A stretch of 64,000 nucleotides of DNA from assembly GCA_947631445.1 (NCBI GenBank), contig CANRLN010000003.1, positions 1-64,000 of the forward strand, in the 5' to 3' direction. Numbering within the stretch: the stretch's first letter is position 1; every line of letters starts with the position of its first letter. Source of the DNA: an uncultured Clostridia bacterium. GTDB lineage: Bacteria; Bacillota; Clostridia; Oscillospirales; Ruminococcaceae. The position numbers were made by a program, and so were the translations under genes. Below the pieces are notes generated by a model. It did not search any database, was not told the origin of the DNA, and saw only the letters and a list, made by a program, of their open reading frames with translations. Positions 1-64,000 of this stretch are shown one piece after another.

Positions 1-15
1 ACATCGCCGTTTTCT

Positions 16-1872
16 TCATCGGTGTCGGCTGCTTGAACAACAATGGGATTTCGCTTCCCTAAGAAAGTTACAAGTAAGGGCAATATCAATAACATCACGA
101 ACACTCTTAATAATAGTTTTTGGAACAATTCCATGCTGTTTGTTATATTTAATTTGAATTTCTCTACGGCGAGCCGTTTCGTCAATAGCCTCTTTCATTG
201 ATTTGGTAACCTCGTCCGCATACATAATAACCAATCCTTCGGCATTTCTTGCACATCTTCCTGCCGTCTGAATAAGACTGCTCCTTGAACGCAAAAATCC
301 CTGCTTGTCGGCGTCCAGAATTGCAACAAGCGAAACTTCGGGCAAATCCAATCCCTCTCGCAAAAGATTTATTCCCACCAGCACATCAAATTCGCCAAGC
401 CTTAAATCACGAATTATTTTCATTCGCTCCATTGTATCCACATCAGAGTGCATATATCTTACCTTTATTCCAAAATTCTTAAGATAATCGGTTAAATCCT
501 CCGCCATTTTCTTGGTCAGCGTTGTAACAAGCACCCTTTCTTTCTTCGCTATTCTCTTGTTTATTTCAGAAAGTAAATCGTCCATCTGTCCATCAATCGG
601 ACGAACCGAAATTTCTGGGTCAAGCAGTCCGGTTGGGCGGATAATCTGCTCAACCACCTGTGCCGATTTTTCCAGTTCAATCTCGCCAGGGGTTGCCGAA
701 ACAAACACCGCTTGATTTATATGCGAATAAAACTCATCAAAGGTAAGCGGGCGGTTGTCCATTGCAGAGGGCAACCTAAAGCCATATTTTACAAGCGTTT
801 CTTTTCTGGAGCGGTCGCCACCATACATTGCCCGAACCTGTGGCAAGCTTACATGAGATTCGTCCACTATAAGCAAAAAATCTTTAGGCAGGTGGTCAAG
901 CAGGGTGTACGGCACACTTCCCATTGGTCTGCCCGAAAGCACTCTTGAATAGTTTTCAATCCCCGAACAGAACCCCGTTTCTTCAAGCATTTCAATATCA
1001 TGTTTGGTTCGCTGTTCAATTCGTTGTGCCTCGATAAGCATATTGTTGTCCTGAAAATATTTTACCCGCTTTGCAAGTTCTTTTTCCAGTTCTTCCACCG
1101 CCAAATGAAGTTTTTCCTTGCCAACTATATAGTGAGAAGCAGGGAAAAAAGCGGTATAATTAATTCGCCTTTTAACCGTTCCGGTCAGTGCCTCAACCTC
1201 GCTTATCCTGTCGATTTCGTCCCCAAAAAACTCAACCCTTATAGCCGTTTCGCCATGAGATGCAGGAAATACCTCCACAACATCTCCACGAACCCTAAAT
1301 TTATTTCTTGTAAAATTAATATCGTTTCGCTCATAGCCGATTGCCACAAGTTCCCGCATAAGCTGTTCACGGCTTTTTTCCATTCCCTGCCTCACCGAAA
1401 CAACCATAGATTTATATTCTTCGGGGTCGCCAAGCGAATAGATACAAGACACGCTCGCAACAATAATAACATCTCGTCTTTCGGCAATTGCTGTTGTCGC
1501 CGAATGTCGTAACTTGTCTATATCATCATTTATTGCAGAATCCTTTTCAATATAGGTGTCCTTGCTGGGAATATATGCTTCTGGCTGATAGTAATCATAG
1601 TAAGAAACAAAATATTCCACCGCATTTTCAGGAAAAAACTCCCGAAATTCCTCACAGAGCTGTGCGGCAAGGGTTTTGTTGTGTGCAAGCACAAGGGTTG
1701 GGCGGTTTACCCTTGCAATAACATTTGCCATGGTAAAGGTTTTACCCGAACCGGTAACGCCCAGAAGGGTTTGTTCTTTCATTCCGCTGTTTATGCCGTC
1801 AACAAGTTTGTCCACCGCCTGTGGCTGGTCGCCCGAAAGCTTATAATCCGAAACAAGTTTAAATTTATCCAT
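16..1872 (-). CDS. uvrB: Excinuclease ABC subunit B (UvrB), abnormal C-terminus
   Basis: UvrB is the DNA-damage-verifying helicase of nucleotide excision repair; it receives damage from UvrA and recruits UvrC (uvrC lies at 35997). Visible are Walker A GVTGSGKT (residues 38-45), the damage-probing hairpin region [22 protein letters not shown], and helicase motifs to [10 protein letters not shown] chose the ATG at 1872, where the protein begins [14 protein letters not shown] as in the family, with AAAGGA upstream; the open frame extends 22 codons further but that part is not UvrB-like. The product is 618 residues, about 40-50 short of the usual length. After VRDVIDI the sequence stops resembling UvrB and ends in a Cys/Ser/His-rich tail, so the UVR domain that binds UvrC is missing. 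Either there is a frameshift near position 60-75 or the gene is truncated. Confidence 0.93.
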
Positions 1873-1946
1873 TGTATTTTTTCGCCGTCCTTTCGTTATT
1901 ATATATTCCACGCCTGTGGTGGAGAAATTACAAGTCACTAACCCGC

Positions 1947-2005
1947 ATTTCCCCGCTCACCGTGAGGAAATAATATAAATACAAAATAATATAAACAACC
2001 CTTTG
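1947..2005. repeat. Hairpin repeat, partial copy of the long intergenic repeat
   Basis: The stem at 1947-1971 (ATTTCCCCGC, loop TCACC, GTGAGGAAAT, one mismatch) is followed by the same A/T-rich tail (tacaaaataatataaacaa) that follows the hairpin at 38684. It lacks the 5' half of the long repeat. It lies between uvrB and the LCP gene. Confidence 0.6.
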
Positions 2006-2020
2006 GTTTATTGCAAATTA

Positions 2021-3604
2021 TTAATTATTGTATATGCTTTCTCTTATAAGATTTTTGTTTGCGTCAAAATCCACCGATAAAATAGATTGACCGTTTGCTC
2101 TTGAGAAAGAATAAGTCCCCTCGGCGGGTATTCTTAAATTTTCCTGCTTGTAGGTCAAATACAAAATTCCCCTGTCTGCTGTTCCCATAAGTTCAAGCGT
2201 GTTCATGTCAGACGAAAGACTTTTGCAGGCTGTGGCTAAAAATCTATCAAGTGCAAAAGGATTTAATTTCTTTGATTTTTCAAGTATTTTGCTTACAACC
2301 AACCGTTGACGTTGGGTTCTTTCAAAGTCTGCATTTCCAACATATCTAAGTCTTGAATAAGCAAGAGCCTGATTACCGTTTAAATGCAGATTTCCGCCAC
2401 TTGTCAAATAGTCTGTGCCTTTTTTGTTACCAAGAATTTTATTTTGCTCCGCCATTGGTGCAGTCATTCCCTGTGCTTCCTCATCAGAAATTTCCACATC
2501 AATTCCGCCCACTGCATCCACAATATCAATAAAGCTATAAAAATCAATATACAAATATCCGTCAATATCAATACCAAAATTCATGGTAAGTGTATCCATA
2601 AGCAGTTCAGCACCACCATAAGCATAAGCGGCATTAAGCTTATCCCAACCATGGTTTGGAATTTCAACATACATATCCCTCATAAAAGAGGTGGTTGTCA
2701 TGGTTTTTGTTTGGCGGTTAAAGCTAAAAAGCATCATTGAATCGGTTCGACCTGCACTTTCGGCATCTCTTGTATCCGAACCGATAACCAAAATATTTTC
2801 TACCTTGTCGCTGACAATATCCGCTGTTACATCATATCTTGGTTTGGGTTCAACCTGCTTGACCTTGCTTACATATCTTAGCAGAAGCACCTGTGAAAGA
2901 ATTGCCATTACAAGCAGTGCCATAATAATCTTGCTGAAAATATGGTGTTTTTTTCTGCGTTTTCTTGGTTTTTCGGGTCTGGAATTATAATGGCTGTATT
3001 CTCCACGTTCGCCCGTTTGATTGTAATTTTGCCTTTCGTCATAACCTTGTCTGCTTTCTCTTTCGTTGTTATTATTTTGACGATTGGCATTATTTCTATT
3101 ATCTCTGTTATTTCTATTATCCCTATTATTTCTGCTATGATTATTCCCACGATTAGGCTTTCGGCGTTTATTATTACTACTATCCCTTGTATCTCTTGTT
3201 CTTGTCGTCGAAGAACTCGGTCTTTGTCTTGATTGTTCTTGCTGTGCCTGTGGTCTTTGCTGTGGCTTTTGGGGCTGTTGTCTTTGCCCCTGCTGTCTTT
3301 GGGGTTGTTGCCCTTGCTGTGGTCTTGTTTGTTCTTGTGGTTGCTGTTGTTGATTTGCATTTGGATTTTGAATATTAACCCTTACTGCATTTCCGTGGCT
3401 ATCTACAAGATAAGCATTCCCATATTCATCATATACTATTCTGCCATTTGGGGTGTTTGGATTATTTTGGTTGTTAGGATTGTTGAAATTGTTTGAATTG
3501 TTTGGATTTCCAGAATTATTTGGTTGTCTATTATTATTGTATCCTGAAAAATCTGTAACTCCGCCTTGATTATTATTACTATTATTTCTATCGTCGTTTT
3601 GCAT
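2021..3604 (-). CDS. LytR-CpsA-Psr (LCP) family protein with Asn/Gln-rich N-terminal region
   Basis: LCP proteins transfer undecaprenyl-linked glycopolymers (wall teichoic acid, capsule) onto peptidoglycan at the outer face of the membrane. Residues 1-225 are low complexity: first Asn-rich, then Gln-rich, then tandem NNRDNR-like units and a basic stretch (KPRKRRKKHH). One membrane helix follows (about 226-247), then the LCP domain with GSDTR (about 275), RTDSMML, SFMRDMYV, KLNAAYAYGG and YSRLRYV...ERTQRQR, which hold the Arg/Asp residues for the pyrophosphate. The inferred topology puts the 225-residue tail in the cytoplasm, which is much longer than usual for this family. It is the last gene of a run with the HAD and PpiC genes. 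The polymer it attaches may be the one exported by the TagG/TagH-like pair at 32-34 kb, but that is inference. Confidence 0.9.
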   Translation of the reverse strand: MQNDDRNNSNNNQGGVTDFSGYNNNRQPNNSGNPNNSNNFNNPNNQNNPNTPNGRIVYDEYGNAYLVDSHGNAVRVNIQNPNANQQQQPQEQTRPQQGQQPQRQQGQRQQPQKPQQRPQAQQEQSRQRPSSSTTRTRDTRDSSNNKRRKPNRGNNHSRNNRDNRNNRDNRNNANRQNNNNERESRQGYDERQNYNQTGERGEYSHYNSRPEKPRKRRKKHHIFSKIIMALLVMAILSQVLLLRYVSKVKQVEPKPRYDVTADIVSDKVENILVIGSDTRDAESAGRTDSMMLFSFNRQTKTMTTTSFMRDMYVEIPNHGWDKLNAAYAYGGAELLMDTLTMNFGIDIDGYLYIDFYSFIDIVDAVGGIDVEISDEEAQGMTAPMAEQNKILGNKKGTDYLTSGGNLHLNGNQALAYSRLRYVGNADFERTQRQRLVVSKILEKSKKLNPFALDRFLATACKSLSSDMNTLELMGTADRGILYLTYKQENLRIPAEGTYSFSRANGQSILSVDFDANKNLIRESIYNN

Positions 3605-3649
3605 TTATTTTCTCCTTAAATTTTACAGTTTTGCCATTTTATAAAATAG

Positions 3650-4306
3650 CTAATCAAAAAGCTTTTTTATTTCCAAAAGATTGTTGCATTTTTTATATAT
3701 AAAATTTTCAATTCCCTCTGTGCTGTCGGTAAGGTCGGGAACAAAAATAGTTTTTATTCCTGCACTGCCTGCCGATTGAACGCCGTTCGGAGAATCCTCC
3801 ACCGCAAGACATTCACAAGGCTTTAGTTCCAGTTGCTCGCAAGCATAAAGATATATATACGGTTCTGGCTTGCCAATTTTAACCTCGTTGGCACAAACTA
3901 TTTTATCAAATTTTTCAAAAAGTCCAACCGACTTAAGATATTTTCCCGTACGCTCCGAATCTGTGGCGGTAGCAATCGCTGTTATTATTCCCTTTTGTTT
4001 TAAAAAATCCAAAATCTCCGTCACACCCGCTTTAAGTTCCAAACCGTTTTTTTGAATATGCTGCCTCATAAGCTCTGCACGGCGGTTTCTTACTGATTTA
4101 TAATCAAAATTTTGACCAAAAATATTTTTTAAATATTTTTCACAGTATTCATGATTAAGCGAACGGATATAAAAAGCAACTTCATCCGACATATTATACC
4201 CATTTTCTTTTGCTGCCTGTATCCAGTATATATGTAGCCATTTTTCCGTGTCCAAAATAGTTCCGTCCATGTCAAAAATCACACATTTTATATCCTTTTC
4301 GAGCAT
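3650..4306 (-). CDS. HAD-superfamily phosphatase, beta-phosphoglucomutase-like
   Basis: A 218-residue subfamily IA HAD hydrolase. Motif I is FDMDGTILDTE (nucleophile Asp at about 11 and acid/base Asp at about 13), motif II is the TATDS region, motif III includes GKPEPYIY and motif IV is AVEDSPNGVQSA. The cap domain lies between motifs I and II. Such enzymes dephosphorylate small sugar phosphates or nucleotides, or isomerise beta-glucose-1-phosphate; the sequence does not settle the substrate. It sits 45 bp upstream of the LCP gene and is separated from the PpiC gene by a terminator, so HAD-LCP may form one unit. Confidence 0.85.
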   Translation of the reverse strand: MLEKDIKCVIFDMDGTILDTEKWLHIYWIQAAKENGYNMSDEVAFYIRSLNHEYCEKYLKNIFGQNFDYKSVRNRRAELMRQHIQKNGLELKAGVTEILDFLKQKGIITAIATATDSERTGKYLKSVGLFEKFDKIVCANEVKIGKPEPYIYLYACEQLELKPCECLAVEDSPNGVQSAGSAGIKTIFVPDLTDSTEGIENFIYKKCNNLLEIKKLFD

Positions 4307-4337
4307 GAAAATCCTCCTTTGATTATAACAGTCATTA

Positions 4338-4377
4338 TAAAATAAAGCTGTCGTACCGATAAATTCAGTGCGACAGC
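4338..4377 (-). terminator. Intrinsic terminator of the PpiC lipoprotein gene
   Basis: Ten-base stem GCTGTCGTAC (4347-4356) paired with GTGCGACAGC (4368-4377, one G-T pair), followed on the minus strand by TTTATTTT. It lies directly downstream of the gene at 4390-5661. Confidence 0.7.
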
Positions 4378-4389
4378 CTTAAAATTTAA

Positions 4390-5661
4390 TTAGGTAATAG
4401 AACCCCAAACGAGCTTGTCGTAATATTCGCCGTTTTCAACGGTTACTTTTTCTAAATATGGTTCATAGGTTTCATTTGCAAGATTCTGGTCAATTTGGGC
4501 GATAAACTGCGATGCATTTTCCTTTATCTTAGCTTCGTCCGGCTTTTCACGCAGAATAATAAAGTAGCCATAAGAATCGTTTTCGCAGAAGCCGATTTCT
4601 CCCTCTTTAAGTTTAAATGCTTCATCAAGATATTCCTGAACAAAGCTTGTTTCCTTGGTTATATCATAACCCTCAAGGTTTTCCATTCCGGGGTCCCAAC
4701 CATATTCTTTAATAAGGTCATCAAACTTGGAAGGGTCAGCCTTAGCCTCTTTAAGAACCTCATCAGCGTGCTTTTTAGCGTTCTCTTTAAGCTTGGTTTG
4801 TTCGTCCTCGGAAAGGTCGGCAAAAGCTGTTTTCTTCTTGGTCAGCTTTTCGTTAAGCGACAAATCTTCATACTTGGTAACATTGCCCTCGCTATCGGTT
4901 TCGCTTTCAGCAACTTCAGCCGCATATTCATAAGGAATAAGAATACTCTTTACATGGATATATGTTCCATCATTAAACGCTTTAACAACATCGTCAGCAG
5001 TGGAAGCAAACTTTCCGCCCTCGGCAAACAAAGCGTCATTAAGTTTCTGATAAAGGGTTGCGTGTTCCATAGCATATTGGAAAGTTTCGTTGGTAAGATA
5101 TTCAAGTTTAAGTTGCTTTTCATAATTATCGCCGTACTGCTCCTTAAGTTTTGCCTGATTGTCAGCAATTGTTTTAAGGTCATCGTCATTAAGAGAAATA
5201 TCATTTTCCTTTGCAAGCTTATCGGTTACAGCGTCCCATTTAATTTGATTTAAAACTGTGTCAAGGAAGTTTTTAAACATTTCTTCATCTTCCAACTGGT
5301 CATCGGTCACACCATAGTAACCTTGAAGCTGCATTTTAACCATAAAATAATAATATCTAAACTGGTCAAAAGTAATATCGTTGCCATCAACCTTAAGCAT
5401 TACAAGACCATCTGTATCGACCGCTTTTCCGTCAATTGTAAGACCTGCCACTGGCAAATCTTTATAAATGTCCTCATCAATTGAAAGCTGGGAATCGGTT
5501 GTAAGTTCTGAATTGTCAACGCTGTCTTGTTCATCGGTTGTTACAACACTTGAAGGGTCAGCCTTTGAAGATTTATCTTTATCCCCATCTTTAGTACAAG
5601 AAGCAAACATTCCAAGGCAGACCGAAAGTGCAAGCAAGCTTGCCATAGTTCTTTTAAGCAT
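4390..5661 (-). CDS. PpiC/PrsA-type peptidyl-prolyl isomerase lipoprotein
   Basis: A 423-residue exported foldase. The N-terminus is a lipoprotein signal with Cys after GMFAS (about residue 21), followed by a charged Ser/Asp-rich linker. A SurA/trigger-factor-like helical region (about 85-220) precedes a parvulin-like domain (about 225-385) with the GYDITKE, FKLKEGEIG and YGYFIILREK segments. These proteins assist folding of secreted proteins outside the membrane, in keeping with the many surface proteins in this window. The start is an ATG with AAAGGAAA upstream. Substrates are unknown, and some family members lack isomerase activity. Confidence 0.82.
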   Translation of the reverse strand: MLKRTMASLLALSVCLGMFASCTKDGDKDKSSKADPSSVVTTDEQDSVDNSELTTDSQLSIDEDIYKDLPVAGLTIDGKAVDTDGLVMLKVDGNDITFDQFRYYYFMVKMQLQGYYGVTDDQLEDEEMFKNFLDTVLNQIKWDAVTDKLAKENDISLNDDDLKTIADNQAKLKEQYGDNYEKQLKLEYLTNETFQYAMEHATLYQKLNDALFAEGGKFASTADDVVKAFNDGTYIHVKSILIPYEYAAEVAESETDSEGNVTKYEDLSLNEKLTKKKTAFADLSEDEQTKLKENAKKHADEVLKEAKADPSKFDDLIKEYGWDPGMENLEGYDITKETSFVQEYLDEAFKLKEGEIGFCENDSYGYFIILREKPDEAKIKENASQFIAQIDQNLANETYEPYLEKVTVENGEYYDKLVWGSIT

Positions 5662-5969
5662 TTTAATTTTCCTTTCTTTGTAAAAACCTATACGGGATAA
5701 AAAACCATACAGGTTTTAAAACAGGACGGTTTTTCTCCGTCATTTTCTGCCATTCAAGGCAGACTGAAATAATCATGTGTTTTTTGCCACCAACATATTA
5801 TACAACAGGATTGTGTAAAACAAATGATAATAAAATAATAGCTGTATGTCTTTTAAAAATTTCCAAATATTTTTAAAAAAATATTATTTTTATTTTCCCA
5901 TCACAAACGAGAAAATAATCAACAAAAAATACATTGCAACATTATGCCCTGTTGCAAAGCAAATTGTTA
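5662..5969. other. Intergenic region between the PpiC and epimerase genes
   Basis: It holds the possible PpiC promoter (5797-5823) and a degenerate hairpin TATTTTC...GAAAATA (about 5890-5918), which may be a weak member of the hairpin family. No gene is evident. Confidence 0.5.
5797..5823 (-). promoter_or_regulatory. Possible promoter of the PpiC gene
   Basis: A TATAAT -10 box (5797-5802) with a weak -35 TTGTTT (5818-5823) at 15-bp spacing, about 135 bp upstream of the start codon. The short spacing makes this uncertain. Confidence 0.35.
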
Positions 5970-7130
5970 TTAGAACGCTGTGATAACCTCAAGGCACATT
6001 CTGCCGTTGTGATATGGGCATTTCCAAGGACCTGCAATCTCTCTTGTGCCGGGAACATTTCCCTGCATATCGGTTTCCCAGAGCCATTCTCCGCCCTCTC
6101 GCTTGTCAATCACCTGATTTTTGATAACCTCCCAAACATTTTTAGCAGCATCAAAGAATTTAGTATCTTCGCTGTTTTTGAAAGCAGTTATAAAGCCAAC
6201 AATAGCCTCAGCCTGAACCCACCAAATTCTTGTTTTGTCAACAATTTTGTGGTCACTTTCGTTAGCAAGACCGCCGTTTTCAACTGCAATATTAAGAATA
6301 TTGTCTGCTATTCTCAAATCAATTTCTTTAAATTCAGCAATAATATCTTCATCACCAAGAACCTCACAAGCCCTGTCAACAAGCCAAGATGCTTCAATGT
6401 CGTGACCATAAGAGTGAACATCGCCGATTTCTTCCATCTTTTCATTAAAGAACACTCTAAGAGCGTTTCTGTCGGGGTCGAAAACCTTGTCTTTCATAAT
6501 AGAAAGCTGGTATTTAAGTCTTTCGGCTACATCGTCCGATTTAGTAACGCTGTAAAGTTCGGTGTAAGCCTCAATAAGGTGCAAGAGGGTGTTCATTGTC
6601 TTGTCAGCCATAAGACCATTTTCAGAAAGAGCTTCATTGGGAATAATTTTCCAATCTCTTGAAAAACATTCTTTATAGCCGTATTCGTCAACGGTTTTTT
6701 CTTCAATGTCATCAAAAAGCTTTTCAGCAAGACCAACAGCCTCCTCGTCACCGGTTGCCTTGCTATATGCGGAAAGTGCATAGATACAGAAAGCAATATT
6801 GTATGTATGCTTCATGGTGTCAACCGGTTCGCCCTTATAATTAAGCATCCAGTAAACGCCACCCTGTTCGTAGTCAATAGCATACTGCTTAATAAATCTA
6901 TAAGCATGGTAAGCCTCCTCAAGGCACTCTCTGTCGCCAAGAACCATGTAGCATTTAGAGAAAAACCAGAGTATTCTCGAATGGAGAATAACCCCCTTGT
7001 CAGCCTGCTTGTCAAGTTTCAAATCCTTGTCCACAAAACCGTAGTAGCCACCAAATTCGCTGTCGTGAAGATTTTTCCAAAATGGAATAATGTGTCCTGT
7101 AAGTTCCTGTTTACATTCTGTTTTCAACAT
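5970..7130 (-). CDS. Cellobiose 2-epimerase
   Basis: An N-acylglucosamine 2-epimerase-fold protein, 386 residues. Cellobiose 2-epimerase converts the reducing-end glucose of cellobiose and other beta-1,4 disaccharides to mannose in the cytoplasm. From memory, the sequence tracks the R. albus enzyme closely: KGVILHSRILWFFS, GGVYWML, DTMKHTYNIAF, NEALSENGLMADKTMN, YGHDIEASWLVDRA (catalytic His), TRIWWVQAEA and GPWKCPYHNGRMC (second catalytic His near the C-terminus). It is cytoplasmic, with no signal peptide. It follows the DUF1015 gene by 19 bp and should be cotranscribed with it. It would feed mannosyl-glucose into mannan or cellodextrin catabolism. Confidence 0.9.
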   Translation of the reverse strand: MLKTECKQELTGHIIPFWKNLHDSEFGGYYGFVDKDLKLDKQADKGVILHSRILWFFSKCYMVLGDRECLEEAYHAYRFIKQYAIDYEQGGVYWMLNYKGEPVDTMKHTYNIAFCIYALSAYSKATGDEEAVGLAEKLFDDIEEKTVDEYGYKECFSRDWKIIPNEALSENGLMADKTMNTLLHLIEAYTELYSVTKSDDVAERLKYQLSIMKDKVFDPDRNALRVFFNEKMEEIGDVHSYGHDIEASWLVDRACEVLGDEDIIAEFKEIDLRIADNILNIAVENGGLANESDHKIVDKTRIWWVQAEAIVGFITAFKNSEDTKFFDAAKNVWEVIKNQVIDKREGGEWLWETDMQGNVPGTREIAGPWKCPYHNGRMCLEVITAF

Positions 7131-7149
7131 AAGAAATTCCTCCTAAAAA

Positions 7150-8418
7150 CTATTCTGTGATTTTTCTTGCTTCAATATAATATCTTTTATCCTCAGCATG
7201 ACCCATTGAAAAAGTTTTTCTGGGCAATGCTCCGTCCGCAAGGACGGTTGGGAAAAGTTCCTCTTTTTTCATTACGGGCAAAATTATTGCAACTGCGTCC
7301 ATTTGGCTGGCAAGTTCTTTTACCGTCTGCTCGCCATGAATATAATCCACCTTACCGCCATTTTGTTTTAAATAAGCGTCTACAAATCCATCAACCGTGC
7401 CAACCGCAAGTTTGGAAGTAGGCTTGCCAACATTAAATACAACTTCTTTTCCGTCTATAACATATGTAAAGCTTTGATTTGTTTCGGTTTCGGAAAATTC
7501 AAGTTTTTCTTTCATTTTGTTTATAAAATCCTGCTTATCTACATCATAAACAAGGCGATAGATAGCCTCAAATTCAAGAGCAGGCGAATGAAGATTTACA
7601 ATTTCACAAAGAGCATATCTTGCGGGGTGATTTGAAAAATCCTTGTCGGGATTTTCCGCCTTAAGTTGTTCATAATAAGCCTTTGCAGTGGCAAGCGAAT
7701 GATTTCCGTCACCCATTGCATAGGTTAAAATGCCTTTATCTTCGAAACCATATTTTTTTACAAAATTATTTTTATCCTGAAGTTCAAGCAATTTATCAAG
7801 CACCTGACTTTGCAATTCCTGCGAAAGCAGATAACCGCTTATATGTCCGCCACCCATGTTCATATCAAAATCATAAACACATTCAAGATTGTTTTTATAA
7901 TCCGCAAGTGGTTCTATAATATTTTTCTTATCATCATCAATCAAAATCATAATATGCGGAAGTTCAAGCTTCGCTCCGTTTCTGACCTTAATTCTTGGCG
8001 GTATACGCTCCTGAACGGTTGCTTCGGTGGCTCTTACAAAAGAGGTTGAACCTTTGGAATAATCATAATATTCAAGGTCGATTTTTCCGACAATTCCCTC
8101 ACGCATTTTTCCGTCCGACTGGGTTCTTCTAACATATATAAGGCTGTTCTTATATTCTTTAAAAACATCGCCACCGAGATAATCCTGCATATTCTTATGT
8201 ATATTATCAATACGCTGTTTTACATCAGAATTTTCAAGATATATTTCTGGCAAAATAAGATTAAATGCCGAATTATCATTACCTACAAACTGTTCAAGCT
8301 TATCCCAATAATCCTGTTGAGAGGTAAACTGGTCGCAGGCAACGACCGACCATTTTTCAAAATTTTCCTTTGGAACAAGTATGTCCGCAGGCGAAAAAAT
8401 ATTTTTTACTGTTTCCAT
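7150..8418 (-). CDS. DUF1015 family protein
   Basis: A 422-residue cytoplasmic protein of the DUF1015 (PF06245) family, with typical segments SVVACDQFTSQQDYW, ADYKNNLECVYDFDMNMGG, YAMGDGNHSLATAKAYYE and YIHGEQTVKELA. The family has no firm function; its genes often lie near carbohydrate or serine metabolism. I chose the ATG at 8418, which has AGGAG seven bases upstream, rather than the extension seven codons longer. It has its own sigma-A promoter (8458-8486) and is followed after 19 bp by cellobiose 2-epimerase. Confidence 0.85.
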   Translation of the reverse strand: METVKNIFSPADILVPKENFEKWSVVACDQFTSQQDYWDKLEQFVGNDNSAFNLILPEIYLENSDVKQRIDNIHKNMQDYLGGDVFKEYKNSLIYVRRTQSDGKMREGIVGKIDLEYYDYSKGSTSFVRATEATVQERIPPRIKVRNGAKLELPHIMILIDDDKKNIIEPLADYKNNLECVYDFDMNMGGGHISGYLLSQELQSQVLDKLLELQDKNNFVKKYGFEDKGILTYAMGDGNHSLATAKAYYEQLKAENPDKDFSNHPARYALCEIVNLHSPALEFEAIYRLVYDVDKQDFINKMKEKLEFSETETNQSFTYVIDGKEVVFNVGKPTSKLAVGTVDGFVDAYLKQNGGKVDYIHGEQTVKELASQMDAVAIILPVMKKEELFPTVLADGALPRKTFSMGHAEDKRYYIEARKITE

Positions 8419-8457
8419 TAAAACGCTCCTAAATAACAATTAATATATACCACTACA

Positions 8458-8486
8458 ATTATATCACATTCTAAAAAAAATATCAA
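8458..8486 (-). promoter_or_regulatory. Sigma-A promoter of the DUF1015-epimerase unit
   Basis: TTGATA (8481-8486), 17-bp spacer, TATAAT (8458-8463), with TGA just before the -10 box. It lies 40 bp upstream of the ATG at 8418. Confidence 0.7.
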
Positions 8487-8610
8487 CAGTTTTGAAAAAT
8501 TCCAAATACACTTTTAGTTTCCCTACATTTTTTCAAATTTTCAAAAATAAACTTTTGTTATTAATCAACAAAAATCTTACAACCGCAAAAATAAAAAGTT
8601 TTAACCAAAA

Positions 8611-8635
8611 TATCCTCCGCCCAAAGCGGAGGATA
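8611..8635 (-). terminator. Terminator of secA; also fits the hairpin family
   Basis: Perfect ten-base stem TATCCTCCGC/GCGGAGGATA with loop CCAAA, followed on the minus strand by TTTTGGTT. It sits 24 bp past the secA stop. Its CCTCCGC/GCGGAGG core resembles the dispersed hairpins, so it may serve as both. Confidence 0.65.
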
Positions 8636-8658
8636 CCATAATAATTCTATAATATTTA

Positions 8659-11382
8659 TTATGCGTTAGTTTCTTCAGCCGACTTGTTTTCTTCAACCGG
8701 CTTATCTTCTTCAGCTTTCTTAGGGTTTTTAACCTTTTTAACACGTCTTGGAATATGTGTTTGGTTGCCCGGATTTAAAACCTGCTCACGTTGCGGAGCG
8801 GGAGCTGCACGCCTTACTTTAATGGTAAACAATGTTCTTACAACCTCTTCACGAATGGAGGCAATCATAATATCGAACATTTCTGTTCCCTCCATACGAT
8901 ATTCAACAACAGGGTTCTTCTGACCGTAAGAACGCAAATAAATACCTCTCTTAAGCTGGTCCATATCGTCAATATGTGCCATCCACTTGTTGTCAACAAC
9001 CTTAAGCAGGATAACCCTTTCCATTTCGTGGAGCAGGTCACTGCCGAGTTCGTCCTCACGAGCCTTATAAGCAGCCTTTGCCTTTTCAAACACCTGATTT
9101 TTAATATCCTCTTTGCTCACCTTGTCGAGTTCTTCTGTGGTAAATTCAAAATCATTTTCTTCAACAAAACCAAGACCAGCAAAATAGTCCTTAAAGCCTA
9201 TAAGATTCCAATTGTCGTGAACATCGTCATCGGCAAGATACATATTAATAGCATCATCAATATAGGATTTAATCATATTGTCAATATATTCGCTGAGGTC
9301 GTCACCGTTCAAAACCTTTTGACGCTGACCATAGATAATCTCACGCTGTGAATTCATAACATCGTCAAAGTTAAGTACGTTCTTACGAATATTAAAGTTC
9401 TGTCCCTCAACCTTCTTTTGGCTGGATTCAATAACCTTTGTGAGAAGTCCGCTTTGAATAGGCATATTCTCGTCAACCTTAAGAGTATCCATCATGTTTG
9501 TTATTCTGTCACCACCGAACAATTTAAGCAAATCATCTTCAAGTGAAAGGAAGAAAAGACTTTCGCCGACATCTCCTTGACGACCTGCACGACCTCTAAG
9601 CTGATTATCAATACGTCTTGACTCATGGCGTTCTGTACCAATAATAAACAATCCGCCTGCCTCTTTGACCTTCTCTGCCTTTTCGGCAACCTCTTTGGAG
9701 TATTTCTCATAATATTCTTTATATTTCTTTCTGACCGCTAAAATCTCTTGGTCTTCGGTTTCGGCAAAACCGGTTGCCTCGCCAATTAAATCTTCGTCAA
9801 CCCCCTGCTTTCTGAGGGCAGCTCTTGCAAGATATTCAGCATTACCGCCAAGCATAATATCCGTACCACGACCAGCCATATTGGTTGCGATTGTAACTGC
9901 ACCATATTTACCAGCCTGTGCAACAATATCCGCTTCCTTGTCATGATATTTTGCATTAAGCACCTGATGAGGAATTTTCTTTGCCTTAAGCATCTGAGAA
10001 AGATATTCAGATTTTGCAATAGAAACAGTACCAACAAGCACCGGCTGTCCCTTTTTGTGACATTCAATAATCTGTTCTATAACTGCATTGAATTTTCCCT
10101 TTTCGGTTTTATAAACAACATCAGAATGGTCAATTCTTGCAATAGGGCGATTGGTCGGCACTTCGATAACATCAAGCTTATAAATTTCTCTAAATTCATC
10201 TTCTTCGGTAAGAGCCGTACCAGTCATGCCCGAAAGCTTGCTGTAAAGACGGAAATAGTTCTGATAAGTAATAGTAGCAATGGTTTTGCTTTCACGCATA
10301 ACCTGAACTCCCTCTTTTGCCTCAATGGCTTGATGAAGTCCGTCATTAAAACGTCGGCCTATCATAGTACGTCCAGTAAATTCATCAACAATAAGAACCT
10401 CACCGTCCTTGACGATATAGTCAATATTATTTTTCATTGTGCCGTTAGCCTTAAGTGCTTGATTGATATGATGCAAAAGTGTGAGATTATCGCCGTCCAT
10501 AAGATTTTCAACATGGAAATATTCTTCCGCTTTTTTAACACCGCTTCTTGTAATGGTTGCGGTCTTTGCCTTTTCGTCAATAATATAATCGCCGTCCACA
10601 TCATCATTATCGACTTTATCGTCCATTTCCACAACTATATAAGGCTTTAAAGTTTTAGCAAATTTATCTGCTCTTTCATACAAATCTGTGGATTTATCTC
10701 CGGGGCCAGAAATAATAAGAGGGGTTCTTGCCTCATCAATCAAGATTGAGTCAACCTCGTCTACAACGGCAAAAGAATGTTCTCTTTGAACCTTATCCTG
10801 CTTGTAAATAACCATGTTGTCACGCAGATAGTCAAAGCCAAATTCATTGTTTGTGCCGTAGGTAATATCGGCAGCATAAGCCTTACGCTTTTCGTCCTTT
10901 TCCATTCCCGCAATAACACAGCCTATGGTAAGTCCCAAAAATCTGAACACTCTGCCCATTTCTTCCGACTGGAATTTTGCAAGATAGTCGTTTACGGTGA
11001 CAACGTGAACGCCTTTTCCGTCAAGAGCGTTTGCATAAGCGGCAAGGCAGGCAACCAAAGTTTTACCCTCACCAGTTCTCATTTCGGCAATTCTTCCCTG
11101 ATGAAGAACAATAGCACCAATAATCTGAACAGGATAAGCCTTTTTGCCAAGCACACGATATGCACCCTCACGGCAGGTTGCAAGAGCTTCCGGAAGAATA
11201 TCGTCAAGTGTTTCAAGACCTCCGTTTATACGTTCTTTAAAAGCTTTTGTCTGCTGTCTAAGCTGAACATCGCTCATTTTGGAATATTTTTCGTCCAAAT
11301 CCAGAACCTTCTGTTTTATAGGTTCAATTCTTTTTAATTCTTTTTTAGAATAGTTTCCGAAAATAGCATCTAATAAGCCCAT
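8659..11382 (-). CDS. secA: Preprotein translocase ATPase SecA
   Basis: SecA is the ATPase that drives secretory proteins through SecYEG at the membrane. All 907 residues are present: N-terminal MGLLDAIFGNYSKKELKRIE, Walker A MRTGEGKTL (about 100), VDEVDSILIDEARTP (about 208), the preprotein cross-linking and scaffold regions, TNMAGRGTDIML, and QLRGRAGRQGD. The C-terminus (after HIPRRVKK) is a Lys/Glu-rich tail ending AEETNA, without the Cys-rich zinc motif that ends many SecA proteins. It is monocistronic, with a strong promoter at 11491-11519 and a terminator at 8611. Confidence 0.97.
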   Translation of the reverse strand: MGLLDAIFGNYSKKELKRIEPIKQKVLDLDEKYSKMSDVQLRQQTKAFKERINGGLETLDDILPEALATCREGAYRVLGKKAYPVQIIGAIVLHQGRIAEMRTGEGKTLVACLAAYANALDGKGVHVVTVNDYLAKFQSEEMGRVFRFLGLTIGCVIAGMEKDEKRKAYAADITYGTNNEFGFDYLRDNMVIYKQDKVQREHSFAVVDEVDSILIDEARTPLIISGPGDKSTDLYERADKFAKTLKPYIVVEMDDKVDNDDVDGDYIIDEKAKTATITRSGVKKAEEYFHVENLMDGDNLTLLHHINQALKANGTMKNNIDYIVKDGEVLIVDEFTGRTMIGRRFNDGLHQAIEAKEGVQVMRESKTIATITYQNYFRLYSKLSGMTGTALTEEDEFREIYKLDVIEVPTNRPIARIDHSDVVYKTEKGKFNAVIEQIIECHKKGQPVLVGTVSIAKSEYLSQMLKAKKIPHQVLNAKYHDKEADIVAQAGKYGAVTIATNMAGRGTDIMLGGNAEYLARAALRKQGVDEDLIGEATGFAETEDQEILAVRKKYKEYYEKYSKEVAEKAEKVKEAGGLFIIGTERHESRRIDNQLRGRAGRQGDVGESLFFLSLEDDLLKLFGGDRITNMMDTLKVDENMPIQSGLLTKVIESSQKKVEGQNFNIRKNVLNFDDVMNSQREIIYGQRQKVLNGDDLSEYIDNMIKSYIDDAINMYLADDDVHDNWNLIGFKDYFAGLGFVEENDFEFTTEELDKVSKEDIKNQVFEKAKAAYKAREDELGSDLLHEMERVILLKVVDNKWMAHIDDMDQLKRGIYLRSYGQKNPVVEYRMEGTEMFDIMIASIREEVVRTLFTIKVRRAAPAPQREQVLNPGNQTHIPRRVKKVKNPKKAEEDKPVEENKSAEETNA

Positions 11383-11490
11383 TTATTTCCTCCGCCTTTT
11401 GTTTTATTTACAGCAGCTAAAAAACTGCTATATCACAGTAATTTTCAAATTATTTTTTTAATTTAAGTCAAAAATAAATACTCAACTTAT

Positions 11491-11519
11491 ATTATAACGC
11501 TTTTTTAATCATTTGTCAA
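11491..11519 (-). promoter_or_regulatory. Sigma-A promoter of secA
   Basis: TTGACA (11514-11519), 17-bp spacer, TATAAT (11491-11496), about 109 bp upstream of the secA ATG. Confidence 0.75.
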
Positions 11520-11603
11520 ATGTTTTTTTATATTTTTTGATATACTACAATTAAACAGGACAAAATATATATTTTTTGTATATTTTCACGATAATTATTG
11601 ACC

Positions 11604-11730
11604 GGTCAATTTGCGTTGATAAAAAATTATATTTAAAAAAATCACTCAAAAAATCTTATGTGTTTCCCCGCCGTAGGCGGTGGAAACACTACAAATATAA
11701 AAAATAGCATAAACAACTCTTTTGTCCACT
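11604..11730. repeat. Long intergenic repeat, copy A, with central hairpin
   Basis: About 127 bp that aligns along its length with 38626-38759. Both copies begin GGTCAATTTG, contain TTAAAAAATTAT/GATAAAAAATTAT and AAAATCTTA, then the hairpin, then ACACTA(C/T)AAATAT, ATAAACAA and TCCACT. The hairpin (11660-11689) has a 13-bp stem, loop GTA and one bulged T. The 12-bp palindrome at 11598-11609 overlaps the left end. Confidence 0.7.
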
Positions 11731-11748
11731 CCCGATAAACAAATTCAC

Positions 11749-11777
11749 TTGACATAACCTGTAAAATATGATATAAT
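11749..11777 (+). promoter_or_regulatory. Sigma-A promoter of tcdA
   Basis: Consensus TTGACA (11749-11754), 17-bp spacer, TATAAT (11772-11777), followed by an RBS AAAGGAAGTGG before the ATG at 11821. Confidence 0.8.
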
Positions 11778-11820
11778 TATAATAAAACATTATAAAACAA
11801 TTAAAGGAAGTGGATATTTA

Positions 11821-12516
11821 ATGAATACAAAAAAAGAAGAATTTTCACGAACCAAAGCATTAATTGGTGAAACCGCACTTGAAAAGCTTGCTGGTTCTCA
11901 TGTTGCTGTGTTTGGAGCGGGCGGAGTTGGCGGATATGTTATTGAAGCTCTTGCAAGGGCAGGAGTCGGAACGCTTACCATTGTGGACAAGGATACTGTT
12001 TCCCTCTCTAATATAAATCGTCAAATTTTTGCACTACATTCAACGGTTGGCAAACCCAAAGTTGAGGTGGCAAAAGAGCGTATTTTGGATATAAATCCCG
12101 AATGTAAGGTAAATGCGGTTGTTTGCTTTTATCTTCCCGACACCGCCGACCAATTTAATTTTAATGATTATGATTATATAGTTGACGCTGTCGATAACGT
12201 AACCGCCAAGCTTGAAATTATCACCCGTGCCGAAAAATCCGACACACCGGTTATAAGTGCAATGGGTGCAGGCAACAAGCTTGACCCGACCGCTTTTGAA
12301 ATAACCGATATTTATAAAACCTCTGCTTGCCCCCTTGCAAGGGTTATGCGTAGGGAACTTAAAAAACGTGGCATAAAAAAACTAAATGTTGTGTTTTCGC
12401 AGGAAACGCCTATAAAAACCAATCTTGATTGCCCCGCAAGCATTTCTTTTGTTCCACCCTCGGCAGGACTGACAATTGCAGGCAAGGTCGTAAAAGATAT
12501 TATAAATAAGGAGTAA
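11821..12516 (+). CDS. tcdA: tRNA threonylcarbamoyladenosine dehydratase (TcdA/CsdL)
   Basis: A 231-residue E1-like (ThiF/HesA/MoeB) enzyme that uses ATP to cyclise t6A37 of tRNA to ct6A. Features are the nucleotide-binding GAGGVGGYV (about 32-40), NINRQIFAL, the AVDNVTAK segment and the TcdA-specific region DPTAFEITDIYKTSACPLAR. The length of about 230-270 residues and the absence of the ThiS-thioester catalytic region favour TcdA over ThiF/MoeB. The following gene starts 5 bp downstream. Confidence 0.85.
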   Translation: MNTKKEEFSRTKALIGETALEKLAGSHVAVFGAGGVGGYVIEALARAGVGTLTIVDKDTVSLSNINRQIFALHSTVGKPKVEVAKERILDINPECKVNAVVCFYLPDTADQFNFNDYDYIVDAVDNVTAKLEIITRAEKSDTPVISAMGAGNKLDPTAFEITDIYKTSACPLARVMRRELKKRGIKKLNVVFSQETPIKTNLDCPASISFVPPSAGLTIAGKVVKDIINKE

Positions 12517-12521
12517 AAAAC

Positions 12522-14189
12522 ATGAAAAAAATACTTGACACTCTTTTTTCCAAAGAAAAATCTAAAAAACCGCTTATTGTAATATTTTTAACCTACATAG
12601 CCTTTAATATTTTGATAACCTGCTTTCACGAACAGTGGTTTGATGAATGTAATTCTTGGCAGATTGCAAAATATTCGTCCTATAAAGAGATGTTTTTTGA
12701 GCTTGCAAGATATGACGGTCACCCGCCACTATATTGGCTTATTCTGTCTATTCCTGCAAAATTGGGACTTCCCTTTATAATTTCCACAAAAACCATTGCT
12801 GTTTTAAGCAGTAGCTTTGCTATATATTTATTATTATTTAAATCTCCGTTGCCATTAATCGCTAAAATAACACTTCCGTTTTCTTATTTTGTATTTTATC
12901 AATATTCAATACAGACAAGACCCTATTCTTTCTTTATGATTGCAATGTTTTTGACGACAATGTATTATAACAATCGCAACAATAAGCCTTATCCGCTTGT
13001 TTTCAGTCTTATATTTTTATCTTTAACTTCGGCTTATGGTCTGCTTATAGCTTGTGTGCTTGCTCTTATCTGGACAGTGCAAATATTTAAAGAACATGGA
13101 ATTGGCTATGCTTTTAAAAATATAAAAAACGACAAACGCACCCATTCGCTTTTTCTGCTACTATTAACAGGCATAGGGATAGCATCTCTTATTGTTTCGG
13201 ACGGTTCTTCAGCTTTAAATGCTGACGACTATTCACAAACTTCAATTCTGTTTAAATTATTTATAGCTTTTGTTTTATTTATAATATCACCATTTGAAAC
13301 AACTTTTTCAAATATTGAAACAACAGATGCGGGTTTTATTAGCACAATAAACAATATAATTTCAGACACACAATTGACCTTAAGCCTGCTTGTTCCACTT
13401 GTTTTCCTTGGAATATTTTTTTTGATTATTTTAATACTAATATCAAAAGAAATTAATTTAAAACTCCCCGAAACAATATTTGTTCCCATTGTACTTTCTT
13501 TGTTCAATGGTTTTTTCTTTTTTATCAGTCACCATTTTGGAATATATTTTATATATTATATTTTTCTTGCATGGATAACCTGCGATAATAATAACTTAGA
13601 AAAAACAAACTCAACAAATGTTATAGAAAAGTTTGTTTTTCCAACAAAAATTTTGATTGCCTTTATGCTTGTATTTTCTGTTTATTTAAATTTATATTCA
13701 AGCATATCCGATATAAAATATTCTTATAATTCAGCAAAGCAGTTGGTGGACTATATTTATAATAATAATCTTGAAGATTTAAAGATAGCATATCTTGTTG
13801 CTCCGGAGCAAATAGAACAAGCAGACGATAAAATTTATAAAATAGAAAATGGTGCAAATGCAATTTTTGAAGCTTATGCAGGAGAAACTTTTATAGATAT
13901 GCCAAAACTCCCACACTATGAATGGGATTTCCAAATAACCGAAAGCGAACTTAAAAACTACCCCGACATATTTATTTCAACTGTGAATGACCTTAGTTAT
14001 TATTACGGCGGTAATAAAAATATGCCAAACTATACGGTTGTGAAATCTTTTGATAATTATTGCATCTGGAAAAACACGCCACCGTTTGTTGAGGGAACAT
14101 ATCAAATTTTTATCCGCACGGATATTTTAGAATCTCAATATCCCAATCTTGAAATTCAACAGCCTAAAATCACCTATGGACGAAAATAA
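12522..14189 (+). CDS. Multi-pass membrane glycosyltransferase-like protein (GT-C type)
   Basis: A 555-residue protein with about ten hydrophobic helices and a soluble C-terminal part (about 420-555). The first extracytoplasmic loop reads EQWFDECNSWQIAKY, with paired acidic residues, then YDGHPPLYWL. This is the layout of PMT/ArnT-type GT-C enzymes, which take sugars from polyprenyl phosphate donors at the outer face. Donor and acceptor cannot be read from the sequence. RBS AAGGAG lies 10 bp upstream of the ATG and overlaps the tcdA end, so the two are cotranscribed. No functional link with tcdA is obvious. Confidence 0.65.
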   Translation: MKKILDTLFSKEKSKKPLIVIFLTYIAFNILITCFHEQWFDECNSWQIAKYSSYKEMFFELARYDGHPPLYWLILSIPAKLGLPFIISTKTIAVLSSSFAIYLLLFKSPLPLIAKITLPFSYFVFYQYSIQTRPYSFFMIAMFLTTMYYNNRNNKPYPLVFSLIFLSLTSAYGLLIACVLALIWTVQIFKEHGIGYAFKNIKNDKRTHSLFLLLLTGIGIASLIVSDGSSALNADDYSQTSILFKLFIAFVLFIISPFETTFSNIETTDAGFISTINNIISDTQLTLSLLVPLVFLGIFFLIILILISKEINLKLPETIFVPIVLSLFNGFFFFISHHFGIYFIYYIFLAWITCDNNNLEKTNSTNVIEKFVFPTKILIAFMLVFSVYLNLYSSISDIKYSYNSAKQLVDYIYNNNLEDLKIAYLVAPEQIEQADDKIYKIENGANAIFEAYAGETFIDMPKLPHYEWDFQITESELKNYPDIFISTVNDLSYYYGGNKNMPNYTVVKSFDNYCIWKNTPPFVEGTYQIFIRTDILESQYPNLEIQQPKITYGRK

Positions 14190-14283
14190 TATACAAAAAA
14201 TAATTTTAAATTGACAAATTGCTGTAAAATATTTTTTAAAAATAAAAATTTTCAAAAAGTTTAGAATTTCTGCTTTAAACCCC

Positions 14284-14312
14284 TTTACTTTTTACAAAAA
14301 ATATGTTAAAAT
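14284..14312 (+). promoter_or_regulatory. Probable promoter of nifJ
   Basis: TTTACT (14284-14289), 17-bp spacer, TAAAAT (14307-14312) with an upstream TG (extended -10). The region 14190-14283 is A/T-rich. Confidence 0.55.
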
Positions 14313-14388
14313 AGTATACAAGGATTAAATTTTGCATTTGTCCGAACAAAAATTATTAATTATTAACCTTTTAAGGAGGAAAAATAAA

Positions 14389-17300
14389 ATGGCTAGAAAA
14401 ATGAAAACCATGGACGGTAACAACGCAGCCGCTTGGGCTTCCTACCCGTTTACAGAAGTTGCTGCTATTTACCCAATCACTCCATCATCTGTTATGGCTG
14501 AAGTAACAGATGAATGGGCAGTTAAAGGCAAAAATAACATTTTCGGCAAACCTGTAAAGGTTGTTGAAATGCAGTCAGAAGCCGGTGCGGCTGGTGCTGT
14601 TCACGGCTCGCTTGCTGCTGGTGCTTTGACCACAACCTATACCGCATCACAAGGCTTGCTCCTTATGATTCCGAATATGTATAAAATCGCCGGCGAACTT
14701 CTTCCCTGCGTTATCCATGTTTCCGCAAGATGCGTTGCGTCCCACGCTCTTAACATCTTTGGCGACCACTCGGATATTTATGCCTGCCGTCAGACAGGTT
14801 TTGCAATGCTCTGCTCCACTAATCCACAGGAGGTTATGGATTTGGGTACGGTTGCTCACCTCTCTACAATCAAGGCAAGAGTTCCTTTTATTCACTTCTT
14901 TGACGGTTTCAGAACCTCCCACGAAATTCAAAAAATTGAAACATGGGAAATGGAAGATGTTGAAGAAATGGTCGATAAGGACGCTATCGAAGCTTTCAGA
15001 AACCGTTCAATCAACCCTGAACACCCTGTTCTCCACGGCACTGCTCAGAACCCTGATATTTTCTTCCAGACTCGTGAAGCATCTAACAAATATTATGACG
15101 CCGTTCCTGAAATTGTTGAAGAATATATGAACAAGGTAAATGCTAAAATCGGCACAGACTATAAACTCTTTAACTATTATGGTCACCCACAGGCTGACCA
15201 TGTTATTGTTGCAATGGGTTCAATCTGCGATACAATTGAAGAAACAATTGATTATCTTAACAAAACAGAGGGAACAAAACTCGGTCTTGTTAAAGTTCGT
15301 CTTTATCGTCCTTTCCGTGCTGATAAGCTTGTTGAAGCTCTTCCATCCACAGTTGAACAGATTACAGTTCTTGACAGAACAAAAGAACCCGGTTCAATCG
15401 GCGAACCTCTTTATCTTGATGTTTGTGCTGCAATCAGAGGCACTCAATTCCATGATGCTGTTGTTGCAAGTGGTAGATATGGTCTTGGTTCTAAAGACGA
15501 AACACCTGCCGAAATCAAGGCTGTTTACTGGAATTCTTACAAGAAATCCACCTACAAACCACGCTTTACAATCGGTATCAATGACGACGTGACACATCTT
15601 TCACTTGATTCATCTGATAAAATTGACACCGCCCCCGAGGGAACAACCTCCTGCAAATTCTGGGGTCTTGGTGCTGACGGTACTGTTGGTGCAAATAAGA
15701 ACTCTATCAAGATTATTGGTGACCACACAGATATGTACGCTCAAGCTTATTTTGCTTATGACTCCAAAAAATCTGGCGGTGTAACTGTTTCTCACCTTCG
15801 TTTTGGTAAGACACCTATTAAATCTTCCTATCTTATTTCACAGGCTGATTTTGTTGCCTGTCATAACCAGTCTTATATCTCAAAATATCATATTGTTGAC
15901 GACATTAAGCCCGGCGGTACTTTCCTGCTCAACTGCCAGTGGACAGAGGAAGAACTTGAACAACACCTTCCCGGTCAGGTTAAGAGATATATTGCACAAA
16001 ACAACATTAATTTCTATATCATCAACGGTGTTAAAATTGGTAAGGAAATCGGACTTGGCAACAGAATTAACACGGTTCTTCAATCCGCTTTCTTCTCGCT
16101 TGCAAAGATTATCCCTCTTGAGGACGCAGTTAAATTTATGAAAGACGCTGCAACCGCTTCCTATTCAAGAAAGGGCGAAGCAATCGTTAAAATGAACCAT
16201 GATGCTATTGATGCAGGTTACAAGCAGGTTGTTAAGGTTAATGTTCCCGAAAAGTGGAAGAACGCTAAGGATACCGCTATGGGTCTTGGCAAGGCTAAAT
16301 CACCTGACAAAAAACTTGAAAAGTTTGTAAACGAAATTCAAATTCCTTGCAACGAACAAAGAGGTGAAAGGCTCCCCGTTTCAACCTTTGTTGATATGGC
16401 TGACGGTACTTTCCCACAGGGTTCTGCTGCATTTGAAAAGAGAGGAATTGCAGTTGACGTTCCTGCATGGAACAGCGATAACTGTATTCAGTGTAATTTC
16501 TGTTCCTATGTCTGCCCACACGCTGTAATTCGTCCGGTTATCATGACACAGGAAGAACTCGACAATGCTCCAGAACTTGCAAAGAAAAAGGCTATTGCTT
16601 GCACTGGTATGTCTGGTTACTATTTTGTAATGACCATGTCGGCTCTTGACTGCACAGGTTGTGGCTCTTGCGTTAATGTATGCCCCGGCAAAAAAGGCAG
16701 CAAGGCTCTTAGCATGATGCCTATTGACACACAGATGGCTGAACAAGAAGTGTTCAACTATGGTCTTACACTTGCTGAAAAACCTGAAGTTCTTGAAAAA
16801 TTCAAGGAAACAACCGTTAAGGGTTCACAGTTCAAACAACCTCTCCTTGAATTCTCTGGAGCTTGTGCAGGTTGTGGCGAAACTCCTTATGCTAAACTTG
16901 TAACTCAACTCTTTGGCGACAGAATGTATATCGCAAATGCAACCGGTTGTTCGTCAATTTGGGGTGGTTCTGCTCCGTCAACTCCTTATACTACCAACAA
17001 AGACGGTAAAGGTCCTGCATGGGCTAACTCCCTCTTTGAGGATAACGCAGAATACGGCTATGGTATGTATATTGCACAGAATACAATCCGTCAAAGAACA
17101 ATCGAAAAACTCGGTGAACTTGAAAAGACAACCAAAAGCAACGACCTTAAAGCCGCTATTGCAAAATTTATTGCAACAAAAGACAACGGCAAGGAAAACA
17201 CCCCTGCAACCAACGAACTTATCACAGCACTTAAAAAATCCAAAACAGAACTTTCCAAGGATATTCTTAAGAACGCAGATTATCTCCGTAAAAAATCCCT

Positions 17301-18072
17301 CTGGATTTTCGGCGGTGACGGTTGGGCTTATGATATTGGATTTGGTGGCGTTGACCACGTTCTCGCAAGTGGCGAAGATGTAAACATTCTTGTGTTCGAC
17401 ACAGAAGTTTATTCTAATACTGGCGGACAGTCCTCCAAGTCTACACCTACTGGTGCTATTGCACAGTTTGCTGCAGGCGGTAAGGAAGTTAAGAAAAAAG
17501 ACCTCGCAGGCATCGCAATGTCTTATGGCTATGTTTATGTTGCACACATTGCTATGGGTGCTGACTACAACCAGTGCATTAAGGCTCTTGCAGAGGCTGA
17601 GGCTTATCCAGGTCCTTCACTTGTTATCGCTTATGCTCCTTGTATCAACCACGGTATCAAGGGCGGTATGAGCATTGCACAGACAGAAGAAAAGAAGGCT
17701 GTTCAGGCTGGTTACTGGCATCTTTACAGATACAACCCTGCTCTTAAGGCAGAGGGCAAGAATCCGTTTATACTTGATTCTAAAGAACCAACAGCAGACT
17801 ATAAGGAATTTCTTATGGGCGAAGTTCGTTACAACTCACTTGCAAGACAGAACCCTGAAAGAGCTGAAAAACTCTTTGACAAGGCTGTTGCAAATGCAAA
17901 GGATAGATATGATTATCTCCTTAGATACGCAAAGCTTTACAACAATGAAGAACCAGCAAAGGTTGAACCAGCAGTAGAAGCTCCAAAGGCTGAACCTGCA
18001 AAGGCTGAAACCAAAACAACAGAAGCTCCTAAGGCTGAAACTAAAAAAACAACCAAAAAATCCAAGAAATAA
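14389..18072 (+). CDS. nifJ: Pyruvate:ferredoxin oxidoreductase
   Basis: A single-chain PFOR of 1227 residues. It converts pyruvate and CoA to acetyl-CoA and CO2 with reduction of ferredoxin, the central step of fermentative metabolism. The start is the ATG at 14389 (MARKMKTMDGNNAAAW) with AAGGAGG nine bases upstream; the upstream in-frame TTG lacks an RBS. Domains: pyrimidine-binding YPITPSS (about 26), CoA/transketolase-like middle, two 4Fe-4S clusters (NCIQCNFCSYVCPH and DCTGCGSCVNVCPG, about 695-770), proximal cluster cysteines CAGCGETPY, and TPP-binding GDGWAYDIGFGG...SNTGGQ. The last 45 or so residues are an Ala/Pro/Lys/Glu-rich tail (repeats like APKAE) ending KKTTKKSKK, beyond the usual family end. 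Confidence 0.96.
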   Translation: MARKMKTMDGNNAAAWASYPFTEVAAIYPITPSSVMAEVTDEWAVKGKNNIFGKPVKVVEMQSEAGAAGAVHGSLAAGALTTTYTASQGLLLMIPNMYKIAGELLPCVIHVSARCVASHALNIFGDHSDIYACRQTGFAMLCSTNPQEVMDLGTVAHLSTIKARVPFIHFFDGFRTSHEIQKIETWEMEDVEEMVDKDAIEAFRNRSINPEHPVLHGTAQNPDIFFQTREASNKYYDAVPEIVEEYMNKVNAKIGTDYKLFNYYGHPQADHVIVAMGSICDTIEETIDYLNKTEGTKLGLVKVRLYRPFRADKLVEALPSTVEQITVLDRTKEPGSIGEPLYLDVCAAIRGTQFHDAVVASGRYGLGSKDETPAEIKAVYWNSYKKSTYKPRFTIGINDDVTHLSLDSSDKIDTAPEGTTSCKFWGLGADGTVGANKNSIKIIGDHTDMYAQAYFAYDSKKSGGVTVSHLRFGKTPIKSSYLISQADFVACHNQSYISKYHIVDDIKPGGTFLLNCQWTEEELEQHLPGQVKRYIAQNNINFYIINGVKIGKEIGLGNRINTVLQSAFFSLAKIIPLEDAVKFMKDAATASYSRKGEAIVKMNHDAIDAGYKQVVKVNVPEKWKNAKDTAMGLGKAKSPDKKLEKFVNEIQIPCNEQRGERLPVSTFVDMADGTFPQGSAAFEKRGIAVDVPAWNSDNCIQCNFCSYVCPHAVIRPVIMTQEELDNAPELAKKKAIACTGMSGYYFVMTMSALDCTGCGSCVNVCPGKKGSKALSMMPIDTQMAEQEVFNYGLTLAEKPEVLEKFKETTVKGSQFKQPLLEFSGACAGCGETPYAKLVTQLFGDRMYIANATGCSSIWGGSAPSTPYTTNKDGKGPAWANSLFEDNAEYGYGMYIAQNTIRQRTIEKLGELEKTTKSNDLKAAIAKFIATKDNGKENTPATNELITALKKSKTELSKDILKNADYLRKKSLWIFGGDGWAYDIGFGGVDHVLASGEDVNILVFDTEVYSNTGGQSSKSTPTGAIAQFAAGGKEVKKKDLAGIAMSYGYVYVAHIAMGADYNQCIKALAEAEAYPGPSLVIAYAPCINHGIKGGMSIAQTEEKKAVQAGYWHLYRYNPALKAEGKNPFILDSKEPTADYKEFLMGEVRYNSLARQNPERAEKLFDKAVANAKDRYDYLLRYAKLYNNEEPAKVEPAVEAPKAEPAKAETKTTEAPKAETKKTTKKSKK

Positions 18073-18094
18073 TTCTTGAAACAAATTAAAATGG

Positions 18095-18130
18095 GGAATT
18101 GTCGGATAAAACCGGCAGTTCCTTATTTTT
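18095..18130 (+). terminator. Intrinsic terminator of nifJ
   Basis: Eleven-base stem GGAATTGTCGG/CCGGCAGTTCC (18095-18105 with 18112-18122, two G-T pairs) followed by TTATTTTT. Confidence 0.75.
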
Positions 18131-18161
18131 ATAAATTATTAAAATATTTAGGAGAAAAAAT

Positions 18162-18719
18162 ATGGCAAAGACAAACCCACAAACTTTAAAGAAAATCAGC
18201 GTATTTTTAAGCCTTATTTTAAGGCATAGTCCACAAACAATAGGAATAAAACTTGACCATCACGGTTGGGCGGACGTAGACGAACTTATAAAAAAAATCA
18301 ACCGCCACGGAAAATATAAAATTGATTTGAAAATGCTACAACAAATTGTGGCAGAAGATAGCAAACAGCGTTATTCTTTCAGCCAAGACGGCACTAAAAT
18401 ACGGGCAAACCAAGGACATTCAATTCCTGTTGATGTGGAATTAAAAAAAGATATTCCGCCCGATATTCTCTATCATGGCACAGCAGAAAGATTTTACGAC
18501 AGCATAATGCAAAAGGGGCTTGTTCCCATGTCAAGACTGTATGTGCATTTATCCAAGGATACAAAAACTGCCGAAACGGTAGGCAAAAGACACGGCAAGC
18601 CTATAATATTTGAAATAAACGCAAAACAGATGCAGACGGACGGCTATGAATTTTTTCTTTCGGAAAATGGCGTGTGGTTGACAAAAGCCGTTCCAACAAA
18701 ATATTTAAAGAAAATATAA
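18162..18719 (+). CDS. kptA: RNA 2'-phosphotransferase (Tpt1/KptA family)
   Basis: A 185-residue KptA. Eukaryotic Tpt1 removes the 2'-phosphate at tRNA splice junctions using NAD; the role in bacteria is unclear. Family signatures are LILRHSPQTIGIKLDHHGW (N-terminal winged-helix lobe), IRANQGHS and YHGT (NAD-binding lobe, about 107). RBS GGAGAAAAAAT precedes the ATG. It follows the nifJ terminator and precedes its own, so it is read through or has a weak promoter of its own. KptA is often a mobile accessory gene in bacteria. Confidence 0.9.
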   Translation: MAKTNPQTLKKISVFLSLILRHSPQTIGIKLDHHGWADVDELIKKINRHGKYKIDLKMLQQIVAEDSKQRYSFSQDGTKIRANQGHSIPVDVELKKDIPPDILYHGTAERFYDSIMQKGLVPMSRLYVHLSKDTKTAETVGKRHGKPIIFEINAKQMQTDGYEFFLSENGVWLTKAVPTKYLKKI

Positions 18720-18726
18720 AAATAAA

Positions 18727-18766
18727 ACTGCTACACTAAAAATTAAAATAGTGTAGCAGTCTTTTT
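18727..18766. terminator. Bidirectional terminator (kptA and the lipoprotein gene)
   Basis: Perfect twelve-base stem ACTGCTACACTA/TAGTGTAGCAGT (18727-18738 with 18749-18760). CTTTTTTG follows on plus and TTTTATT on minus. Confidence 0.8.
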
Positions 18767-18818
18767 TGTTTTGTTATCTTTTTCTTTTGTATATATCTAT
18801 GGTTTTATTTATTGCCTA

Positions 18819-21359
18819 TTAGGATTTTTCAGAAAGGTAGATGGACATTCTCGACTGAACAGCCTTTGCAGTCTGTTGAGCGTCCTTGTCGCCAGAGAAC
18901 AAAGCACTAAGTTCTTCGTTGATAATATCCGTAATATCCATATCATAGTTCATAATGCTATTCTGCTTTTCAAGCCATGCAATAAACTCGTCCATTTCTG
19001 CCTGTGTGGGCTGACCGATTGTAATTTCCTTATCCTCGCCGGAAAGATAGAAGGTTCTATCCTCGGTTATTTCCTTGCCTTTTTCATCCTTATAATTTGC
19101 AGGTTTCATAGCTTCCTGTGCTTTCTTTTCAAGGGCAGATTTCTTAACTGGCAAATTAAAATCCATATTGCTTTGTTTTTCATCTGAAAGAACCGACTTC
19201 AAAAACTCCCAGCACTGGTCAGCATACTTTGTTTTAGAAGAAATTGCATATACACCGCTTGCAGAGATTATAGCAGACGACGAACCATTTATCTTAGGCA
19301 AACCGATAAAGTTCACACCATCTTTGAAATATCCCTTGTTGTATTCTTGGAAATTGGTCATATCATAAATATTAGCATTATAAATATAAGCTTTTCCGTT
19401 TCTACAAGCGGACTCCTGATTTCTCCATTTATCCTCGTCCCAGGTTTGGTTATCATAGTAGTTTTGGTAATCCTCATCTGTCCAATCGGTTGTGTCCTCT
19501 CCTGTTTCAATGGAAATGCCGTCGTTTGGCAGGTCTTTGATAAAGTCAAGCAGTTTTATAAAATCTTCGCTATCGAAAGAACAGGTTGAGTTTTTAAAAT
19601 CAATAAATGAATTGAGATTTGCATAAACAAGATAGTTAAGAATTGTTTCACGGTCAAGGTTACCTGTGTTCATAAAGGTTTTTCCGCTGTCCATGTTTTT
19701 ATAGAAATCAACAAATTCATCAAATGTCCAACCGTCTTTATAGTCTTTGAAAACTTCCTTGTCGCCTACCCATGTCATAAGTCCCCAGCTTGTGCAAATA
19801 CCATAAAGTTTGCCGTCAAATTCATAAGCTGAAAAGATGTTCTCAAGAAAATCCTCTTTCTTAATGTCGCTATCCTTTTCAAACATTGTGTTTAAATCAA
19901 TAAAAGCACCCTTGGATTGCAAATCATTAATCTTTGAACCCAACAGTTCAAGTGAAACAATGTCAGGAGCATTGCCGGTTGTAAGGTCATTTTTGTATTG
20001 ATTATATGCGGCACTTGCATCCTCGTCATCTTCAGAAACATACTGGCTATAATCTTTAACTATAATCTTATATTTATCCTGCGATTTGTTAAATTCAGCA
20101 ACCTGCTTAGAAACTTCTGTATTGGTATAGTAAACTCCGAGGGTTATTGTTTCAATATTCTTCAAATCCTCGTCCGACACTCTCGAAAGTTTAACAAGGT
20201 TTGCTGAATTGCCGTCATCGGAATTAAGAACTGCAATAAAATCACCGTTTTCAAGGGCAATCATTCCCGTTTCTGTGCTAATGGCATATTCCGAAACAGA
20301 AGAATTTCTCCAATTTACAATCTCGGTTTTCTTGCCTGCATCATAGTCAACAGAATATACGCCGTTCTGGTTATAGCTGTAAAGTTTACCATCTGTTCCA
20401 ACAAAAATTCGGTTGTCGGCATAATCCGAATTGTTAGCTTTCATATCCTTTGGGTCGGAGAGTTTGCCTGTTCCAATATCCAGTTTTGCAACCTTGCTTT
20501 GATAGTCATCATTTGACTGATAGGAAATCATAACGGTTTTGTCGTCAAGTGCAACCATATTTGTAATCCAACCTATATTGCCGTCAATTGTTTTTTCCTC
20601 ACCTGCACCATCATTTTCATCAAAAGTATAATAGCTGTGTGTTTCTGCTCCGCTTTCGTTATCATAAGAATCTTTAAATATAATATATTTTCCATTATTC
20701 TTTACAACACTTTCAATACTGCTGGAATTGCCACCGTCCTGTTCAATCTTTCGGCTTTCAATTTCTTTTCCTGAAACAAATTTTCCGTCCTTGTCAAATT
20801 TAGCAAAATAAGAAGTGTTTTTAAAATCTTTATAATATTCGTCAACCTGTTTTTGGTCTTCCCAATCAACATCTTCAGCCTTAAGTCCACTTGCCGAAAC
20901 GCCGTAGGAAATAACCTGATACAATCCGCCGTCGTCGGTTTCTTCCATAGCCATTATGTATGCAGCGTCGTTCTTTTGTGGGTTTGCATCGTCAGAAATG
21001 CCGTCATAGGAAAGTTTTGTAAGCTCCTTGCCGTCAAAGCTGACCTTTGAAGTGTTTTCAGTTCCGTCTTCGTCATAATAACTAAGCCACAAAGCGTCTT
21101 TGCCTGAAGCACAAATACGTCTTACACTATCTATTTTTTTGTCACTAAAAGTCAAGTTCTCTTGAGTGTAAACATTAGTATATTCCGCCTTAACCTGCTG
21201 GGTTGCTCCGCCGTTGCTATCCTGCTCACCTGTGGTTGTGTTTGCAGTGCTATTATTGTTTGTCTTTTTGCCTTCGCAACCGCTAAACATAGCAAGGCTC
21301 ATCACAAGAGCTGTTGTTGCACAAACTAATTTTTTTACAATTGAATTTTGAGTTTTCAT
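18819..21359 (-). CDS. Large lipoprotein with C-terminal ABC solute-binding domain (paralogue A)
   Basis: An 846-residue lipoprotein. I chose the ATG at 21359, with AGGAGG upstream. The signal ends in LAMFSGC (lipid Cys about 28), then a Thr/Asn linker. Residues about 60-400 are strand-rich with recurring patterns such as TDGKLYSYNQNGVYSVDYD, which I read as a beta-propeller-like region (inference). Residues about 405-846 are a family 1 solute-binding domain: ITLGVYYTNTEVSKQVAEFN, NAPDIVSLE, WTFDEFVDFYKNM, QCWEFLKSVLSDE. It is the last gene of the transport locus and has its own promoter (21441-21469). Its paralogue is immediately upstream. The ligand is probably a carbohydrate because of the MalF/MalG-like permeases, but it is not visible in the sequence. 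Confidence 0.75.
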   Translation of the reverse strand: MKTQNSIVKKLVCATTALVMSLAMFSGCEGKKTNNNSTANTTTGEQDSNGGATQQVKAEYTNVYTQENLTFSDKKIDSVRRICASGKDALWLSYYDEDGTENTSKVSFDGKELTKLSYDGISDDANPQKNDAAYIMAMEETDDGGLYQVISYGVSASGLKAEDVDWEDQKQVDEYYKDFKNTSYFAKFDKDGKFVSGKEIESRKIEQDGGNSSSIESVVKNNGKYIIFKDSYDNESGAETHSYYTFDENDGAGEEKTIDGNIGWITNMVALDDKTVMISYQSNDDYQSKVAKLDIGTGKLSDPKDMKANNSDYADNRIFVGTDGKLYSYNQNGVYSVDYDAGKKTEIVNWRNSSVSEYAISTETGMIALENGDFIAVLNSDDGNSANLVKLSRVSDEDLKNIETITLGVYYTNTEVSKQVAEFNKSQDKYKIIVKDYSQYVSEDDEDASAAYNQYKNDLTTGNAPDIVSLELLGSKINDLQSKGAFIDLNTMFEKDSDIKKEDFLENIFSAYEFDGKLYGICTSWGLMTWVGDKEVFKDYKDGWTFDEFVDFYKNMDSGKTFMNTGNLDRETILNYLVYANLNSFIDFKNSTCSFDSEDFIKLLDFIKDLPNDGISIETGEDTTDWTDEDYQNYYDNQTWDEDKWRNQESACRNGKAYIYNANIYDMTNFQEYNKGYFKDGVNFIGLPKINGSSSAIISASGVYAISSKTKYADQCWEFLKSVLSDEKQSNMDFNLPVKKSALEKKAQEAMKPANYKDEKGKEITEDRTFYLSGEDKEITIGQPTQAEMDEFIAWLEKQNSIMNYDMDITDIINEELSALFSGDKDAQQTAKAVQSRMSIYLSEKS

Positions 21360-21440
21360 AAAATTTTCCTCCAAGTTCTAAATATCAAAACAATGCTTTT
21401 TGCATTGTAGTAATAACTAATTTGATTTTGTTATATATAC

Positions 21441-21469
21441 AATATATCACACAAATTTAAATATGTCAA
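21441..21469 (-). promoter_or_regulatory. Internal promoter before lipoprotein paralogue A
   Basis: TTGACA (21464-21469), 17-bp spacer, TATATT (21441-21446), in the 133-bp gap between the two lipoprotein genes. It would allow paralogue A to be made separately from the rest of the locus. Confidence 0.7.
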
Positions 21470-21492
21470 GCAGAATAATTTGGTTTTGTGTA

Positions 21493-23958
21493 TTACTCAT
21501 GTTCACTAAGATAAATTAAAATTCTATCCTGAATATTTTTAGCTGTTTTTTTGGAATCCTGCTTGTCGTTATAGAAACTTTGACATTCTTCGTTTATAAT
21601 ATTATAAATTTCCTCAGAATAGTCCGAATAGGCTTCAAGGGTATCAATAAAATCACGGAACGGTTTTAAATCCTCCCAAGTGGGATAACCTATATCCTCC
21701 TCTTTGTCGCCAACTTGAATGGTGTTTGGATAAACCTTAACATTTCCGTTTTCGTCTGTATAAGAGCTGACCTCTGTTTCATAACGCAAATTTTTTTCAA
21801 AAGTACTGCGACTTACCGAATAACCATATGTTTGTGAGTTCATAATTATTTTAAGAAACTCCCAACACTGTTCGGGATATTTGCTTGATGATAGTATACC
21901 GTATTTGTTATAGGTGTAAACGGTGGTTGGACGGGTACTGCCTATGGTTGGAAAACCGATAAATTTCATACCATTTGGAAAATAGGTATTTTTTTCACGC
22001 CAGTAGTCGCTCATATTTGCCATATGTTCCTCACGCACAAAAGCGTTGCCGTTTCGCATTGCCATAATTTGTTTATAAGATTTATCATTAAAATCACTAT
22101 TGCTTGTGTTATTATTTTCAAACTCTTTCAAATAATCCTCATCTGTCCAATTGGTTGTATCTTCGCCAGTGTCTATTGCTATTTGGTCGTTTGGGAGAGT
22201 TTTCATAAATTCAAGCAACTTTATAAATTCGGGAGTGTTGAAAGAACAAGAAGAATTTCGCAAATCTATAAAATTATCAAGATTTGAAAGTATAAGTGAA
22301 CTTTTAAGACCGGTTCGGTCGGCACTGCCTGTTTCAAAAAAAGCTTTTCCTTCAGGTATATTATTATAGAAATCTATAAATTCATCGGTTGTCCAGCCAT
22401 CACTGAAATTCTTTGCAACCTCGCCCTGCTCATCGCAAGCCCAAAAATTAACCATGAAACAACTGCATATTCCCATAAGTTTTCCGTCATATTCGCAGGC
22501 TTTTAAAATTCCGCTGTAATAATCTTCAGGTTTTATGCTTTCGTCCTGTTGAAACATTGTGTAAAGGTCAACAAACATTCCCTTTTTGGCAAAGCTGTAA
22601 ACATTTTTATTTATAAGGTCGAAACTTATAATATCGGGGGCGTTGCCTGCGGCAATATCTGTATTTAATTGTTTGTAAGCTTCGTCCGAATTGCCATTAT
22701 AGCCTGCATAGTTTTTAGCCACAATTTTATATTTGTCTTGAGAAGCATTATATTCGGCAATCTGACTTAAAATATCATCATCTTGACCCACGGCAACAGT
22801 TATTGTCTGTATATTTTCAAGGGATTTCGGGTCTGCCTGCTTAAGACGAATAAGCCTTTCATTTTCCCAATTTTCATCAGTCATAACTGCAAGAAAATCG
22901 CCATTTTCAAGTGGAAAAACTGTTGTTATCTTTGTGCCATCAATTGAAGAATTAGTATAATTTACAATCAATTGCTTTTTGGAATTTTCAAGGTCAAGGG
23001 AATATATTCCGTTCTCGTCATAGGCATAATATTTGCCGTCAATTCCCTTAATCTCATTAAATAAATAACCGCCTGTGTTAAGCGAATCAACGCTTTTTTC
23101 CTCGCCAGTTTTTCCGCTTTCAATATCAAAAGTAAACCACTTTTCTTTGCAATCACTTGTATTGTAAAAAGCAATTGCTGTTTTGTCGTCCTGCGGAACA
23201 ATTATTTTTAAAAAATTATCTGTTTTTTTAAGCTTATTTAGCTTAGAAACGGTCTTTTTTCCATCATACATCATATAAAATGGATTATCGCTTGTTTTGT
23301 CAGCAATCATAAAACTGCCGTTTTCCATTGGACAAATATCAAAATAACAATATCTGTCCCCCTCTTCGGAAGAATAAATAGGCTGATTGCTTACATAGTT
23401 TCCCTCGTTATCAAATCTAACAGCATAGTAATGTGAAATAACATGACTATAATATTCGTCCCCCTCGTTGGTGGTGAAATTCACTTTGTTTCTGTCTGTT
23501 CCCACAGTAGACTCCTCAATGCAGATAAGCTGAATAAATCCTCCATCGTCCGCTATTGCAAAGCTTGTATTATAAGGCGAAACATTTTTTTTGAGTTCTT
23601 CTGGAACCTCATCAAGTTTTGCCTTGCAAATCTCACTGCCGTTTTCAATTCCGACCTTTGAAACTTTAATGTCGACAACGTTTCCATTTCCGTCATTAAT
23701 TTTATAGGAAACCCAATAACCTGCAGCTGATTTTCCAATAACATTAATCTGGCTTGCTACATCATCAGTAAAATCAAGCGTTTGATATTTATACACTCCT
23801 TTAAACTCATCAGCAATGCTACTTTCATCATCTGCCTTTTGAATATCTACTTCCTGTTTTATTACGGTTTTTTCTTTTTCTTTTCTCTCACAGCCGAACA
23901 TACAAACAAGCAATGCAAGAGCCGTCATACTACAAACTATTTTTTTAATCTTTTTCAT
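21493..23958 (-). CDS. Large lipoprotein with C-terminal ABC solute-binding domain (paralogue B)
   Basis: An 821-residue paralogue of the product at 18819-21359 with the same order: lipoprotein signal ending LLVCMFGC, propeller-like region (IDGKYYAYDENGIYSLDLE), then a solute-binding domain (ITVAVGQDDDILSQIAEYN, GNAPDIISFD, WTTDEFIDFYNNI, QCWEFLKIIMNS). The start is the ATG at 23958, with GGGGTGAT upstream. The two proteins share segments such as the FIDLRNSSCSF/FIDFKNSTCSF pair and IDTGEDTTNWTDEDY/IETGEDTTDWTDEDY, so they arose by tandem duplication. A hairpin (23985-24016) separates it from the MacB-like gene. Confidence 0.75.
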   Translation of the reverse strand: MKKIKKIVCSMTALALLVCMFGCERKEKEKTVIKQEVDIQKADDESSIADEFKGVYKYQTLDFTDDVASQINVIGKSAAGYWVSYKINDGNGNVVDIKVSKVGIENGSEICKAKLDEVPEELKKNVSPYNTSFAIADDGGFIQLICIEESTVGTDRNKVNFTTNEGDEYYSHVISHYYAVRFDNEGNYVSNQPIYSSEEGDRYCYFDICPMENGSFMIADKTSDNPFYMMYDGKKTVSKLNKLKKTDNFLKIIVPQDDKTAIAFYNTSDCKEKWFTFDIESGKTGEEKSVDSLNTGGYLFNEIKGIDGKYYAYDENGIYSLDLENSKKQLIVNYTNSSIDGTKITTVFPLENGDFLAVMTDENWENERLIRLKQADPKSLENIQTITVAVGQDDDILSQIAEYNASQDKYKIVAKNYAGYNGNSDEAYKQLNTDIAAGNAPDIISFDLINKNVYSFAKKGMFVDLYTMFQQDESIKPEDYYSGILKACEYDGKLMGICSCFMVNFWACDEQGEVAKNFSDGWTTDEFIDFYNNIPEGKAFFETGSADRTGLKSSLILSNLDNFIDLRNSSCSFNTPEFIKLLEFMKTLPNDQIAIDTGEDTTNWTDEDYLKEFENNNTSNSDFNDKSYKQIMAMRNGNAFVREEHMANMSDYWREKNTYFPNGMKFIGFPTIGSTRPTTVYTYNKYGILSSSKYPEQCWEFLKIIMNSQTYGYSVSRSTFEKNLRYETEVSSYTDENGNVKVYPNTIQVGDKEEDIGYPTWEDLKPFRDFIDTLEAYSDYSEEIYNIINEECQSFYNDKQDSKKTAKNIQDRILIYLSEHE

Positions 23959-23984
23959 ACAAATCACCCCTTTTTAATTATATT

Positions 23985-24016
23985 TGATTTCCAACCATAG
24001 GCTGGGAAAACAATCA
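23985..24016. repeat. Dispersed hairpin repeat
   Basis: Inverted repeat TTGATTTCCAACC (left arm), loop ATA, GGCTGGGAAAACAATCAA (right arm, imperfect), in the 59-bp gap inside the transport locus. It could act as a processing or partial termination site between the membrane genes and the lipoproteins. Confidence 0.55.
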
Positions 24017-24017
24017 A

Positions 24018-25172
24018 TTAAAATATATTTTTGCCTTTTTTAACCATGCGTTTGTATCTTATATCATAGATTTTATCCATAATTGCGTTATACAGTTCTG
24101 CCGTTGTCTTGTATTTTCTCATTCCCCAAAGCCTTCCAATAAACCAAAGTATCCACAAAACAACCGGTATTATAAGCACAAGTCTTATAACATAGATTAT
24201 CTGAACATAAACTTGATTTATTCTTGCGGCATTCTCCCAAAACATATAGCCCATTTCATTTTCTACAACAACATCTTCGCCCAGCTTTTTAAGGTGTTCC
24301 CATGTGTTTTTATAACTGTAACGTTTGCTGTTATCTACTATTTCATAGCCGTTTTCGCCACAAAGATTATAGACCGCCTGCCTTACCGCCTCATGTCCAT
24401 ATTCTTTTATTGGTTCGGGGAGAACTGCTTGATAGCAGGTTATTTTTGAATTGTCTGCCGGTTTATTTTCTGGCTTTTTTTCCTTGCTGTTTTTGGAATT
24501 TTCTTCATTGCTTGAATTTTGTTTACCTTGAAAATATCTGTTATAGTTTACATACACTCTTGACCTTGTACCTTGTGCTATTTCTCCCGCTTTGCCTGAA
24601 AGCGGTTCGACAACCCCTGCAACTGTAAAGGAAACATCACCTATAATTATCGGCATTCCCACAACATCGCTTGAACCAAACACATTAAATGCAAGTCGCT
24701 TGTCTATAACCACATAATCATTCATAAGGTCGCTGTCGGAAAAATAGTTGCCCTTAACCAGCTTAAAACTGTTGATTGCAAAAAAATCTCCGCCAACCGC
24801 TGTGCCTTTTGCCTTAAGAATAATGCTTCTACTTCCTCTTACCTCCACATCGCCTATATCGGCGGAATATGCGTCCAGCCAAACCCGTTTGTCTTTGTTC
24901 TCCACATCAAAGGAGGATTGCTTAAGTTTATCGTTTATTGTTTCTCTTATTGTTGCAATAGCAAGCGTATCTATATTAGTATTTGCTGAAAAGTTGCAAC
25001 TTGTAAGGCAAGCATCTTTACCACCATTTGCCCACCTTTCGCCTGCTGTTTCGGTTGGGAGTTTGTTTATTATATTAATTCTAACAAATCCCAAAACAAC
25101 AAACAATACAAGGCACACAAGACACACTACAAAAACTATAATTCTTGTTTTTTTGGATTTTTCTCTTTCCAT
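24018..25172 (-). CDS. MacB-like periplasmic-core membrane protein without FtsX permease core
   Basis: A 384-residue protein with an N-terminal helix (about 8-31), an extracytoplasmic domain (about 40-310) and a C-terminal helix pair (about 320-350) plus a short basic tail. The outer domain has MacB_PCD-like segments: GGDFFAINSFKLVKGNYFSD, DYVVIDKRLAFNVFGSSDVV, and the GMPIIIGDVSFTVAGVVEP strand. A true MacB/FtsX permease has four helices and an ATPase partner; neither is here. An Asn/Lys/Ser/Glu-rich insert interrupts the outer domain at about 213-235. It is 12 bp from the HlyD-like gene and cotranscribed. Function is unknown; a structural part of a transporter is inference. Confidence 0.6.
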   Translation of the reverse strand: MEREKSKKTRIIVFVVCLVCLVLFVVLGFVRINIINKLPTETAGERWANGGKDACLTSCNFSANTNIDTLAIATIRETINDKLKQSSFDVENKDKRVWLDAYSADIGDVEVRGSRSIILKAKGTAVGGDFFAINSFKLVKGNYFSDSDLMNDYVVIDKRLAFNVFGSSDVVGMPIIIGDVSFTVAGVVEPLSGKAGEIAQGTRSRVYVNYNRYFQGKQNSSNEENSKNSKEKKPENKPADNSKITCYQAVLPEPIKEYGHEAVRQAVYNLCGENGYEIVDNSKRYSYKNTWEHLKKLGEDVVVENEMGYMFWENAARINQVYVQIIYVIRLVLIIPVVLWILWFIGRLWGMRKYKTTAELYNAIMDKIYDIRYKRMVKKGKNIF

Positions 25173-25184
25173 ACTGCCCTCGCC

Positions 25185-26960
25185 TTACTTGCTGTCGGTT
25201 TTATCCGTTTTATCGTGGAGTCTAACCTGTGAACCCGCTTCAACGTCCTTTTCAGCTGCGGTTATAACATAGGAATCCTTTGAAATATCTCCACTAACTG
25301 CCGCCGAAGTATCATCGGTAACAATAACCTTTACTTCTCTTTTGGTTGCATAGTATCGGTTGCCAAGTGGTGTGGACTGAGAGGTTATTTCAAGCACAAA
25401 CTTTCCGTTTGAATCCTCCATAACCGCACTCTTTGGAACAATATAATCAAACTTTGCACTGGAACATTCCATTGAAATATTAACGGTTACTCCGTCCTCT
25501 ATTTCCTCTCCGCTGACAAGGAACACAAGCAGTCTTGAATCTGCTCCGCCCTCTTTGTTCGCTTTAATGCTTTCAAGGGTTGCGGTTGCTCCCGAATCGT
25601 TTACAACTTCGGCTTTATCACCTATTTTTACCTTTTTAGCTTGTGCTTTGGTAACGCTTACAGAAACTTTATAGCCTTTTTCGGAAAGAACGATGTTTGC
25701 AAGTTCCATATCCTCGGAAGTTGTGTCGCCAACGCTTACATTCACAACTGAAACAACACCCGAATATTTTGCAATAACTTCATCTCCAATGATTTGAGAG
25801 GTCTTGTCATCAGCTTTGCTCTGTTCTTTGGTAAGGTCGGCAATAAGCAATGCCACAACGTCCTTATCAACAGTAATATCGTGGGTTATTTCCTCCTGCT
25901 TTTTTGAGTAAGCCTCTGTTTTATCCTTTGAATTGTTTGTTTTAATTTCAAGGTCGCTTTTAGCATTGTTAATCTGGCTTTCAATATTATAAGCCTCGTT
26001 CAAACTGTTATTAAGTCCGTTTAAAGTTTCAACCGCTGCATTATAGGTTTGCCCTGCCTGCTCATAAGCCTGTGCAAGTTCTTTGGATTGGTCAGCTTCT
26101 CCCATGCCACCCGGAATTTCCTCTCCGTCCTCACCCAAATCAGTTTGTGCTGGAGGGTTTGCAGGGGGAACATAGTTGTTTACTGCATCTGCTGCATCGC
26201 AATAAGCTTTATAAGCCTCGTCAACCGCTTTTTGCTGTTCCTCAATGCTTTTTTCAATGGTCTTTGAGGGGCTTTCCAGCTTTTCGTTTGCCTCCTCAAG
26301 AGCCTTTTGGGCATCTTCAACTGCTTTGGTTGCATCTTCAGCCGCTTTTTTTGCATTTTCAAGGGCGGTTTTCCTTGCTGTGGGCAGTCCATCATATTTT
26401 TCAGAAGAAATATTTGTAATTTGTGTTTCAAGCTGTGCCGACCAGACATTAAAAGCGGCGGTTTTGGTTGAAATGCTTGATTTATCATCAATTCCCTTAG
26501 CTTTATAAATTTCCTCTTTCATCTGCTGTTTTGCTTTTTCCAGCTTTGGTTTTGCCTCGGAAGTATTGCCACCGACCGCAAAGTCATTAAGAGCGGTAAA
26601 ATAAGCTGTCTGATAGGAAAGTTCGTTTTCGTCCGTTTTGTCGGCTTTGGGTTTTAAAGTAAAGAGAACATCTCCCTCTTTTACAGTATCGCCTGCCTTT
26701 ATTTTAATTTCGCTTATCTCTCTTGCTTCGCCTAATGTAACTTTATAGGAAGAATTGCTTTGTGCAACCCCCGAACCTCTGACCCTTTCGGTTATAGTAC
26801 CATCTTTTACATAGCTTGCACTCACTTCGGGGAGTGACGCATTCATAATAGTGTTTGAAAAGAATGTAAGAACAATCATAACTATTATGAAAACGATAAG
26901 TATATTTTTAAGTATAGCCTTTTTGTTTGGTTTTTGTTCAAAAACATTTTCATTGTCCAT
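25185..26960 (-). CDS. HlyD/RND-type membrane-fusion adaptor
   Basis: A 591-residue adaptor: one N-terminal helix (about 15-33), first lipoyl half (about 60-105: EISEIKIKAGDTVKEGDVLF), a long alpha-helical coiled-coil hairpin (about 125-385) with a heptad stretch near 190-250 and a loop rich in Pro and Gly, then the second lipoyl half (AKYSGVVSVVNVSVGDTTSE) and beta-barrel/proximal domains. Such proteins link ABC exporters to the cell exterior in Firmicutes (MacA/YknX-like). Here it stands between importer-type permeases and a MacB-like protein, which is unusual. RBS AAGGAG is 8 bp from the ATG. Confidence 0.75.
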   Translation of the reverse strand: MDNENVFEQKPNKKAILKNILIVFIIVMIVLTFFSNTIMNASLPEVSASYVKDGTITERVRGSGVAQSNSSYKVTLGEAREISEIKIKAGDTVKEGDVLFTLKPKADKTDENELSYQTAYFTALNDFAVGGNTSEAKPKLEKAKQQMKEEIYKAKGIDDKSSISTKTAAFNVWSAQLETQITNISSEKYDGLPTARKTALENAKKAAEDATKAVEDAQKALEEANEKLESPSKTIEKSIEEQQKAVDEAYKAYCDAADAVNNYVPPANPPAQTDLGEDGEEIPGGMGEADQSKELAQAYEQAGQTYNAAVETLNGLNNSLNEAYNIESQINNAKSDLEIKTNNSKDKTEAYSKKQEEITHDITVDKDVVALLIADLTKEQSKADDKTSQIIGDEVIAKYSGVVSVVNVSVGDTTSEDMELANIVLSEKGYKVSVSVTKAQAKKVKIGDKAEVVNDSGATATLESIKANKEGGADSRLLVFLVSGEEIEDGVTVNISMECSSAKFDYIVPKSAVMEDSNGKFVLEITSQSTPLGNRYYATKREVKVIVTDDTSAAVSGDISKDSYVITAAEKDVEAGSQVRLHDKTDKTDSK

Positions 26961-26972
26961 TGTCGTTTCTCC

Positions 26973-27884
26973 TTAACCCTTAATTCCGCCAGAATATGCT
27001 ATTCCCTCAACAAGTGCTTCTTCTCCAATAAGGAACATAAGCAATGTAGGAATCATATAAATTGTAGCAACCGCAAAAGCCAGTGCAATATCCCCCGAAT
27101 TTATTTCGGAAAGAAACACCGAAAGCGGATATTTTGTGCTATCTTTCATCAAAATAAGCGGTTGTTCAACCATATTCCAGTAATCTATAAACACAAGCAT
27201 TCCAACCGACACCAGCGAGCTTTTGCACATTGGCATAAACACCATGGTGAATATCCTCCATTCTCCCGCACCGTCAAGTTTTGCCGCCTCAATATATGCA
27301 GAGGGAATACGCCTCATAACTTTTGTAAGCAAAAACACTGCAAACGGCGAAAAAATTCCGGGGAGTAGCACCGCCCACCTTGTATCAAGTATTCCAAGCT
27401 TGTCGCAAACAAGATAGTTTGGCACAAGTGTTACCTGATAAGGCATAAGATTTATAATAACATACGCAAAAAAGATTATTTCTTTAAGCTTTCCTCTGCA
27501 CCTTGAAAATCCATAAGCCGTAAAGCTTGCAATTACAAGTTGAAAAATCGTTATTGGAACAGTTAGTATAACCGAATTCCAAAATTTCAGTAAATATTGT
27601 GAATTTTTAAAAAGCACTTCTATGTACTGGTCAAAGGTTACTTTATCGGGGATAATTTTAATCTTAATTGATTTAGATATATAGCTGTTGCTTTTCTTGT
27701 CGGGAAAAACCGAACCATAGTTTGCGGTTATTTCGGTTTCGCTCATAAAAGAATCGGCTATTGTAACCACAGTAGGTACTACAAAAAACATTGCAAAAAA
27801 TATAGCTACTACTGTATAAAATATTATTGCCGTTTTAGATTTAAACCAAGCAAAACTTTTTTTCTTTTTCTTAACACTGTCCAT
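26973..27884 (-). CDS. Sugar ABC transporter permease, MalG/AraQ-like
   Basis: A 303-residue inner-membrane permease of the carbohydrate uptake (CUT1) type. It has six helices, the first near 20-40, and the EAA loop AYIEAAKLDGAGEWRIF (about 195), which contacts the ATPase. A longer than usual outer loop follows helix 1 (DSFMSETEITANYG...). It ends GGIKG as many MalG proteins do. It pairs with the permease at 27911-28837. No ATPase gene is near, so a shared MsmX/MsmK-like ATPase encoded elsewhere is likely (inference). Confidence 0.85.
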   Translation of the reverse strand: MDSVKKKKKSFAWFKSKTAIIFYTVVAIFFAMFFVVPTVVTIADSFMSETEITANYGSVFPDKKSNSYISKSIKIKIIPDKVTFDQYIEVLFKNSQYLLKFWNSVILTVPITIFQLVIASFTAYGFSRCRGKLKEIIFFAYVIINLMPYQVTLVPNYLVCDKLGILDTRWAVLLPGIFSPFAVFLLTKVMRRIPSAYIEAAKLDGAGEWRIFTMVFMPMCKSSLVSVGMLVFIDYWNMVEQPLILMKDSTKYPLSVFLSEINSGDIALAFAVATIYMIPTLLMFLIGEEALVEGIAYSGGIKG

Positions 27885-27910
27885 CTCAAAAAATTTCCTC
27901 TTTAAATATT

Positions 27911-28837
27911 TTATTCTTCAACATCACTGCCGAATTTGTTTTCAAGTGCAAACACAATGCCTATTATAACAATCATAGCAAGAGCAAGCACCACCGCCGC
28001 AGCCGAAAGTTTCTGATAATCAAGCGATTCAAAAGTGTTGTTCATAAAATGCTGGAGCATATAAAGCTCGGTTGAGGGATAACCACCAGTTATAAGAAAC
28101 ACCTCTCTGAAAATCTTGAAAGAATTTATAAGCGAAAACAAAAGAACAAATACAATTGTAGGCGAAAGATATCTAAGGCGGATTTTAAAGAATTTATACA
28201 TTCTGCTTGCCCCCTCAAGGTCTGCCACCTCGATTAAATCCATTGGCATATTGTTTAGTGCTGACATAAACAAAATCATATTGTATCCAAGAGTTTTCCA
28301 CAAAAACATTATTGTCACAACCCCGATTGCCCATTTGGAATTAAGCCAGTCAATGCTCGCTATTCCATATTTTTCAAGAGTATCGTTTAAAGCACCATGA
28401 TAACTGAATATTACCTGCCACACCAAAACTACCGATGCCACAGGAACCATAAGAGGACAAAGAAAACAGGTTCTCAGCTGACTTTTAAGCGGGATTTTTT
28501 TATCCAAAAGCAGTGCCAGCAATAGCGAAAACACTATAGCAAGAGGAATAGCAATTGCCGTAAAAACTCCTGTATTTTTGGCTGCAATTTTAAAAGCGTT
28601 GTTTTCAAAAAGCTTTTTAAAATTTTCCAGTCCGACAAAATTGTTTGAAATTACATTGTCTATAACACTATATTTTCCCACCACTACAAAAGGTGCAACA
28701 AAAAATATAAGAATACCAATTATGCTCGGCACAAGACACAGCCAAGAGAACAAAAGCTCCTTTTTTTCAGCTTTTGTTCTTTGGTGCTTTTTTTCTTGCG
28801 TTTTTTCTTTTGTCTTTAAAGCTTTAGCCTGCTCCAT
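27911..28837 (-). CDS. Sugar ABC transporter permease, MalF/UgpA-like
   Basis: A 308-residue permease, first gene of the transport locus. The N-terminus is very Lys/Glu-rich (about 1-28), then six helices, with the EAA loop LIEVADLEGASRMYKFFKI (about 205-223). The start ATG at 28837 has AAAGGAG upstream. Its mRNA leader (28838-29048) is structured (see separate entries). It pairs with the MalG-like permease 26 bp downstream. The substrate cannot be named from sequence. Confidence 0.85.
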   Translation of the reverse strand: MEQAKALKTKEKTQEKKHQRTKAEKKELLFSWLCLVPSIIGILIFFVAPFVVVGKYSVIDNVISNNFVGLENFKKLFENNAFKIAAKNTGVFTAIAIPLAIVFSLLLALLLDKKIPLKSQLRTCFLCPLMVPVASVVLVWQVIFSYHGALNDTLEKYGIASIDWLNSKWAIGVVTIMFLWKTLGYNMILFMSALNNMPMDLIEVADLEGASRMYKFFKIRLRYLSPTIVFVLLFSLINSFKIFREVFLITGGYPSTELYMLQHFMNNTFESLDYQKLSAAAVVLALAMIVIIGIVFALENKFGSDVEE

Positions 28838-28862
28838 TGTTAAATGCTCCTTTGTTTATATT

Positions 28863-28968
28863 AAAAAAGCAGGGGAGGTTGTGTCCTTTCTTTCATTACA
28901 AAACCAAATGTTTTGTATTTTTTCTATGTATATTTATATATATTTTTTGGGAACTCCCCTGCTTTTTT
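28863..28968 (-). promoter_or_regulatory. Structured leader with terminator-like stem before the transport locus
   Basis: A perfect 15-bp inverted repeat: AAAAAAGCAGGGGAG at 28863-28877 and CTCCCCTGCTTTTTT at 28954-28968, 76 nt apart, with an inner hairpin (ACAAAAC/GTTTTGT) in the loop. In the minus-strand RNA the right arm is GC-rich and ends in six U, about 11 nt before the RBS of the first permease. This is terminator- or attenuator-like. It does not match a riboswitch class I recognise. Confidence 0.5.
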
Positions 28969-28985
28969 CAGACGATAATTTAGTT

Positions 28986-29025
28986 TTGTACGATTTCTCC
29001 GCCAAAATGGTGGAGAAATTGCACA
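28986..29025. repeat. Dispersed hairpin repeat in the transport-locus leader
   Basis: Long inverted repeat with arms TTGTACGATTTCTCCGCC and GGTGGAGAAATTGCACAA around loop AAAAT. It is transcribed as part of the 5' leader of the transport locus. Confidence 0.65.
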
Positions 29026-29054
29026 ATCCATAAAAAACTTCTCTTTACAATTTT

Positions 29055-29083
29055 ATTATATCACAAGGATTTTTAATTTGCAA
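29055..29083 (-). promoter_or_regulatory. Sigma-A promoter of the transport locus
   Basis: TTGCAA (29078-29083), 17-bp spacer, TATAAT (29055-29060). The inferred start is near 29048, giving a leader of about 210 nt. Confidence 0.65.
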
Positions 29084-29092
29084 GTTTATTTT

Positions 29093-29131
29093 TCTTAAGA
29101 TTTTGCCGAATTTCTTAAGACTTTCTTAAGA
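29093..29131. promoter_or_regulatory. Three phased TCTTAAGA palindromes upstream of the promoter
   Basis: Identical 8-bp palindromes at 29093-29100, 29113-29120 and 29124-29131, start-to-start distances 20 and 11 bp (about two and one helical turns). The first is 9 bp from the -35 box of the transport-locus promoter. This is the position and spacing expected for an activator such as an OmpR/PhoB-type response regulator (inference). Confidence 0.5.
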
Positions 29132-29219
29132 TGTAAAACAATATAAATTTTTGCAAATATTTTTTATATATTTTATACAAATATAATTTTTTGGTGTTTA
29201 TAGTTTTTGCATTTGTAAC

Positions 29220-29247
29220 GTGTTTCCCACCGTATATGGGAGAACAC
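29220..29247. repeat. Dispersed hairpin repeat, imperfect
   Basis: GTGTTTCCCA and TGGGAGAACAC arms around a short centre; it shares the outer GTGTTTCC with copies A and B but has mismatches. Confidence 0.45.
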
Positions 29248-29497
29248 ACAAGATTTTTTCTAAATATATTATATCATATTATTTTGTTTACCACAATTCA
29301 TTTAGCTTACATTTTGCGATTTTTACATGACATTTTTGTAATATGCAAACTATCTCTGATTTTTTTGCCCAACACTTATTATATACTGTAAATCTTACAT
29401 TTAAATGACAAAAGATTTGCATATTTATTGCTAAGGGCAATATAAAATATGACTGTATACCGATTTTGCAAAAAACCATACCAATTTTACAAAAAAG

Positions 29498-29526
29498 CTG
29501 ACAAATCAAAAATTATGTGCTATAAT
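29498..29526 (+). promoter_or_regulatory. Promoter of the candidate small RNA
   Basis: CTGACA (29498-29503), 17-bp spacer, TATAAT (29521-29526) with TGC before the -10 (extended). No plus-strand protein gene follows. Confidence 0.65.
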
Positions 29527-29532
29527 AAAATC

Positions 29533-29690
29533 ATAGAAAAGAAGAAAACTTAATATTGCTGCTTTTTAAGTTTTCTTTCCTTTTGAATATGAACATGAAA
29601 TTTTCAATTTTCCTCCTTTTTGATAATTTTATAAACAACTTCATATTCTACTTCCTTTTAGACCAACCGCTCGTCAGCGGTTGGTTTTTT
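29533..29690 (+). ncRNA. Candidate small RNA with anti-Shine-Dalgarno motif
   Basis: About 158 nt between a good promoter (29498-29526) and a strong terminator (29663-29690). The 5' part folds into a perfect ten-base stem AGAAAACTTA/TAAGTTTTCT. The middle is pyrimidine-rich and carries UCCUCCUUUU (29611-29620), complementary to the AGGAGG ribosome-binding sites common in this window. Other C/U runs flank it. Such C/U-rich loops are typical of Firmicutes riboregulators (for example the streptococcal csRNAs and RsaE/RoxS), but I see no direct homology. The one open frame here reads on through the terminator and looks like chance. Confidence 0.5.
29663..29690 (+). terminator. Terminator of the candidate small RNA
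   Basis: Perfect nine-base stem CCAACCGCT/AGCGGTTGG, loop CGTC, followed by TTTTTT. Confidence 0.85.
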
Positions 29691-29841
29691 CGTGCTTTTT
29701 TGTTGCTTTATAACCATAAACCAATATACAATAAAAATTACTTTTGCCAATGCCTATTATAGCACAAAAAAATAAAAAAATTTTATCAAAAAAAAAAAAA
29801 AAAAAAAACGTTAATTTTTCGTGAATAAATTGTTAATTAGC

Positions 29842-29877
29842 AAAATCCCTTGCCATAATAAAACAGCAAGGGATTTT
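29842..29877 (-). terminator. Terminator of the SGNH/exporter operon
   Basis: Stem AAAATCCCTTGC (29842-29853) with GCAAGGGATTTT (29866-29877), loop 12 nt, 11 bp past the stop at 29888. The T-run forms part of the stem. Confidence 0.65.
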
Positions 29878-29887
29878 TCTGTTATAA

Positions 29888-31129
29888 TTATCCCATAACT
29901 GCCGCCGACTTAACACAAGCCGCAGCGGTTGGGTTGGAAAATTTAAGGGTTATGGTTTTAGCCTTTGTAATTTCCACATCATCAAAGCTTACAACCTTTT
30001 TTTCGCCAAGGTCGCCATCGTGATTGAGGGTTAGTATATAGCAGGACTTTCCGTCCGCAAACACCTCAATATCCGTTGAAAAGTGGTTATCCATCGACAT
30101 ATCAAAGGCAATGCAATTTACCGCAAAACCACAATTGATTTTATAGCTTAAATTGTCACTTTCTTTTTTGGTAGCAGTAGAACAGTTTTTAAAACCGCCA
30201 AGGTTTGCATCTGCGGTTCTTCTTTCGGCAAATGCCGACACCTTTTCACGAATTTTTTCACTTACAAGCTGGGCAATATATTTTTGACCGTCAGGGGTAA
30301 CATTAGAATTTTCGTCATAAAAATTTTCCCCCTCTTTTTTCTTCATATTGAGATAGCCATCAACCGAATAGCTGTAAAATATGCTTGCTGAAGCTGTTTG
30401 TGCCTGTGTTATAATCTCATTTTGTGCTGAATTTTCCACAAGATTAATAATTTCACTATTTGGATATTTTGCGTTTAAAACATTTGCAATTCCCAAAAGA
30501 GGTTCTCCGGTGCGGTCGGTGGGATTATCATTGCTTCGTCTAAAGCAGGTAATAATAAGGTCATAATTTTTGTCCTTTTTAAGCGTTCCGACATTAATAA
30601 GTCCACGGTAAGCGTCAATGCCCTCCTCGCCCAAAATATCCATGCTTATATTGCAGTCATATTCGCTTTCCAAAGTTTTTTTAAACTTTGTAGTCCATTT
30701 TTGATTAACATCGTCCGCTCCATAGCCAAGGGCAAATTCGTCCCCTAAAACAAGAACATTATAGGTATATCTTTTTTCAAACTTTTCATGATAAAGCTTT
30801 GAGCTTCCCAGTTTTACAAAAAAGTTGTTGCTTTTAAAGAAATTTTCCAAATCCTTTTTTTGAAGTTCGGCAATCTCCTGCTGTCTTTGTTTATCTTCGG
30901 TTTCAGCCTCTTTTTCTGCTTGTTCTTCTTCCTCTTTTTGTTTTCGCTCCTGCTCTGCCTGCTCGTCCTGCTGTTTTTGTTTCTTTTGCTTATAAGCCAT
31001 TTGTATACTTAAATTTTTCTGATTTTTTTCATCTTGGTTAATATAATATTTGGCATAAGCATAACAGCTGAAAGCCACAGCCACTGCCGATACTATTGCC
31101 AATATTTTATTGTGTACACCTGTTTTCAA
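29888..31129 (-). CDS. Membrane-anchored SGNH-like protein lacking the catalytic Ser (paralogue 1)
   Basis: A 413-residue protein with an N-terminal helix (about 8-27), a highly charged Lys/Gln/Glu coiled-coil stretch (about 35-95), an SGNH/GDSL-like domain (about 120-300) and a C-terminal strand-rich domain. Block I reads VLVLGDEFALG, so the usual GDS nucleophile serine is Glu. Near the C-terminal block (DENSNVTPDGQKYIA) the usual DxxH His is also absent. It is therefore probably not a hydrolase. It starts at a TTG (31127-31129) with AGGGGAAG upstream, 13 bp after the paralogue gene. It lies in one operon with a TagG/TagH-like exporter, suggesting a role in cell-surface polymer assembly (inference). 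Confidence 0.6.
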   Translation of the reverse strand: MKTGVHNKILAIVSAVAVAFSCYAYAKYYINQDEKNQKNLSIQMAYKQKKQKQQDEQAEQERKQKEEEEQAEKEAETEDKQRQQEIAELQKKDLENFFKSNNFFVKLGSSKLYHEKFEKRYTYNVLVLGDEFALGYGADDVNQKWTTKFKKTLESEYDCNISMDILGEEGIDAYRGLINVGTLKKDKNYDLIITCFRRSNDNPTDRTGEPLLGIANVLNAKYPNSEIINLVENSAQNEIITQAQTASASIFYSYSVDGYLNMKKKEGENFYDENSNVTPDGQKYIAQLVSEKIREKVSAFAERRTADANLGGFKNCSTATKKESDNLSYKINCGFAVNCIAFDMSMDNHFSTDIEVFADGKSCYILTLNHDGDLGEKKVVSFDDVEITKAKTITLKFSNPTAAACVKSAAVMG

Positions 31130-31142
31130 AATCTTCCCCTCC

Positions 31143-32237
31143 TTACTTTATAAGATATCCCATATCAATAAGTTTTTGATAAAGTTTTTTTGCCAAAACC
31201 TTGTAACCTTCTTCGTTAAGATTAAATCCGTCTGCACGAATACAAGGAGGAATTTCTCCCTTTATCATAAATCCAAAATCATCATTGGTAACGCTAACCC
31301 CTGCATCATAAACTCCGTCAAAGCTGAGATATTCTCTTGCATTAAAATAATGCTCGCCCCATTGTGCTGTCATTGCATTTTCAAGTTCACGATTTTTCCA
31401 TTTGTCGCCAGTTGTAGGACTGATAACAATATATTTATCCGATTTGCAGGAAGAAAGCAATTTTTTCTGAAGTTCAATAAGTTCATCGGGGGTTTTCCAG
31501 TCTTCGCTTCCGTCTATAAACACAACATATACATAATTGTCATAATCGCCATTGTATGAAGTTTCCACCTCGGTTTTGTCGTCAACCTTGACTTCATCTC
31601 CACCTTTTATTCTTCTAAACACATATTTATATTTAACACTTGCATTGTTGACGCTTACAGCAGAAATATTCCCCTGCACACCGTTTATTGTAACAGGGTT
31701 TATAGTGTTGTTGTTGTTTCCTGCTCCTTGACGCAAAATAGAGGGTTTTGTTCCGTCCTCAAACATAAGTTCAATGTCAACATCGGTGCTTTTTTCGGGA
31801 ATTGTAAATTCCTTAACATATAATTTTTCTGCCCCTGCTCTTGTTAAAATAGACTTGGCAGTTTCTCCGCTGACACCACAATTTACAACGGGAATAAAAT
31901 ATTCGTTTTCCTCCTCAAGAGCCTCAATTTCACTTGTGATAGAAACGCCGTTTCCACCCACTCCTGCCGTAATTGAACCGCCCCAGAACACTATTCCGGG
32001 AATTTTAGCCAAAATTTCCTGTTCATGAATTTCCTGCTTTTCCTTGGTCATTTTTTCTTCTTCTTGTTTTTTTTGCTGTTCCAGCTTGTTTTTTTCGTAA
32101 GCAGTGGCAATGGATAAATCTGCATTGTTTTTCATATCCGATTTGGAATAGTACTTAAAAGCCATTCCAACGCTTGCCACAACACAAACTGCCGTTAAAG
32201 CTAAAATAGCAGAATTAACAGTAAATTTAATTTTCAT
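31143..32237 (-). CDS. Membrane-anchored SGNH-like protein (paralogue 2)
   Basis: A 364-residue protein built like its neighbour: N-terminal helix, NADLSIATAYEKNK (compare KNLSIQMAYKQKK in paralogue 1), Lys/Glu coiled coil, then an SGNH-like domain. Block I is VFWGGSITAG, so Ser is present but Asp of GDS is Gly. Block V reads RADGFNLNEEGYK, where Asn replaces the usual catalytic His of DxxH. An inserted beta-rich segment (about 130-205) follows block I; it resembles a carbohydrate-binding insert, but this is uncertain. RBS GGAGAG precedes the ATG. Activity is doubtful. Confidence 0.6.
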   Translation of the reverse strand: MKIKFTVNSAILALTAVCVVASVGMAFKYYSKSDMKNNADLSIATAYEKNKLEQQKKQEEEKMTKEKQEIHEQEILAKIPGIVFWGGSITAGVGGNGVSITSEIEALEEENEYFIPVVNCGVSGETAKSILTRAGAEKLYVKEFTIPEKSTDVDIELMFEDGTKPSILRQGAGNNNNTINPVTINGVQGNISAVSVNNASVKYKYVFRRIKGGDEVKVDDKTEVETSYNGDYDNYVYVVFIDGSEDWKTPDELIELQKKLLSSCKSDKYIVISPTTGDKWKNRELENAMTAQWGEHYFNAREYLSFDGVYDAGVSVTNDDFGFMIKGEIPPCIRADGFNLNEEGYKVLAKKLYQKLIDMGYLIK

Positions 32238-32263
32238 AACCTTGTTCTCTCCATTATTCTGAT

Positions 32264-33004
32264 TTATTTCTTCTTAGGCTTGTTGTCGTCGTTATAAATT
32301 TTAAGGGTTTCCTCCACCTTGCCGTCAAAGACGACCTTTCCTTTTTTAAGATACACCGCCCTGTCGCATATTTCTTTAATACTATCCGCATTATGGCTTA
32401 CATATAAAACGGTTATATTTGAGCTTATAAGTTCTTTTATCTTGTTTTTGCATTTCTTTTTAAACTCATTGTCGCCGACGCTTAGTGCTTCGTCCACCAC
32501 CAAAATATCCGGCTGAATGTTAATATTTATTGCAAACCCAAGACGCATTTTCATACCGCTTGAATAGGCTCTTATGGGTTGGTCGATATATTCGCCAAGG
32601 TCGGCAAACTCAACAATGTTTTCTTCTATTTCAGCAATCTGCTTGTCGTTAAGCCCCAGCAAATAGCCTTTCATATATATATTTTCACGTCCGCTCATAT
32701 CGTCGGTAAAACCTGCTGTAAGTTCAAGAAGTGCTGCAACCTTGCCGTCCACTCCAACACTTCCCTCGGTCGGATAGGCAACACCCGTAATCATCTTTAA
32801 AAGAGTTGATTTGCCCGCACCATTTTTTCCGATAAGTCCCACCGATTCGCCCCGATATACCTTAAGGCAAACATCATCAAGTGCCTTGTGCTTTTTCACA
32901 CCTTTATTGTTGGTAAAAAGTGCCTTGAATCTTGCACGGTCATTTTTATAAAGATAATATTCTTTTGTCACATGGTCAAAATCAATAATAGGTTGTTTTT
33001 CCAT
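32264..33004 (-). CDS. Polysaccharide/teichoic acid ABC exporter ATPase (TagH/Wzt-like)
   Basis: A 246-residue ATPase that energises export of a lipid-linked glycopolymer. It has the N-terminal DHVTKEYYLYKND typical of this group, Walker A GLIGKNGAGKST (about 58), signature YSSGMKMRLGFAI (about 145), Walker B DILVVDEALSVGD and switch His in YVSHNADSIKEIC. The C-terminal polymer-recognition domain of long Wzt proteins is absent. RBS GAGGTGA. The permease gene lies 21 bp upstream in the operon. Confidence 0.9.
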   Translation of the reverse strand: MEKQPIIDFDHVTKEYYLYKNDRARFKALFTNNKGVKKHKALDDVCLKVYRGESVGLIGKNGAGKSTLLKMITGVAYPTEGSVGVDGKVAALLELTAGFTDDMSGRENIYMKGYLLGLNDKQIAEIEENIVEFADLGEYIDQPIRAYSSGMKMRLGFAININIQPDILVVDEALSVGDNEFKKKCKNKIKELISSNITVLYVSHNADSIKEICDRAVYLKKGKVVFDGKVEETLKIYNDDNKPKKK

Positions 33005-33025
33005 ATTTTTTCACCTCAAAAAAAA

Positions 33026-33877
33026 TCAAAGCACATCAGGAAGAATTTTTCTAAGCCTACGGTAGTTAAATCCGCCCAGCAACACCACAAACACAAATTC
33101 CGCAAGGAAAATTATAAGTTCTTTAGGGTCGGCAAAGATGGATTCGTTGTACAAAAAACATCTTCTATAACCGTTTGCAAAATAGTTTATAGGGTTAAAA
33201 TACATTACATGACGCAGTGTATCGCTTTTAAGTCCTGCAGTATCCCACATAACCCCCGACAGCCAAAAAAGACCGGTCATTATCGAATTGATAATATTTT
33301 CAAAGTCTTTACTAAAAGCCACAAAGGTTGCCGTTGTCCATGAAAGTGCAAGAAAGAACATAAACATAAGTGGAAGATACCATATAATTTGTAGTGAATA
33401 TAAAGTAGGTTTAATCCCCATAATCAAAAGGGCTACCACCATTATTATTAGCAAAATAAGATGCACATAAAGCATACTAAGCATTGTAAAGGTCATAATA
33501 TTAGACACCGGAAAGGAAATTTTCGTCACATACTGCTTGTTGGTTCGTATGCTCCTTGCCCCTTTTATTATTCCCTCGCTTATAAAAAACCATGGCACAT
33601 AGCCCGTAAGCATAAAAGCAAATCTTCCATAAGGCACGCCATTATGCACAATATCTCCAGATGCACGAAGTCCAATATAAAAAGCAAACCACAAAATGCT
33701 AAGGGTAAAAATCGGCTTTACAATCGCCCAAAAAGGTCCTAAAACCGCACCTTTGTATATTTTCTTAAGGTCGTTGCCCGCAAGCAGGAATATTTTTTTA
33801 CCATTTCCCTTATGCTCACGGATAAGACCTTTAAAACCAAAAAAACCGTCTTCATTTTTTCCGCTTCTAACTACCAT
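33026..33877 (-). CDS. Polysaccharide/teichoic acid ABC exporter permease (TagG/Wzm-like)
   Basis: A 283-residue ABC-2 type permease with six helices. The cytoplasmic start is basic, then the amphipathic LAGNDLKKIYKGAVLGPFW (about 33-51), typical of TagG/Wzm. It is the first gene of the operon permease-ATPase-SGNH2-SGNH1 and has a strong promoter at 34018-34046. It moves undecaprenyl-linked polymer across the membrane; the polymer is unknown. The LCP protein at 2021 is a plausible ligase for it. Confidence 0.88.
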   Translation of the reverse strand: MVVRSGKNEDGFFGFKGLIREHKGNGKKIFLLAGNDLKKIYKGAVLGPFWAIVKPIFTLSILWFAFYIGLRASGDIVHNGVPYGRFAFMLTGYVPWFFISEGIIKGARSIRTNKQYVTKISFPVSNIMTFTMLSMLYVHLILLIIMVVALLIMGIKPTLYSLQIIWYLPLMFMFFLALSWTTATFVAFSKDFENIINSIMTGLFWLSGVMWDTAGLKSDTLRHVMYFNPINYFANGYRRCFLYNESIFADPKELIIFLAEFVFVVLLGGFNYRRLRKILPDVL

Positions 33878-33946
33878 TCAATCAACCTCTATATAATTTT
33901 TTATAATCTGCCACAATCGCTATAACTTTAAAATAATTTTTATTAT

Positions 33947-33973
33947 ATTCCTCGCCCACGGCGGGGAACATAA
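33947..33973. repeat. Dispersed hairpin repeat
   Basis: TTCCTCGCC, loop CAC, GGCGGGGAA: nine-base stem with one G-T pair, in the exporter/purB intergenic region. Confidence 0.6.
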
Positions 33974-34017
33974 CGCAATTAAACAAAAAATCGGGCATTA
34001 AATTAAACACACTTTAT

Positions 34018-34046
34018 ATTATAGCACAATACAAATTATTTTTCAA
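34018..34046 (-). promoter_or_regulatory. Sigma-A promoter of the exporter operon
   Basis: TTGAAA (34041-34046), 17-bp spacer, TATAAT (34018-34023), with TGC before the -10. The leader of about 135 nt includes the hairpin at 33947. Confidence 0.7.
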
Positions 34047-34167
34047 CCTTTTTTACAACATTCACGACTTTTTTGTTTATTCCTTACAATTTAATATATC
34101 CACCCCCGAAAATATCAAATCAATAAATACAAAAAATTAAACTTTTTATAAAAATTATTTTTTGCCC

Positions 34168-34196
34168 TTGAAAAATCCATAAGAATATGTTATACT
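34168..34196 (+). promoter_or_regulatory. Sigma-A promoter of purB
   Basis: TTGAAA (34168-34173), 17-bp spacer, TATACT (34191-34196) with extended TGT. The leader has a weak stem CAAGGTG...CGCCTTG. Confidence 0.7.
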
Positions 34197-34288
34197 ATAA
34201 TTATAACAATTTTCAAGGTGGCAAAAAGTTGTAATATAATTATTTTACGCCTTGAATTTATAATTTTAAAAATAAAGGAGAGATTATT

Positions 34289-35719
34289 TTGACAAATAGT
34301 TACGAAAGCCCTTTTTGCACAAGATATGCAAGTAAGGAAATGCAGTTTATTTTTTCTGCCGACAAAAAATTTACCACATGGAGAAGATTATGGGTTGCCC
34401 TCGCAAGAGCCGAACACAAGCTTGGTTTGCCTGTAACACAACAGCAGATTGACGAACTTGAGGCAAATATAGATAATATCGACTATGAAAAAGCAGCAGA
34501 ATATGAAAAGAAATTCCGCCACGATGTAATGGCTCACGTTCACACCTATGGCGATGCCTGCCCCAATGCCGAAAAGATTATCCACCTTGGAGCAACCTCA
34601 TGTTATGTAGGCGACAACACAGACGTTATTATTATGCGTGACGCTCTTAAACTTGTTAAATCCAAACTGCTTGGTGTTATCTCAAACCTTGCAAAATTTG
34701 CAGACAAATATAAAGCTGTTCCTTGCCTTGCTTACACACACCTTCAGCCTGCTCAGCTTACAACAGTGGGCAAACGTGCTACACTCTGGTGCAACGAACT
34801 GCTTATGGACTTGCAGGAACTTGATTTTAGAATTGACAATCTTAAGCTTTTGGGTTCAAAGGGTACAACCGGAACTCAAGCCTCCTTTATGGAACTTTTT
34901 GAGGGCGACAGCAACAAGGTTAAGGAACTTGAAAGACTTATTGCCGAAGAAATGGGATTTGACGGGGTTGTTCCTGTTTCAGGTCAAACCTATTCAAGAA
35001 AAGTAGATAGCGGAATTGTTTCCACCCTTGCCGCAATTGCCCAGTCTGCCTCCAAATTTAGCAATGATATAAGAATACTCCAATCTTTCAAAGAGATTGA
35101 AGAACCTTTTGAAAAAAATCAGATTGGTTCTTCCGCAATGGCTTACAAGCGTAATCCAATGAGATGCGAAAGAATTACCTCCCTTTCAAGATATGTAATG
35201 GTGGACGTTCTCAACACCTACTTCACCTCTGCTACACAATGGTTTGAAAGAACCCTTGACGACTCGGCAAACAAGAGAATTTCTGTTGCTGAAGGTTTCC
35301 TTGGGGTTGATGCTATTCTTAATATCCTGCTCAATGTAACTGACGGTCTTGTTGTTCACGAAAAAATCATTGAAAGACGAGTTATGGCTGAACTTCCATT
35401 TATGGCAACCGAAAATATTATGATGGACGCTGTTAAAAAGGGTGGCGACCGTCAGGAACTTCATGAAAAAATCCGCCAATATTCAATGAAAGCTGGAGCA
35501 AGAGTTAAAGACGAGGGACTTGACAACAATCTCTGCGAACTTATTCTTGCCGACCCTATGTTTATGATTACAAAGGAAGAAATGGACGCTATTATGAAAC
35601 CGTCCAACTTTATTGGCAGAAGTGTTGAACAGACAGAAGAATTTATTGCAAACAATGTAAATCCAGTGCTTTCCGCCAATAATTTTATTGAGTGTGAAAA
35701 GGTTGAACTTAATGTCTAA
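34289..35719 (+). CDS. purB: Adenylosuccinate lyase
   Basis: A 476-residue member of the fumarase/aspartase superfamily. It splits SAICAR and adenylosuccinate in purine synthesis. Visible are HDVMAHVHTYGD (about 74), GATSCYVGDNTD (about 95), TYSRKVDSG and the signature loop GSSAMAYKRNPMRCE (about 283). The start is TTG at 34289, with AAAGGAG eight bases upstream; the following TNSYESPFCTRYAS is the normal family N-terminus. The next gene overlaps its stop. Confidence 0.96.
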   Translation: MTNSYESPFCTRYASKEMQFIFSADKKFTTWRRLWVALARAEHKLGLPVTQQQIDELEANIDNIDYEKAAEYEKKFRHDVMAHVHTYGDACPNAEKIIHLGATSCYVGDNTDVIIMRDALKLVKSKLLGVISNLAKFADKYKAVPCLAYTHLQPAQLTTVGKRATLWCNELLMDLQELDFRIDNLKLLGSKGTTGTQASFMELFEGDSNKVKELERLIAEEMGFDGVVPVSGQTYSRKVDSGIVSTLAAIAQSASKFSNDIRILQSFKEIEEPFEKNQIGSSAMAYKRNPMRCERITSLSRYVMVDVLNTYFTSATQWFERTLDDSANKRISVAEGFLGVDAILNILLNVTDGLVVHEKIIERRVMAELPFMATENIMMDAVKKGGDRQELHEKIRQYSMKAGARVKDEGLDNNLCELILADPMFMITKEEMDAIMKPSNFIGRSVEQTEEFIANNVNPVLSANNFIECEKVELNV

Positions 35720-35942
35720 ACGACCAAAATTTCTATTTTCGCCCCAAAACAAACGCTTGCTTATAATATTGGGAACTGTCTTTGTACTGCTTAATATTGC
35801 ATTAATTATATTGGGGAATTTTGCACCCTCTACCAATAGTTTTATAAGAATTTATTTTGTTCTGAAAATGCTGTCGATTGTTGCAAATCCCGCATATATT
35901 ATATACTTGGTTGGTTCTCTTATTATGGCGTACAATAAATAA
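35712..35942 (+). CDS. Small membrane protein overlapping purB
   Basis: A 76-residue protein with two hydrophobic helices (about 13-33 and 46-70) and a basic N-terminus. I chose the ATG at 35712, which overlaps the purB stop by eight bases, as in translational coupling; a start eight codons earlier is possible. I do not recognise the family. Confidence 0.55.
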   Translation: MSKRPKFLFSPQNKRLLIILGTVFVLLNIALIILGNFAPSTNSFIRIYFVLKMLSIVANPAYIIYLVGSLIMAYNK

Positions 35943-35944
35943 AA

Positions 35945-35979
35945 TAATATCCCTTGCTTTTGGGCAGGGGATATATTAT
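35945..35979. terminator. Hairpin between the small membrane gene and uvrC
   Basis: ATATCCCTTGC and GCAGGGGATAT arms around a short loop; no U-run follows directly, so it may be an RNA-stability element or a diverged member of the hairpin family. Confidence 0.4.
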
Positions 35980-35996
35980 ATCAAGGAGAAAATAAA

Positions 35997-37856
35997 ATGA
36001 AAATTACCGAGCAGGAAAATCCAAATCTTCCTAAACTTCGTGAAAAAACCCTAAAGCTTACCACTTCGGCAGGCTGTTATATAATGAAAAACAAAAACGG
36101 CGATATAATTTATATTGGCAAGGCGAAAAATCTTAAAAATCGTGTTTCAAGCTATTTTAGAGCAGGTCAAGACCACCTGCCAAAAGTATATCAAATGGTA
36201 AGTCATGTGTATGATTATGATTTTATCTGTACAGATAGCGAATTTGAAGCGTTGGTGCTTGAATGTTCGCTAATAAAGCAACACAAACCCAAATATAATA
36301 TCCTGCTTAAAGATGATAAAGGATATAGCTATATAAAAGTAACCAATGAAGAATATCCCAGAATTTCCGCCGTTATGCAACAAGAAAAGGACACATCAAC
36401 CTATATTGGACCTTACACTTCATCTTTTGCAGTAAGGCAGGCGGTGGAGGAGGCAATAAAGGTATTTAAACTTCCAACCTGCCGTAAAAAATTCCCGCAG
36501 GATTTTAAGAAAAACCGTCCATGCCTTAACTATCATATAGGACTTTGTATGGGTGTGTGCCGTGGAAATATATCCAAACAAGAATACAATCAAAATATTA
36601 AAGATGCAATAGATTATATAAAGGACGGTTCAAAAAATTCTATTAAAAATCTTACAAGGCAGATGCAAAATGCCTCGGAACAGCTTAATTTTGAACTTGC
36701 AATACAGCTAAGAGATAAAATTTCTGCAATAGAGAAAGTCGCTGAAAGTCAAAAAATCATTGACGAGGATATATCCGACTGCGATATTTTCGCAATTGTA
36801 GCAAATGCCGAAAGGGCAATTGCAAGCCTGCTTGTATATCGTAGGGGCAGACTTTGCGACAAGGCGGATTTTGACATTGGTCAGCCGGACGAACCAAGCC
36901 TTATGCGTGAACAACTGCTTGTTCAGTATTATTCAAATTCGGGCAAAACTCCGCCTGCAAATATATTTATAGATTTTGAAATTACAAACGCTGAAATAAT
37001 AACTGAATTTTTAAGAGAAAAACGTAAAAAAGCTGTGCATATAATCTGCCCAAAGCGTGGAGAAATGCTCCGCCTTGTTGAAATGGCACAGAAAAATGCC
37101 TCGGAATATTTGTCTATAAAAACCGAAAATTCCAAAGGAAAAGAACTGCTCGCCCTTGACCAACTTACAAGATTATTGGGATTAAAAAAACCACCAGAAT
37201 TTATTGAATGTTATGATATTTCAAATTTTGCAAGCGAAAATATAGTCGCAGGAATGGTGGTATATCAAAACGGAAAGCCTTGCAAAAAACTGTACAAACG
37301 CTTTTTGATAAAAACGGTTAAAACGCAGGACGATTACGCTTGTATGCGTGAGGTTATAAAAAGACGTTTTGAAAATTATAAAAATAATATTGCAGATAAT
37401 ATAAGTAATGGTTTTGAAATTATGCCCGATTTAATTTTTTTGGACGGCGGGCAGGGTCATGTAAATACTATTGCTCCTTTGCTTAAACAAATGGGAATAT
37501 CCGTTCCAGTTTTTGGACTTGTAAAAGATAGCAAACACCGCACAAGAGCAATAGCCACAGGCGGAGCAGAAATAAGCGTTTCCAAAAATGTTCTTGCTTT
37601 TAATTTGATAACTAATATCCAAGATGAGGTGCATCGCTTTGCTGTTTCTTATCTTAAAAAGGTTCACAAAAAAGGGCAATTTTCCATGACGCTAACTCAG
37701 GTTGAGGGAATAGGCGAAAAGCGTGCCATAAAGCTTATGACCCATTTTAAAACAATTGAAAATTTAAAATCGGCAACCAAACAAGAACTTGCAAAAATAG
37801 CGGGAGTTGGCGAAAAAACCGCCACACTACTATATGAATTTATCCAAAAGCTTTAA
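35997..37856 (+). CDS. uvrC: Excinuclease ABC subunit C
   Basis: A 619-residue dual-incision nuclease of nucleotide excision repair. An N-terminal GIY-YIG domain (TTSAGCYIM...IIYIGKAKNL, about 20-45), a UVR domain (about 205-240) that binds UvrB, an RNase H-like nuclease domain (ECYDISNF at about 400, DLIFLDGGQGHV at about 478), and C-terminal HhH motifs (VEGIGEKRA, IAGVGEKTA). RBS AAGGAG precedes the ATG. The UvrC UVR domain is intact, which contrasts with the missing UvrB one at the start of the window. Confidence 0.96.
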   Translation: MKITEQENPNLPKLREKTLKLTTSAGCYIMKNKNGDIIYIGKAKNLKNRVSSYFRAGQDHLPKVYQMVSHVYDYDFICTDSEFEALVLECSLIKQHKPKYNILLKDDKGYSYIKVTNEEYPRISAVMQQEKDTSTYIGPYTSSFAVRQAVEEAIKVFKLPTCRKKFPQDFKKNRPCLNYHIGLCMGVCRGNISKQEYNQNIKDAIDYIKDGSKNSIKNLTRQMQNASEQLNFELAIQLRDKISAIEKVAESQKIIDEDISDCDIFAIVANAERAIASLLVYRRGRLCDKADFDIGQPDEPSLMREQLLVQYYSNSGKTPPANIFIDFEITNAEIITEFLREKRKKAVHIICPKRGEMLRLVEMAQKNASEYLSIKTENSKGKELLALDQLTRLLGLKKPPEFIECYDISNFASENIVAGMVVYQNGKPCKKLYKRFLIKTVKTQDDYACMREVIKRRFENYKNNIADNISNGFEIMPDLIFLDGGQGHVNTIAPLLKQMGISVPVFGLVKDSKHRTRAIATGGAEISVSKNVLAFNLITNIQDEVHRFAVSYLKKVHKKGQFSMTLTQVEGIGEKRAIKLMTHFKTIENLKSATKQELAKIAGVGEKTATLLYEFIQKL

Positions 37857-37863
37857 AAAATAA

Positions 37864-37890
37864 AACCGTCTTTCGGGCTGAAAGACGGTT
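37864..37890 (-). terminator. Terminator of spoVG (and 3' hairpin of uvrC)
   Basis: Perfect eleven-base stem AACCGTCTTTC/GAAAGACGGTT with loop GGGCT. On the minus strand it is followed by TTATTTTTT. The plus side has no U-run. Confidence 0.75.
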
Positions 37891-37910
37891 AAACTATGTA
37901 TTAGTAACAA

Positions 37911-38285
37911 TTAGGTTGTTTCTGCCATTAAGGTTGTTTGCACCTCAAAATCTTCAAACGACTGACTTAAATATTCATTGCCATCGGCAGAATAATCCAA
38001 ATTGCAGACAATATGCGAAAGTTTTTCGTCTACAAGCTTTTCAACAGCTGGGAGCAAAATCCTTTCCAAAGCCGTTCTTGACTGGGAGGAAATCGGGTGA
38101 ACAATGTCAATAAAACTTCCGTCCGGTTTTTTTCGGCTGGGCATTGCTATAAAATATCGACCCTCTCCACCAAGAATTACCTTTATATCATGCACAACTA
38201 TTAAATCGTCAATAGTAATGCTTGCGGTCGCAACAAGTCTTGTATTGCTGACAATACGTTTAAGCTTAATATTTGTAATCTTCAT
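37911..38285 (-). CDS. spoVG: Septation/sporulation regulator SpoVG
   Basis: A 124-residue nucleic-acid-binding regulator involved in cell division and sporulation. MKITNIKLKRI at the start and FIAMPSRKKPDGSFIDIVHP (about 45-64) are family hallmarks. I chose the ATG at 38285, with GGAGGG upstream, over a start five codons earlier. The C-terminal 30 residues are longer and more acidic than in B. subtilis. Monocistronic, with its own promoter (38362-38390) and terminator (37864). Confidence 0.92.
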   Translation of the reverse strand: MKITNIKLKRIVSNTRLVATASITIDDLIVVHDIKVILGGEGRYFIAMPSRKKPDGSFIDIVHPISSQSRTALERILLPAVEKLVDEKLSHIVCNLDYSADGNEYLSQSFEDFEVQTTLMAETT

Positions 38286-38361
38286 GTTTAATCCCTCCAA
38301 ATTTAGATGTTAATTTCCGGCATAAAAATGTGTTATTATTTTCTACTTACACCGTGTCTAT

Positions 38362-38390
38362 ATTATAACATATATTCATAAAAAAATCAA
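38362..38390 (-). promoter_or_regulatory. Sigma-A-like promoter of spoVG
   Basis: TTGATT (38385-38390), 17-bp spacer, TATAAT (38362-38367). B. subtilis spoVG is sigma-H dependent; this one reads as sigma-A. Confidence 0.6.
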
Positions 38391-38625
38391 GTATATTTTC
38401 AAAAAATCTGTATATAAAAACTAAATGCAAATGTTTTTTATCAATGCAAAATTCTTTAAATTTAGAAATATATACCTAAATAGCCTTAAAAAGCCGTTTA
38501 TTTTATTTTAATTTAAAATAATTAATTTTTTGTAAATTTGTATATATTTTTAAGATTTAAGTTAAAAATTATATAAGTATTCACAAAATATAGTTTATCC
38601 TAACATAATCTTGTACAATAGGAAT

Positions 38626-38759
38626 GGTCAATTTGTTTTGTTAAAAAATTATTTTTATAAAGTTACTTAAAAAAATCTTAAATGTTTCCTTGCCGTAGGC
38701 AGGGAAACACTATAAATATTAAAAAATACAAAATAATATAAACAAAGCTTTTATCCACT
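38626..38759. repeat. Long intergenic repeat, copy B, with central hairpin
   Basis: About 134 bp matching 11604-11730 in order: GGTCAATTTG, TTAAAAAATTAT, AAAATCTTA, hairpin GTTTCCTTGCC-GTA-GGCAGGGAAAC (38684-38708, 11-bp stem), ACACTATAAATAT, ATAAACAA and TCCACT. Stem changes between copies are largely compensated, so the fold is kept. Confidence 0.7.
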
Positions 38760-38777
38760 TTTTAAATTATTATACTA

Positions 38778-38806
38778 TTGCAATCCTCTTAAAACTATGT
38801 TATAAT
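38778..38806 (+). promoter_or_regulatory. Sigma-A promoter of folC
   Basis: TTGCAA (38778-38783), 17-bp spacer, TATAAT (38801-38806) with TGT before the -10. Confidence 0.7.
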
Positions 38807-38849
38807 ATATTTATTGATTCTAAAAATATAATTTTAAAAGGAGAAAACC

Positions 38850-40091
38850 ATGAACGACTATACACAAGCAATTGATTATATCAATTCTTTTACAAAATCG
38901 GGAAAACCCGTGAAAAATCTTGACCGAATTTCTGCCTTGCTTAACCTACTTGGCAATCCACAAAACGACCTTGAATTTATACATATTGCAGGAACAAATG
39001 GCAAAGGTTCGGCAGGTGCTATGTGCTATGAAATTTTAAAATCAGGGGGGAAAACCGTGGGACTTTTTACCTCGCCTTATATAATAGAATTTCGTGACAG
39101 AATAAGACTCGGAAACAAAAACACGGCGTTTGGAGAGGACTTTATTCCAAAGAACGAACTTATAAGGTTTACCCAAACCCTGAAAACTGCCATTGATGCC
39201 TACCCCGAATTTAAAAACTGCTCACAGTTTGAACTTACCTTTGCAATTGCTCTGCTTTTCTATAAATCGCAAAAAACAGATGTTATAGTGCTTGAAACGG
39301 GTCTTGGCGGACTGCTCGACTGCACCAATGTTATACAAAATCCTCTTTGCGAACTTATAATGTCTATTGGTTATGACCACACCGCTATTTTAGGAGATAC
39401 CTTTGAAAAAATCGCCCTGCAAAAGGCGGGAATTATAAAGCAGGGAACAACCTGTTTTGTAAACGCTAAAAATCAAGCTTGCGTTTATAATACAATCAAA
39501 AATTATGCTGATAATATAAATGCTAATGTAGTAATTCCAGATGTTTCAAAATTAAAAATAAACGACCTGCAAAACTTTGAATATAAAAATACAGCCTATA
39601 CTCTTAAGCTTTTTGGAGAACATATGATAATTAATGCTCTTACAGTTATTGAGGCTATGAAATATTTAGGTGTTTCACAAGAAAATATAATAGACAGTCT
39701 TTCAAAAGCCTTTATGCCTGCAAGGCAACAAATACTTAGAGAAAATCCAATTTTAATGCTGGACGGTTCGCACAATTCGGACGGGATAACCGCTCTTAAA
39801 AACACTATTTTAAATTTAAAATTAGATAACATAATAGCGGTTGTTGGAATGTTAAAAGATAAAGATTATAAAAAATCTTTGGATATTATAGCAGATTGCT
39901 TTGATAAAATTTATTTTGTAGACGGCTTTGCACCAAACTGTATTGACAGCAAAGAACTTGCCAACCAAACAGAAAATGGCATAGCTTTTGGCAAGGCAGA
40001 TATAGACAAAATAAAAAAGCTTGCCGAAAACCAACCAACAATAATTTTTGGGTCGCTTTATCTTGCAAGCTTTATTCTCAACAATAATTAA
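38850..40091 (+). CDS. folC: Dihydrofolate synthase / folylpolyglutamate synthase
   Basis: A 413-residue Mur-ligase-type enzyme that adds glutamate to dihydropteroate or folates with ATP. P-loop IHIAGTNGKGSAGAM (about 44-58), the Omega-loop region FTSPYIIEFRDRI, and METG-like VLETGLGGLLDCTNV with SIGYDHTAILG (about 175) and the C-terminal LDGSHNSDG. RBS AAAAGGAG. Whether it performs one or both reactions is not decidable here. Confidence 0.93.
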   Translation: MNDYTQAIDYINSFTKSGKPVKNLDRISALLNLLGNPQNDLEFIHIAGTNGKGSAGAMCYEILKSGGKTVGLFTSPYIIEFRDRIRLGNKNTAFGEDFIPKNELIRFTQTLKTAIDAYPEFKNCSQFELTFAIALLFYKSQKTDVIVLETGLGGLLDCTNVIQNPLCELIMSIGYDHTAILGDTFEKIALQKAGIIKQGTTCFVNAKNQACVYNTIKNYADNINANVVIPDVSKLKINDLQNFEYKNTAYTLKLFGEHMIINALTVIEAMKYLGVSQENIIDSLSKAFMPARQQILRENPILMLDGSHNSDGITALKNTILNLKLDNIIAVVGMLKDKDYKKSLDIIADCFDKIYFVDGFAPNCIDSKELANQTENGIAFGKADIDKIKKLAENQPTIIFGSLYLASFILNNN

Positions 40092-40139
40092 TTTTATTTA
40101 AACAAAAATATTTTTTTATAATATTTTTAATAATCTTAA

Positions 40140-40394
40140 TTATTCAACATCTGCAAATTTGACAAGAACATCATCTTCAACCTTAGCAGGCAACAAAGCA
40201 TAAATAAGGTTACCAATTCCAAAAGTCCACCAAACAGTCCACAAAGCAACAGTTGAATGGTTTTTCTTTTTATATCTCACAAGACGTGCATTGTTTTCCC
40301 CCCTGCTTTCCAACTTATAGCCAGCTGTCAACATATCATCAATAACTTGTTCAAATTCTCTCTGTGAACTAACTCTTCTTATACGATTTGCCAT
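40140..40394 (-). CDS. Small membrane protein, unknown family
   Basis: An 84-residue protein. The N-terminal 45 residues are soluble and basic (MANRIRRVSSQREFEQVIDD), then one hydrophobic segment (about 47-68: ALWTVWWTFGIGNLIYALL) and a short acidic tail. RBS GGAAGGTG. I recall similar uncharacterised proteins in gut Clostridia but cannot name a function. Confidence 0.6.
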   Translation of the reverse strand: MANRIRRVSSQREFEQVIDDMLTAGYKLESRGENNARLVRYKKKNHSTVALWTVWWTFGIGNLIYALLPAKVEDDVLVKFADVE

Positions 40395-40498
40395 AAATAG
40401 TCACACCTTCCATATATATTTTTTATAGCTAAAATCAAATAAAAATTTTTCTTTAAAGTTCTAATTTTTATTCAATTATTTTCTATAATTATATATTA

Positions 40499-41809
40499 TC
40501 AGATATTGTTTGACAAACTGTTTCCAAGAAAAAAACGGCTACACCTTCCTCCGCCAAAATCATGCTCTTTTCCTGTAATCAAATCAACCGCCCTGCCACA
40601 CTTTGCATCAAAATGTGCAGTATAGGGTTGGTCATCAGCATTTATTGCCACAAGAACACGTTGTGTGTCGCAGGTACGCTCAATAATGCACTGTTTGTTG
40701 GTAAGCACCGGCACGGCAATTGAACCATAGCAAAGAGCAGGACTTTCAGAATGTGCCTTAGCAAGCTTGGAAACCCATTCGGAAAGCTCATTTTCAATCG
40801 GTTCATCAAAGCTTGCACGAAGTGCAGGGTCACCCTCGGATTTTGATGCTGTTGCTCCCCATTCCGAACCATAATAAACACATGGAATACCCGGCATACC
40901 CATCATAAGAGCGTAAACGAGTGGCAAATGCTTAGGATTTTCCAGAATACTTGCAATTCTTGAAACATCATGATTATCCACAAAATTGAACAGGTGCATT
41001 CCTCTGTAAGGACACCAGCTTTCATTGCCAAACCTATTTTTAAGGCTATGACAAATTTCAAACATATTCATGCTGTTAAAGCTTGAATGAAGTCCCTTAT
41101 AGCACTCATAATTGGTTGCACTATGGAGCATTTCGGAATTTACCCACTGGGAGTAATCTCCGTGGAGCAGTTCGCCGATAAGCACAAAATCTTCTTTTTT
41201 GCTGTCGCAAAAGCTTCTAAGTTGTTTTAGAAAATCTTTATCAAGGCAGTATGCCACATCAAGGCGTAAGCCGTCAATATCAAACTCTTTAATCCAACCT
41301 TCAACAGAATTTAAAATATGATTTACAACCTCAGGGTTGCGAAGATTAAGCTTGACCAAATCATAATTTCCTTCCCAGCCCTCATACCAAAGACCATCAT
41401 TATAGTTTGAATTTCCGCCAAAATTAATAAAGAACCAGTCTTTATATCGGCTGTTTTCACGATTTTTAAGAACGTCCTGAAACTGATAAAAGCCACGTCC
41501 AACATGATTGAACACGCCGTCCAAAACAACTTTTATATTATTTTCATGAAGCTTGTCGCAAACCTGCTTAAAATCCTCATTTGTTCCAAGGCGAACATCA
41601 ATCTTTGAATAATCACGGGTGTTATAGCCGTGTGTGTCCGACTCAAAAATTGGCGAAAAATAAACCGCATTGCAATTCAACGACTTTATGTGTTCCACCC
41701 AATCGAGAACTTTTGTTATTCTGTGCTTAAGAACACCATCGTTTTCAAAGGGTGCATCGCAAAAACCTAACGGATAAATCTGATAAAATACACTTTCATA
41801 TGCCCACAT
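40499..41809 (-). CDS. GH13 alpha-amylase family enzyme (cytoplasmic maltodextrin-type)
   Basis: A 436-residue (beta/alpha)8 glycosidase with the four GH13 regions: VVLDGVFNH, GLRLDVAYC (nucleophile Asp), IGELLHG (acid/base Glu) and FVDNHDV (third Asp). It starts directly in the barrel (MWAYESVFYQIYP) with no signal peptide and no N-terminal CBM34 domain, so it probably acts inside the cell on imported maltodextrins or related alpha-glucans. A C-terminal beta domain (about 350-436) is present. Exact specificity (cyclomaltodextrinase, neopullulanase or trehalose-like) is open. Confidence 0.85.
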   Translation of the reverse strand: MWAYESVFYQIYPLGFCDAPFENDGVLKHRITKVLDWVEHIKSLNCNAVYFSPIFESDTHGYNTRDYSKIDVRLGTNEDFKQVCDKLHENNIKVVLDGVFNHVGRGFYQFQDVLKNRENSRYKDWFFINFGGNSNYNDGLWYEGWEGNYDLVKLNLRNPEVVNHILNSVEGWIKEFDIDGLRLDVAYCLDKDFLKQLRSFCDSKKEDFVLIGELLHGDYSQWVNSEMLHSATNYECYKGLHSSFNSMNMFEICHSLKNRFGNESWCPYRGMHLFNFVDNHDVSRIASILENPKHLPLVYALMMGMPGIPCVYYGSEWGATASKSEGDPALRASFDEPIENELSEWVSKLAKAHSESPALCYGSIAVPVLTNKQCIIERTCDTQRVLVAINADDQPYTAHFDAKCGRAVDLITGKEHDFGGGRCSRFFLGNSLSNNI

Positions 41810-41852
41810 AGTAAATTCTCCTTACTGTCAAAAAAATTATATATATATCTTT

Positions 41853-41880
41853 ATTATACCACGGTTTACAGAACTTTAAC
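41853..41880 (-). promoter_or_regulatory. Possible extended -10 promoter of the GH13 gene
   Basis: TATAAT (41853-41858) preceded by TGG; the -35 region (TGTTAA, near 41875-41880) is weak. Confidence 0.4.
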
Positions 41881-42151
41881 ACATTTTCCTCAAAATTCTT
41901 GTGAACCTATTTAGTATATATACATTATAGCACATATTAATTTTATTTACAATAGTAATATTAACACTATTTTTGTTGATAAATTTGTGTATTTTATACA
42001 AATACATATTTTTTAAAAATTTTATAACTAAACATAATAAAAAAAATTTGCCTTTTTAAGCTACAAAATACATTTTTATGTGGATTTGTAAACAATAAAA
42101 TTTATTTGTAAATATTTTATTAATTCAAAGTAAAAAAACTATGAAAAAGAC

Positions 42152-42180
42152 TTGAAATTATTATTGAAACGTGCTATTAT
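42152..42180 (+). promoter_or_regulatory. Promoter of the yicC-spoVM cluster
   Basis: TTGAAA (42152-42157), 17-bp spacer, TATTAT (42175-42180) with TGC before the -10. It is the only clear promoter I see ahead of the 13-kb cluster. Confidence 0.6.
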
Positions 42181-42273
42181 ATATATGTATATAAAGACTG
42201 TCGTTATAACAATGCTACTTTTGCATTGCTATAATATAACAGCTATTTGAAATTTAAAGGTGTGAATTTAACA

Positions 42274-43152
42274 ATGATTAAAAGTATGACCGGTTACGGC
42301 AGGTTTAAACAGAGCTTTTCTCAGCGTGATATTCTTGTTGAGATAAAGTCGGTAAACCACCGCTACTATGAATTTAACACTCGTATGCCACGCACAATGG
42401 GCTATCTTGAAGAACCCCTTAAAAGCCTTATCAGCACTAAAGTTTGCAGGGGCAAGGTGGAGGTTAATGTTAGCATTATCAATCACGAGGGTGTAAAAGC
42501 CAATGTAAGCATTAACAAACAGCTTGCAAAAAGCTATGTGGACGCAATAAAGGAAACCTGCCACGAACTGCATCTTATCAACTATACCAACAGTAGCGAC
42601 CTTATTACACTTCCGGATATTTTCACGGTTGAAAAACTGGAGGAAAATCAAGAGGAAATTATCTCACAGGTTTTGCAGACCGCCCAAACCGCCCTTGACG
42701 ATTTTGTAAAAACAAGAGAAAACGAAGGAAAGCGTCTTGGCGAAGATTTGCTTGTAAAACTTGAAAATGTAGAAAAGCTTACAAAGGTTGTAGAACAGAA
42801 ACAACCTGAAATTCTTGAAAACTACAAACAACGACTTTTAAAGCGAATTAATGAAACCCTTGAGGATAAAAATATTGACCAAACAAGAATACTTACTGAG
42901 GTTGCCATATTTGCCGACAAGGTCGCTGTTGACGAAGAAACCGTACGCCTTGGAAGCCATATTAGCCAGATTAGAGAACTTATTGGTTGTGGTGAGGCAA
43001 TCGGCAGAAAGCTTGATTTTATTGTGCAGGAATGTAACCGTGAGGTCAACACAATTGGAAGCAAGTCGCAGGATTTAGAGGTTACCAAAACGGTTGTGGA
43101 ATTAAAATCCGAGATTGAAAAAATCCGTGAACAAATCCAGAACATAGAATAG
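42274..43152 (+). CDS. yicC: YicC family endoribonuclease
   Basis: A 292-residue YicC/YloC protein; E. coli YicC is an RNase acting on small RNAs. MIKSMTGYGRF opens the protein, as in the family, and ends with FIVQECNREVNTIGSKS and EIEKIREQIQNIE. The start is the ATG at 42274 (AAAGGTG upstream), nine codons inside the open frame. It opens the conserved cluster and is followed after 15 bp by remA, as in B. subtilis (yloC-ylzA). Confidence 0.9.
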   Translation: MIKSMTGYGRFKQSFSQRDILVEIKSVNHRYYEFNTRMPRTMGYLEEPLKSLISTKVCRGKVEVNVSIINHEGVKANVSINKQLAKSYVDAIKETCHELHLINYTNSSDLITLPDIFTVEKLEENQEEIISQVLQTAQTALDDFVKTRENEGKRLGEDLLVKLENVEKLTKVVEQKQPEILENYKQRLLKRINETLEDKNIDQTRILTEVAIFADKVAVDEETVRLGSHISQIRELIGCGEAIGRKLDFIVQECNREVNTIGSKSQDLEVTKTVVELKSEIEKIREQIQNIE

Positions 43153-43167
43153 ATATAGAATAATATT

Positions 43168-43428
43168 ATGCAGATGATTAATATAGGGTTCGGAAATTTT
43201 GTCAGCTCCCACAAGCTTATTGCTGTGGTTAGCCCAGATTCCGCACCAATAAAAAGGGTCGTAAATCAGGCAAAGGAAAACGGTATGCTTATTGATGCAA
43301 GCTATGGAAGAAAAACCAAATCGGTGGTTATTATGGACTCCGACCATGTTATTCTTTCGGCTTTAAAGCCTGCTACAATAGGTCAGCGTTTTTCGGACGA
43401 AGATATAACAGAAGAAGAACAGGAGTGA
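43168..43428 (+). CDS. remA: RemA-like regulator (DUF370)
   Basis: An 86-residue DNA-binding protein. B. subtilis RemA activates biofilm-matrix and osmoprotection genes. [26 protein letters not shown] and [10 protein letters not shown] match the family. The start may be the ATG at 43168 or the one two codons later; neither has a strong RBS, so coupling to yicC is possible. The gmk RBS lies over its 3' end. Confidence 0.88.
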
Positions 43429-43432
43429 TATT

Positions 43433-44071
43433 TTGAAAAAAGGAAGTTTATTTGTGGTTTCTGCCCCAAGCGGCTGCGGAAAAGGTACAATACTTGGTGA
43501 AGTATTTAAAGAAAACAACGCTTACTATTCCGTATCCTGCACCACCCGTTCCCCTCGTGAGGGCGAAAAAGACGGGGTTCACTACCACTTTATAACCAAA
43601 GAAACCTTTAAAGACCTTATCAGCGATGACGGTTTTCTTGAATATGCACAATATTCAGATAATTTTTACGGTACACCCAAAGCCCCTGTTGTTGAAAAAC
43701 TTTCGCAGGGAATTGATGTTATACTTGAAATTGAACCGCAAGGTGCTTTTCAGGTTAAAAAAAGCTGCGACTTTGCAAATTTAATTTTTATTCTTCCACC
43801 GTCAGTTGGCGAACTTAAACGCCGTCTTAACAAACGTGGCACGGAAAAACAAGAGGTTATTCAGAAACGTGTGGACGCTGCCGCAAAGGAAATTGAAGCA
43901 AGCGTTGATTATGACTTTGTTATAATGAATGACGACCTCGACCCCGCAATTGCCGATTTTAAAAGCATTATTGAATATGTAAAATCCGGAAATGCAAAAG
44001 AAAACAGTAAATTCTCACCTAAAAATGAAAATATTAAACAAATGATTAAAGGAGTGCTTGAAAATGCTTAG
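43433..44071 (+). CDS. gmk: Guanylate kinase
   Basis: A 212-residue enzyme that phosphorylates GMP to GDP. P-loop VVSAPSGCGKGT (about 8-19), GMP-binding SCTTRSPREGEKDGVHYHF (about 36-54), and the lid RLNKRGTE. The start is TTG (43433) with AGGAG overlapping the remA stop. The end overlaps rpoZ by 8 bp. Confidence 0.96.
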   Translation: MKKGSLFVVSAPSGCGKGTILGEVFKENNAYYSVSCTTRSPREGEKDGVHYHFITKETFKDLISDDGFLEYAQYSDNFYGTPKAPVVEKLSQGIDVILEIEPQGAFQVKKSCDFANLIFILPPSVGELKRRLNKRGTEKQEVIQKRVDAAAKEIEASVDYDFVIMNDDLDPAIADFKSIIEYVKSGNAKENSKFSPKNENIKQMIKGVLENA

Positions 44072-44267
44072 ACCATCAGCCAACCAAATTTTAAAGAACA
44101 ATGAAAGTTATTATTCCCTTGTTATTGCCGTTGCAAAACGTGCAAGAGAAATCACCGACGAGGCTTATGAAAAAAAGATAATTCTTGACGAAAAACCGGT
44201 TAAAACCGCCGTTGAGGAAATTTTCAACAACGAATACCGCCTTGTTGAAGACCCAAGACTTAAATAA
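44064..44267 (+). CDS. rpoZ: RNA polymerase omega subunit
   Basis: A 67-residue omega subunit, which helps assemble RNA polymerase. MLRPSANQIL, SYYSLVIAVAKRAREI and KPVKTAVEEI are typical. The ATG at 44064 has AAAGGAG upstream and overlaps the gmk end. In B. subtilis coaBC follows; here priA starts after 2 bp. Confidence 0.92.
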   Translation: MLRPSANQILKNNESYYSLVIAVAKRAREITDEAYEKKIILDEKPVKTAVEEIFNNEYRLVEDPRLK

Positions 44268-44269
44268 AC

Positions 44270-46732
44270 ATGAATTTTCTTGCTCAGGTTTTTGTAAACA
44301 ATACTATAATAAGCTTTGATATGCCCTTTAGCTATACTTTCCCAATAGGCTTTGACAGCACAGACGAAAACCTATGCAGAGAGCAGATTGGCAAGCGGGT
44401 TATAGTGCCATTTGGCAGAGGTAACAAAACTTCGGTTGGGGTTGTTGAAAATATAATCCCCGCCGACCAGATTAAAAACAGCATAAACATAAAAAGCATA
44501 TTAAGTTTTTTTGACGAAAAAAGACTTGTTAATAAAGAACTTTGGGAACTTGCACATTGGATAGCTGATACCACAATTTGTACTTTTTACACTGCTTTTA
44601 AAGCTATGTTGCCTCCGGGGCTTGCCCCCGTTCTGCAAAAAAATTATATGCTTGGCTCGACTATTGAAGAAGAAAAGCTTACCGACAGAGAAAAAGAGGT
44701 TGTTGGACAGGCTTTAAAACTTCCCAGAACGGGAGATGTTACAAAGTTTTTTGCACAAATGACCTCGCCGAGCGAAAAAAAAATTCTTTCTTCGCTTATC
44801 GAAAAAGGAGCGGTTGAAACATGGGACAGCATAAAAAGGCATACCGCCGACAGTAGTTGTACCCTTGTTTGCCTTTCTGAAAGCTATTTAAACGGCGAAT
44901 ATGAAAAAAGACTTACCGAAAAACAACAACTTGTTGAAAACCTGCTTGAAGAACTGGAGTCTGCCGAAATCAACGAAATCTGCTATATGACAGGGGTTAC
45001 TCTTACCATAATAAAACGAATGATAGACAACGGAATCTTGACGGCAACCCAAACCGAAAACTTAAGACGTGTGGAAATGTCGCAAAAGTGTATAAGTGCA
45101 AGCGATATTATTTTAAATGATAGCCAACAGGAAGTGTTTGAGGGAATACAAGAACTTATAAAACAGAGCAGACCTTGCGGAGCATTGCTCCACGGAGTGA
45201 CAGGAAGTGGAAAAACTGCTGTGTTTATAAAACTTATAGATTTTGTTTTAAAAAATAACAAAACGGCATTGTTGCTTATTCCTGAAATTTCGCTTACCCC
45301 GCAGACAATCGAAAGATTTTCCAAAATTTTTGGAGAAAATATAGCGGTTGTTCATTCGGCTCTCTCCTGCGGGCAAAGGCTGGACGAATATAAACGCATT
45401 AAACGTGGGCAGGCAAAATTGGTTATCGGCACAAGAAGTGCTGTTTTTGCACCGCTTGAAAACATCGGCATTATAATTATTGACGAGGAGGGCGAAAGCT
45501 CTTATAAATCCCAAACCGCTCCCAAATATGACGCAAGGGACGTGGCAATAAAAAGATGCGGTTTTCATTCCTGCCCACTACTTATGGCAAGTGCGACCCC
45601 CTCAATCGAAAGCTACTACTATGCACAAAACGGCAGATACAAGCTTTTTGAACTTCCGGAGCGTTATTCTCAAAACAACCTGCCCCAAACCGAAATAATA
45701 GATATGAATGATGTTGAAACTGATGAGAGCAAGCTTTTTTCCATGCCACTTGTTGAAAGATTAAAATATAATCTTGAAAATGGTCAGCAGTCTATACTGC
45801 TTTTAAACCGCCGTGGTTTTCATACCTATATAAGTTGCAAAAACTGCAAAAAACCTGTGGAATGTCCCAACTGCTCACTTCCGCTTACATTTCATGTTAA
45901 AAACAATCGCCTTATGTGTCACTATTGCGGATATAGCCAAAGTAACAACTCAAGATGTCCGGAATGTGGCAAGGCAAGCCTTTTTACAAGCGGTATCGGA
46001 ACGCAGAAGGTCGAAAAGGCACTGAGTAAACTCCTGCCAACCGCAAGGCTACTGAGAATGGACGCCGATACGGTAACCTCAAGACTTTCTTATGAAAAAA
46101 ATTTCAAGGCTTTTGCCAACAAAGAATATGATATAATGCTGGGAACTCAAATGATTGCAAAGGGACTTGATTTTCCAAATGTCACCTGCGTTGGAGTGGT
46201 AAGTATTGACAAAACACTTTATATGGGTGATTTTAAAAGCTATGAACGCACCTTTTCTTTGCTGACACAGGTTATAGGCAGAGGCGGAAGAGCCGACAAA
46301 GAGGCAGTAGCATTTATACAGACCTTTTCCCCCGACAACTATGTTATCGAAATTGCCGCCGACCAAAATTACAATGAATTTTACGAGCAGGAAATTGAAA
46401 CAAGAAAAATGCTTATATACCCGCCGTTTTGTGATATAGTTGAGATTGTTTTTTCTTCTCCGATGGAAAGTCAGGTTATAACAGCAGGCAAAACCTTTGC
46501 AAAACTTATCGGTGATTATATCCGAACACATGAATTTAAAGTTCCCTTAAGGGCTTTAGGACCGTGCGAATGTAATCCGCCAAGGCTAAACCGAAAATAT
46601 AGGCATAGAATAATTCTTAAAACCAAGAATAATGATATTGTAAGAAATATGCTGAGGGAGCTTGTTACAACTGCCTCAAAGCAAAAAGAATTTAGCAAAT
46701 GCTCAATAAATATCAGCATAAATAGCGAATAA
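44270..46732 (+). CDS. priA: Primosomal protein N' (PriA helicase)
   Basis: An 820-residue replication-restart helicase. The N-terminal DNA-binding domain (about 1-110) is followed by a winged-helix region, helicase Walker [11 protein letters not shown] (about 308), Walker B IIIDEEGESSYKS (the family usually has DEEHD/E), and the zinc-binding Cys pairs CKNCKKPVECPNC and CHYCGYSQ...CPECG (about 525-570), then QMIAKGLDFPNV and QVIGRGGRAD. No RBS of strength precedes it, so it depends on coupling to rpoZ. Confidence 0.95.
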   Translation: MNFLAQVFVNNTIISFDMPFSYTFPIGFDSTDENLCREQIGKRVIVPFGRGNKTSVGVVENIIPADQIKNSINIKSILSFFDEKRLVNKELWELAHWIADTTICTFYTAFKAMLPPGLAPVLQKNYMLGSTIEEEKLTDREKEVVGQALKLPRTGDVTKFFAQMTSPSEKKILSSLIEKGAVETWDSIKRHTADSSCTLVCLSESYLNGEYEKRLTEKQQLVENLLEELESAEINEICYMTGVTLTIIKRMIDNGILTATQTENLRRVEMSQKCISASDIILNDSQQEVFEGIQELIKQSRPCGALLHGVTGSGKTAVFIKLIDFVLKNNKTALLLIPEISLTPQTIERFSKIFGENIAVVHSALSCGQRLDEYKRIKRGQAKLVIGTRSAVFAPLENIGIIIIDEEGESSYKSQTAPKYDARDVAIKRCGFHSCPLLMASATPSIESYYYAQNGRYKLFELPERYSQNNLPQTEIIDMNDVETDESKLFSMPLVERLKYNLENGQQSILLLNRRGFHTYISCKNCKKPVECPNCSLPLTFHVKNNRLMCHYCGYSQSNNSRCPECGKASLFTSGIGTQKVEKALSKLLPTARLLRMDADTVTSRLSYEKNFKAFANKEYDIMLGTQMIAKGLDFPNVTCVGVVSIDKTLYMGDFKSYERTFSLLTQVIGRGGRADKEAVAFIQTFSPDNYVIEIAADQNYNEFYEQEIETRKMLIYPPFCDIVEIVFSSPMESQVITAGKTFAKLIGDYIRTHEFKVPLRALGPCECNPPRLNRKYRHRIILKTKNNDIVRNMLRELVTTASKQKEFSKCSINISINSE

Positions 46733-46766
46733 ATTATATAATTATAAAAGTAAAGGAGAACCAAAA

Positions 46767-47215
46767 ATGGCACTTAGAAAAATTGTAATCGAGGGTGACG
46801 ATATACTGAACACCCCCTGCAAAAAGGTTGAAAAGTTTGACAGTCGTCTTGCAACCTTGCTTGACGATATGATTGAAACCCTTAAGGACTTGCCGCTCCA
46901 CAGGTGGCACAGCTTAAAAGAGCTGTTGTAATTATTATTGATGACAAGGTTTACGAACTTATTAATCCCGAAATCACATGGGAAAGTGATGAAAAACAGC
47001 GTGTTGTTGAAGGCTGTCTTTCCTGCCCAAACAAATGGGGAATGGTAACAAGACCCATGAAGGTTAAATTCAAGGCACAGAACCGTAAAGGCGAATGGTA
47101 CGAAATGCAGGCTGAAGAACTTTTTGCACAATGCGTCTGCCACGAACTTGCCCACCTTGAAGGACATCTCTTTACTGAAGTTGTTGAAGAATATGTTCAG
47201 GTTGAAGATAATTAA
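46767..47215 (+). pseudogene. def: Peptide deformylase, interrupted by a frameshift
   Basis: Deformylase removes the formyl group from nascent proteins. The first frame begins at ATG 46767 (AAAGGAG upstream), MALRKIVIEGDDILNT, and ends at a stop at 46929-46931 after 54 codons. The second frame continues the protein from GLAAPQVAQLKRAVV (about 46887) to 47215. The junction lies at AAGGAC (46885-46889): the residues that should read ...ADGVG before LAAPQ are missing. A deletion of about 16 bp between two GGAC-type repeats would explain it. Motif 2 EGCLSCP and motif 3 HELAHLEGHLF (catalytic HExxH) are intact but out of frame. It is a real loss or a sequencing or assembly error; fmt follows 32 bp downstream. 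Confidence 0.85.
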
Positions 47216-47247
47216 TAATTAAAATAAACCAAAGAAAGGATAAACTT

Positions 47248-48189
47248 ATGAAAATAGTTTTTATGGGAACTCCCGACTTTGCCGTTACCACCCTGCAAAA
47301 GCTTTACGACAGCCCCGAACATGAGGTATCAGCTGTATTTACACAAACCGACAAGCCACGAGGACGTGGAAACAAATTTATGCCAACCCCCGTGAAAAAA
47401 CTTGCGACCCAACATGATACACCAGTTTACCAGCCACAGAGCCTTAAAAAACAGATTGATGAATATCTGCCAATTTTACAAGAATTAAACCCAGATTGTA
47501 TTGTGGTTGCCGCTTATGGAAAACTTCTTCCAAAAGAGGTTCTTGAACTTCCCAAATATGGCTGTGTTAATGTTCATGGCTCAATTCTTCCGGAATACCG
47601 TGGAGCTGCTCCAATTCAAAGAGCGGTACTGGACGGCAAAAAGAAAACGGGCGTTACAACCATGCTTATGGGCGAGCAGATGGACGCAGGCGATATTCTG
47701 CTTGTATCCGAAACAGAAATAGGCGAAAACGAAACATCTGCGGAACTTTTCGACCGCCTTGCTGTTATGGGGGCGGATTTGCTTGTACAAACACTTCAAA
47801 AACTTGAAAAAGGCGAAATTACACCCATTCCACAGGACGAAAACAAGGTCACTTTTGCACAGATGATAACAAAGGATATGGCAAAGATTGATTTTAATCA
47901 ATCTGCCCAGCAGGTTCACAGATTGATTTGCGGGCTTTCGGATTCGCCTTGTGCATTGACCTTTTTAAATGGCAAACGTCTTAAAATATATCATTCAAAA
48001 GTAGTAAATAATAATTGCAATAATTATAAAGCGGGCGAAATTGTAGATGACAAAAAATTTATAGTAGCCTGCGGTGAGGGTGAAATTGAATTTACAGAAA
48101 TTCAGCTTGAGGGTTCAAAACGCCTTGCCACAAACGACTTTTTAAGAGGTCATTCAATCTCCAAAGGGGATATTTTAAAAGATATTTAG
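47248..48189 (+). CDS. fmt: Methionyl-tRNA formyltransferase
   Basis: A 313-residue enzyme that formylates initiator Met-tRNA using 10-formyl-THF. MKIVFMGTPDFAV, NVHGSILPEYRGAAPIQRA (active-site Asn/His, about 106-124) and MDAGDIL with the C-terminal OB-fold tRNA-binding domain (about 205-313). RBS AGAAAGGA. It normally works as a pair with def, which is damaged here. Confidence 0.96.
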   Translation: MKIVFMGTPDFAVTTLQKLYDSPEHEVSAVFTQTDKPRGRGNKFMPTPVKKLATQHDTPVYQPQSLKKQIDEYLPILQELNPDCIVVAAYGKLLPKEVLELPKYGCVNVHGSILPEYRGAAPIQRAVLDGKKKTGVTTMLMGEQMDAGDILLVSETEIGENETSAELFDRLAVMGADLLVQTLQKLEKGEITPIPQDENKVTFAQMITKDMAKIDFNQSAQQVHRLICGLSDSPCALTFLNGKRLKIYHSKVVNNNCNNYKAGEIVDDKKFIVACGEGEIEFTEIQLEGSKRLATNDFLRGHSISKGDILKDI

Positions 48190-48232
48190 AAAGATATTTT
48201 AGTATATATAAAATTAATCAGAAAGGATAAAT

Positions 48233-49546
48233 ATGACTGCCAGACAATTAGTTTTCAAAACTCTTGTAAAGATGGATAAGCAAGGTTCATATTCAAACAT
48301 ACTGCTGGACAAAGGTCTTGAAAAATCACAGCTTGAACCAAGGGATAAAGCTTTTGCAACATCGCTTTTTTATGGGGTTTTGGAAAGAAAAATCACACTT
48401 GACTATATAATTTCACACTACTGCACCCAAGGTTTGGGGCAAACCTCCGTTGAGGTAAAAACAGCCCTTAGAATGGGAATATATCAACTTATGTTTATGG
48501 GCGGAGTTTCGGATTTTGCGGCGGTGGACGAATGCGTTAAACTGCTTAAAGCCACCAAATTTGAAAAGGCAACAGGCTTTGTAAACGCTGTTCTTCGCCA
48601 GTTTATCCGTGACGAAAAAAAACTACTGCCAAACAAAAAGGGTGAAATTCCTGAATATGCACTATATTCCGCTCCCACATGGCTTATTGAAAAATGGTCG
48701 AAAGAATATTCCAAACAAATGGCAATAAATGTTTTAAAAGACAGCCTTAAAAAACCGCCGGTTACCCTTAAGGTGAATAATTTAAAAGCAACTGCCCAAA
48801 CTGTTATTGAACGTCTTGCACAAGAGGGAATTGAATGTGAAGATTTATCAAACCGATTTCCGAAACTTGGCGGTGTGCTAAAACTGATTTCTTCCAGTGC
48901 CGACAACACACAGGCCTTTGCTGACGGACTTTTTCATGTTCAGGATATTTCTTGTATGCTTGCCTGCCTTGCCCTTGAGGTTGGCGAAAATCAAAAAATT
49001 CTTGATATGTGTGCCGCCCCAGGAGGAAAAACATTTACCCTTGCAGAGCTTTGCAATTGCAAAAGCGAAATTCTTTCCTGCGACCTACACCAGAAAAGGG
49101 TTAATCTTATAAAAAATGGCGTGTCAAGACTGGGACTTGGCAATGTAAAATGTATGCAGAACGATGCAAAGGAATATAACGAAAGATTTTTTGGGGCAGA
49201 CAGAATACTTTGCGATGTTCCCTGTTCGGGGCTTGGCGTTATCCGAAGAAAGCCCGAAATTAAGTATAAATCTTTGGAAGATTTTGCAAGACTGCCACAA
49301 ATTCAGTATGACATACTTTCTTCATGCAGTAAATATTTAAAAATAGGCGGTATACTTGTATATTCTACCTGCACCTTATCCAAAGCGGAAAATGAAAAGG
49401 TAATAGAAACATTTTTGCAGAACAATGATAATTTTGCCCCCGCTCCGATTGAATTTTTTGAGGGAAATCCCTCAAAGGTTACAATCTTTCCGACTGATTT
49501 CGGCTCGGACGGATTTTTCATTGCAAAGCTTACAAGAATAAGGTGA
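48233..49546 (+). CDS. rsmB: 16S rRNA (cytosine-967-C5)-methyltransferase RsmB
   Basis: A 437-residue two-domain protein: an N-terminal NusB-like RNA-binding domain (MTARQLVFKTLVKMD, about 1-140) and a C-terminal SAM methyltransferase (about 160-437) with MCAAPGGKTFTLAEL (motif I), CDVPCSGLGVIRRKPEI (catalytic Cys) and YSTCTLSKAENE. RBS AGAAAGGA. It is 5 bp from rlmN. Confidence 0.95.
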   Translation: MTARQLVFKTLVKMDKQGSYSNILLDKGLEKSQLEPRDKAFATSLFYGVLERKITLDYIISHYCTQGLGQTSVEVKTALRMGIYQLMFMGGVSDFAAVDECVKLLKATKFEKATGFVNAVLRQFIRDEKKLLPNKKGEIPEYALYSAPTWLIEKWSKEYSKQMAINVLKDSLKKPPVTLKVNNLKATAQTVIERLAQEGIECEDLSNRFPKLGGVLKLISSSADNTQAFADGLFHVQDISCMLACLALEVGENQKILDMCAAPGGKTFTLAELCNCKSEILSCDLHQKRVNLIKNGVSRLGLGNVKCMQNDAKEYNERFFGADRILCDVPCSGLGVIRRKPEIKYKSLEDFARLPQIQYDILSSCSKYLKIGGILVYSTCTLSKAENEKVIETFLQNNDNFAPAPIEFFEGNPSKVTIFPTDFGSDGFFIAKLTRIR

Positions 49547-49550
49547 TAAC

Positions 49551-50579
49551 ATGGAAAAAACAGATATCTTAAGCCTTAATTTAAAACAGCTTCAGCAAGA
49601 GCTGACAAATTTAGGACAGCAAAAATTCCGTGCAAAACAGATTTATTCATGGTTGCATATAAAAAACGTAAACGATTTTGAACAGATGACCGATATTTCC
49701 AAAAGTCTTATTGCAATCTTAAAAGAGCATTTCTGCATAAACTCAGTAAAGGCTGTGAAAAAACTGCAAAGCCGGCAGGACAACACAATAAAATATCTTT
49801 ATGAACTGAACGATGGCAACCATGTTGAAACGGTTCTTATGGAATATAACCATGCAAACAGCATTTGTGTTTCCACACAGGTTGGATGCAAAATGGGTTG
49901 CAGGTTTTGTGCATCAACAATAGCAGGTTTTAAACGCAACCTGACCGCTGGAGAAATTCTCTCGCAAATTTATATGGCGGAAAAAGAAAGCGGAAAAAAG
50001 GTTGGAAGCATTGTACTTATGGGAATTGGCGAACCGCTGGACAACTTTGATAATGTGGTTAAATTTTTAGAACTTATTAGCGACCAAAACGGACATAATA
50101 TAAGCCAGCGTCACATTTCAGTTTCCACCTGTGGGGTCGTTCCCAATATAAAAAAATTAGAACAACTTAAACTTGGAATTACATTATCTATTTCACTACA
50201 CGCAACAACCAATAAAAACCGAAGTGAAATAATGCCGGTGAACAACAAATATAATATAGAAGAACTTATAAGTGCCTGTAAGGATTATTTTGAAACAACA
50301 AAACGACGTATATCTTTTGAATACTCACTTATCGACGGGGTAAACGACAGCATTGAAGATATAATGCGTCTTAAAAAATTACTCGGTGGTATGGTTCATC
50401 ATATAAACATAATACCTATCAACAGCATCAAAGAAAGAAACTTTAAATCGACAAGAGAACACGCCTGCAAATTCTGTGAAACTGCAAAAAAGCACGGACT
50501 TAACGCTACCGTAAGACGGACGCTCGGGGCGGATATAGATGCCGCTTGCGGACAGCTCAGGCGAGAGTATGAAATATAA
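49551..50579 (+). CDS. rlmN: 23S rRNA/tRNA adenine-C2 methyltransferase RlmN
   Basis: A 342-residue radical-SAM enzyme that methylates A2503 of 23S rRNA and A37 of tRNA. The cluster motif is GCKMGCRFCAST (CxxxCxxC, about 114), with GIGEPLDNFDNV, SVSTCGVVPNI and the late catalytic cysteine near AACGQLRREY. Its end lies just upstream of the prpC RBS. Confidence 0.96.
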   Translation: MEKTDILSLNLKQLQQELTNLGQQKFRAKQIYSWLHIKNVNDFEQMTDISKSLIAILKEHFCINSVKAVKKLQSRQDNTIKYLYELNDGNHVETVLMEYNHANSICVSTQVGCKMGCRFCASTIAGFKRNLTAGEILSQIYMAEKESGKKVGSIVLMGIGEPLDNFDNVVKFLELISDQNGHNISQRHISVSTCGVVPNIKKLEQLKLGITLSISLHATTNKNRSEIMPVNNKYNIEELISACKDYFETTKRRISFEYSLIDGVNDSIEDIMRLKKLLGGMVHHINIIPINSIKERNFKSTREHACKFCETAKKHGLNATVRRTLGADIDAACGQLRREYEI

Positions 50580-50604
50580 AGACAAGAAAGGGTCGGTGAT
50601 TTTA

Positions 50605-51342
50605 TTGAACACATCAGCAGCAACGGATATAGGAACACGAGAACAAAATCAAGACAGCTACAGAATAAAAACACTTGACGACAAACACGCATTTTTAATT
50701 GTATGTGACGGAATGGGCGGAGAAAACGCAGGCGAAATTGCTTCTGCCTTAACCGCCGATGAGGTCACCTCAAGGGTGGTAAACAACTTTTCCCCCGAAC
50801 TTGGAACAATTGCCATAAAAAACCTGCTCACCCTTGCCGTCACCTCCTCCAACACTCTTGTGCATAGCAAAAGTGTTACCGAAGATGGCTATAAGGGAAT
50901 GGGAACAACCTGCGTTGCAGTATTGGTTCAGGAGCATATAGCACATATAGTAAACGTGGGCGACTCAAGAGCCTATATTATTGACGAGGACGGCTATACA
51001 ATTTCTCAGATAACCCACGACCACACCTATGTTGAACAGCTTCTTCAAAATGGTGAAATTTCCAGAGAAGACAAATCATACAAGGAACTTGGAAACTATA
51101 TCACCAAAGCAATCGGAGTTGAACCCGAAATTGATGTTGATTATTTTGAGGAAGAACTAACCAAAGGAAGCATTATCCTACTTTGTTCGGACGGACTTAC
51201 CGGAGTGTGTTCGGACATGGAAATTCTTGATATTATAAATCAAAACAAGGAAAATTTGCAAACCGCAGCTGACAGTCTTATAAAACGAGCAATCGAAAAC
51301 GGCGGAAAGGATAATGTCACCGCAGCACTTGCTCTTATATAA
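50605..51342 (+). CDS. prpC: PP2C-type Ser/Thr protein phosphatase (PrpC/Stp)
   Basis: A 245-residue metal-dependent phosphatase, antagonist of PrkC. Metal-binding DGMGG (about 37), NVGDSRAYII (about 118), CSDGLTGVC (about 195) and GGKDNVTAAL. I prefer the TTG start at 50605 with GGTGAT four bases upstream, which gives MNTSAATDIGTREQNQDS, the usual family start; an ATG at 50569 overlapping rlmN by 11 bp is the alternative. prkC follows 103 bp downstream. Confidence 0.9.
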   Translation: MNTSAATDIGTREQNQDSYRIKTLDDKHAFLIVCDGMGGENAGEIASALTADEVTSRVVNNFSPELGTIAIKNLLTLAVTSSNTLVHSKSVTEDGYKGMGTTCVAVLVQEHIAHIVNVGDSRAYIIDEDGYTISQITHDHTYVEQLLQNGEISREDKSYKELGNYITKAIGVEPEIDVDYFEEELTKGSIILLCSDGLTGVCSDMEILDIINQNKENLQTAADSLIKRAIENGGKDNVTAALALI

Positions 51343-51445
51343 AAAAAACAATTCCTCCCTTTACAACAACCTATTTTTTCTATGTAACAGGCGGATTGAA
51401 ACAATTATAAAAATATAAAAACAAATGAAAGGATTGAAAGAATTT

Positions 51446-53725
51446 ATGGATTCAAATCTTGGAAAACGTTTGGGCAACCGCTATGAACTGACCGAACTTA
51501 TCGGCGAAGGCGGAATGGCTAACGTTTACAAAGCAACCGATACCCTTGAAAACAAGGTTGTCGCTGTTAAAGTTTTAAAGGAGGAGTTTTCCGCAGACAC
51601 GGATTTTTTACGCCGTTTCAGAAACGAATGTAAAGCCGTTTCAATTCTCTCCCACCCGAATATCGTTAAGATTTTTGATGTTGAACTTTCTGATGACAGC
51701 TTAAAATATATTGTTATGGAATATATCGATGGTCTTACCCTTAAGGATTTTATTGAAGCCCAATCAAAAATTGACTGGAAAAATTCAATACTGTTTATCT
51801 CTCAGGTGCTTAAGGCTCTCCAACACGCACACGACAAGGGAATTGTTCACCGTGATATTAAACCCCAAAATATTATGCTGGTTACTGACGGCACAATAAA
51901 GGTCATGGATTTCGGCATTGCAAGATTTTCCAAAGTTGACGGCAAAACTGCTTCTGACAAAACCATCGGCTCTATCCACTATATCTCGCCCGAACAGGCA
52001 AGAGGCGATATGACCGACGAACGAAGCGATATTTATTCGGCAGGTGTAGTTCTTTATGAAATGCTGACAGGTCAAAAGCCTTTTGATGGCGAAGGAACGG
52101 TTGCAATAGCACTTAAGCATATGCAGGAACAGGCTACATATATCTGTGATATTGAGCCTAATGTTCCAAATTCGCTTGCGGAGGTTGTTGAACACGCAAT
52201 GGAGAAAAATCCTGAAGACAGATATCAAAACGCTGCAGAAATGCTTAAGGATTTGGATATTGTAAAGCTCAATCCCGACACCTATTTTGGATATAATGAT
52301 AAAGAAAACTCAGAAGATAATGATGTTTCGGACAATGACGCAACCAAACGAATGGACACAGTAAATACAAACTTTATGCCACAGGAAACTTTTAATCCTC
52401 TCGACAGCAATAATAATCAGGACGATTATAATAATAATGGTTATGATGAACAACAACCTTATGACGATGGCAATGATTATAATGATGAAGATTATGATGA
52501 GGAAGAAGAAGAGGTTGAAGAAAAGCGTTCCTATCTTATTCCGATAATGCTTGCAACTACGGCGGCGGTTGTTGTGGTTGCGGTGGTTATTATAGGTTTC
52601 TCGCTTATCAAATCCATGAATATTGGTTCTTCCTCCAAGGTTATCACAATTGATAATTTTGTTGGACAAAGCATTACAGATGTTGAAAACAACTACAAAA
52701 ATCTGCTTATATTTGATGTTACCGAAGAAAATAATTCGGAATACGAAGCGGGAGTTATCTTCCAGCAGGAGGACGCAGTTGGAAAAAACGTAAAGTCGGG
52801 TTATACTGTTAGATTAAAAGTAAGTAAAGGTCCTAAAACAACCGCTATTCCGGACGTTACCAAAATGACCGAATCGGTCGCAACCAGCGAACTTCAAAAA
52901 TACGGCTTTACGGTCGGAAAAATTAATGTTTACAGCGATGATATTCTTGAAGGATATGTTATAAAAACCTATCCTGAAGCAGGAAAAGAATGGGCAGACG
53001 GCGGAGAGGTTACAATCTATGTAAGCAAGGGCGAAGAATCCAAAACGGTTAAGGTTCCAAACCTTGACGGAATGGACAAAAACCAAGCAAAATCCGCACT
53101 TGAAACCAACAAACTTATACCAAAGTTTGAGGAGGTTGACACGGACGAAGTGGAATCAGGCAAGGTTGTAACCCAGTCAATTGCAGCAGGACAGTTTGTA
53201 GACAAACAGTCGGAGGTTATCGTCACCATTTCCACAGGTCGTCCGGCAGCTGTTACAATGTCGTTTAATATGCCTGTTCCTAATGGAGCATGGGGTTCAT
53301 ACAAGGTTGATGTTTATTCAAACGGTGCTATCACTGTTTCGCAGAACATTGACAAGGCAGAACTTGTAGCAGGTTCAAACATTTCTATCAATGTTACTGG
53401 CTCTGGCACTGACACACTTACAATCTTTGTTACCAACAACACAAGTGGCGACAGCGTTCAATATGCGTCCTATGATGTTGACTATAAGGCTAAAACAGCA
53501 AATCAAACCAGCCTTAACACCTCCGGATTCTTGGGAATTACTCCTGTTTCTACAACACCTTCTAAGCAAACCGAACCAGAACCAGAACCCGAACCAGAAC
53601 CTTATATTCCTCCCGAAACAACCACAGCACCAACAACCACTCCCCCTACAACAACTCCAGCATATGAAGACCCTTCAGCAGACAACCGCAACAATAATTC
53701 TGCCGAAGCTGGCAATGAAGATTAA
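51446..53725 (+). CDS. prkC: Ser/Thr protein kinase with PASTA domains (PrkC/Stk)
   Basis: A 759-residue membrane kinase that senses muropeptides or lipid II and controls growth, cell wall and spore germination. Kinase domain (about 10-275): GEGGMANVYK, AVKVLK, VHRDIKPQN, DFGIARF. An Asn/Asp/Glu-rich juxtamembrane stretch (about 280-365), one helix (about 368-392), three PASTA domains (about 400-605), then an Ig-like beta domain (about 605-700) and a Pro/Glu- and Thr/Pro-rich tail. I chose the ATG at 51446 with AAAGGA upstream; the earlier ATG (51425) has no RBS. The stop overlaps rsgA by one base. Confidence 0.95.
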   Translation: MDSNLGKRLGNRYELTELIGEGGMANVYKATDTLENKVVAVKVLKEEFSADTDFLRRFRNECKAVSILSHPNIVKIFDVELSDDSLKYIVMEYIDGLTLKDFIEAQSKIDWKNSILFISQVLKALQHAHDKGIVHRDIKPQNIMLVTDGTIKVMDFGIARFSKVDGKTASDKTIGSIHYISPEQARGDMTDERSDIYSAGVVLYEMLTGQKPFDGEGTVAIALKHMQEQATYICDIEPNVPNSLAEVVEHAMEKNPEDRYQNAAEMLKDLDIVKLNPDTYFGYNDKENSEDNDVSDNDATKRMDTVNTNFMPQETFNPLDSNNNQDDYNNNGYDEQQPYDDGNDYNDEDYDEEEEEVEEKRSYLIPIMLATTAAVVVVAVVIIGFSLIKSMNIGSSSKVITIDNFVGQSITDVENNYKNLLIFDVTEENNSEYEAGVIFQQEDAVGKNVKSGYTVRLKVSKGPKTTAIPDVTKMTESVATSELQKYGFTVGKINVYSDDILEGYVIKTYPEAGKEWADGGEVTIYVSKGEESKTVKVPNLDGMDKNQAKSALETNKLIPKFEEVDTDEVESGKVVTQSIAAGQFVDKQSEVIVTISTGRPAAVTMSFNMPVPNGAWGSYKVDVYSNGAITVSQNIDKAELVAGSNISINVTGSGTDTLTIFVTNNTSGDSVQYASYDVDYKAKTANQTSLNTSGFLGITPVSTTPSKQTEPEPEPEPEPYIPPETTTAPTTTPPTTTPAYEDPSADNRNNNSAEAGNED

Positions 53726-54621
53726 TGCAGGGATTAATAATTAAAGCAATAGGAGGCATCTACACAGTTGAAACAAAAACTGAGGCACAAGATGCCTCCT
53801 GTTGTTTTGAATGTAGTGCAAGAGGAATTTTCCGAAAGAAAAACATAAGTCCATGTTGCGGAGATTTGGTTGAAATTTCGGAAACCGCTCAAGGCGAAGG
53901 AATAATTGAGGAAATTTTTCCAAGAAAAAGTGAAATTATTCGACCGCCACTTGCCAATTTAGATATTTTAGCTTTTGTTGCCTCCACTGCAAAACCAGTG
54001 GTAAATCTGCCTGTTCTGGATAAATTTATTGCAGTGGCAGAATATAAAAAGATTGAACCTATTGTTATATTTACAAAAGCAGACCTTTGCGACCCTGCCG
54101 AAATTGCAGAAATCTATAAAAATTCGGGCATTAAAACATTTATAGCTGACAAACAACAGGGCTATGACCAAATAAAACAATATCTCAGTGGTAAGCTCTG
54201 TGCCTTTACGGGAAATACAGGGGTTGGAAAATCAACACTTCTCAACAATATGTATCCAAATCTTGAACTTAAAACGGCAGAGATAAGCAAAAAATTAGGC
54301 AGAGGAAAACACACAACCCGTCATGTGGAGCTTTTCCCAACCTCAAATGGTGGATATATCGCCGATACCCCCGGATTTTCTTCTTTTGACACAAACCGAT
54401 ATGATATAATCTTCAAAGACGAATTGGCGGGGTGTTTCCGTGAATTTGCTCCATTTGTAGACAAATGCAAATTTCCGGATTGCAGTCATACAAAAGAAAA
54501 AGGGTGTGCGGTTATTGATGCAGTAAATGATGGAATTATTCCAAAAACAAGGCATGAAAGCTATGTGCAAATGTATGAAAACGCAAAACAACTTAAAGAA
54601 TGGGAGCATAAAAAGCCATGA
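53725..54621 (+). CDS. rsgA: Ribosome small subunit GTPase RsgA
   Basis: A 298-residue circularly permuted GTPase for late 30S maturation. OB-fold N-terminus (about 1-70), G4 TKAD (about 114), G1 GNTGVGKST (about 164), G3 DTPGF (about 214), and the zinc motif CKFPDCSHTKEKGC (about 250). ATG overlaps the prkC stop (TAATG), and the gene overlaps thiN by four bases (ATGA). Confidence 0.95.
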   Translation: MQGLIIKAIGGIYTVETKTEAQDASCCFECSARGIFRKKNISPCCGDLVEISETAQGEGIIEEIFPRKSEIIRPPLANLDILAFVASTAKPVVNLPVLDKFIAVAEYKKIEPIVIFTKADLCDPAEIAEIYKNSGIKTFIADKQQGYDQIKQYLSGKLCAFTGNTGVGKSTLLNNMYPNLELKTAEISKKLGRGKHTTRHVELFPTSNGGYIADTPGFSSFDTNRYDIIFKDELAGCFREFAPFVDKCKFPDCSHTKEKGCAVIDAVNDGIIPKTRHESYVQMYENAKQLKEWEHKKP

Positions 54622-55259
54622 CAGCATATATTTTCTGTGCGGGGGAAAAAAGCCTGCCCGATAATTTAAACAGTCCGCCCGATTTTATAATTTGTGCAGA
54701 TGCAGGAATAAATCTTTGCACCGATGCAGGATTTTCCCCAAATGTTATAATAGGCGATTTTGATTCCTTCCCCGAAACCAAAACGAGCAATTATAACAAT
54801 TATAATAATTGCAAAAAAATACGCTATCCCAGCCGTAAGGACGACACCGACAGTATGCTTGCAATAAAATATTGCATTGAAAAAGGCTACACCGACCTTA
54901 TTATTTTTGGCGGACTTGGAGCAAGAACAGACCACACAATAGCAAATATTCAAGCCTTGCTTTTTGCACTGGAACATGGTGCAAATGCAAAGCTTGTAAG
55001 CAGGGATTGCGAAATTTCTTTGCTTGCAGGCGGAAAATATTGCTTTGAAAAATCTGATTATGACGAATATTTTTCTATATTTAGCTTTTCGCCAGCCGTT
55101 ACGGGTTTAAATCTTCTTGGCTTTGAATATAGTGGCTCTAATATAAATCTATCGCAGGATTTCCCTCTTGGCATATCAAATGAAATAAAATGCAACCGTG
55201 CCTATCTGAGCTTTGAAAACGGACTGCTTTTGGTAATCCGCCAGCGAAAAATCAACTAA
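54618..55259 (+). CDS. thiN: Thiamine pyrophosphokinase
   Basis: A 213-residue enzyme that makes thiamine diphosphate from thiamine and ATP. CADAGINLC, IIGDFDSFPE (metal/ATP Asp residues, about 50-60), RKDDTDSMLAIKY and GGLGARTDHTIANI are family motifs. PFOR (nifJ) depends on this cofactor. In B. subtilis rpe lies between rsgA and thiN; here they overlap directly. Confidence 0.92.
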   Translation: MTAYIFCAGEKSLPDNLNSPPDFIICADAGINLCTDAGFSPNVIIGDFDSFPETKTSNYNNYNNCKKIRYPSRKDDTDSMLAIKYCIEKGYTDLIIFGGLGARTDHTIANIQALLFALEHGANAKLVSRDCEISLLAGGKYCFEKSDYDEYFSIFSFSPAVTGLNLLGFEYSGSNINLSQDFPLGISNEIKCNRAYLSFENGLLLVIRQRKIN

Positions 55260-55385
55260 ATCGACCGATTGCGACGTAACCTTTAAACCTATAAATCCAT
55301 ATAATATAACTATAACAAAATTTAAATGCAACAAACGAAAAATTTTTATAACTTAAACGATTTATATTTATGGAGGCGACAAACT

Positions 55386-55472
55386 ATGAAGGTTGTAGTT
55401 GTAAAAAGTCCAAAAATTCTATCAGGACTTCTTAGGGTTATTTTTAAGATTGAAAAAACCCCCAAAGAATAA
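55386..55472 (+). CDS. spoVM: Sporulation membrane peptide SpoVM
   Basis: A 28-residue peptide, MKVVVVKSPKILSGLLRVIF then KIEKTPKE. SpoVM is an amphipathic helix that marks the convex outer forespore membrane and anchors the SpoIVA coat base. KxxxVKSPKxLxGxLRxxFxI matches clostridial SpoVM. RBS GGAGGCGA lies eight bases upstream. It follows thiN at the end of the conserved cluster, where spoVM is found in B. subtilis, which makes the call strong despite its small size. A hairpin repeat follows its stop. Confidence 0.88.
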   Translation: MKVVVVKSPKILSGLLRVIFKIEKTPKE

Positions 55473-55494
55473 AAAATTTCAATAAAAACTTTTG

Positions 55495-55521
55495 TTTTCC
55501 CTTGCCGATGGCAAGGGAAAA
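55495..55521. repeat. Dispersed hairpin repeat, perfect stem
   Basis: TTTTCCCTTGCC (55495-55506), loop GAT, GGCAAGGGAAAA (55510-55521): twelve perfect pairs, 22 bp after spoVM. It may double as the 3' end of the cluster transcript, though no strong U-run follows. Confidence 0.7.
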
Positions 55522-55580
55522 TTTATAATATAGCTGCATATACACGGTGGACAAATCATATAATGCAGCGAGGTGATTTA

Positions 55581-56171
55581 ATGAAAAAAAATATACAGCC
55601 TACCTATGATTTTAAAATATCCTTTACTGCTGGTTTTTTCGGTATGCTGTTTCTTGCAGGATACTGCGAAAGTCAGCTTTTTCCTGTACTGCTTGCCTGC
55701 CTTGTTCACGAAACGGGACATCTTTTTTTTATGCTGTTTTTTGAGCGTCCACCACGAGCAATAACCTTCTATGCAGGCGGAATTGCTCTTAAAAAAAGTC
55801 CTCTTATCAATTCTGTGACAAAAGATTTTATAATATTATTTGCAGGAGCGTTATTTAATTTTATTTCAGCAATCTTAGTATATAAAATCGCTCCAAATTT
55901 AGCCTTTGCAAATGATTTTGTCGGCTCAAGCGTTGTTCTTGGCATATTTAATCTGCTTCCAATAGGCTATTTTGATGGTGAAAAAATACTCTCTTTGCTG
56001 TTTGAAAACTCAAAAATTTATAAATTTATAAAAATTATATTTTTAGTTATTTTTTTGCTTGCTTTTGCATATATTTTAATTTATATAAAATTTTCTGTTT
56101 CGTTATTTTTAGTTCTGCTTTTTATAATATCAAGCGAAATTGCACTATTTGCCCAAAAAACTTTTGTTTAG
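55581..56171 (+). CDS. M50 intramembrane metalloprotease, SpoIVFB-like
   Basis: A 196-residue multi-pass site-2 protease. The metal motif is VHETGH (HExxH, about 40), and the third ligand is in FNLLPIGYFDGEKI (about 135). SpoIVFB cleaves pro-sigma-K in the mother cell. The start is ATG 55581 with GAGGTGAT upstream. The position right after spoVM supports a sporulation role, but no SpoIVFA partner is adjacent, and general S2P function is possible. Confidence 0.8.
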   Translation: MKKNIQPTYDFKISFTAGFFGMLFLAGYCESQLFPVLLACLVHETGHLFFMLFFERPPRAITFYAGGIALKKSPLINSVTKDFIILFAGALFNFISAILVYKIAPNLAFANDFVGSSVVLGIFNLLPIGYFDGEKILSLLFENSKIYKFIKIIFLVIFLLAFAYILIYIKFSVSLFLVLLFIISSEIALFAQKTFV

Positions 56172-56236
56172 ATGATTTTTGTATAAAATAGCAAAAAATT
56201 ATTGTATAATATATTGCATATTGTTTGAAATACCGC

Positions 56237-56265
56237 TTGACAAATTGCTTGATAATTGGTATAAT
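56237..56265 (+). promoter_or_regulatory. Sigma-A promoter of rplS
   Basis: Consensus TTGACA (56237-56242), 17-bp spacer, TATAAT (56260-56265). A perfect inverted repeat TAAGTGAC-ATT-GTCACTTA (56273-56291) spans the inferred start. Confidence 0.8.
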
Positions 56266-56272
56266 ATTAATG

Positions 56273-56431
56273 TAAGTGACATTGTCACTTAGTTCGTTAT
56301 TTTTTCTTCCGTCTAAAGACAACGTTTAACGTTTTCCAGACGAGAGCGGAAAAACCGCAAATGGACAGTCCTCTGGTTTTAAAGATTTAAAGCTTACGAA
56401 TGTCTGTAAATTTTTTTAGGAGGTATTTAAA
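56273..56431 (+). promoter_or_regulatory. Structured 5' leader of rplS (candidate L19 leader)
   Basis: About 160 nt before the GTG, with a 5' stem (56273-56291), CGTCT...AGACG (56311-56343) and GGACAG paired with CTGT just before a U-run and the RBS AGGAGG. Many Firmicutes rplS genes carry an autoregulatory L19 leader; I infer the same here from position and structure, not from a consensus match. Confidence 0.4.
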
Positions 56432-56776
56432 GTGGACGCTTTAAAATTAATCGCAGAATCAAGCATGAAAAAGGAACTCCCTGTTCTTAACATCGGTGAC
56501 ACTGTCAAGGTTCACGTTAGAATCAAGGAAGGCGAAAAGTCAAGAATTCAGATTTTTGAGGGTACTATTATTGCCAAGAAGCATGGTGGCGTAAGCGAAA
56601 CTTTCACAGTTCGTCGTGTAGCTCACGGTTGTGGCATCGAAAGAGTTTTCCCTGTTCATTCACCTGTTGTTGAAAAGGTTGAAATCGTAAGAAGCGGTAA
56701 GGTTCGCCGTGCTAAGCTCTACTATCTCAGAAACAGAGTTGGTAAGGCTGCTAAGGTTAAGGAACTCGTTAAGTAA
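56432..56776 (+). CDS. rplS: 50S ribosomal protein L19
   Basis: A 114-residue ribosomal protein at the subunit interface. [25 protein letters not shown] and [19 protein letters not shown] are typical. GTG start with AGGAGG upstream. Monocistronic, between its own promoter and terminator. Confidence 0.96.
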
Positions 56777-56781
56777 TTTAA

Positions 56782-56820
56782 ATTGCCCTATTGCTTTTAA
56801 GCAACAGGGCAATTTTTTTA
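56782..56820 (+). terminator. Terminator of rplS
   Basis: Stem ATTGCCCTATTGC/GCAACAGGGCAAT (56782-56794 with 56801-56813, one mismatch) followed by TTTTTTTAT. Confidence 0.8.
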
Positions 56821-56857
56821 TCTGCAATAAACCTATAATTAATTAAATTTATAGTAT

Positions 56858-56889
56858 TCAAAAAAACCGCCACACTAAAAGTGTGACGG
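56858..56889 (-). terminator. Terminator of the LRR-dockerin gene
   Basis: On the minus strand CCGTCACACT, loop TTT, AGTGTGGCGG (one mismatch or G-T), followed by TTTTTTTGA. It lies 29 bp after the stop. Confidence 0.75.
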
Positions 56890-56917
56890 CTATTTTTGAC
56901 TTTTAAACTATTCTTTT

Positions 56918-59900
56918 TTATATAAGACCTACAACCTTTTTAAGAATATTAAGTGCATCGGTTGTATCAACAGAACCGTTTTTATCAGTATCAGCAAGGG
57001 CAGTTTGTTCAGCATCAAGAGTTTCAAGCCCTACAACCTTTTTAAGCACCAAAAGTGCATCGGCAGTGTCGACCTTTCCATTTCTGTCAACATCGCCCAC
57101 CTCAAACTTGCCTTCAGAATTTGAAGACGAATCATTATATGAAGAATCCTCAAATCTTGAAGAAGAATCTGTAGTTGAAGAATTTACGCTTGAAGAATCT
57201 TCAAATCTTGAGGAAGAATCTGCAACAGAAGATTTTTCAGAAGTTACAGTAATTTCAATAGTTGCAGTAACACCTGTAGGAGTTTTGGCTGTAATTACAA
57301 CTGGTGTATCTTTTGTTTCGGCTCTAAGTGTAAGGTTGCCGTCCTTGTCAACAGTAACCTTGGACGAATCGCCAGAAACCCAGCTATATTCAAAGTCTTT
57401 AACCTCCTCGCCCTTGACATTATAACCAATAATATCCAACTTAACATCTTTCTGGTTTCTTGCAAAGCTTGCCTTTGTTCCCTGCTTAATGGCAAGTGTG
57501 TTTGCACCTGTGTTAATATCAATAAACGAAACTTTTGAAGTCTTTTTAGCATAGGTTTCAGCAGATGAGCCACTAATACCGTAAATTATAACATCTTCCT
57601 TATCTGTGCGGGTATTGGTTATTGCATAATCGCCAATTTCTGTTGTTGAAAGATTATTAAACCAAACCTCTTTAAGATTATCGCACTTGTTAAAGCAATA
57701 TCTGCCCATTCCCTCAAGCTTGTTTGGCATTGAAGCCTTTTCAATATTTTTATTAGAGGCAAAAGCATATTCACCTATAAGCGTAACGCTTTCAGGAACG
57801 GTATATTCCTTGCCCTCCTTTGCCATAGGATAATTAATGAGAGTGTTCTGTGCCTTGTTGAAAAGTATTCCATCAACCGAAGAATAATACTGGTTATCCT
57901 TATCAATATTTATAGCTTTCAGCAGATGATACTTGCCCTCTTCTTCTGCTGGAATAACATAATTTATGTTAAATGCACTGTTGGCAAGTGTGATAACCGA
58001 TGCAGGAATATTAATTGTTTCCATCTGAAGATTATTATAAAATGTCTGGTCATCAACAAGTGTAATATTCTTAGGGATATTAAAGATATGGCTTCCTGCA
58101 TTTGAATTGAACGAACTTAAAGCTCTGCAATCATAAAAAGCCTTTTTACCAATAGTTTTAATATTTTCATCAAATCTTGCGGTTTCAAGTTTTTGGCAAC
58201 CGTTAAAAGCCTCATCACCAATTCCGCCAAGATTTTTAGACCTTGTAAAATCTGCCCATGTAAGTTCTGGACAACCACTAAATGCAGAAATTTTTAAATC
58301 TGTAAGCGAATTGCCAGAAACAACACCCTTGATAGCGGTTTTGTTAAATGCACCTGTTTCTATTGTAAGCAGGGTGTCGGGGAGATAGGAAAATGTATTT
58401 TTCCTATCCTGATTGGATTCACTCTTATAAGCATCAGCTGATTTGCAGACAAACTGGCGGAAGTTTTCACAACTTGAAAAAGCATTTGAATTTATAGCAG
58501 TAAGCACGCTATCGCCCTCAAATGTAAATGTTTCAAGAGCAGTGCAACCATTAAATACACCAGAATTAATGCTTTGCAACTTGCTGTTACCAAGTACTTT
58601 AACACTCTTTGCGGATTCACATCTACTAAATGCACCCGAGCCGAGTTTTACAATGTTTGCAGGAATAACAATGTCTGCAAGTGCTTTACAACCGCTAAAG
58701 CTACTGGATTTAATCTCATCAACATTAGGATTTTCATAAATAGAAATGTTATCTTTGCCACTCATAAAAGATGGCATATGAAGCAGGCTTTCGCAACCTT
58801 GGAAAACACCACTTCCTATTGTTGGAACAGAAGATGTGAATGTACATTCTTCCATTTTTTTGCAATCCTTAAATGCACTGTCGTTAAGTGCGGTAATATT
58901 TCCGTCAACATGAACCTTTTCAAGCGATTCACAACCAGCGAAAACTTCCGAATTAATAACAGTAATTTTGCTTGGAATGTTAAGTATACCATTTGCAGAG
59001 GTATCGCCAACCATTGAACCCTCAAGGAGAGAACAGTTTTTGAAAGCAGCTTGTCCAATTTCAGCACATTCACTTTCGTTTTTGCCGTCTTTCAAAAGGA
59101 ACTGAACATATTCAGCGGACTGGCAACCCTCAAAAACGCTATTTTCAATAGTGTTTACATTAGAACCAATTTGTAAAACACCGTCTTTAACTGGTTTATC
59201 CGAAGGCTGAATTGACCTAAGCGAAGCACAATTTCTAAATGTATTTTTCTTGAATTTTATAGCCATATCGGTTGTTTTTGGATAGGTTACATTCTTAAGG
59301 TCGGTGCATCCGTCAAACAACTCTTCCTGAATAGTAATTATTGCATCAGGGAATGTGAACGATTTAAGCTTTACACAGCCCTTAAAAGCACCCTTATAAA
59401 TTCCATCATCTGCATAAATTTTGCCGTCTATGCCTTTATATTCTTCACCTGTACCGCTCATTTGAGTTGTTTCAAGGTTAAAATTAATTCCTGTAATAGA
59501 TTTGCAATTTTGGAAAGCATATTCACCAATAAGCACACAGCTATCTGGAATTGTATAATCACCTGCAAGGTTGGTACAACCTGAGAAAGCTCCACCGTCA
59601 AGAAGATAAAGACTATTTGGAAGATTAATCTTGTTAAGTGATGTACAACCGCTAAAACTATTTGAGCCAATACCGGTTATAGAGTCTGGAAGTGTAATAT
59701 CTTTTAAAGCTTCACAGCCGGTAAAAGCACTTGAACCAATAACCTCCATTTGTCCATTGTAATTAATAAATGTCACAGTATTAAGCTGTTTACAGTTTGA
59801 AAAAGTGTTTTCAGGAACACAACCAAGGTTTGAATCAATAGCAAAGCTTGCAAGAGAGTTACAACCTGTGAAAACACCTGACTGAACAGTTGCAGTATAA

Positions 59901-61003
59901 GATGGTAATTTGTTTCTTTCGTCATTGCCCTCGGTTATTTTGGTAAGGCTTGTGCAACCATTGAAAACGCCACTACCAATATACAATTGATAGCCTTGGT
60001 CACTACCACGTTGTTGGAAATTTACGCTTGAAAGGGAAGTACAACCCGAAAAAGCACTATTACCAAGTTGAGGCTTTTTGCTGGAACGCATCTTCTGCTC
60101 AATAATTTCTTTAATGCTATAACCATACTCTGCGGCTTTAAGGTCATTGAGGTTGTCCTCAGCAATAGAATTGTTAATAGTATTAGGAATGTTCATTTCC
60201 ATAATGGAAGAACAGCTTGAAAAAGCACTGTTACCAATACGCAAAAGTCCCTTTGTGCCATTGCCACCAAAGTTAAGCTTAACCTGCTTTATAGTTTTAC
60301 AGCCAGAAAAAGCCGAGTCATCAATAACCTCAACATTTGTAAGGTCAAGAATAGCATTAGGGTTTACCTGTCCTGTACCTGTAAGAATAGAACAACCTGA
60401 AAAAGCACTGCTTTCAATTGTTCTTACCCTTTCATCAAATTCAATCCACTGAAGGTGACTGGAAGTAGCACTGCCCGAAAAAGCGGATTTACCAATTGCG
60501 TCAAAACCTTTTATGGTAACATTGGCAATATTTGAAAAACTGTCTATAAGACCGCTACCATTTCCAAGAACATATTCAATTTCTTTTCCTGCAAATGTAT
60601 CATGCTCTCCAACACCACGATAATCGTCCACAATATCCATATCAACATCTGGATATACATTGCCAAGCAAGCTATCTCTAAGAGCTTGTTTTACCTCTGT
60701 AACATCAAAGGTAAGGCTTGCATTGTTTGGACCATATTTAGTTGGGTCAGCAAGAACGTGTACATCGTTTACAACACAGCGAATTTTGTCAGTATCTTTA
60801 TCATATTTAACATCATACATAAAGTTTAACGAAATATTCTTTGTCAAATTAAGTTTAGTTACATCAAAGTCTGTGTTTTCTTCAGCAAAAGCTTGAACTT
60901 TAGCATTTGAAACAGTATCTTTAACAACCTCTGCCACACTTGTGGGAGCATTGCCAAAAACAATTGCAGCAGCCAGCACAGACGCTACTATTTTCTTGTT
61001 CAT
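56918..61003 (-). CDS. BspA-type leucine-rich repeat surface protein with type I dockerin
   Basis: A 1361-residue secreted protein. Signal peptide (about 1-24, ending TSVAE), an N-terminal domain (about 30-135), then about 25-30 LRR_5 repeats of the form GxxAFxGCxxLxxIxIP (about 145-1155), a Big_2/Ig-like domain (about 1165-1258), a Ser/Asp-rich linker with repeated SSSRFEDSS, and a dockerin (about 1300-1361) with two calcium-loop halves DVDRNGKVDTADAL and DTDKNGSVDTTDAL, each followed by LKKVVGL. The dockerin should dock it onto a cohesin scaffold outside the cell; the LRR part suggests protein or surface binding. Own promoter (61155-61183) and terminator. LRR units were counted by eye. Confidence 0.88.
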   Translation of the reverse strand: MNKKIVASVLAAAIVFGNAPTSVAEVVKDTVSNAKVQAFAEENTDFDVTKLNLTKNISLNFMYDVKYDKDTDKIRCVVNDVHVLADPTKYGPNNASLTFDVTEVKQALRDSLLGNVYPDVDMDIVDDYRGVGEHDTFAGKEIEYVLGNGSGLIDSFSNIANVTIKGFDAIGKSAFSGSATSSHLQWIEFDERVRTIESSAFSGCSILTGTGQVNPNAILDLTNVEVIDDSAFSGCKTIKQVKLNFGGNGTKGLLRIGNSAFSSCSSIMEMNIPNTINNSIAEDNLNDLKAAEYGYSIKEIIEQKMRSSKKPQLGNSAFSGCTSLSSVNFQQRGSDQGYQLYIGSGVFNGCTSLTKITEGNDERNKLPSYTATVQSGVFTGCNSLASFAIDSNLGCVPENTFSNCKQLNTVTFINYNGQMEVIGSSAFTGCEALKDITLPDSITGIGSNSFSGCTSLNKINLPNSLYLLDGGAFSGCTNLAGDYTIPDSCVLIGEYAFQNCKSITGINFNLETTQMSGTGEEYKGIDGKIYADDGIYKGAFKGCVKLKSFTFPDAIITIQEELFDGCTDLKNVTYPKTTDMAIKFKKNTFRNCASLRSIQPSDKPVKDGVLQIGSNVNTIENSVFEGCQSAEYVQFLLKDGKNESECAEIGQAAFKNCSLLEGSMVGDTSANGILNIPSKITVINSEVFAGCESLEKVHVDGNITALNDSAFKDCKKMEECTFTSSVPTIGSGVFQGCESLLHMPSFMSGKDNISIYENPNVDEIKSSSFSGCKALADIVIPANIVKLGSGAFSRCESAKSVKVLGNSKLQSINSGVFNGCTALETFTFEGDSVLTAINSNAFSSCENFRQFVCKSADAYKSESNQDRKNTFSYLPDTLLTIETGAFNKTAIKGVVSGNSLTDLKISAFSGCPELTWADFTRSKNLGGIGDEAFNGCQKLETARFDENIKTIGKKAFYDCRALSSFNSNAGSHIFNIPKNITLVDDQTFYNNLQMETINIPASVITLANSAFNINYVIPAEEEGKYHLLKAINIDKDNQYYSSVDGILFNKAQNTLINYPMAKEGKEYTVPESVTLIGEYAFASNKNIEKASMPNKLEGMGRYCFNKCDNLKEVWFNNLSTTEIGDYAITNTRTDKEDVIIYGISGSSAETYAKKTSKVSFIDINTGANTLAIKQGTKASFARNQKDVKLDIIGYNVKGEEVKDFEYSWVSGDSSKVTVDKDGNLTLRAETKDTPVVITAKTPTGVTATIEITVTSEKSSVADSSSRFEDSSSVNSSTTDSSSRFEDSSYNDSSSNSEGKFEVGDVDRNGKVDTADALLVLKKVVGLETLDAEQTALADTDKNGSVDTTDALNILKKVVGLI

Positions 61004-61154
61004 TTCATTTTTCCTCCTATTTTACCTTACACTAACCATAGCAATACAATAAGAATTGTTTTAAAACTTGCATTAATGTGATTGCTATAATTGTTTAACA
61101 TTATCAAATAATAATATATTAAAAGTACACAAAAATATATACTATCATAATTTC

Positions 61155-61183
61155 ATTATAACATATTCTAATAGTTTTTGCAA
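61155..61183 (-). promoter_or_regulatory. Sigma-A promoter of the LRR-dockerin gene
   Basis: TTGCAA (61178-61183), 17-bp spacer, TATAAT (61155-61160) with TGT before the -10, giving a leader of about 145 nt. Confidence 0.65.
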
Positions 61184-61254
61184 GTGCCAATTGTTAATAA
61201 GTTTACTATATTTAATGTCTATTCTGTAAATTTTCACAATTCTTTCAAATTTGG

Positions 61255-63369
61255 TTAAAAACCGTTTTGGTCAAGAGTTATGCCGTCAATTGTTGTATTT
61301 TTAGCCATGCTTCCGTCCGAATAAAAATAATGTCTTGCTCCGTCCACCCTCTGCCAGCCATATTTAACCTTGCCATTTACTGTATAGTACTGATTACCTG
61401 CCCAATTTACAATACCTGTTCTTGTGTATCCCTCTTGACCAAAATTATATAAAGTTCCTTCAAAATTTACAAGACCCCTTAGCATTGCTCCGCCGTCAAA
61501 GTAATAATACAATCCGTCAATCTCTTTCCAACCAACCTGCATGGTTCTGTCTTGGTCAAAATAAAAACGGTTGCCGTCAATATCCGCCCAGCCGTAAACT
61601 GCCCTGCCGTCACCGCCAAAATAATAATATTTTCCCTCATCGGTAACCGCCCAACCACTGCAAAGCAAACCATTTTCATTTTGATAATAAAGTTCGCCGT
61701 CCTGCTCAAATATTCCCATAATCGCCTTATGATTTTTAAAGAAATATTTTGCTGTGCCAATCTCTTGAAAACCGTCCACAGCATAGCCGTTTTGGTCAAA
61801 GTAATAAAGGCTATCGCCGACCCATTTCCAATCTTCAAAGCAAATTCCGCCGTTCTCGTCTGTATAGAAAATACCGTTTTCATCAACTGAAATTCCATCA
61901 CTTAAAACACCCTTTTCATCAAACATATAGCTTTTTCCTCCGATTGTAATATTACCCTTTGCCATTATGCCGTATCTGCCGAAATAATAGGTTTTGCCGT
62001 CAATTTCTTGCCAGTAAGTATACTTTTTGCCAGTATCTTTATCAAAATAATATTTATTGCCGTCAATCTCCTGCCAGCCGGTCAAAAGCTGACCGTTTTC
62101 GGGGTCAAAATACCAACGCTTGTAATATTTTTCTGGTTTGTTTATATATTCAAAATATTCATAGCTGTTTTCCTGTTCACTGCCCTCAAATTTTTCCGCC
62201 ATAGCCTGCTCATAGTTTTTATTGTCTGTTATTTCCTCGTCGGTTAAAAATTCGGGATTTGACCAGCCTTTTTCCTGTTTGCCGTTTTCCAAAAAGAAAT
62301 ATTTCTTTCCCTCAATTTCCTTCCAGCCTTTAGCCATTATGCCGTTTTGGTCAAAATAATAAACACTTCTGCCGATTATCTGCCAACCGGTCAGCATATG
62401 ACATTGGTCATCAAAATAATATGTATTATTGTTGTATTGAGTAAAACCTTTTGCTGCCGAGCCGTCTTCCATAAACAAATAGGTACAATCTTTTGTTTGC
62501 AAAAAGCCAACCGCCATTTTGCCGTCCCTGCCAAAATAATAATGTTTTCCATTAATATCCGCAAACCCCGACAGCATAATCCCCTCTGCGTCAAAATAGT
62601 AGGTGTCCCCGTCAATTTTGGTAAATCCTATAGCCTGCTTGCCGTCTTTCTCATCAAAATAGCTGTATTTTTTGCCCACTCTCTGCCAACCTTTAAGCAT
62701 TGCTCCTTTTTCGCCAAAATTATATCTTGCTCCGTTTATTCGCCTTGCTCCGACCGCCATTTCACCGTTTAAATCAAAATAATATGTATTATTATCTATA
62801 TCCAAAAAACCTGTTGCCATTGCCCCATTATTATTGGGGTCAAAATAATATTGCACACCGTTTACCTTTGCCCAACCGGTGGTTTTAGAACCGTCCTCAT
62901 TATAAAAATAAAATTTATCATCTTTCTTGGTAAGACCCGTATCATAAAAACCGTGGTCATCAAAATAATATTCATGTCCCGCAATAACCACACTACCACG
63001 GTTTAAAATTCCTGTATCCTCGGCAAAGTAATATTCCTCTCCGTCAATTGTATATCGCCCACGCACAATAGTGCCGTTCTCACGGATATAATAATTATTT
63101 TCGTCAAATTCCGTCCAGCCCGTCTGCATATTGCCGTCTTGGTCAAAAATATAAAGTGAATTGTCAATTGCTACAAGACCTGTAAGCTTTTTTCCATTAT
63201 TGTCAATAAAATAAGTATGATTGCCAATAGTGTGCCAGCCACCAGCAAGTTTTATATCATAATACAAAAGACTGCCAAAGCCCCCTCCCGCAACAACACA
63301 TACGGCAATAGAGCAGGCTATTATTTTGCTTTTTTGCTTTTTTGGCAAATGCTTAAATTCACTATTCAT
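61255..63369 (-). CDS. Membrane-anchored protein of about 30 cell-wall-binding repeats
   Basis: A 704-residue protein with a basic N-terminus, one helix (about 15-38), and then about 30 CW_binding_1 (choline/glucan-binding) repeats of about 20 residues, pattern GWxxIDGxxYYFDxxGxMxx, from residue 45 to the end. One insertion without repeat pattern (about 365-410, acidic) splits the array. There is no recognisable catalytic domain. Such repeats bind choline teichoic acid or glucans in other species. The start is ATG 63369 with AAGGA upstream; a TTG two codons earlier is also open. It may be a wall spacer, adhesin or starch/glucan binder. Confidence 0.85.
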   Translation of the reverse strand: MNSEFKHLPKKQKSKIIACSIAVCVVAGGGFGSLLYYDIKLAGGWHTIGNHTYFIDNNGKKLTGLVAIDNSLYIFDQDGNMQTGWTEFDENNYYIRENGTIVRGRYTIDGEEYYFAEDTGILNRGSVVIAGHEYYFDDHGFYDTGLTKKDDKFYFYNEDGSKTTGWAKVNGVQYYFDPNNNGAMATGFLDIDNNTYYFDLNGEMAVGARRINGARYNFGEKGAMLKGWQRVGKKYSYFDEKDGKQAIGFTKIDGDTYYFDAEGIMLSGFADINGKHYYFGRDGKMAVGFLQTKDCTYLFMEDGSAAKGFTQYNNNTYYFDDQCHMLTGWQIIGRSVYYFDQNGIMAKGWKEIEGKKYFFLENGKQEKGWSNPEFLTDEEITDNKNYEQAMAEKFEGSEQENSYEYFEYINKPEKYYKRWYFDPENGQLLTGWQEIDGNKYYFDKDTGKKYTYWQEIDGKTYYFGRYGIMAKGNITIGGKSYMFDEKGVLSDGISVDENGIFYTDENGGICFEDWKWVGDSLYYFDQNGYAVDGFQEIGTAKYFFKNHKAIMGIFEQDGELYYQNENGLLCSGWAVTDEGKYYYFGGDGRAVYGWADIDGNRFYFDQDRTMQVGWKEIDGLYYYFDGGAMLRGLVNFEGTLYNFGQEGYTRTGIVNWAGNQYYTVNGKVKYGWQRVDGARHYFYSDGSMAKNTTIDGITLDQNGF

Positions 63370-63462
63370 TAACAATTCACTTTTCCTTTTTAATTAATAA
63401 TATTTTTTTACCATAAAAGGCGTAAGCCTTTAGCAATTTCTAATGTTTCTAAAAATATCTTT

Positions 63463-63489
63463 GTTTGCCCCGCCTATGGCGGGGCAAAC
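63463..63489. repeat. Dispersed hairpin repeat, perfect stem
   Basis: GTTTGCCCCGCC, loop TAT, GGCGGGGCAAAC: twelve perfect pairs, between rnhA and the repeat-protein gene. A smaller stem AAAGGC/GCCTTT lies at 63416-63430. Confidence 0.7.
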
Positions 63490-63504
63490 AATTAATACAA
63501 ATCT

Positions 63505-63939
63505 CTATTGTTTAGCTGCTGCCTCAACGGCAAGTCTATCGCATCTTTCGTTTTCGGGGTGTCCGTTGTGACCCTTGACCCATACAAATTCACATTTATG
63601 TATTTTTAATAATTCTAATATTTCTTTCCACAAATCAGAATTTAAAGCAGGATTTCCGTCCGATTTAATCCAATTTCTTTTTTCCCAACCATAAACCCAT
63701 TTTTGGGTTATAGCATCAATAAGATATTTGCTATCGCTATAAACGACAACTTCGCAAGGTTCTTTCAAAGCTTTAAGCCCCTCAATAAGTGCTTTCATTT
63801 CCATTCGGTTGTTTGTTGTGTCCCTCTCTCCGCCACTTATTTCTTTTTCATGACCCATATATCTTAAAATAGCACCATAACCGCCCTTGCCGGGATTACC
63901 AGAACAAGCTCCGTCAGTAAATAGTTCAACCTTTCGCAT
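63505..63939 (-). CDS. rnhA: Ribonuclease HI
   Basis: A 144-residue nuclease that degrades RNA of RNA-DNA hybrids. Catalytic carboxylates appear in [11 protein letters not shown] (Asp), [13 protein letters not shown] (Glu), [13 protein letters not shown] (Asp) and [11 protein letters not shown] (Asp). Usual length near 150. Its ATG follows the stop of the upstream partial gene by one base. Confidence 0.96.
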
Positions 63940-63940
63940 A

Positions 63941-64000
63941 TTAAATTTCCTCTCTTATAATCATTTCAGCAATTTTTATGCCGTCTACCGCTGCCGAAAC
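63941..64000 (-). CDS. C-terminal end of an unidentified gene (partial)
   Basis: The last 19 codons of a minus-strand frame ([19 protein letters not shown]) end at the TAA at 63941-63943, one base before the rnhA start and carrying its RBS (GAGGAAATTT). It is too short to identify. Confidence 0.55.

Follow-up and report, generated by a model that had tools for sequence, protein, structure and literature searches.

A 1-kb gap in the genome of an uncultured, Ruminococcus-like gut bacterium of the Clostridia raises the question of whether a small-RNA gene lies there and, if so, what its product might do. In the 64-kb window, i.e. the whole stretch of DNA analysed here, the first-pass annotation had singled out a 158-nt unit with an extended -10 promoter, a 5' hairpin, a UCCUCC loop and a terminator. 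These elements are borne out by the sequence, the predicted fold and shuffled controls. Promoter, terminator, fold and absent coding signal together make a free-standing small-RNA gene at 29533-29690, with a predicted transcript, well supported. As for its role, the RNA probably lowers the translation of other genes, judging from the sequences that it would display. New relative to the earlier annotation are a motif present in three copies, a tandem 21-bp repeat at the -35 box, an Hfq gene in the genome and non-coding codon usage on the minus strand.

A predicted small-RNA gene in a 1-kb gap

The unit sits between a minus-strand sugar-type ABC permease operon and the 3' end of another minus-strand gene (Table 1). 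We take the latter to be SGNH-like from its sequence; a Pfam search with it returned no match. It had been noted that there is no plus-strand gene for the unit to serve, and indeed the nearest one begins at 34289. The same gap contains two further features. On the minus strand, just before the permease start (28837), the arms GCAGGGGAG and CTCCCCTGC enclose a loop of ~76 nt and have T runs on both sides (28869-28962); judged by eye, they are possibly a leader terminator or attenuator. The second feature, located past the unit on the side of the SGNH-like gene, is a run of ~20 A on the plus strand (29788-29808), possibly a weak point of sequencing or assembly.

The promoter consists of a -35 box, CTGACA (29498-29503), a 17-bp spacer and TGC-TATAAT, with the -10 box at 29521-29526, and it matches the consensus at 11 of 12 positions. 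We surveyed 1.16 Mb, about half of the genome, for TGnTATAAT combined with at least five of the six positions of TTGACA. The survey yielded 172 such sites, compared with one in a first-order Markov control, and this class of promoters is therefore real. Only 0.012 sites are expected in a simulated 1-kb intergenic region of local composition. The two copies of the repeat that abuts the -35 box are identical at 18 of 21 positions. When the 99 nt upstream were shuffled 3000 times, an equally good tandem repeat arose three times, and no further copy with at most one mismatch was seen in the 1.16 Mb. The location of this repeat suggests that the promoter is regulated; possible roles are those of an activator operator or of a phased A-tract UP element.

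At the other end of the unit, the terminator did not appear in the output of a simple consensus scan, apparently since its stem extends into the T tract. None of 200 dinucleotide shuffles equalled the fold stability of the whole RNA, and the two hairpins taken without the terminator also proved exceptionally stable (z = -5.2; 0 of 500 shuffles equal).

Table 1. Features of the locus and of the corresponding spot in related genomes
Feature	Position	Strand	Details and basis
First gene of sugar-type ABC permease operon	27911-28837	-	
Tandem direct repeat, 2 x 21 bp	29457..29498	+	ATACCGATTTTGCAAAAAACC / ATACCAATTTTACAAAAAAGC, abutting the -35 box
Extended -10 sigma-70 promoter	29498..29526	+	CTGACA-17-TATAAT, TGC before -10; sequence; class specificity 172 real vs 1 Markov
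Predicted 158-nt non-coding RNA	29533..29690	+	Ends inferred from promoter and terminator; -42.8 kcal/mol, z -8.25
Rejected 37-codon open reading frame	29531..29644	-	Codon usage; no Pfam match
Hairpin 1, AT-rich	29537..29584	+	17 pairs in minimum free energy fold; z -3.3
CU motif, copy 1	29577..29584	+	UUCCUUUU; hairpin 1/hairpin 2 junction; only CC mostly unpaired
Hairpin 2, AT-rich	29585..29648	+	Apical loop 29608-29619 (UUUUCCUCCUUU); z -3.7
CU motif, copy 2 (anti-Shine-Dalgarno loop)	29610..29620	+	UUCCUCCUUUU, contains CCUCCUUU
CU motif, copy 3	29652..29659	+	UUCCUUUU; single-stranded linker before terminator; unpaired probability ~0.96-0.99
Intrinsic terminator	29660..29690	+	12-bp stem, CGUC loop, U tract; -18.3 kcal/mol, z -6.1
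SGNH-like gene, 3' end facing unit	29888-31129	-	
tRNA genes divergently upstream of permease operon (Leu; Gly-Arg-His)	L247:4340-4424, L251:4359-4444, L248:5015-5374, L249:4040-4322		

Open frames exist on both strands of the unit. The minus-strand one (29644-29531) has an SD-like sequence ahead of it, and a weak promoter match, TTGGCA-16-TATATT, is found on the same strand. It is conceivable that this is the meaningful strand, encoding a 37-codon protein with AAAGGAAG as its ribosome site, or a leader peptide. However, promoter-like matches of that strength occur near chance level, and a T tract follows the GC-rich hairpin on the plus strand only. The codon score of the frame (-0.30 per codon) is exceeded by 99.8% of gene segments and, among intergenic open stretches, by 94.5%, and the frame has no Pfam match, making a minus-strand product very unlikely. 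Inside the RNA itself, an ATG-initiated frame might specify a short hydrophobic peptide (MNMKFSIFLLF...) of the sort that type I toxin genes encode. Such a product is extremely improbable: the ATG is not preceded by an SD sequence, no stop codon occurs ahead of the terminator, the codon score (-0.16 per codon) is below that of 97.6% of gene segments, and Pfam gave no match. Both peptides were dropped on codon usage.

Three copies of a CU-rich motif

The centre of the RNA had been described as pyrimidine-rich and as containing an anti-SD sequence. This description stands with a refinement, as the motif UUCC(UCC)UUUU is present in three copies rather than one, at RNA positions 45-52, 78-88 and 120-127. 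Copies 2 and 3 are predicted to be unpaired, and copy 1 is open mostly at its CC only. At the tip of hairpin 2, the 12-nt loop UUUUCCUCCUUU has an ensemble unpaired probability of ~1.0; of the shuffles, 0.8% have CCUCC in such an apical loop. None of 5000 shuffles carried three copies of the motif, a figure that is descriptive given that the motif was defined after looking at the sequence. In the sampled part of the genome, three copies were found only in four overlapping intergenic windows, which from their number are probably the locus itself.

We also collected strong promoters that lead to a terminator with no intervening gene, and found 35 of them in the 1.16 Mb. The survey recovers real RNAs, since seven tRNA-like units, an FMN riboswitch and a skipping-rope RNA are among the 35. 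The unit described here is the only one of them with the CU motif, which it has in three copies.

Predicted pairing with start regions and proposed mode of action

Among 932 predicted start regions, 128 have AGGAGG and 242 have GGAGG. In the target prediction, proposed earlier as a check, the loop can pair with many SD sites, but none of the 932 stands out as a target, and the best start regions are located outside the window. Within it, the ranking includes a repeat-rich, surface-protein-like gene at 61003 (rank 38), a lipoprotein gene at 21359 (40), the SGNH-like gene at 31129 (41) and nifJ at 14389 (45). Thus, nifJ and the lipoprotein gene, which had been named as possible targets, are not singled out by their ranks, and the lipoprotein start has GGAGGA instead of the AGGAGG attributed to it.

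The loop reaches -15 kcal/mol or lower with 56 start regions; for 40 control loops, in which the core was kept and the flanks were shuffled, the mean is 33.9 and the maximum 57. The U-rich flanks therefore raise pairing with start regions above that of most controls. The generic 16S tail attains this threshold with 40 regions. The assembly lacks the host 16S rRNA, and so the match of the loop to the host anti-SD sequence is assumed. From these comparisons, the RNA seems well suited to pairing with SD sequences in general, with nothing pointing to a particular target.

The genome encodes Hfq (112.5 bits), in what we take from the sequence to be the neighbourhood of mutL/miaA-like genes. The presence of this chaperone, together with the U-rich loop, linker and tail of the RNA, is consistent with a small RNA that acts by protein binding, titrating Hfq or another RNA chaperone through its U-rich loops, or that serves as a sponge for other small RNAs. 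We consider this unlikely, because the CCUCC core and its flanks outdo most flank-shuffled controls in their fit to SD sequences, a property that would be superfluous for a U-rich protein ligand.

The best explanation in our opinion, and one to which we give an even chance, is that of a lineage-specific small RNA repressing translation by covering SD sequences, probably aided by Hfq. Transcription would start at ~29533 from the extended -10 promoter and end near 29690, at the intrinsic terminator; a factor that recognises the tandem 21-bp repeat might control it. The RNA would then display UUCC(UCC)UUUU at three places, the best of which would be the apical loop of hairpin 2, a copy of the usual 3' tail of 16S rRNA (CCUCCUUU). 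The motif may pair with A-rich SD sequences (AAAAGGAGGAAA), probably with the help of Hfq. Such pairing would block 30S binding and thereby lower the translation of a set of mRNAs whose ribosome-binding sites are strong and accessible. It is tempting to go one step further and to regard the molecule as a broad mimic of the 16S tail, a regulated RNA with anti-SD sequences in three places that would dampen many strong-SD mRNAs as a general brake rather than one target; we rate this version as quite improbable. In sum, the translation-repressing riboregulator proposed by the first-pass annotation is plausible and partly supported. It gains from the Hfq gene and from the three anti-SD copies, which lie at a junction or where the RNA is predicted to be single-stranded; its named targets are not singled out, and no relative was found in up to 397 genomes of the family.

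Search for relatives and synteny

Conservation in relatives had been put forward as another check, and no relative came to light in up to 397 family genomes. BLAST of the unit against 198 genomes of the family found no homologue; the matches covered mostly the promoter only, and the rest were short chance ones. With a covariance model built on one sequence, the search of 397 family genomes recovered the window itself at E 8.8e-43 and no homologue. Beyond the window, its top-scoring matches (L144-L152) consist of AT-rich hairpins or of alignments with gaps, and we judged them to be due to chance. The pattern TATAAT-N67-97-TTCCTCCTTTT matched in 37 of the 397 genomes, and a reversed-pattern control was at least as frequent. 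Viral contigs searched with the unit gave no match. The host genus is represented by a single species in the comparison set.

We then considered the neighbouring genes as anchors. The SGNH-like gene was discarded for this purpose, having only relatives of 22-24% identity. The permease/HlyD operon is syntenic in close genera. In two species of the close genus g29 (L247 and L251), a promoter, a tRNA-Leu(TAA) gene and a terminator occupy the syntenic spot, divergent from the permease, in place of the small RNA. Other near genera have tRNA-Gly/Arg/His genes or nothing at this spot. Small RNA genes can apparently be accommodated at this locus. The synteny and the similar promoter in L247 and L251 might indicate that the unit is a remnant of such a tRNA unit. 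Nevertheless, neither the sequence nor the fold of its body resembles a tRNA, ARAGORN detected no tRNA in the window, and the family has many promoters of this type. Such an origin is hardly credible.

A more serious alternative is that the unit is transcribed without having any selected trans-acting function. It would then be a young or decaying lineage-specific transcript, whose CU patches are a by-product of T-rich sequence. The lack of homologues in up to 397 family genomes and the generic nature of the anti-SD sequence, with no stand-out target, both fit this view. Strong hairpins, a well-formed promoter and terminator, and the threefold presence of the motif, at a junction and at sites predicted to be open, argue against it; none of 5000 shuffles had three copies. 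We regard such a transcript as possible yet doubtful. The 158-nt RNA is most likely a lineage-specific small RNA, which may be young or may evolve too fast for detection.

Likeness to known small RNAs

Rfam 15 has no match above curated cut-offs in the 64-kb window, and a permissive scan of 28800-30000 gave sub-threshold matches only. A close functional parallel is LhrC of Listeria monocytogenes, which has three UCCC sites, in a loop, a single-stranded stretch and the terminator loop, and pairs with the SD region of lapB (PMC4132741). LhrC1-5 and our RNA have in common redundant CU-rich SD-pairing motifs and a 3' terminator. Here, the three UUCC(UCC)UUUU copies are found in the loop and linkers, two in unpaired stretches and one at a junction. 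In contrast with LhrC, the motif is not CUCCC, the terminator loop (CGUC) does not contain it, and no second copy of the unit was found in the genome. The LhrC clan (CL00114) gave nothing beyond a match to rli22 at chance level, with 19.4 bits against a cut-off of 80. RNAIII, RsaE and SprD of S. aureus and FsrA of B. subtilis are also UCCC-type small RNAs, whose C-rich loop motif is assumed to block translation initiation at the SD sequence (PMC4132741). The likeness lies in the C-rich loop motif and in the low-GC bacteria concerned; the loop here has CCUCC instead of UCCC, and there is no Rfam match at cut-off.

In streptococci, the csRNAs are encoded in intergenic regions, each with a promoter and a terminator, and measure 51-202 nt. 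Their unpaired regions are complementary to SD sequences, and mostly also to AUG, and 40 different types have been predicted across species (PMC3091779). Our unit is likewise intergenic, with its own promoter and terminator, a length within that range and an unpaired anti-SD sequence. It differs from csRNAs in that its anti-SD sequence is in a hairpin loop and its promoter has a canonical -35 box, while csRNAs have a CiaR-type direct repeat in place of the -35. There is no CiaR box (TTTAAG-N5-TTTAAG) here, the upstream repeat, ATACCRATTTTRCAAAAAA, being different in sequence and spacing.

By analogy, the RNA most likely works like the CU-rich anti-SD small RNAs of low-GC Gram-positive bacteria (LhrC, RsaE, csRNAs), although membership of their families cannot be demonstrated. 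With these it shares a predicted free-standing transcription unit devoid of coding capacity and a predicted single-stranded sequence complementary to ribosome-binding sites. It is a sound small-RNA candidate of a known functional kind, for which we infer transcription, Hfq binding and repression by pairing. A limited literature search found no small RNA described in Ruminococcus-like gut Clostridia. If made and active, the RNA would be a redundant anti-SD small RNA in an Hfq-bearing host and would offer a concrete, testable example of rapid riboregulator evolution in uncultured bacteria of the gut, with a reach limited to one species and no target singled out.

The genome survey also brought up other units. 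The skipping-rope RNA (RF02924, 62.7 bits) is located at L230:14924-15049 (-) after a strong extended -10 promoter; our unit has no match to this family even at E = 10. A second orphan promoter-terminator unit, of 156 nt, lies at L194:1143-1298 (+). It has the CU-rich stretches CUCUCCUUUUUUUC and UUUUUCUUUC and a GC-rich terminator, is convergent with an 801-aa open reading frame, and has only short weak matches in 198 family genomes, with no clear relatives. Finally, two similar leader-like units of ~100 nt (GAGCGUACUGCUAA...UUAGCGGUUUACCUCCAAAG), at L186:9112 (-) and L212:1186 (-), have their terminators upstream of genes and possibly represent an unlisted cis-regulatory element.
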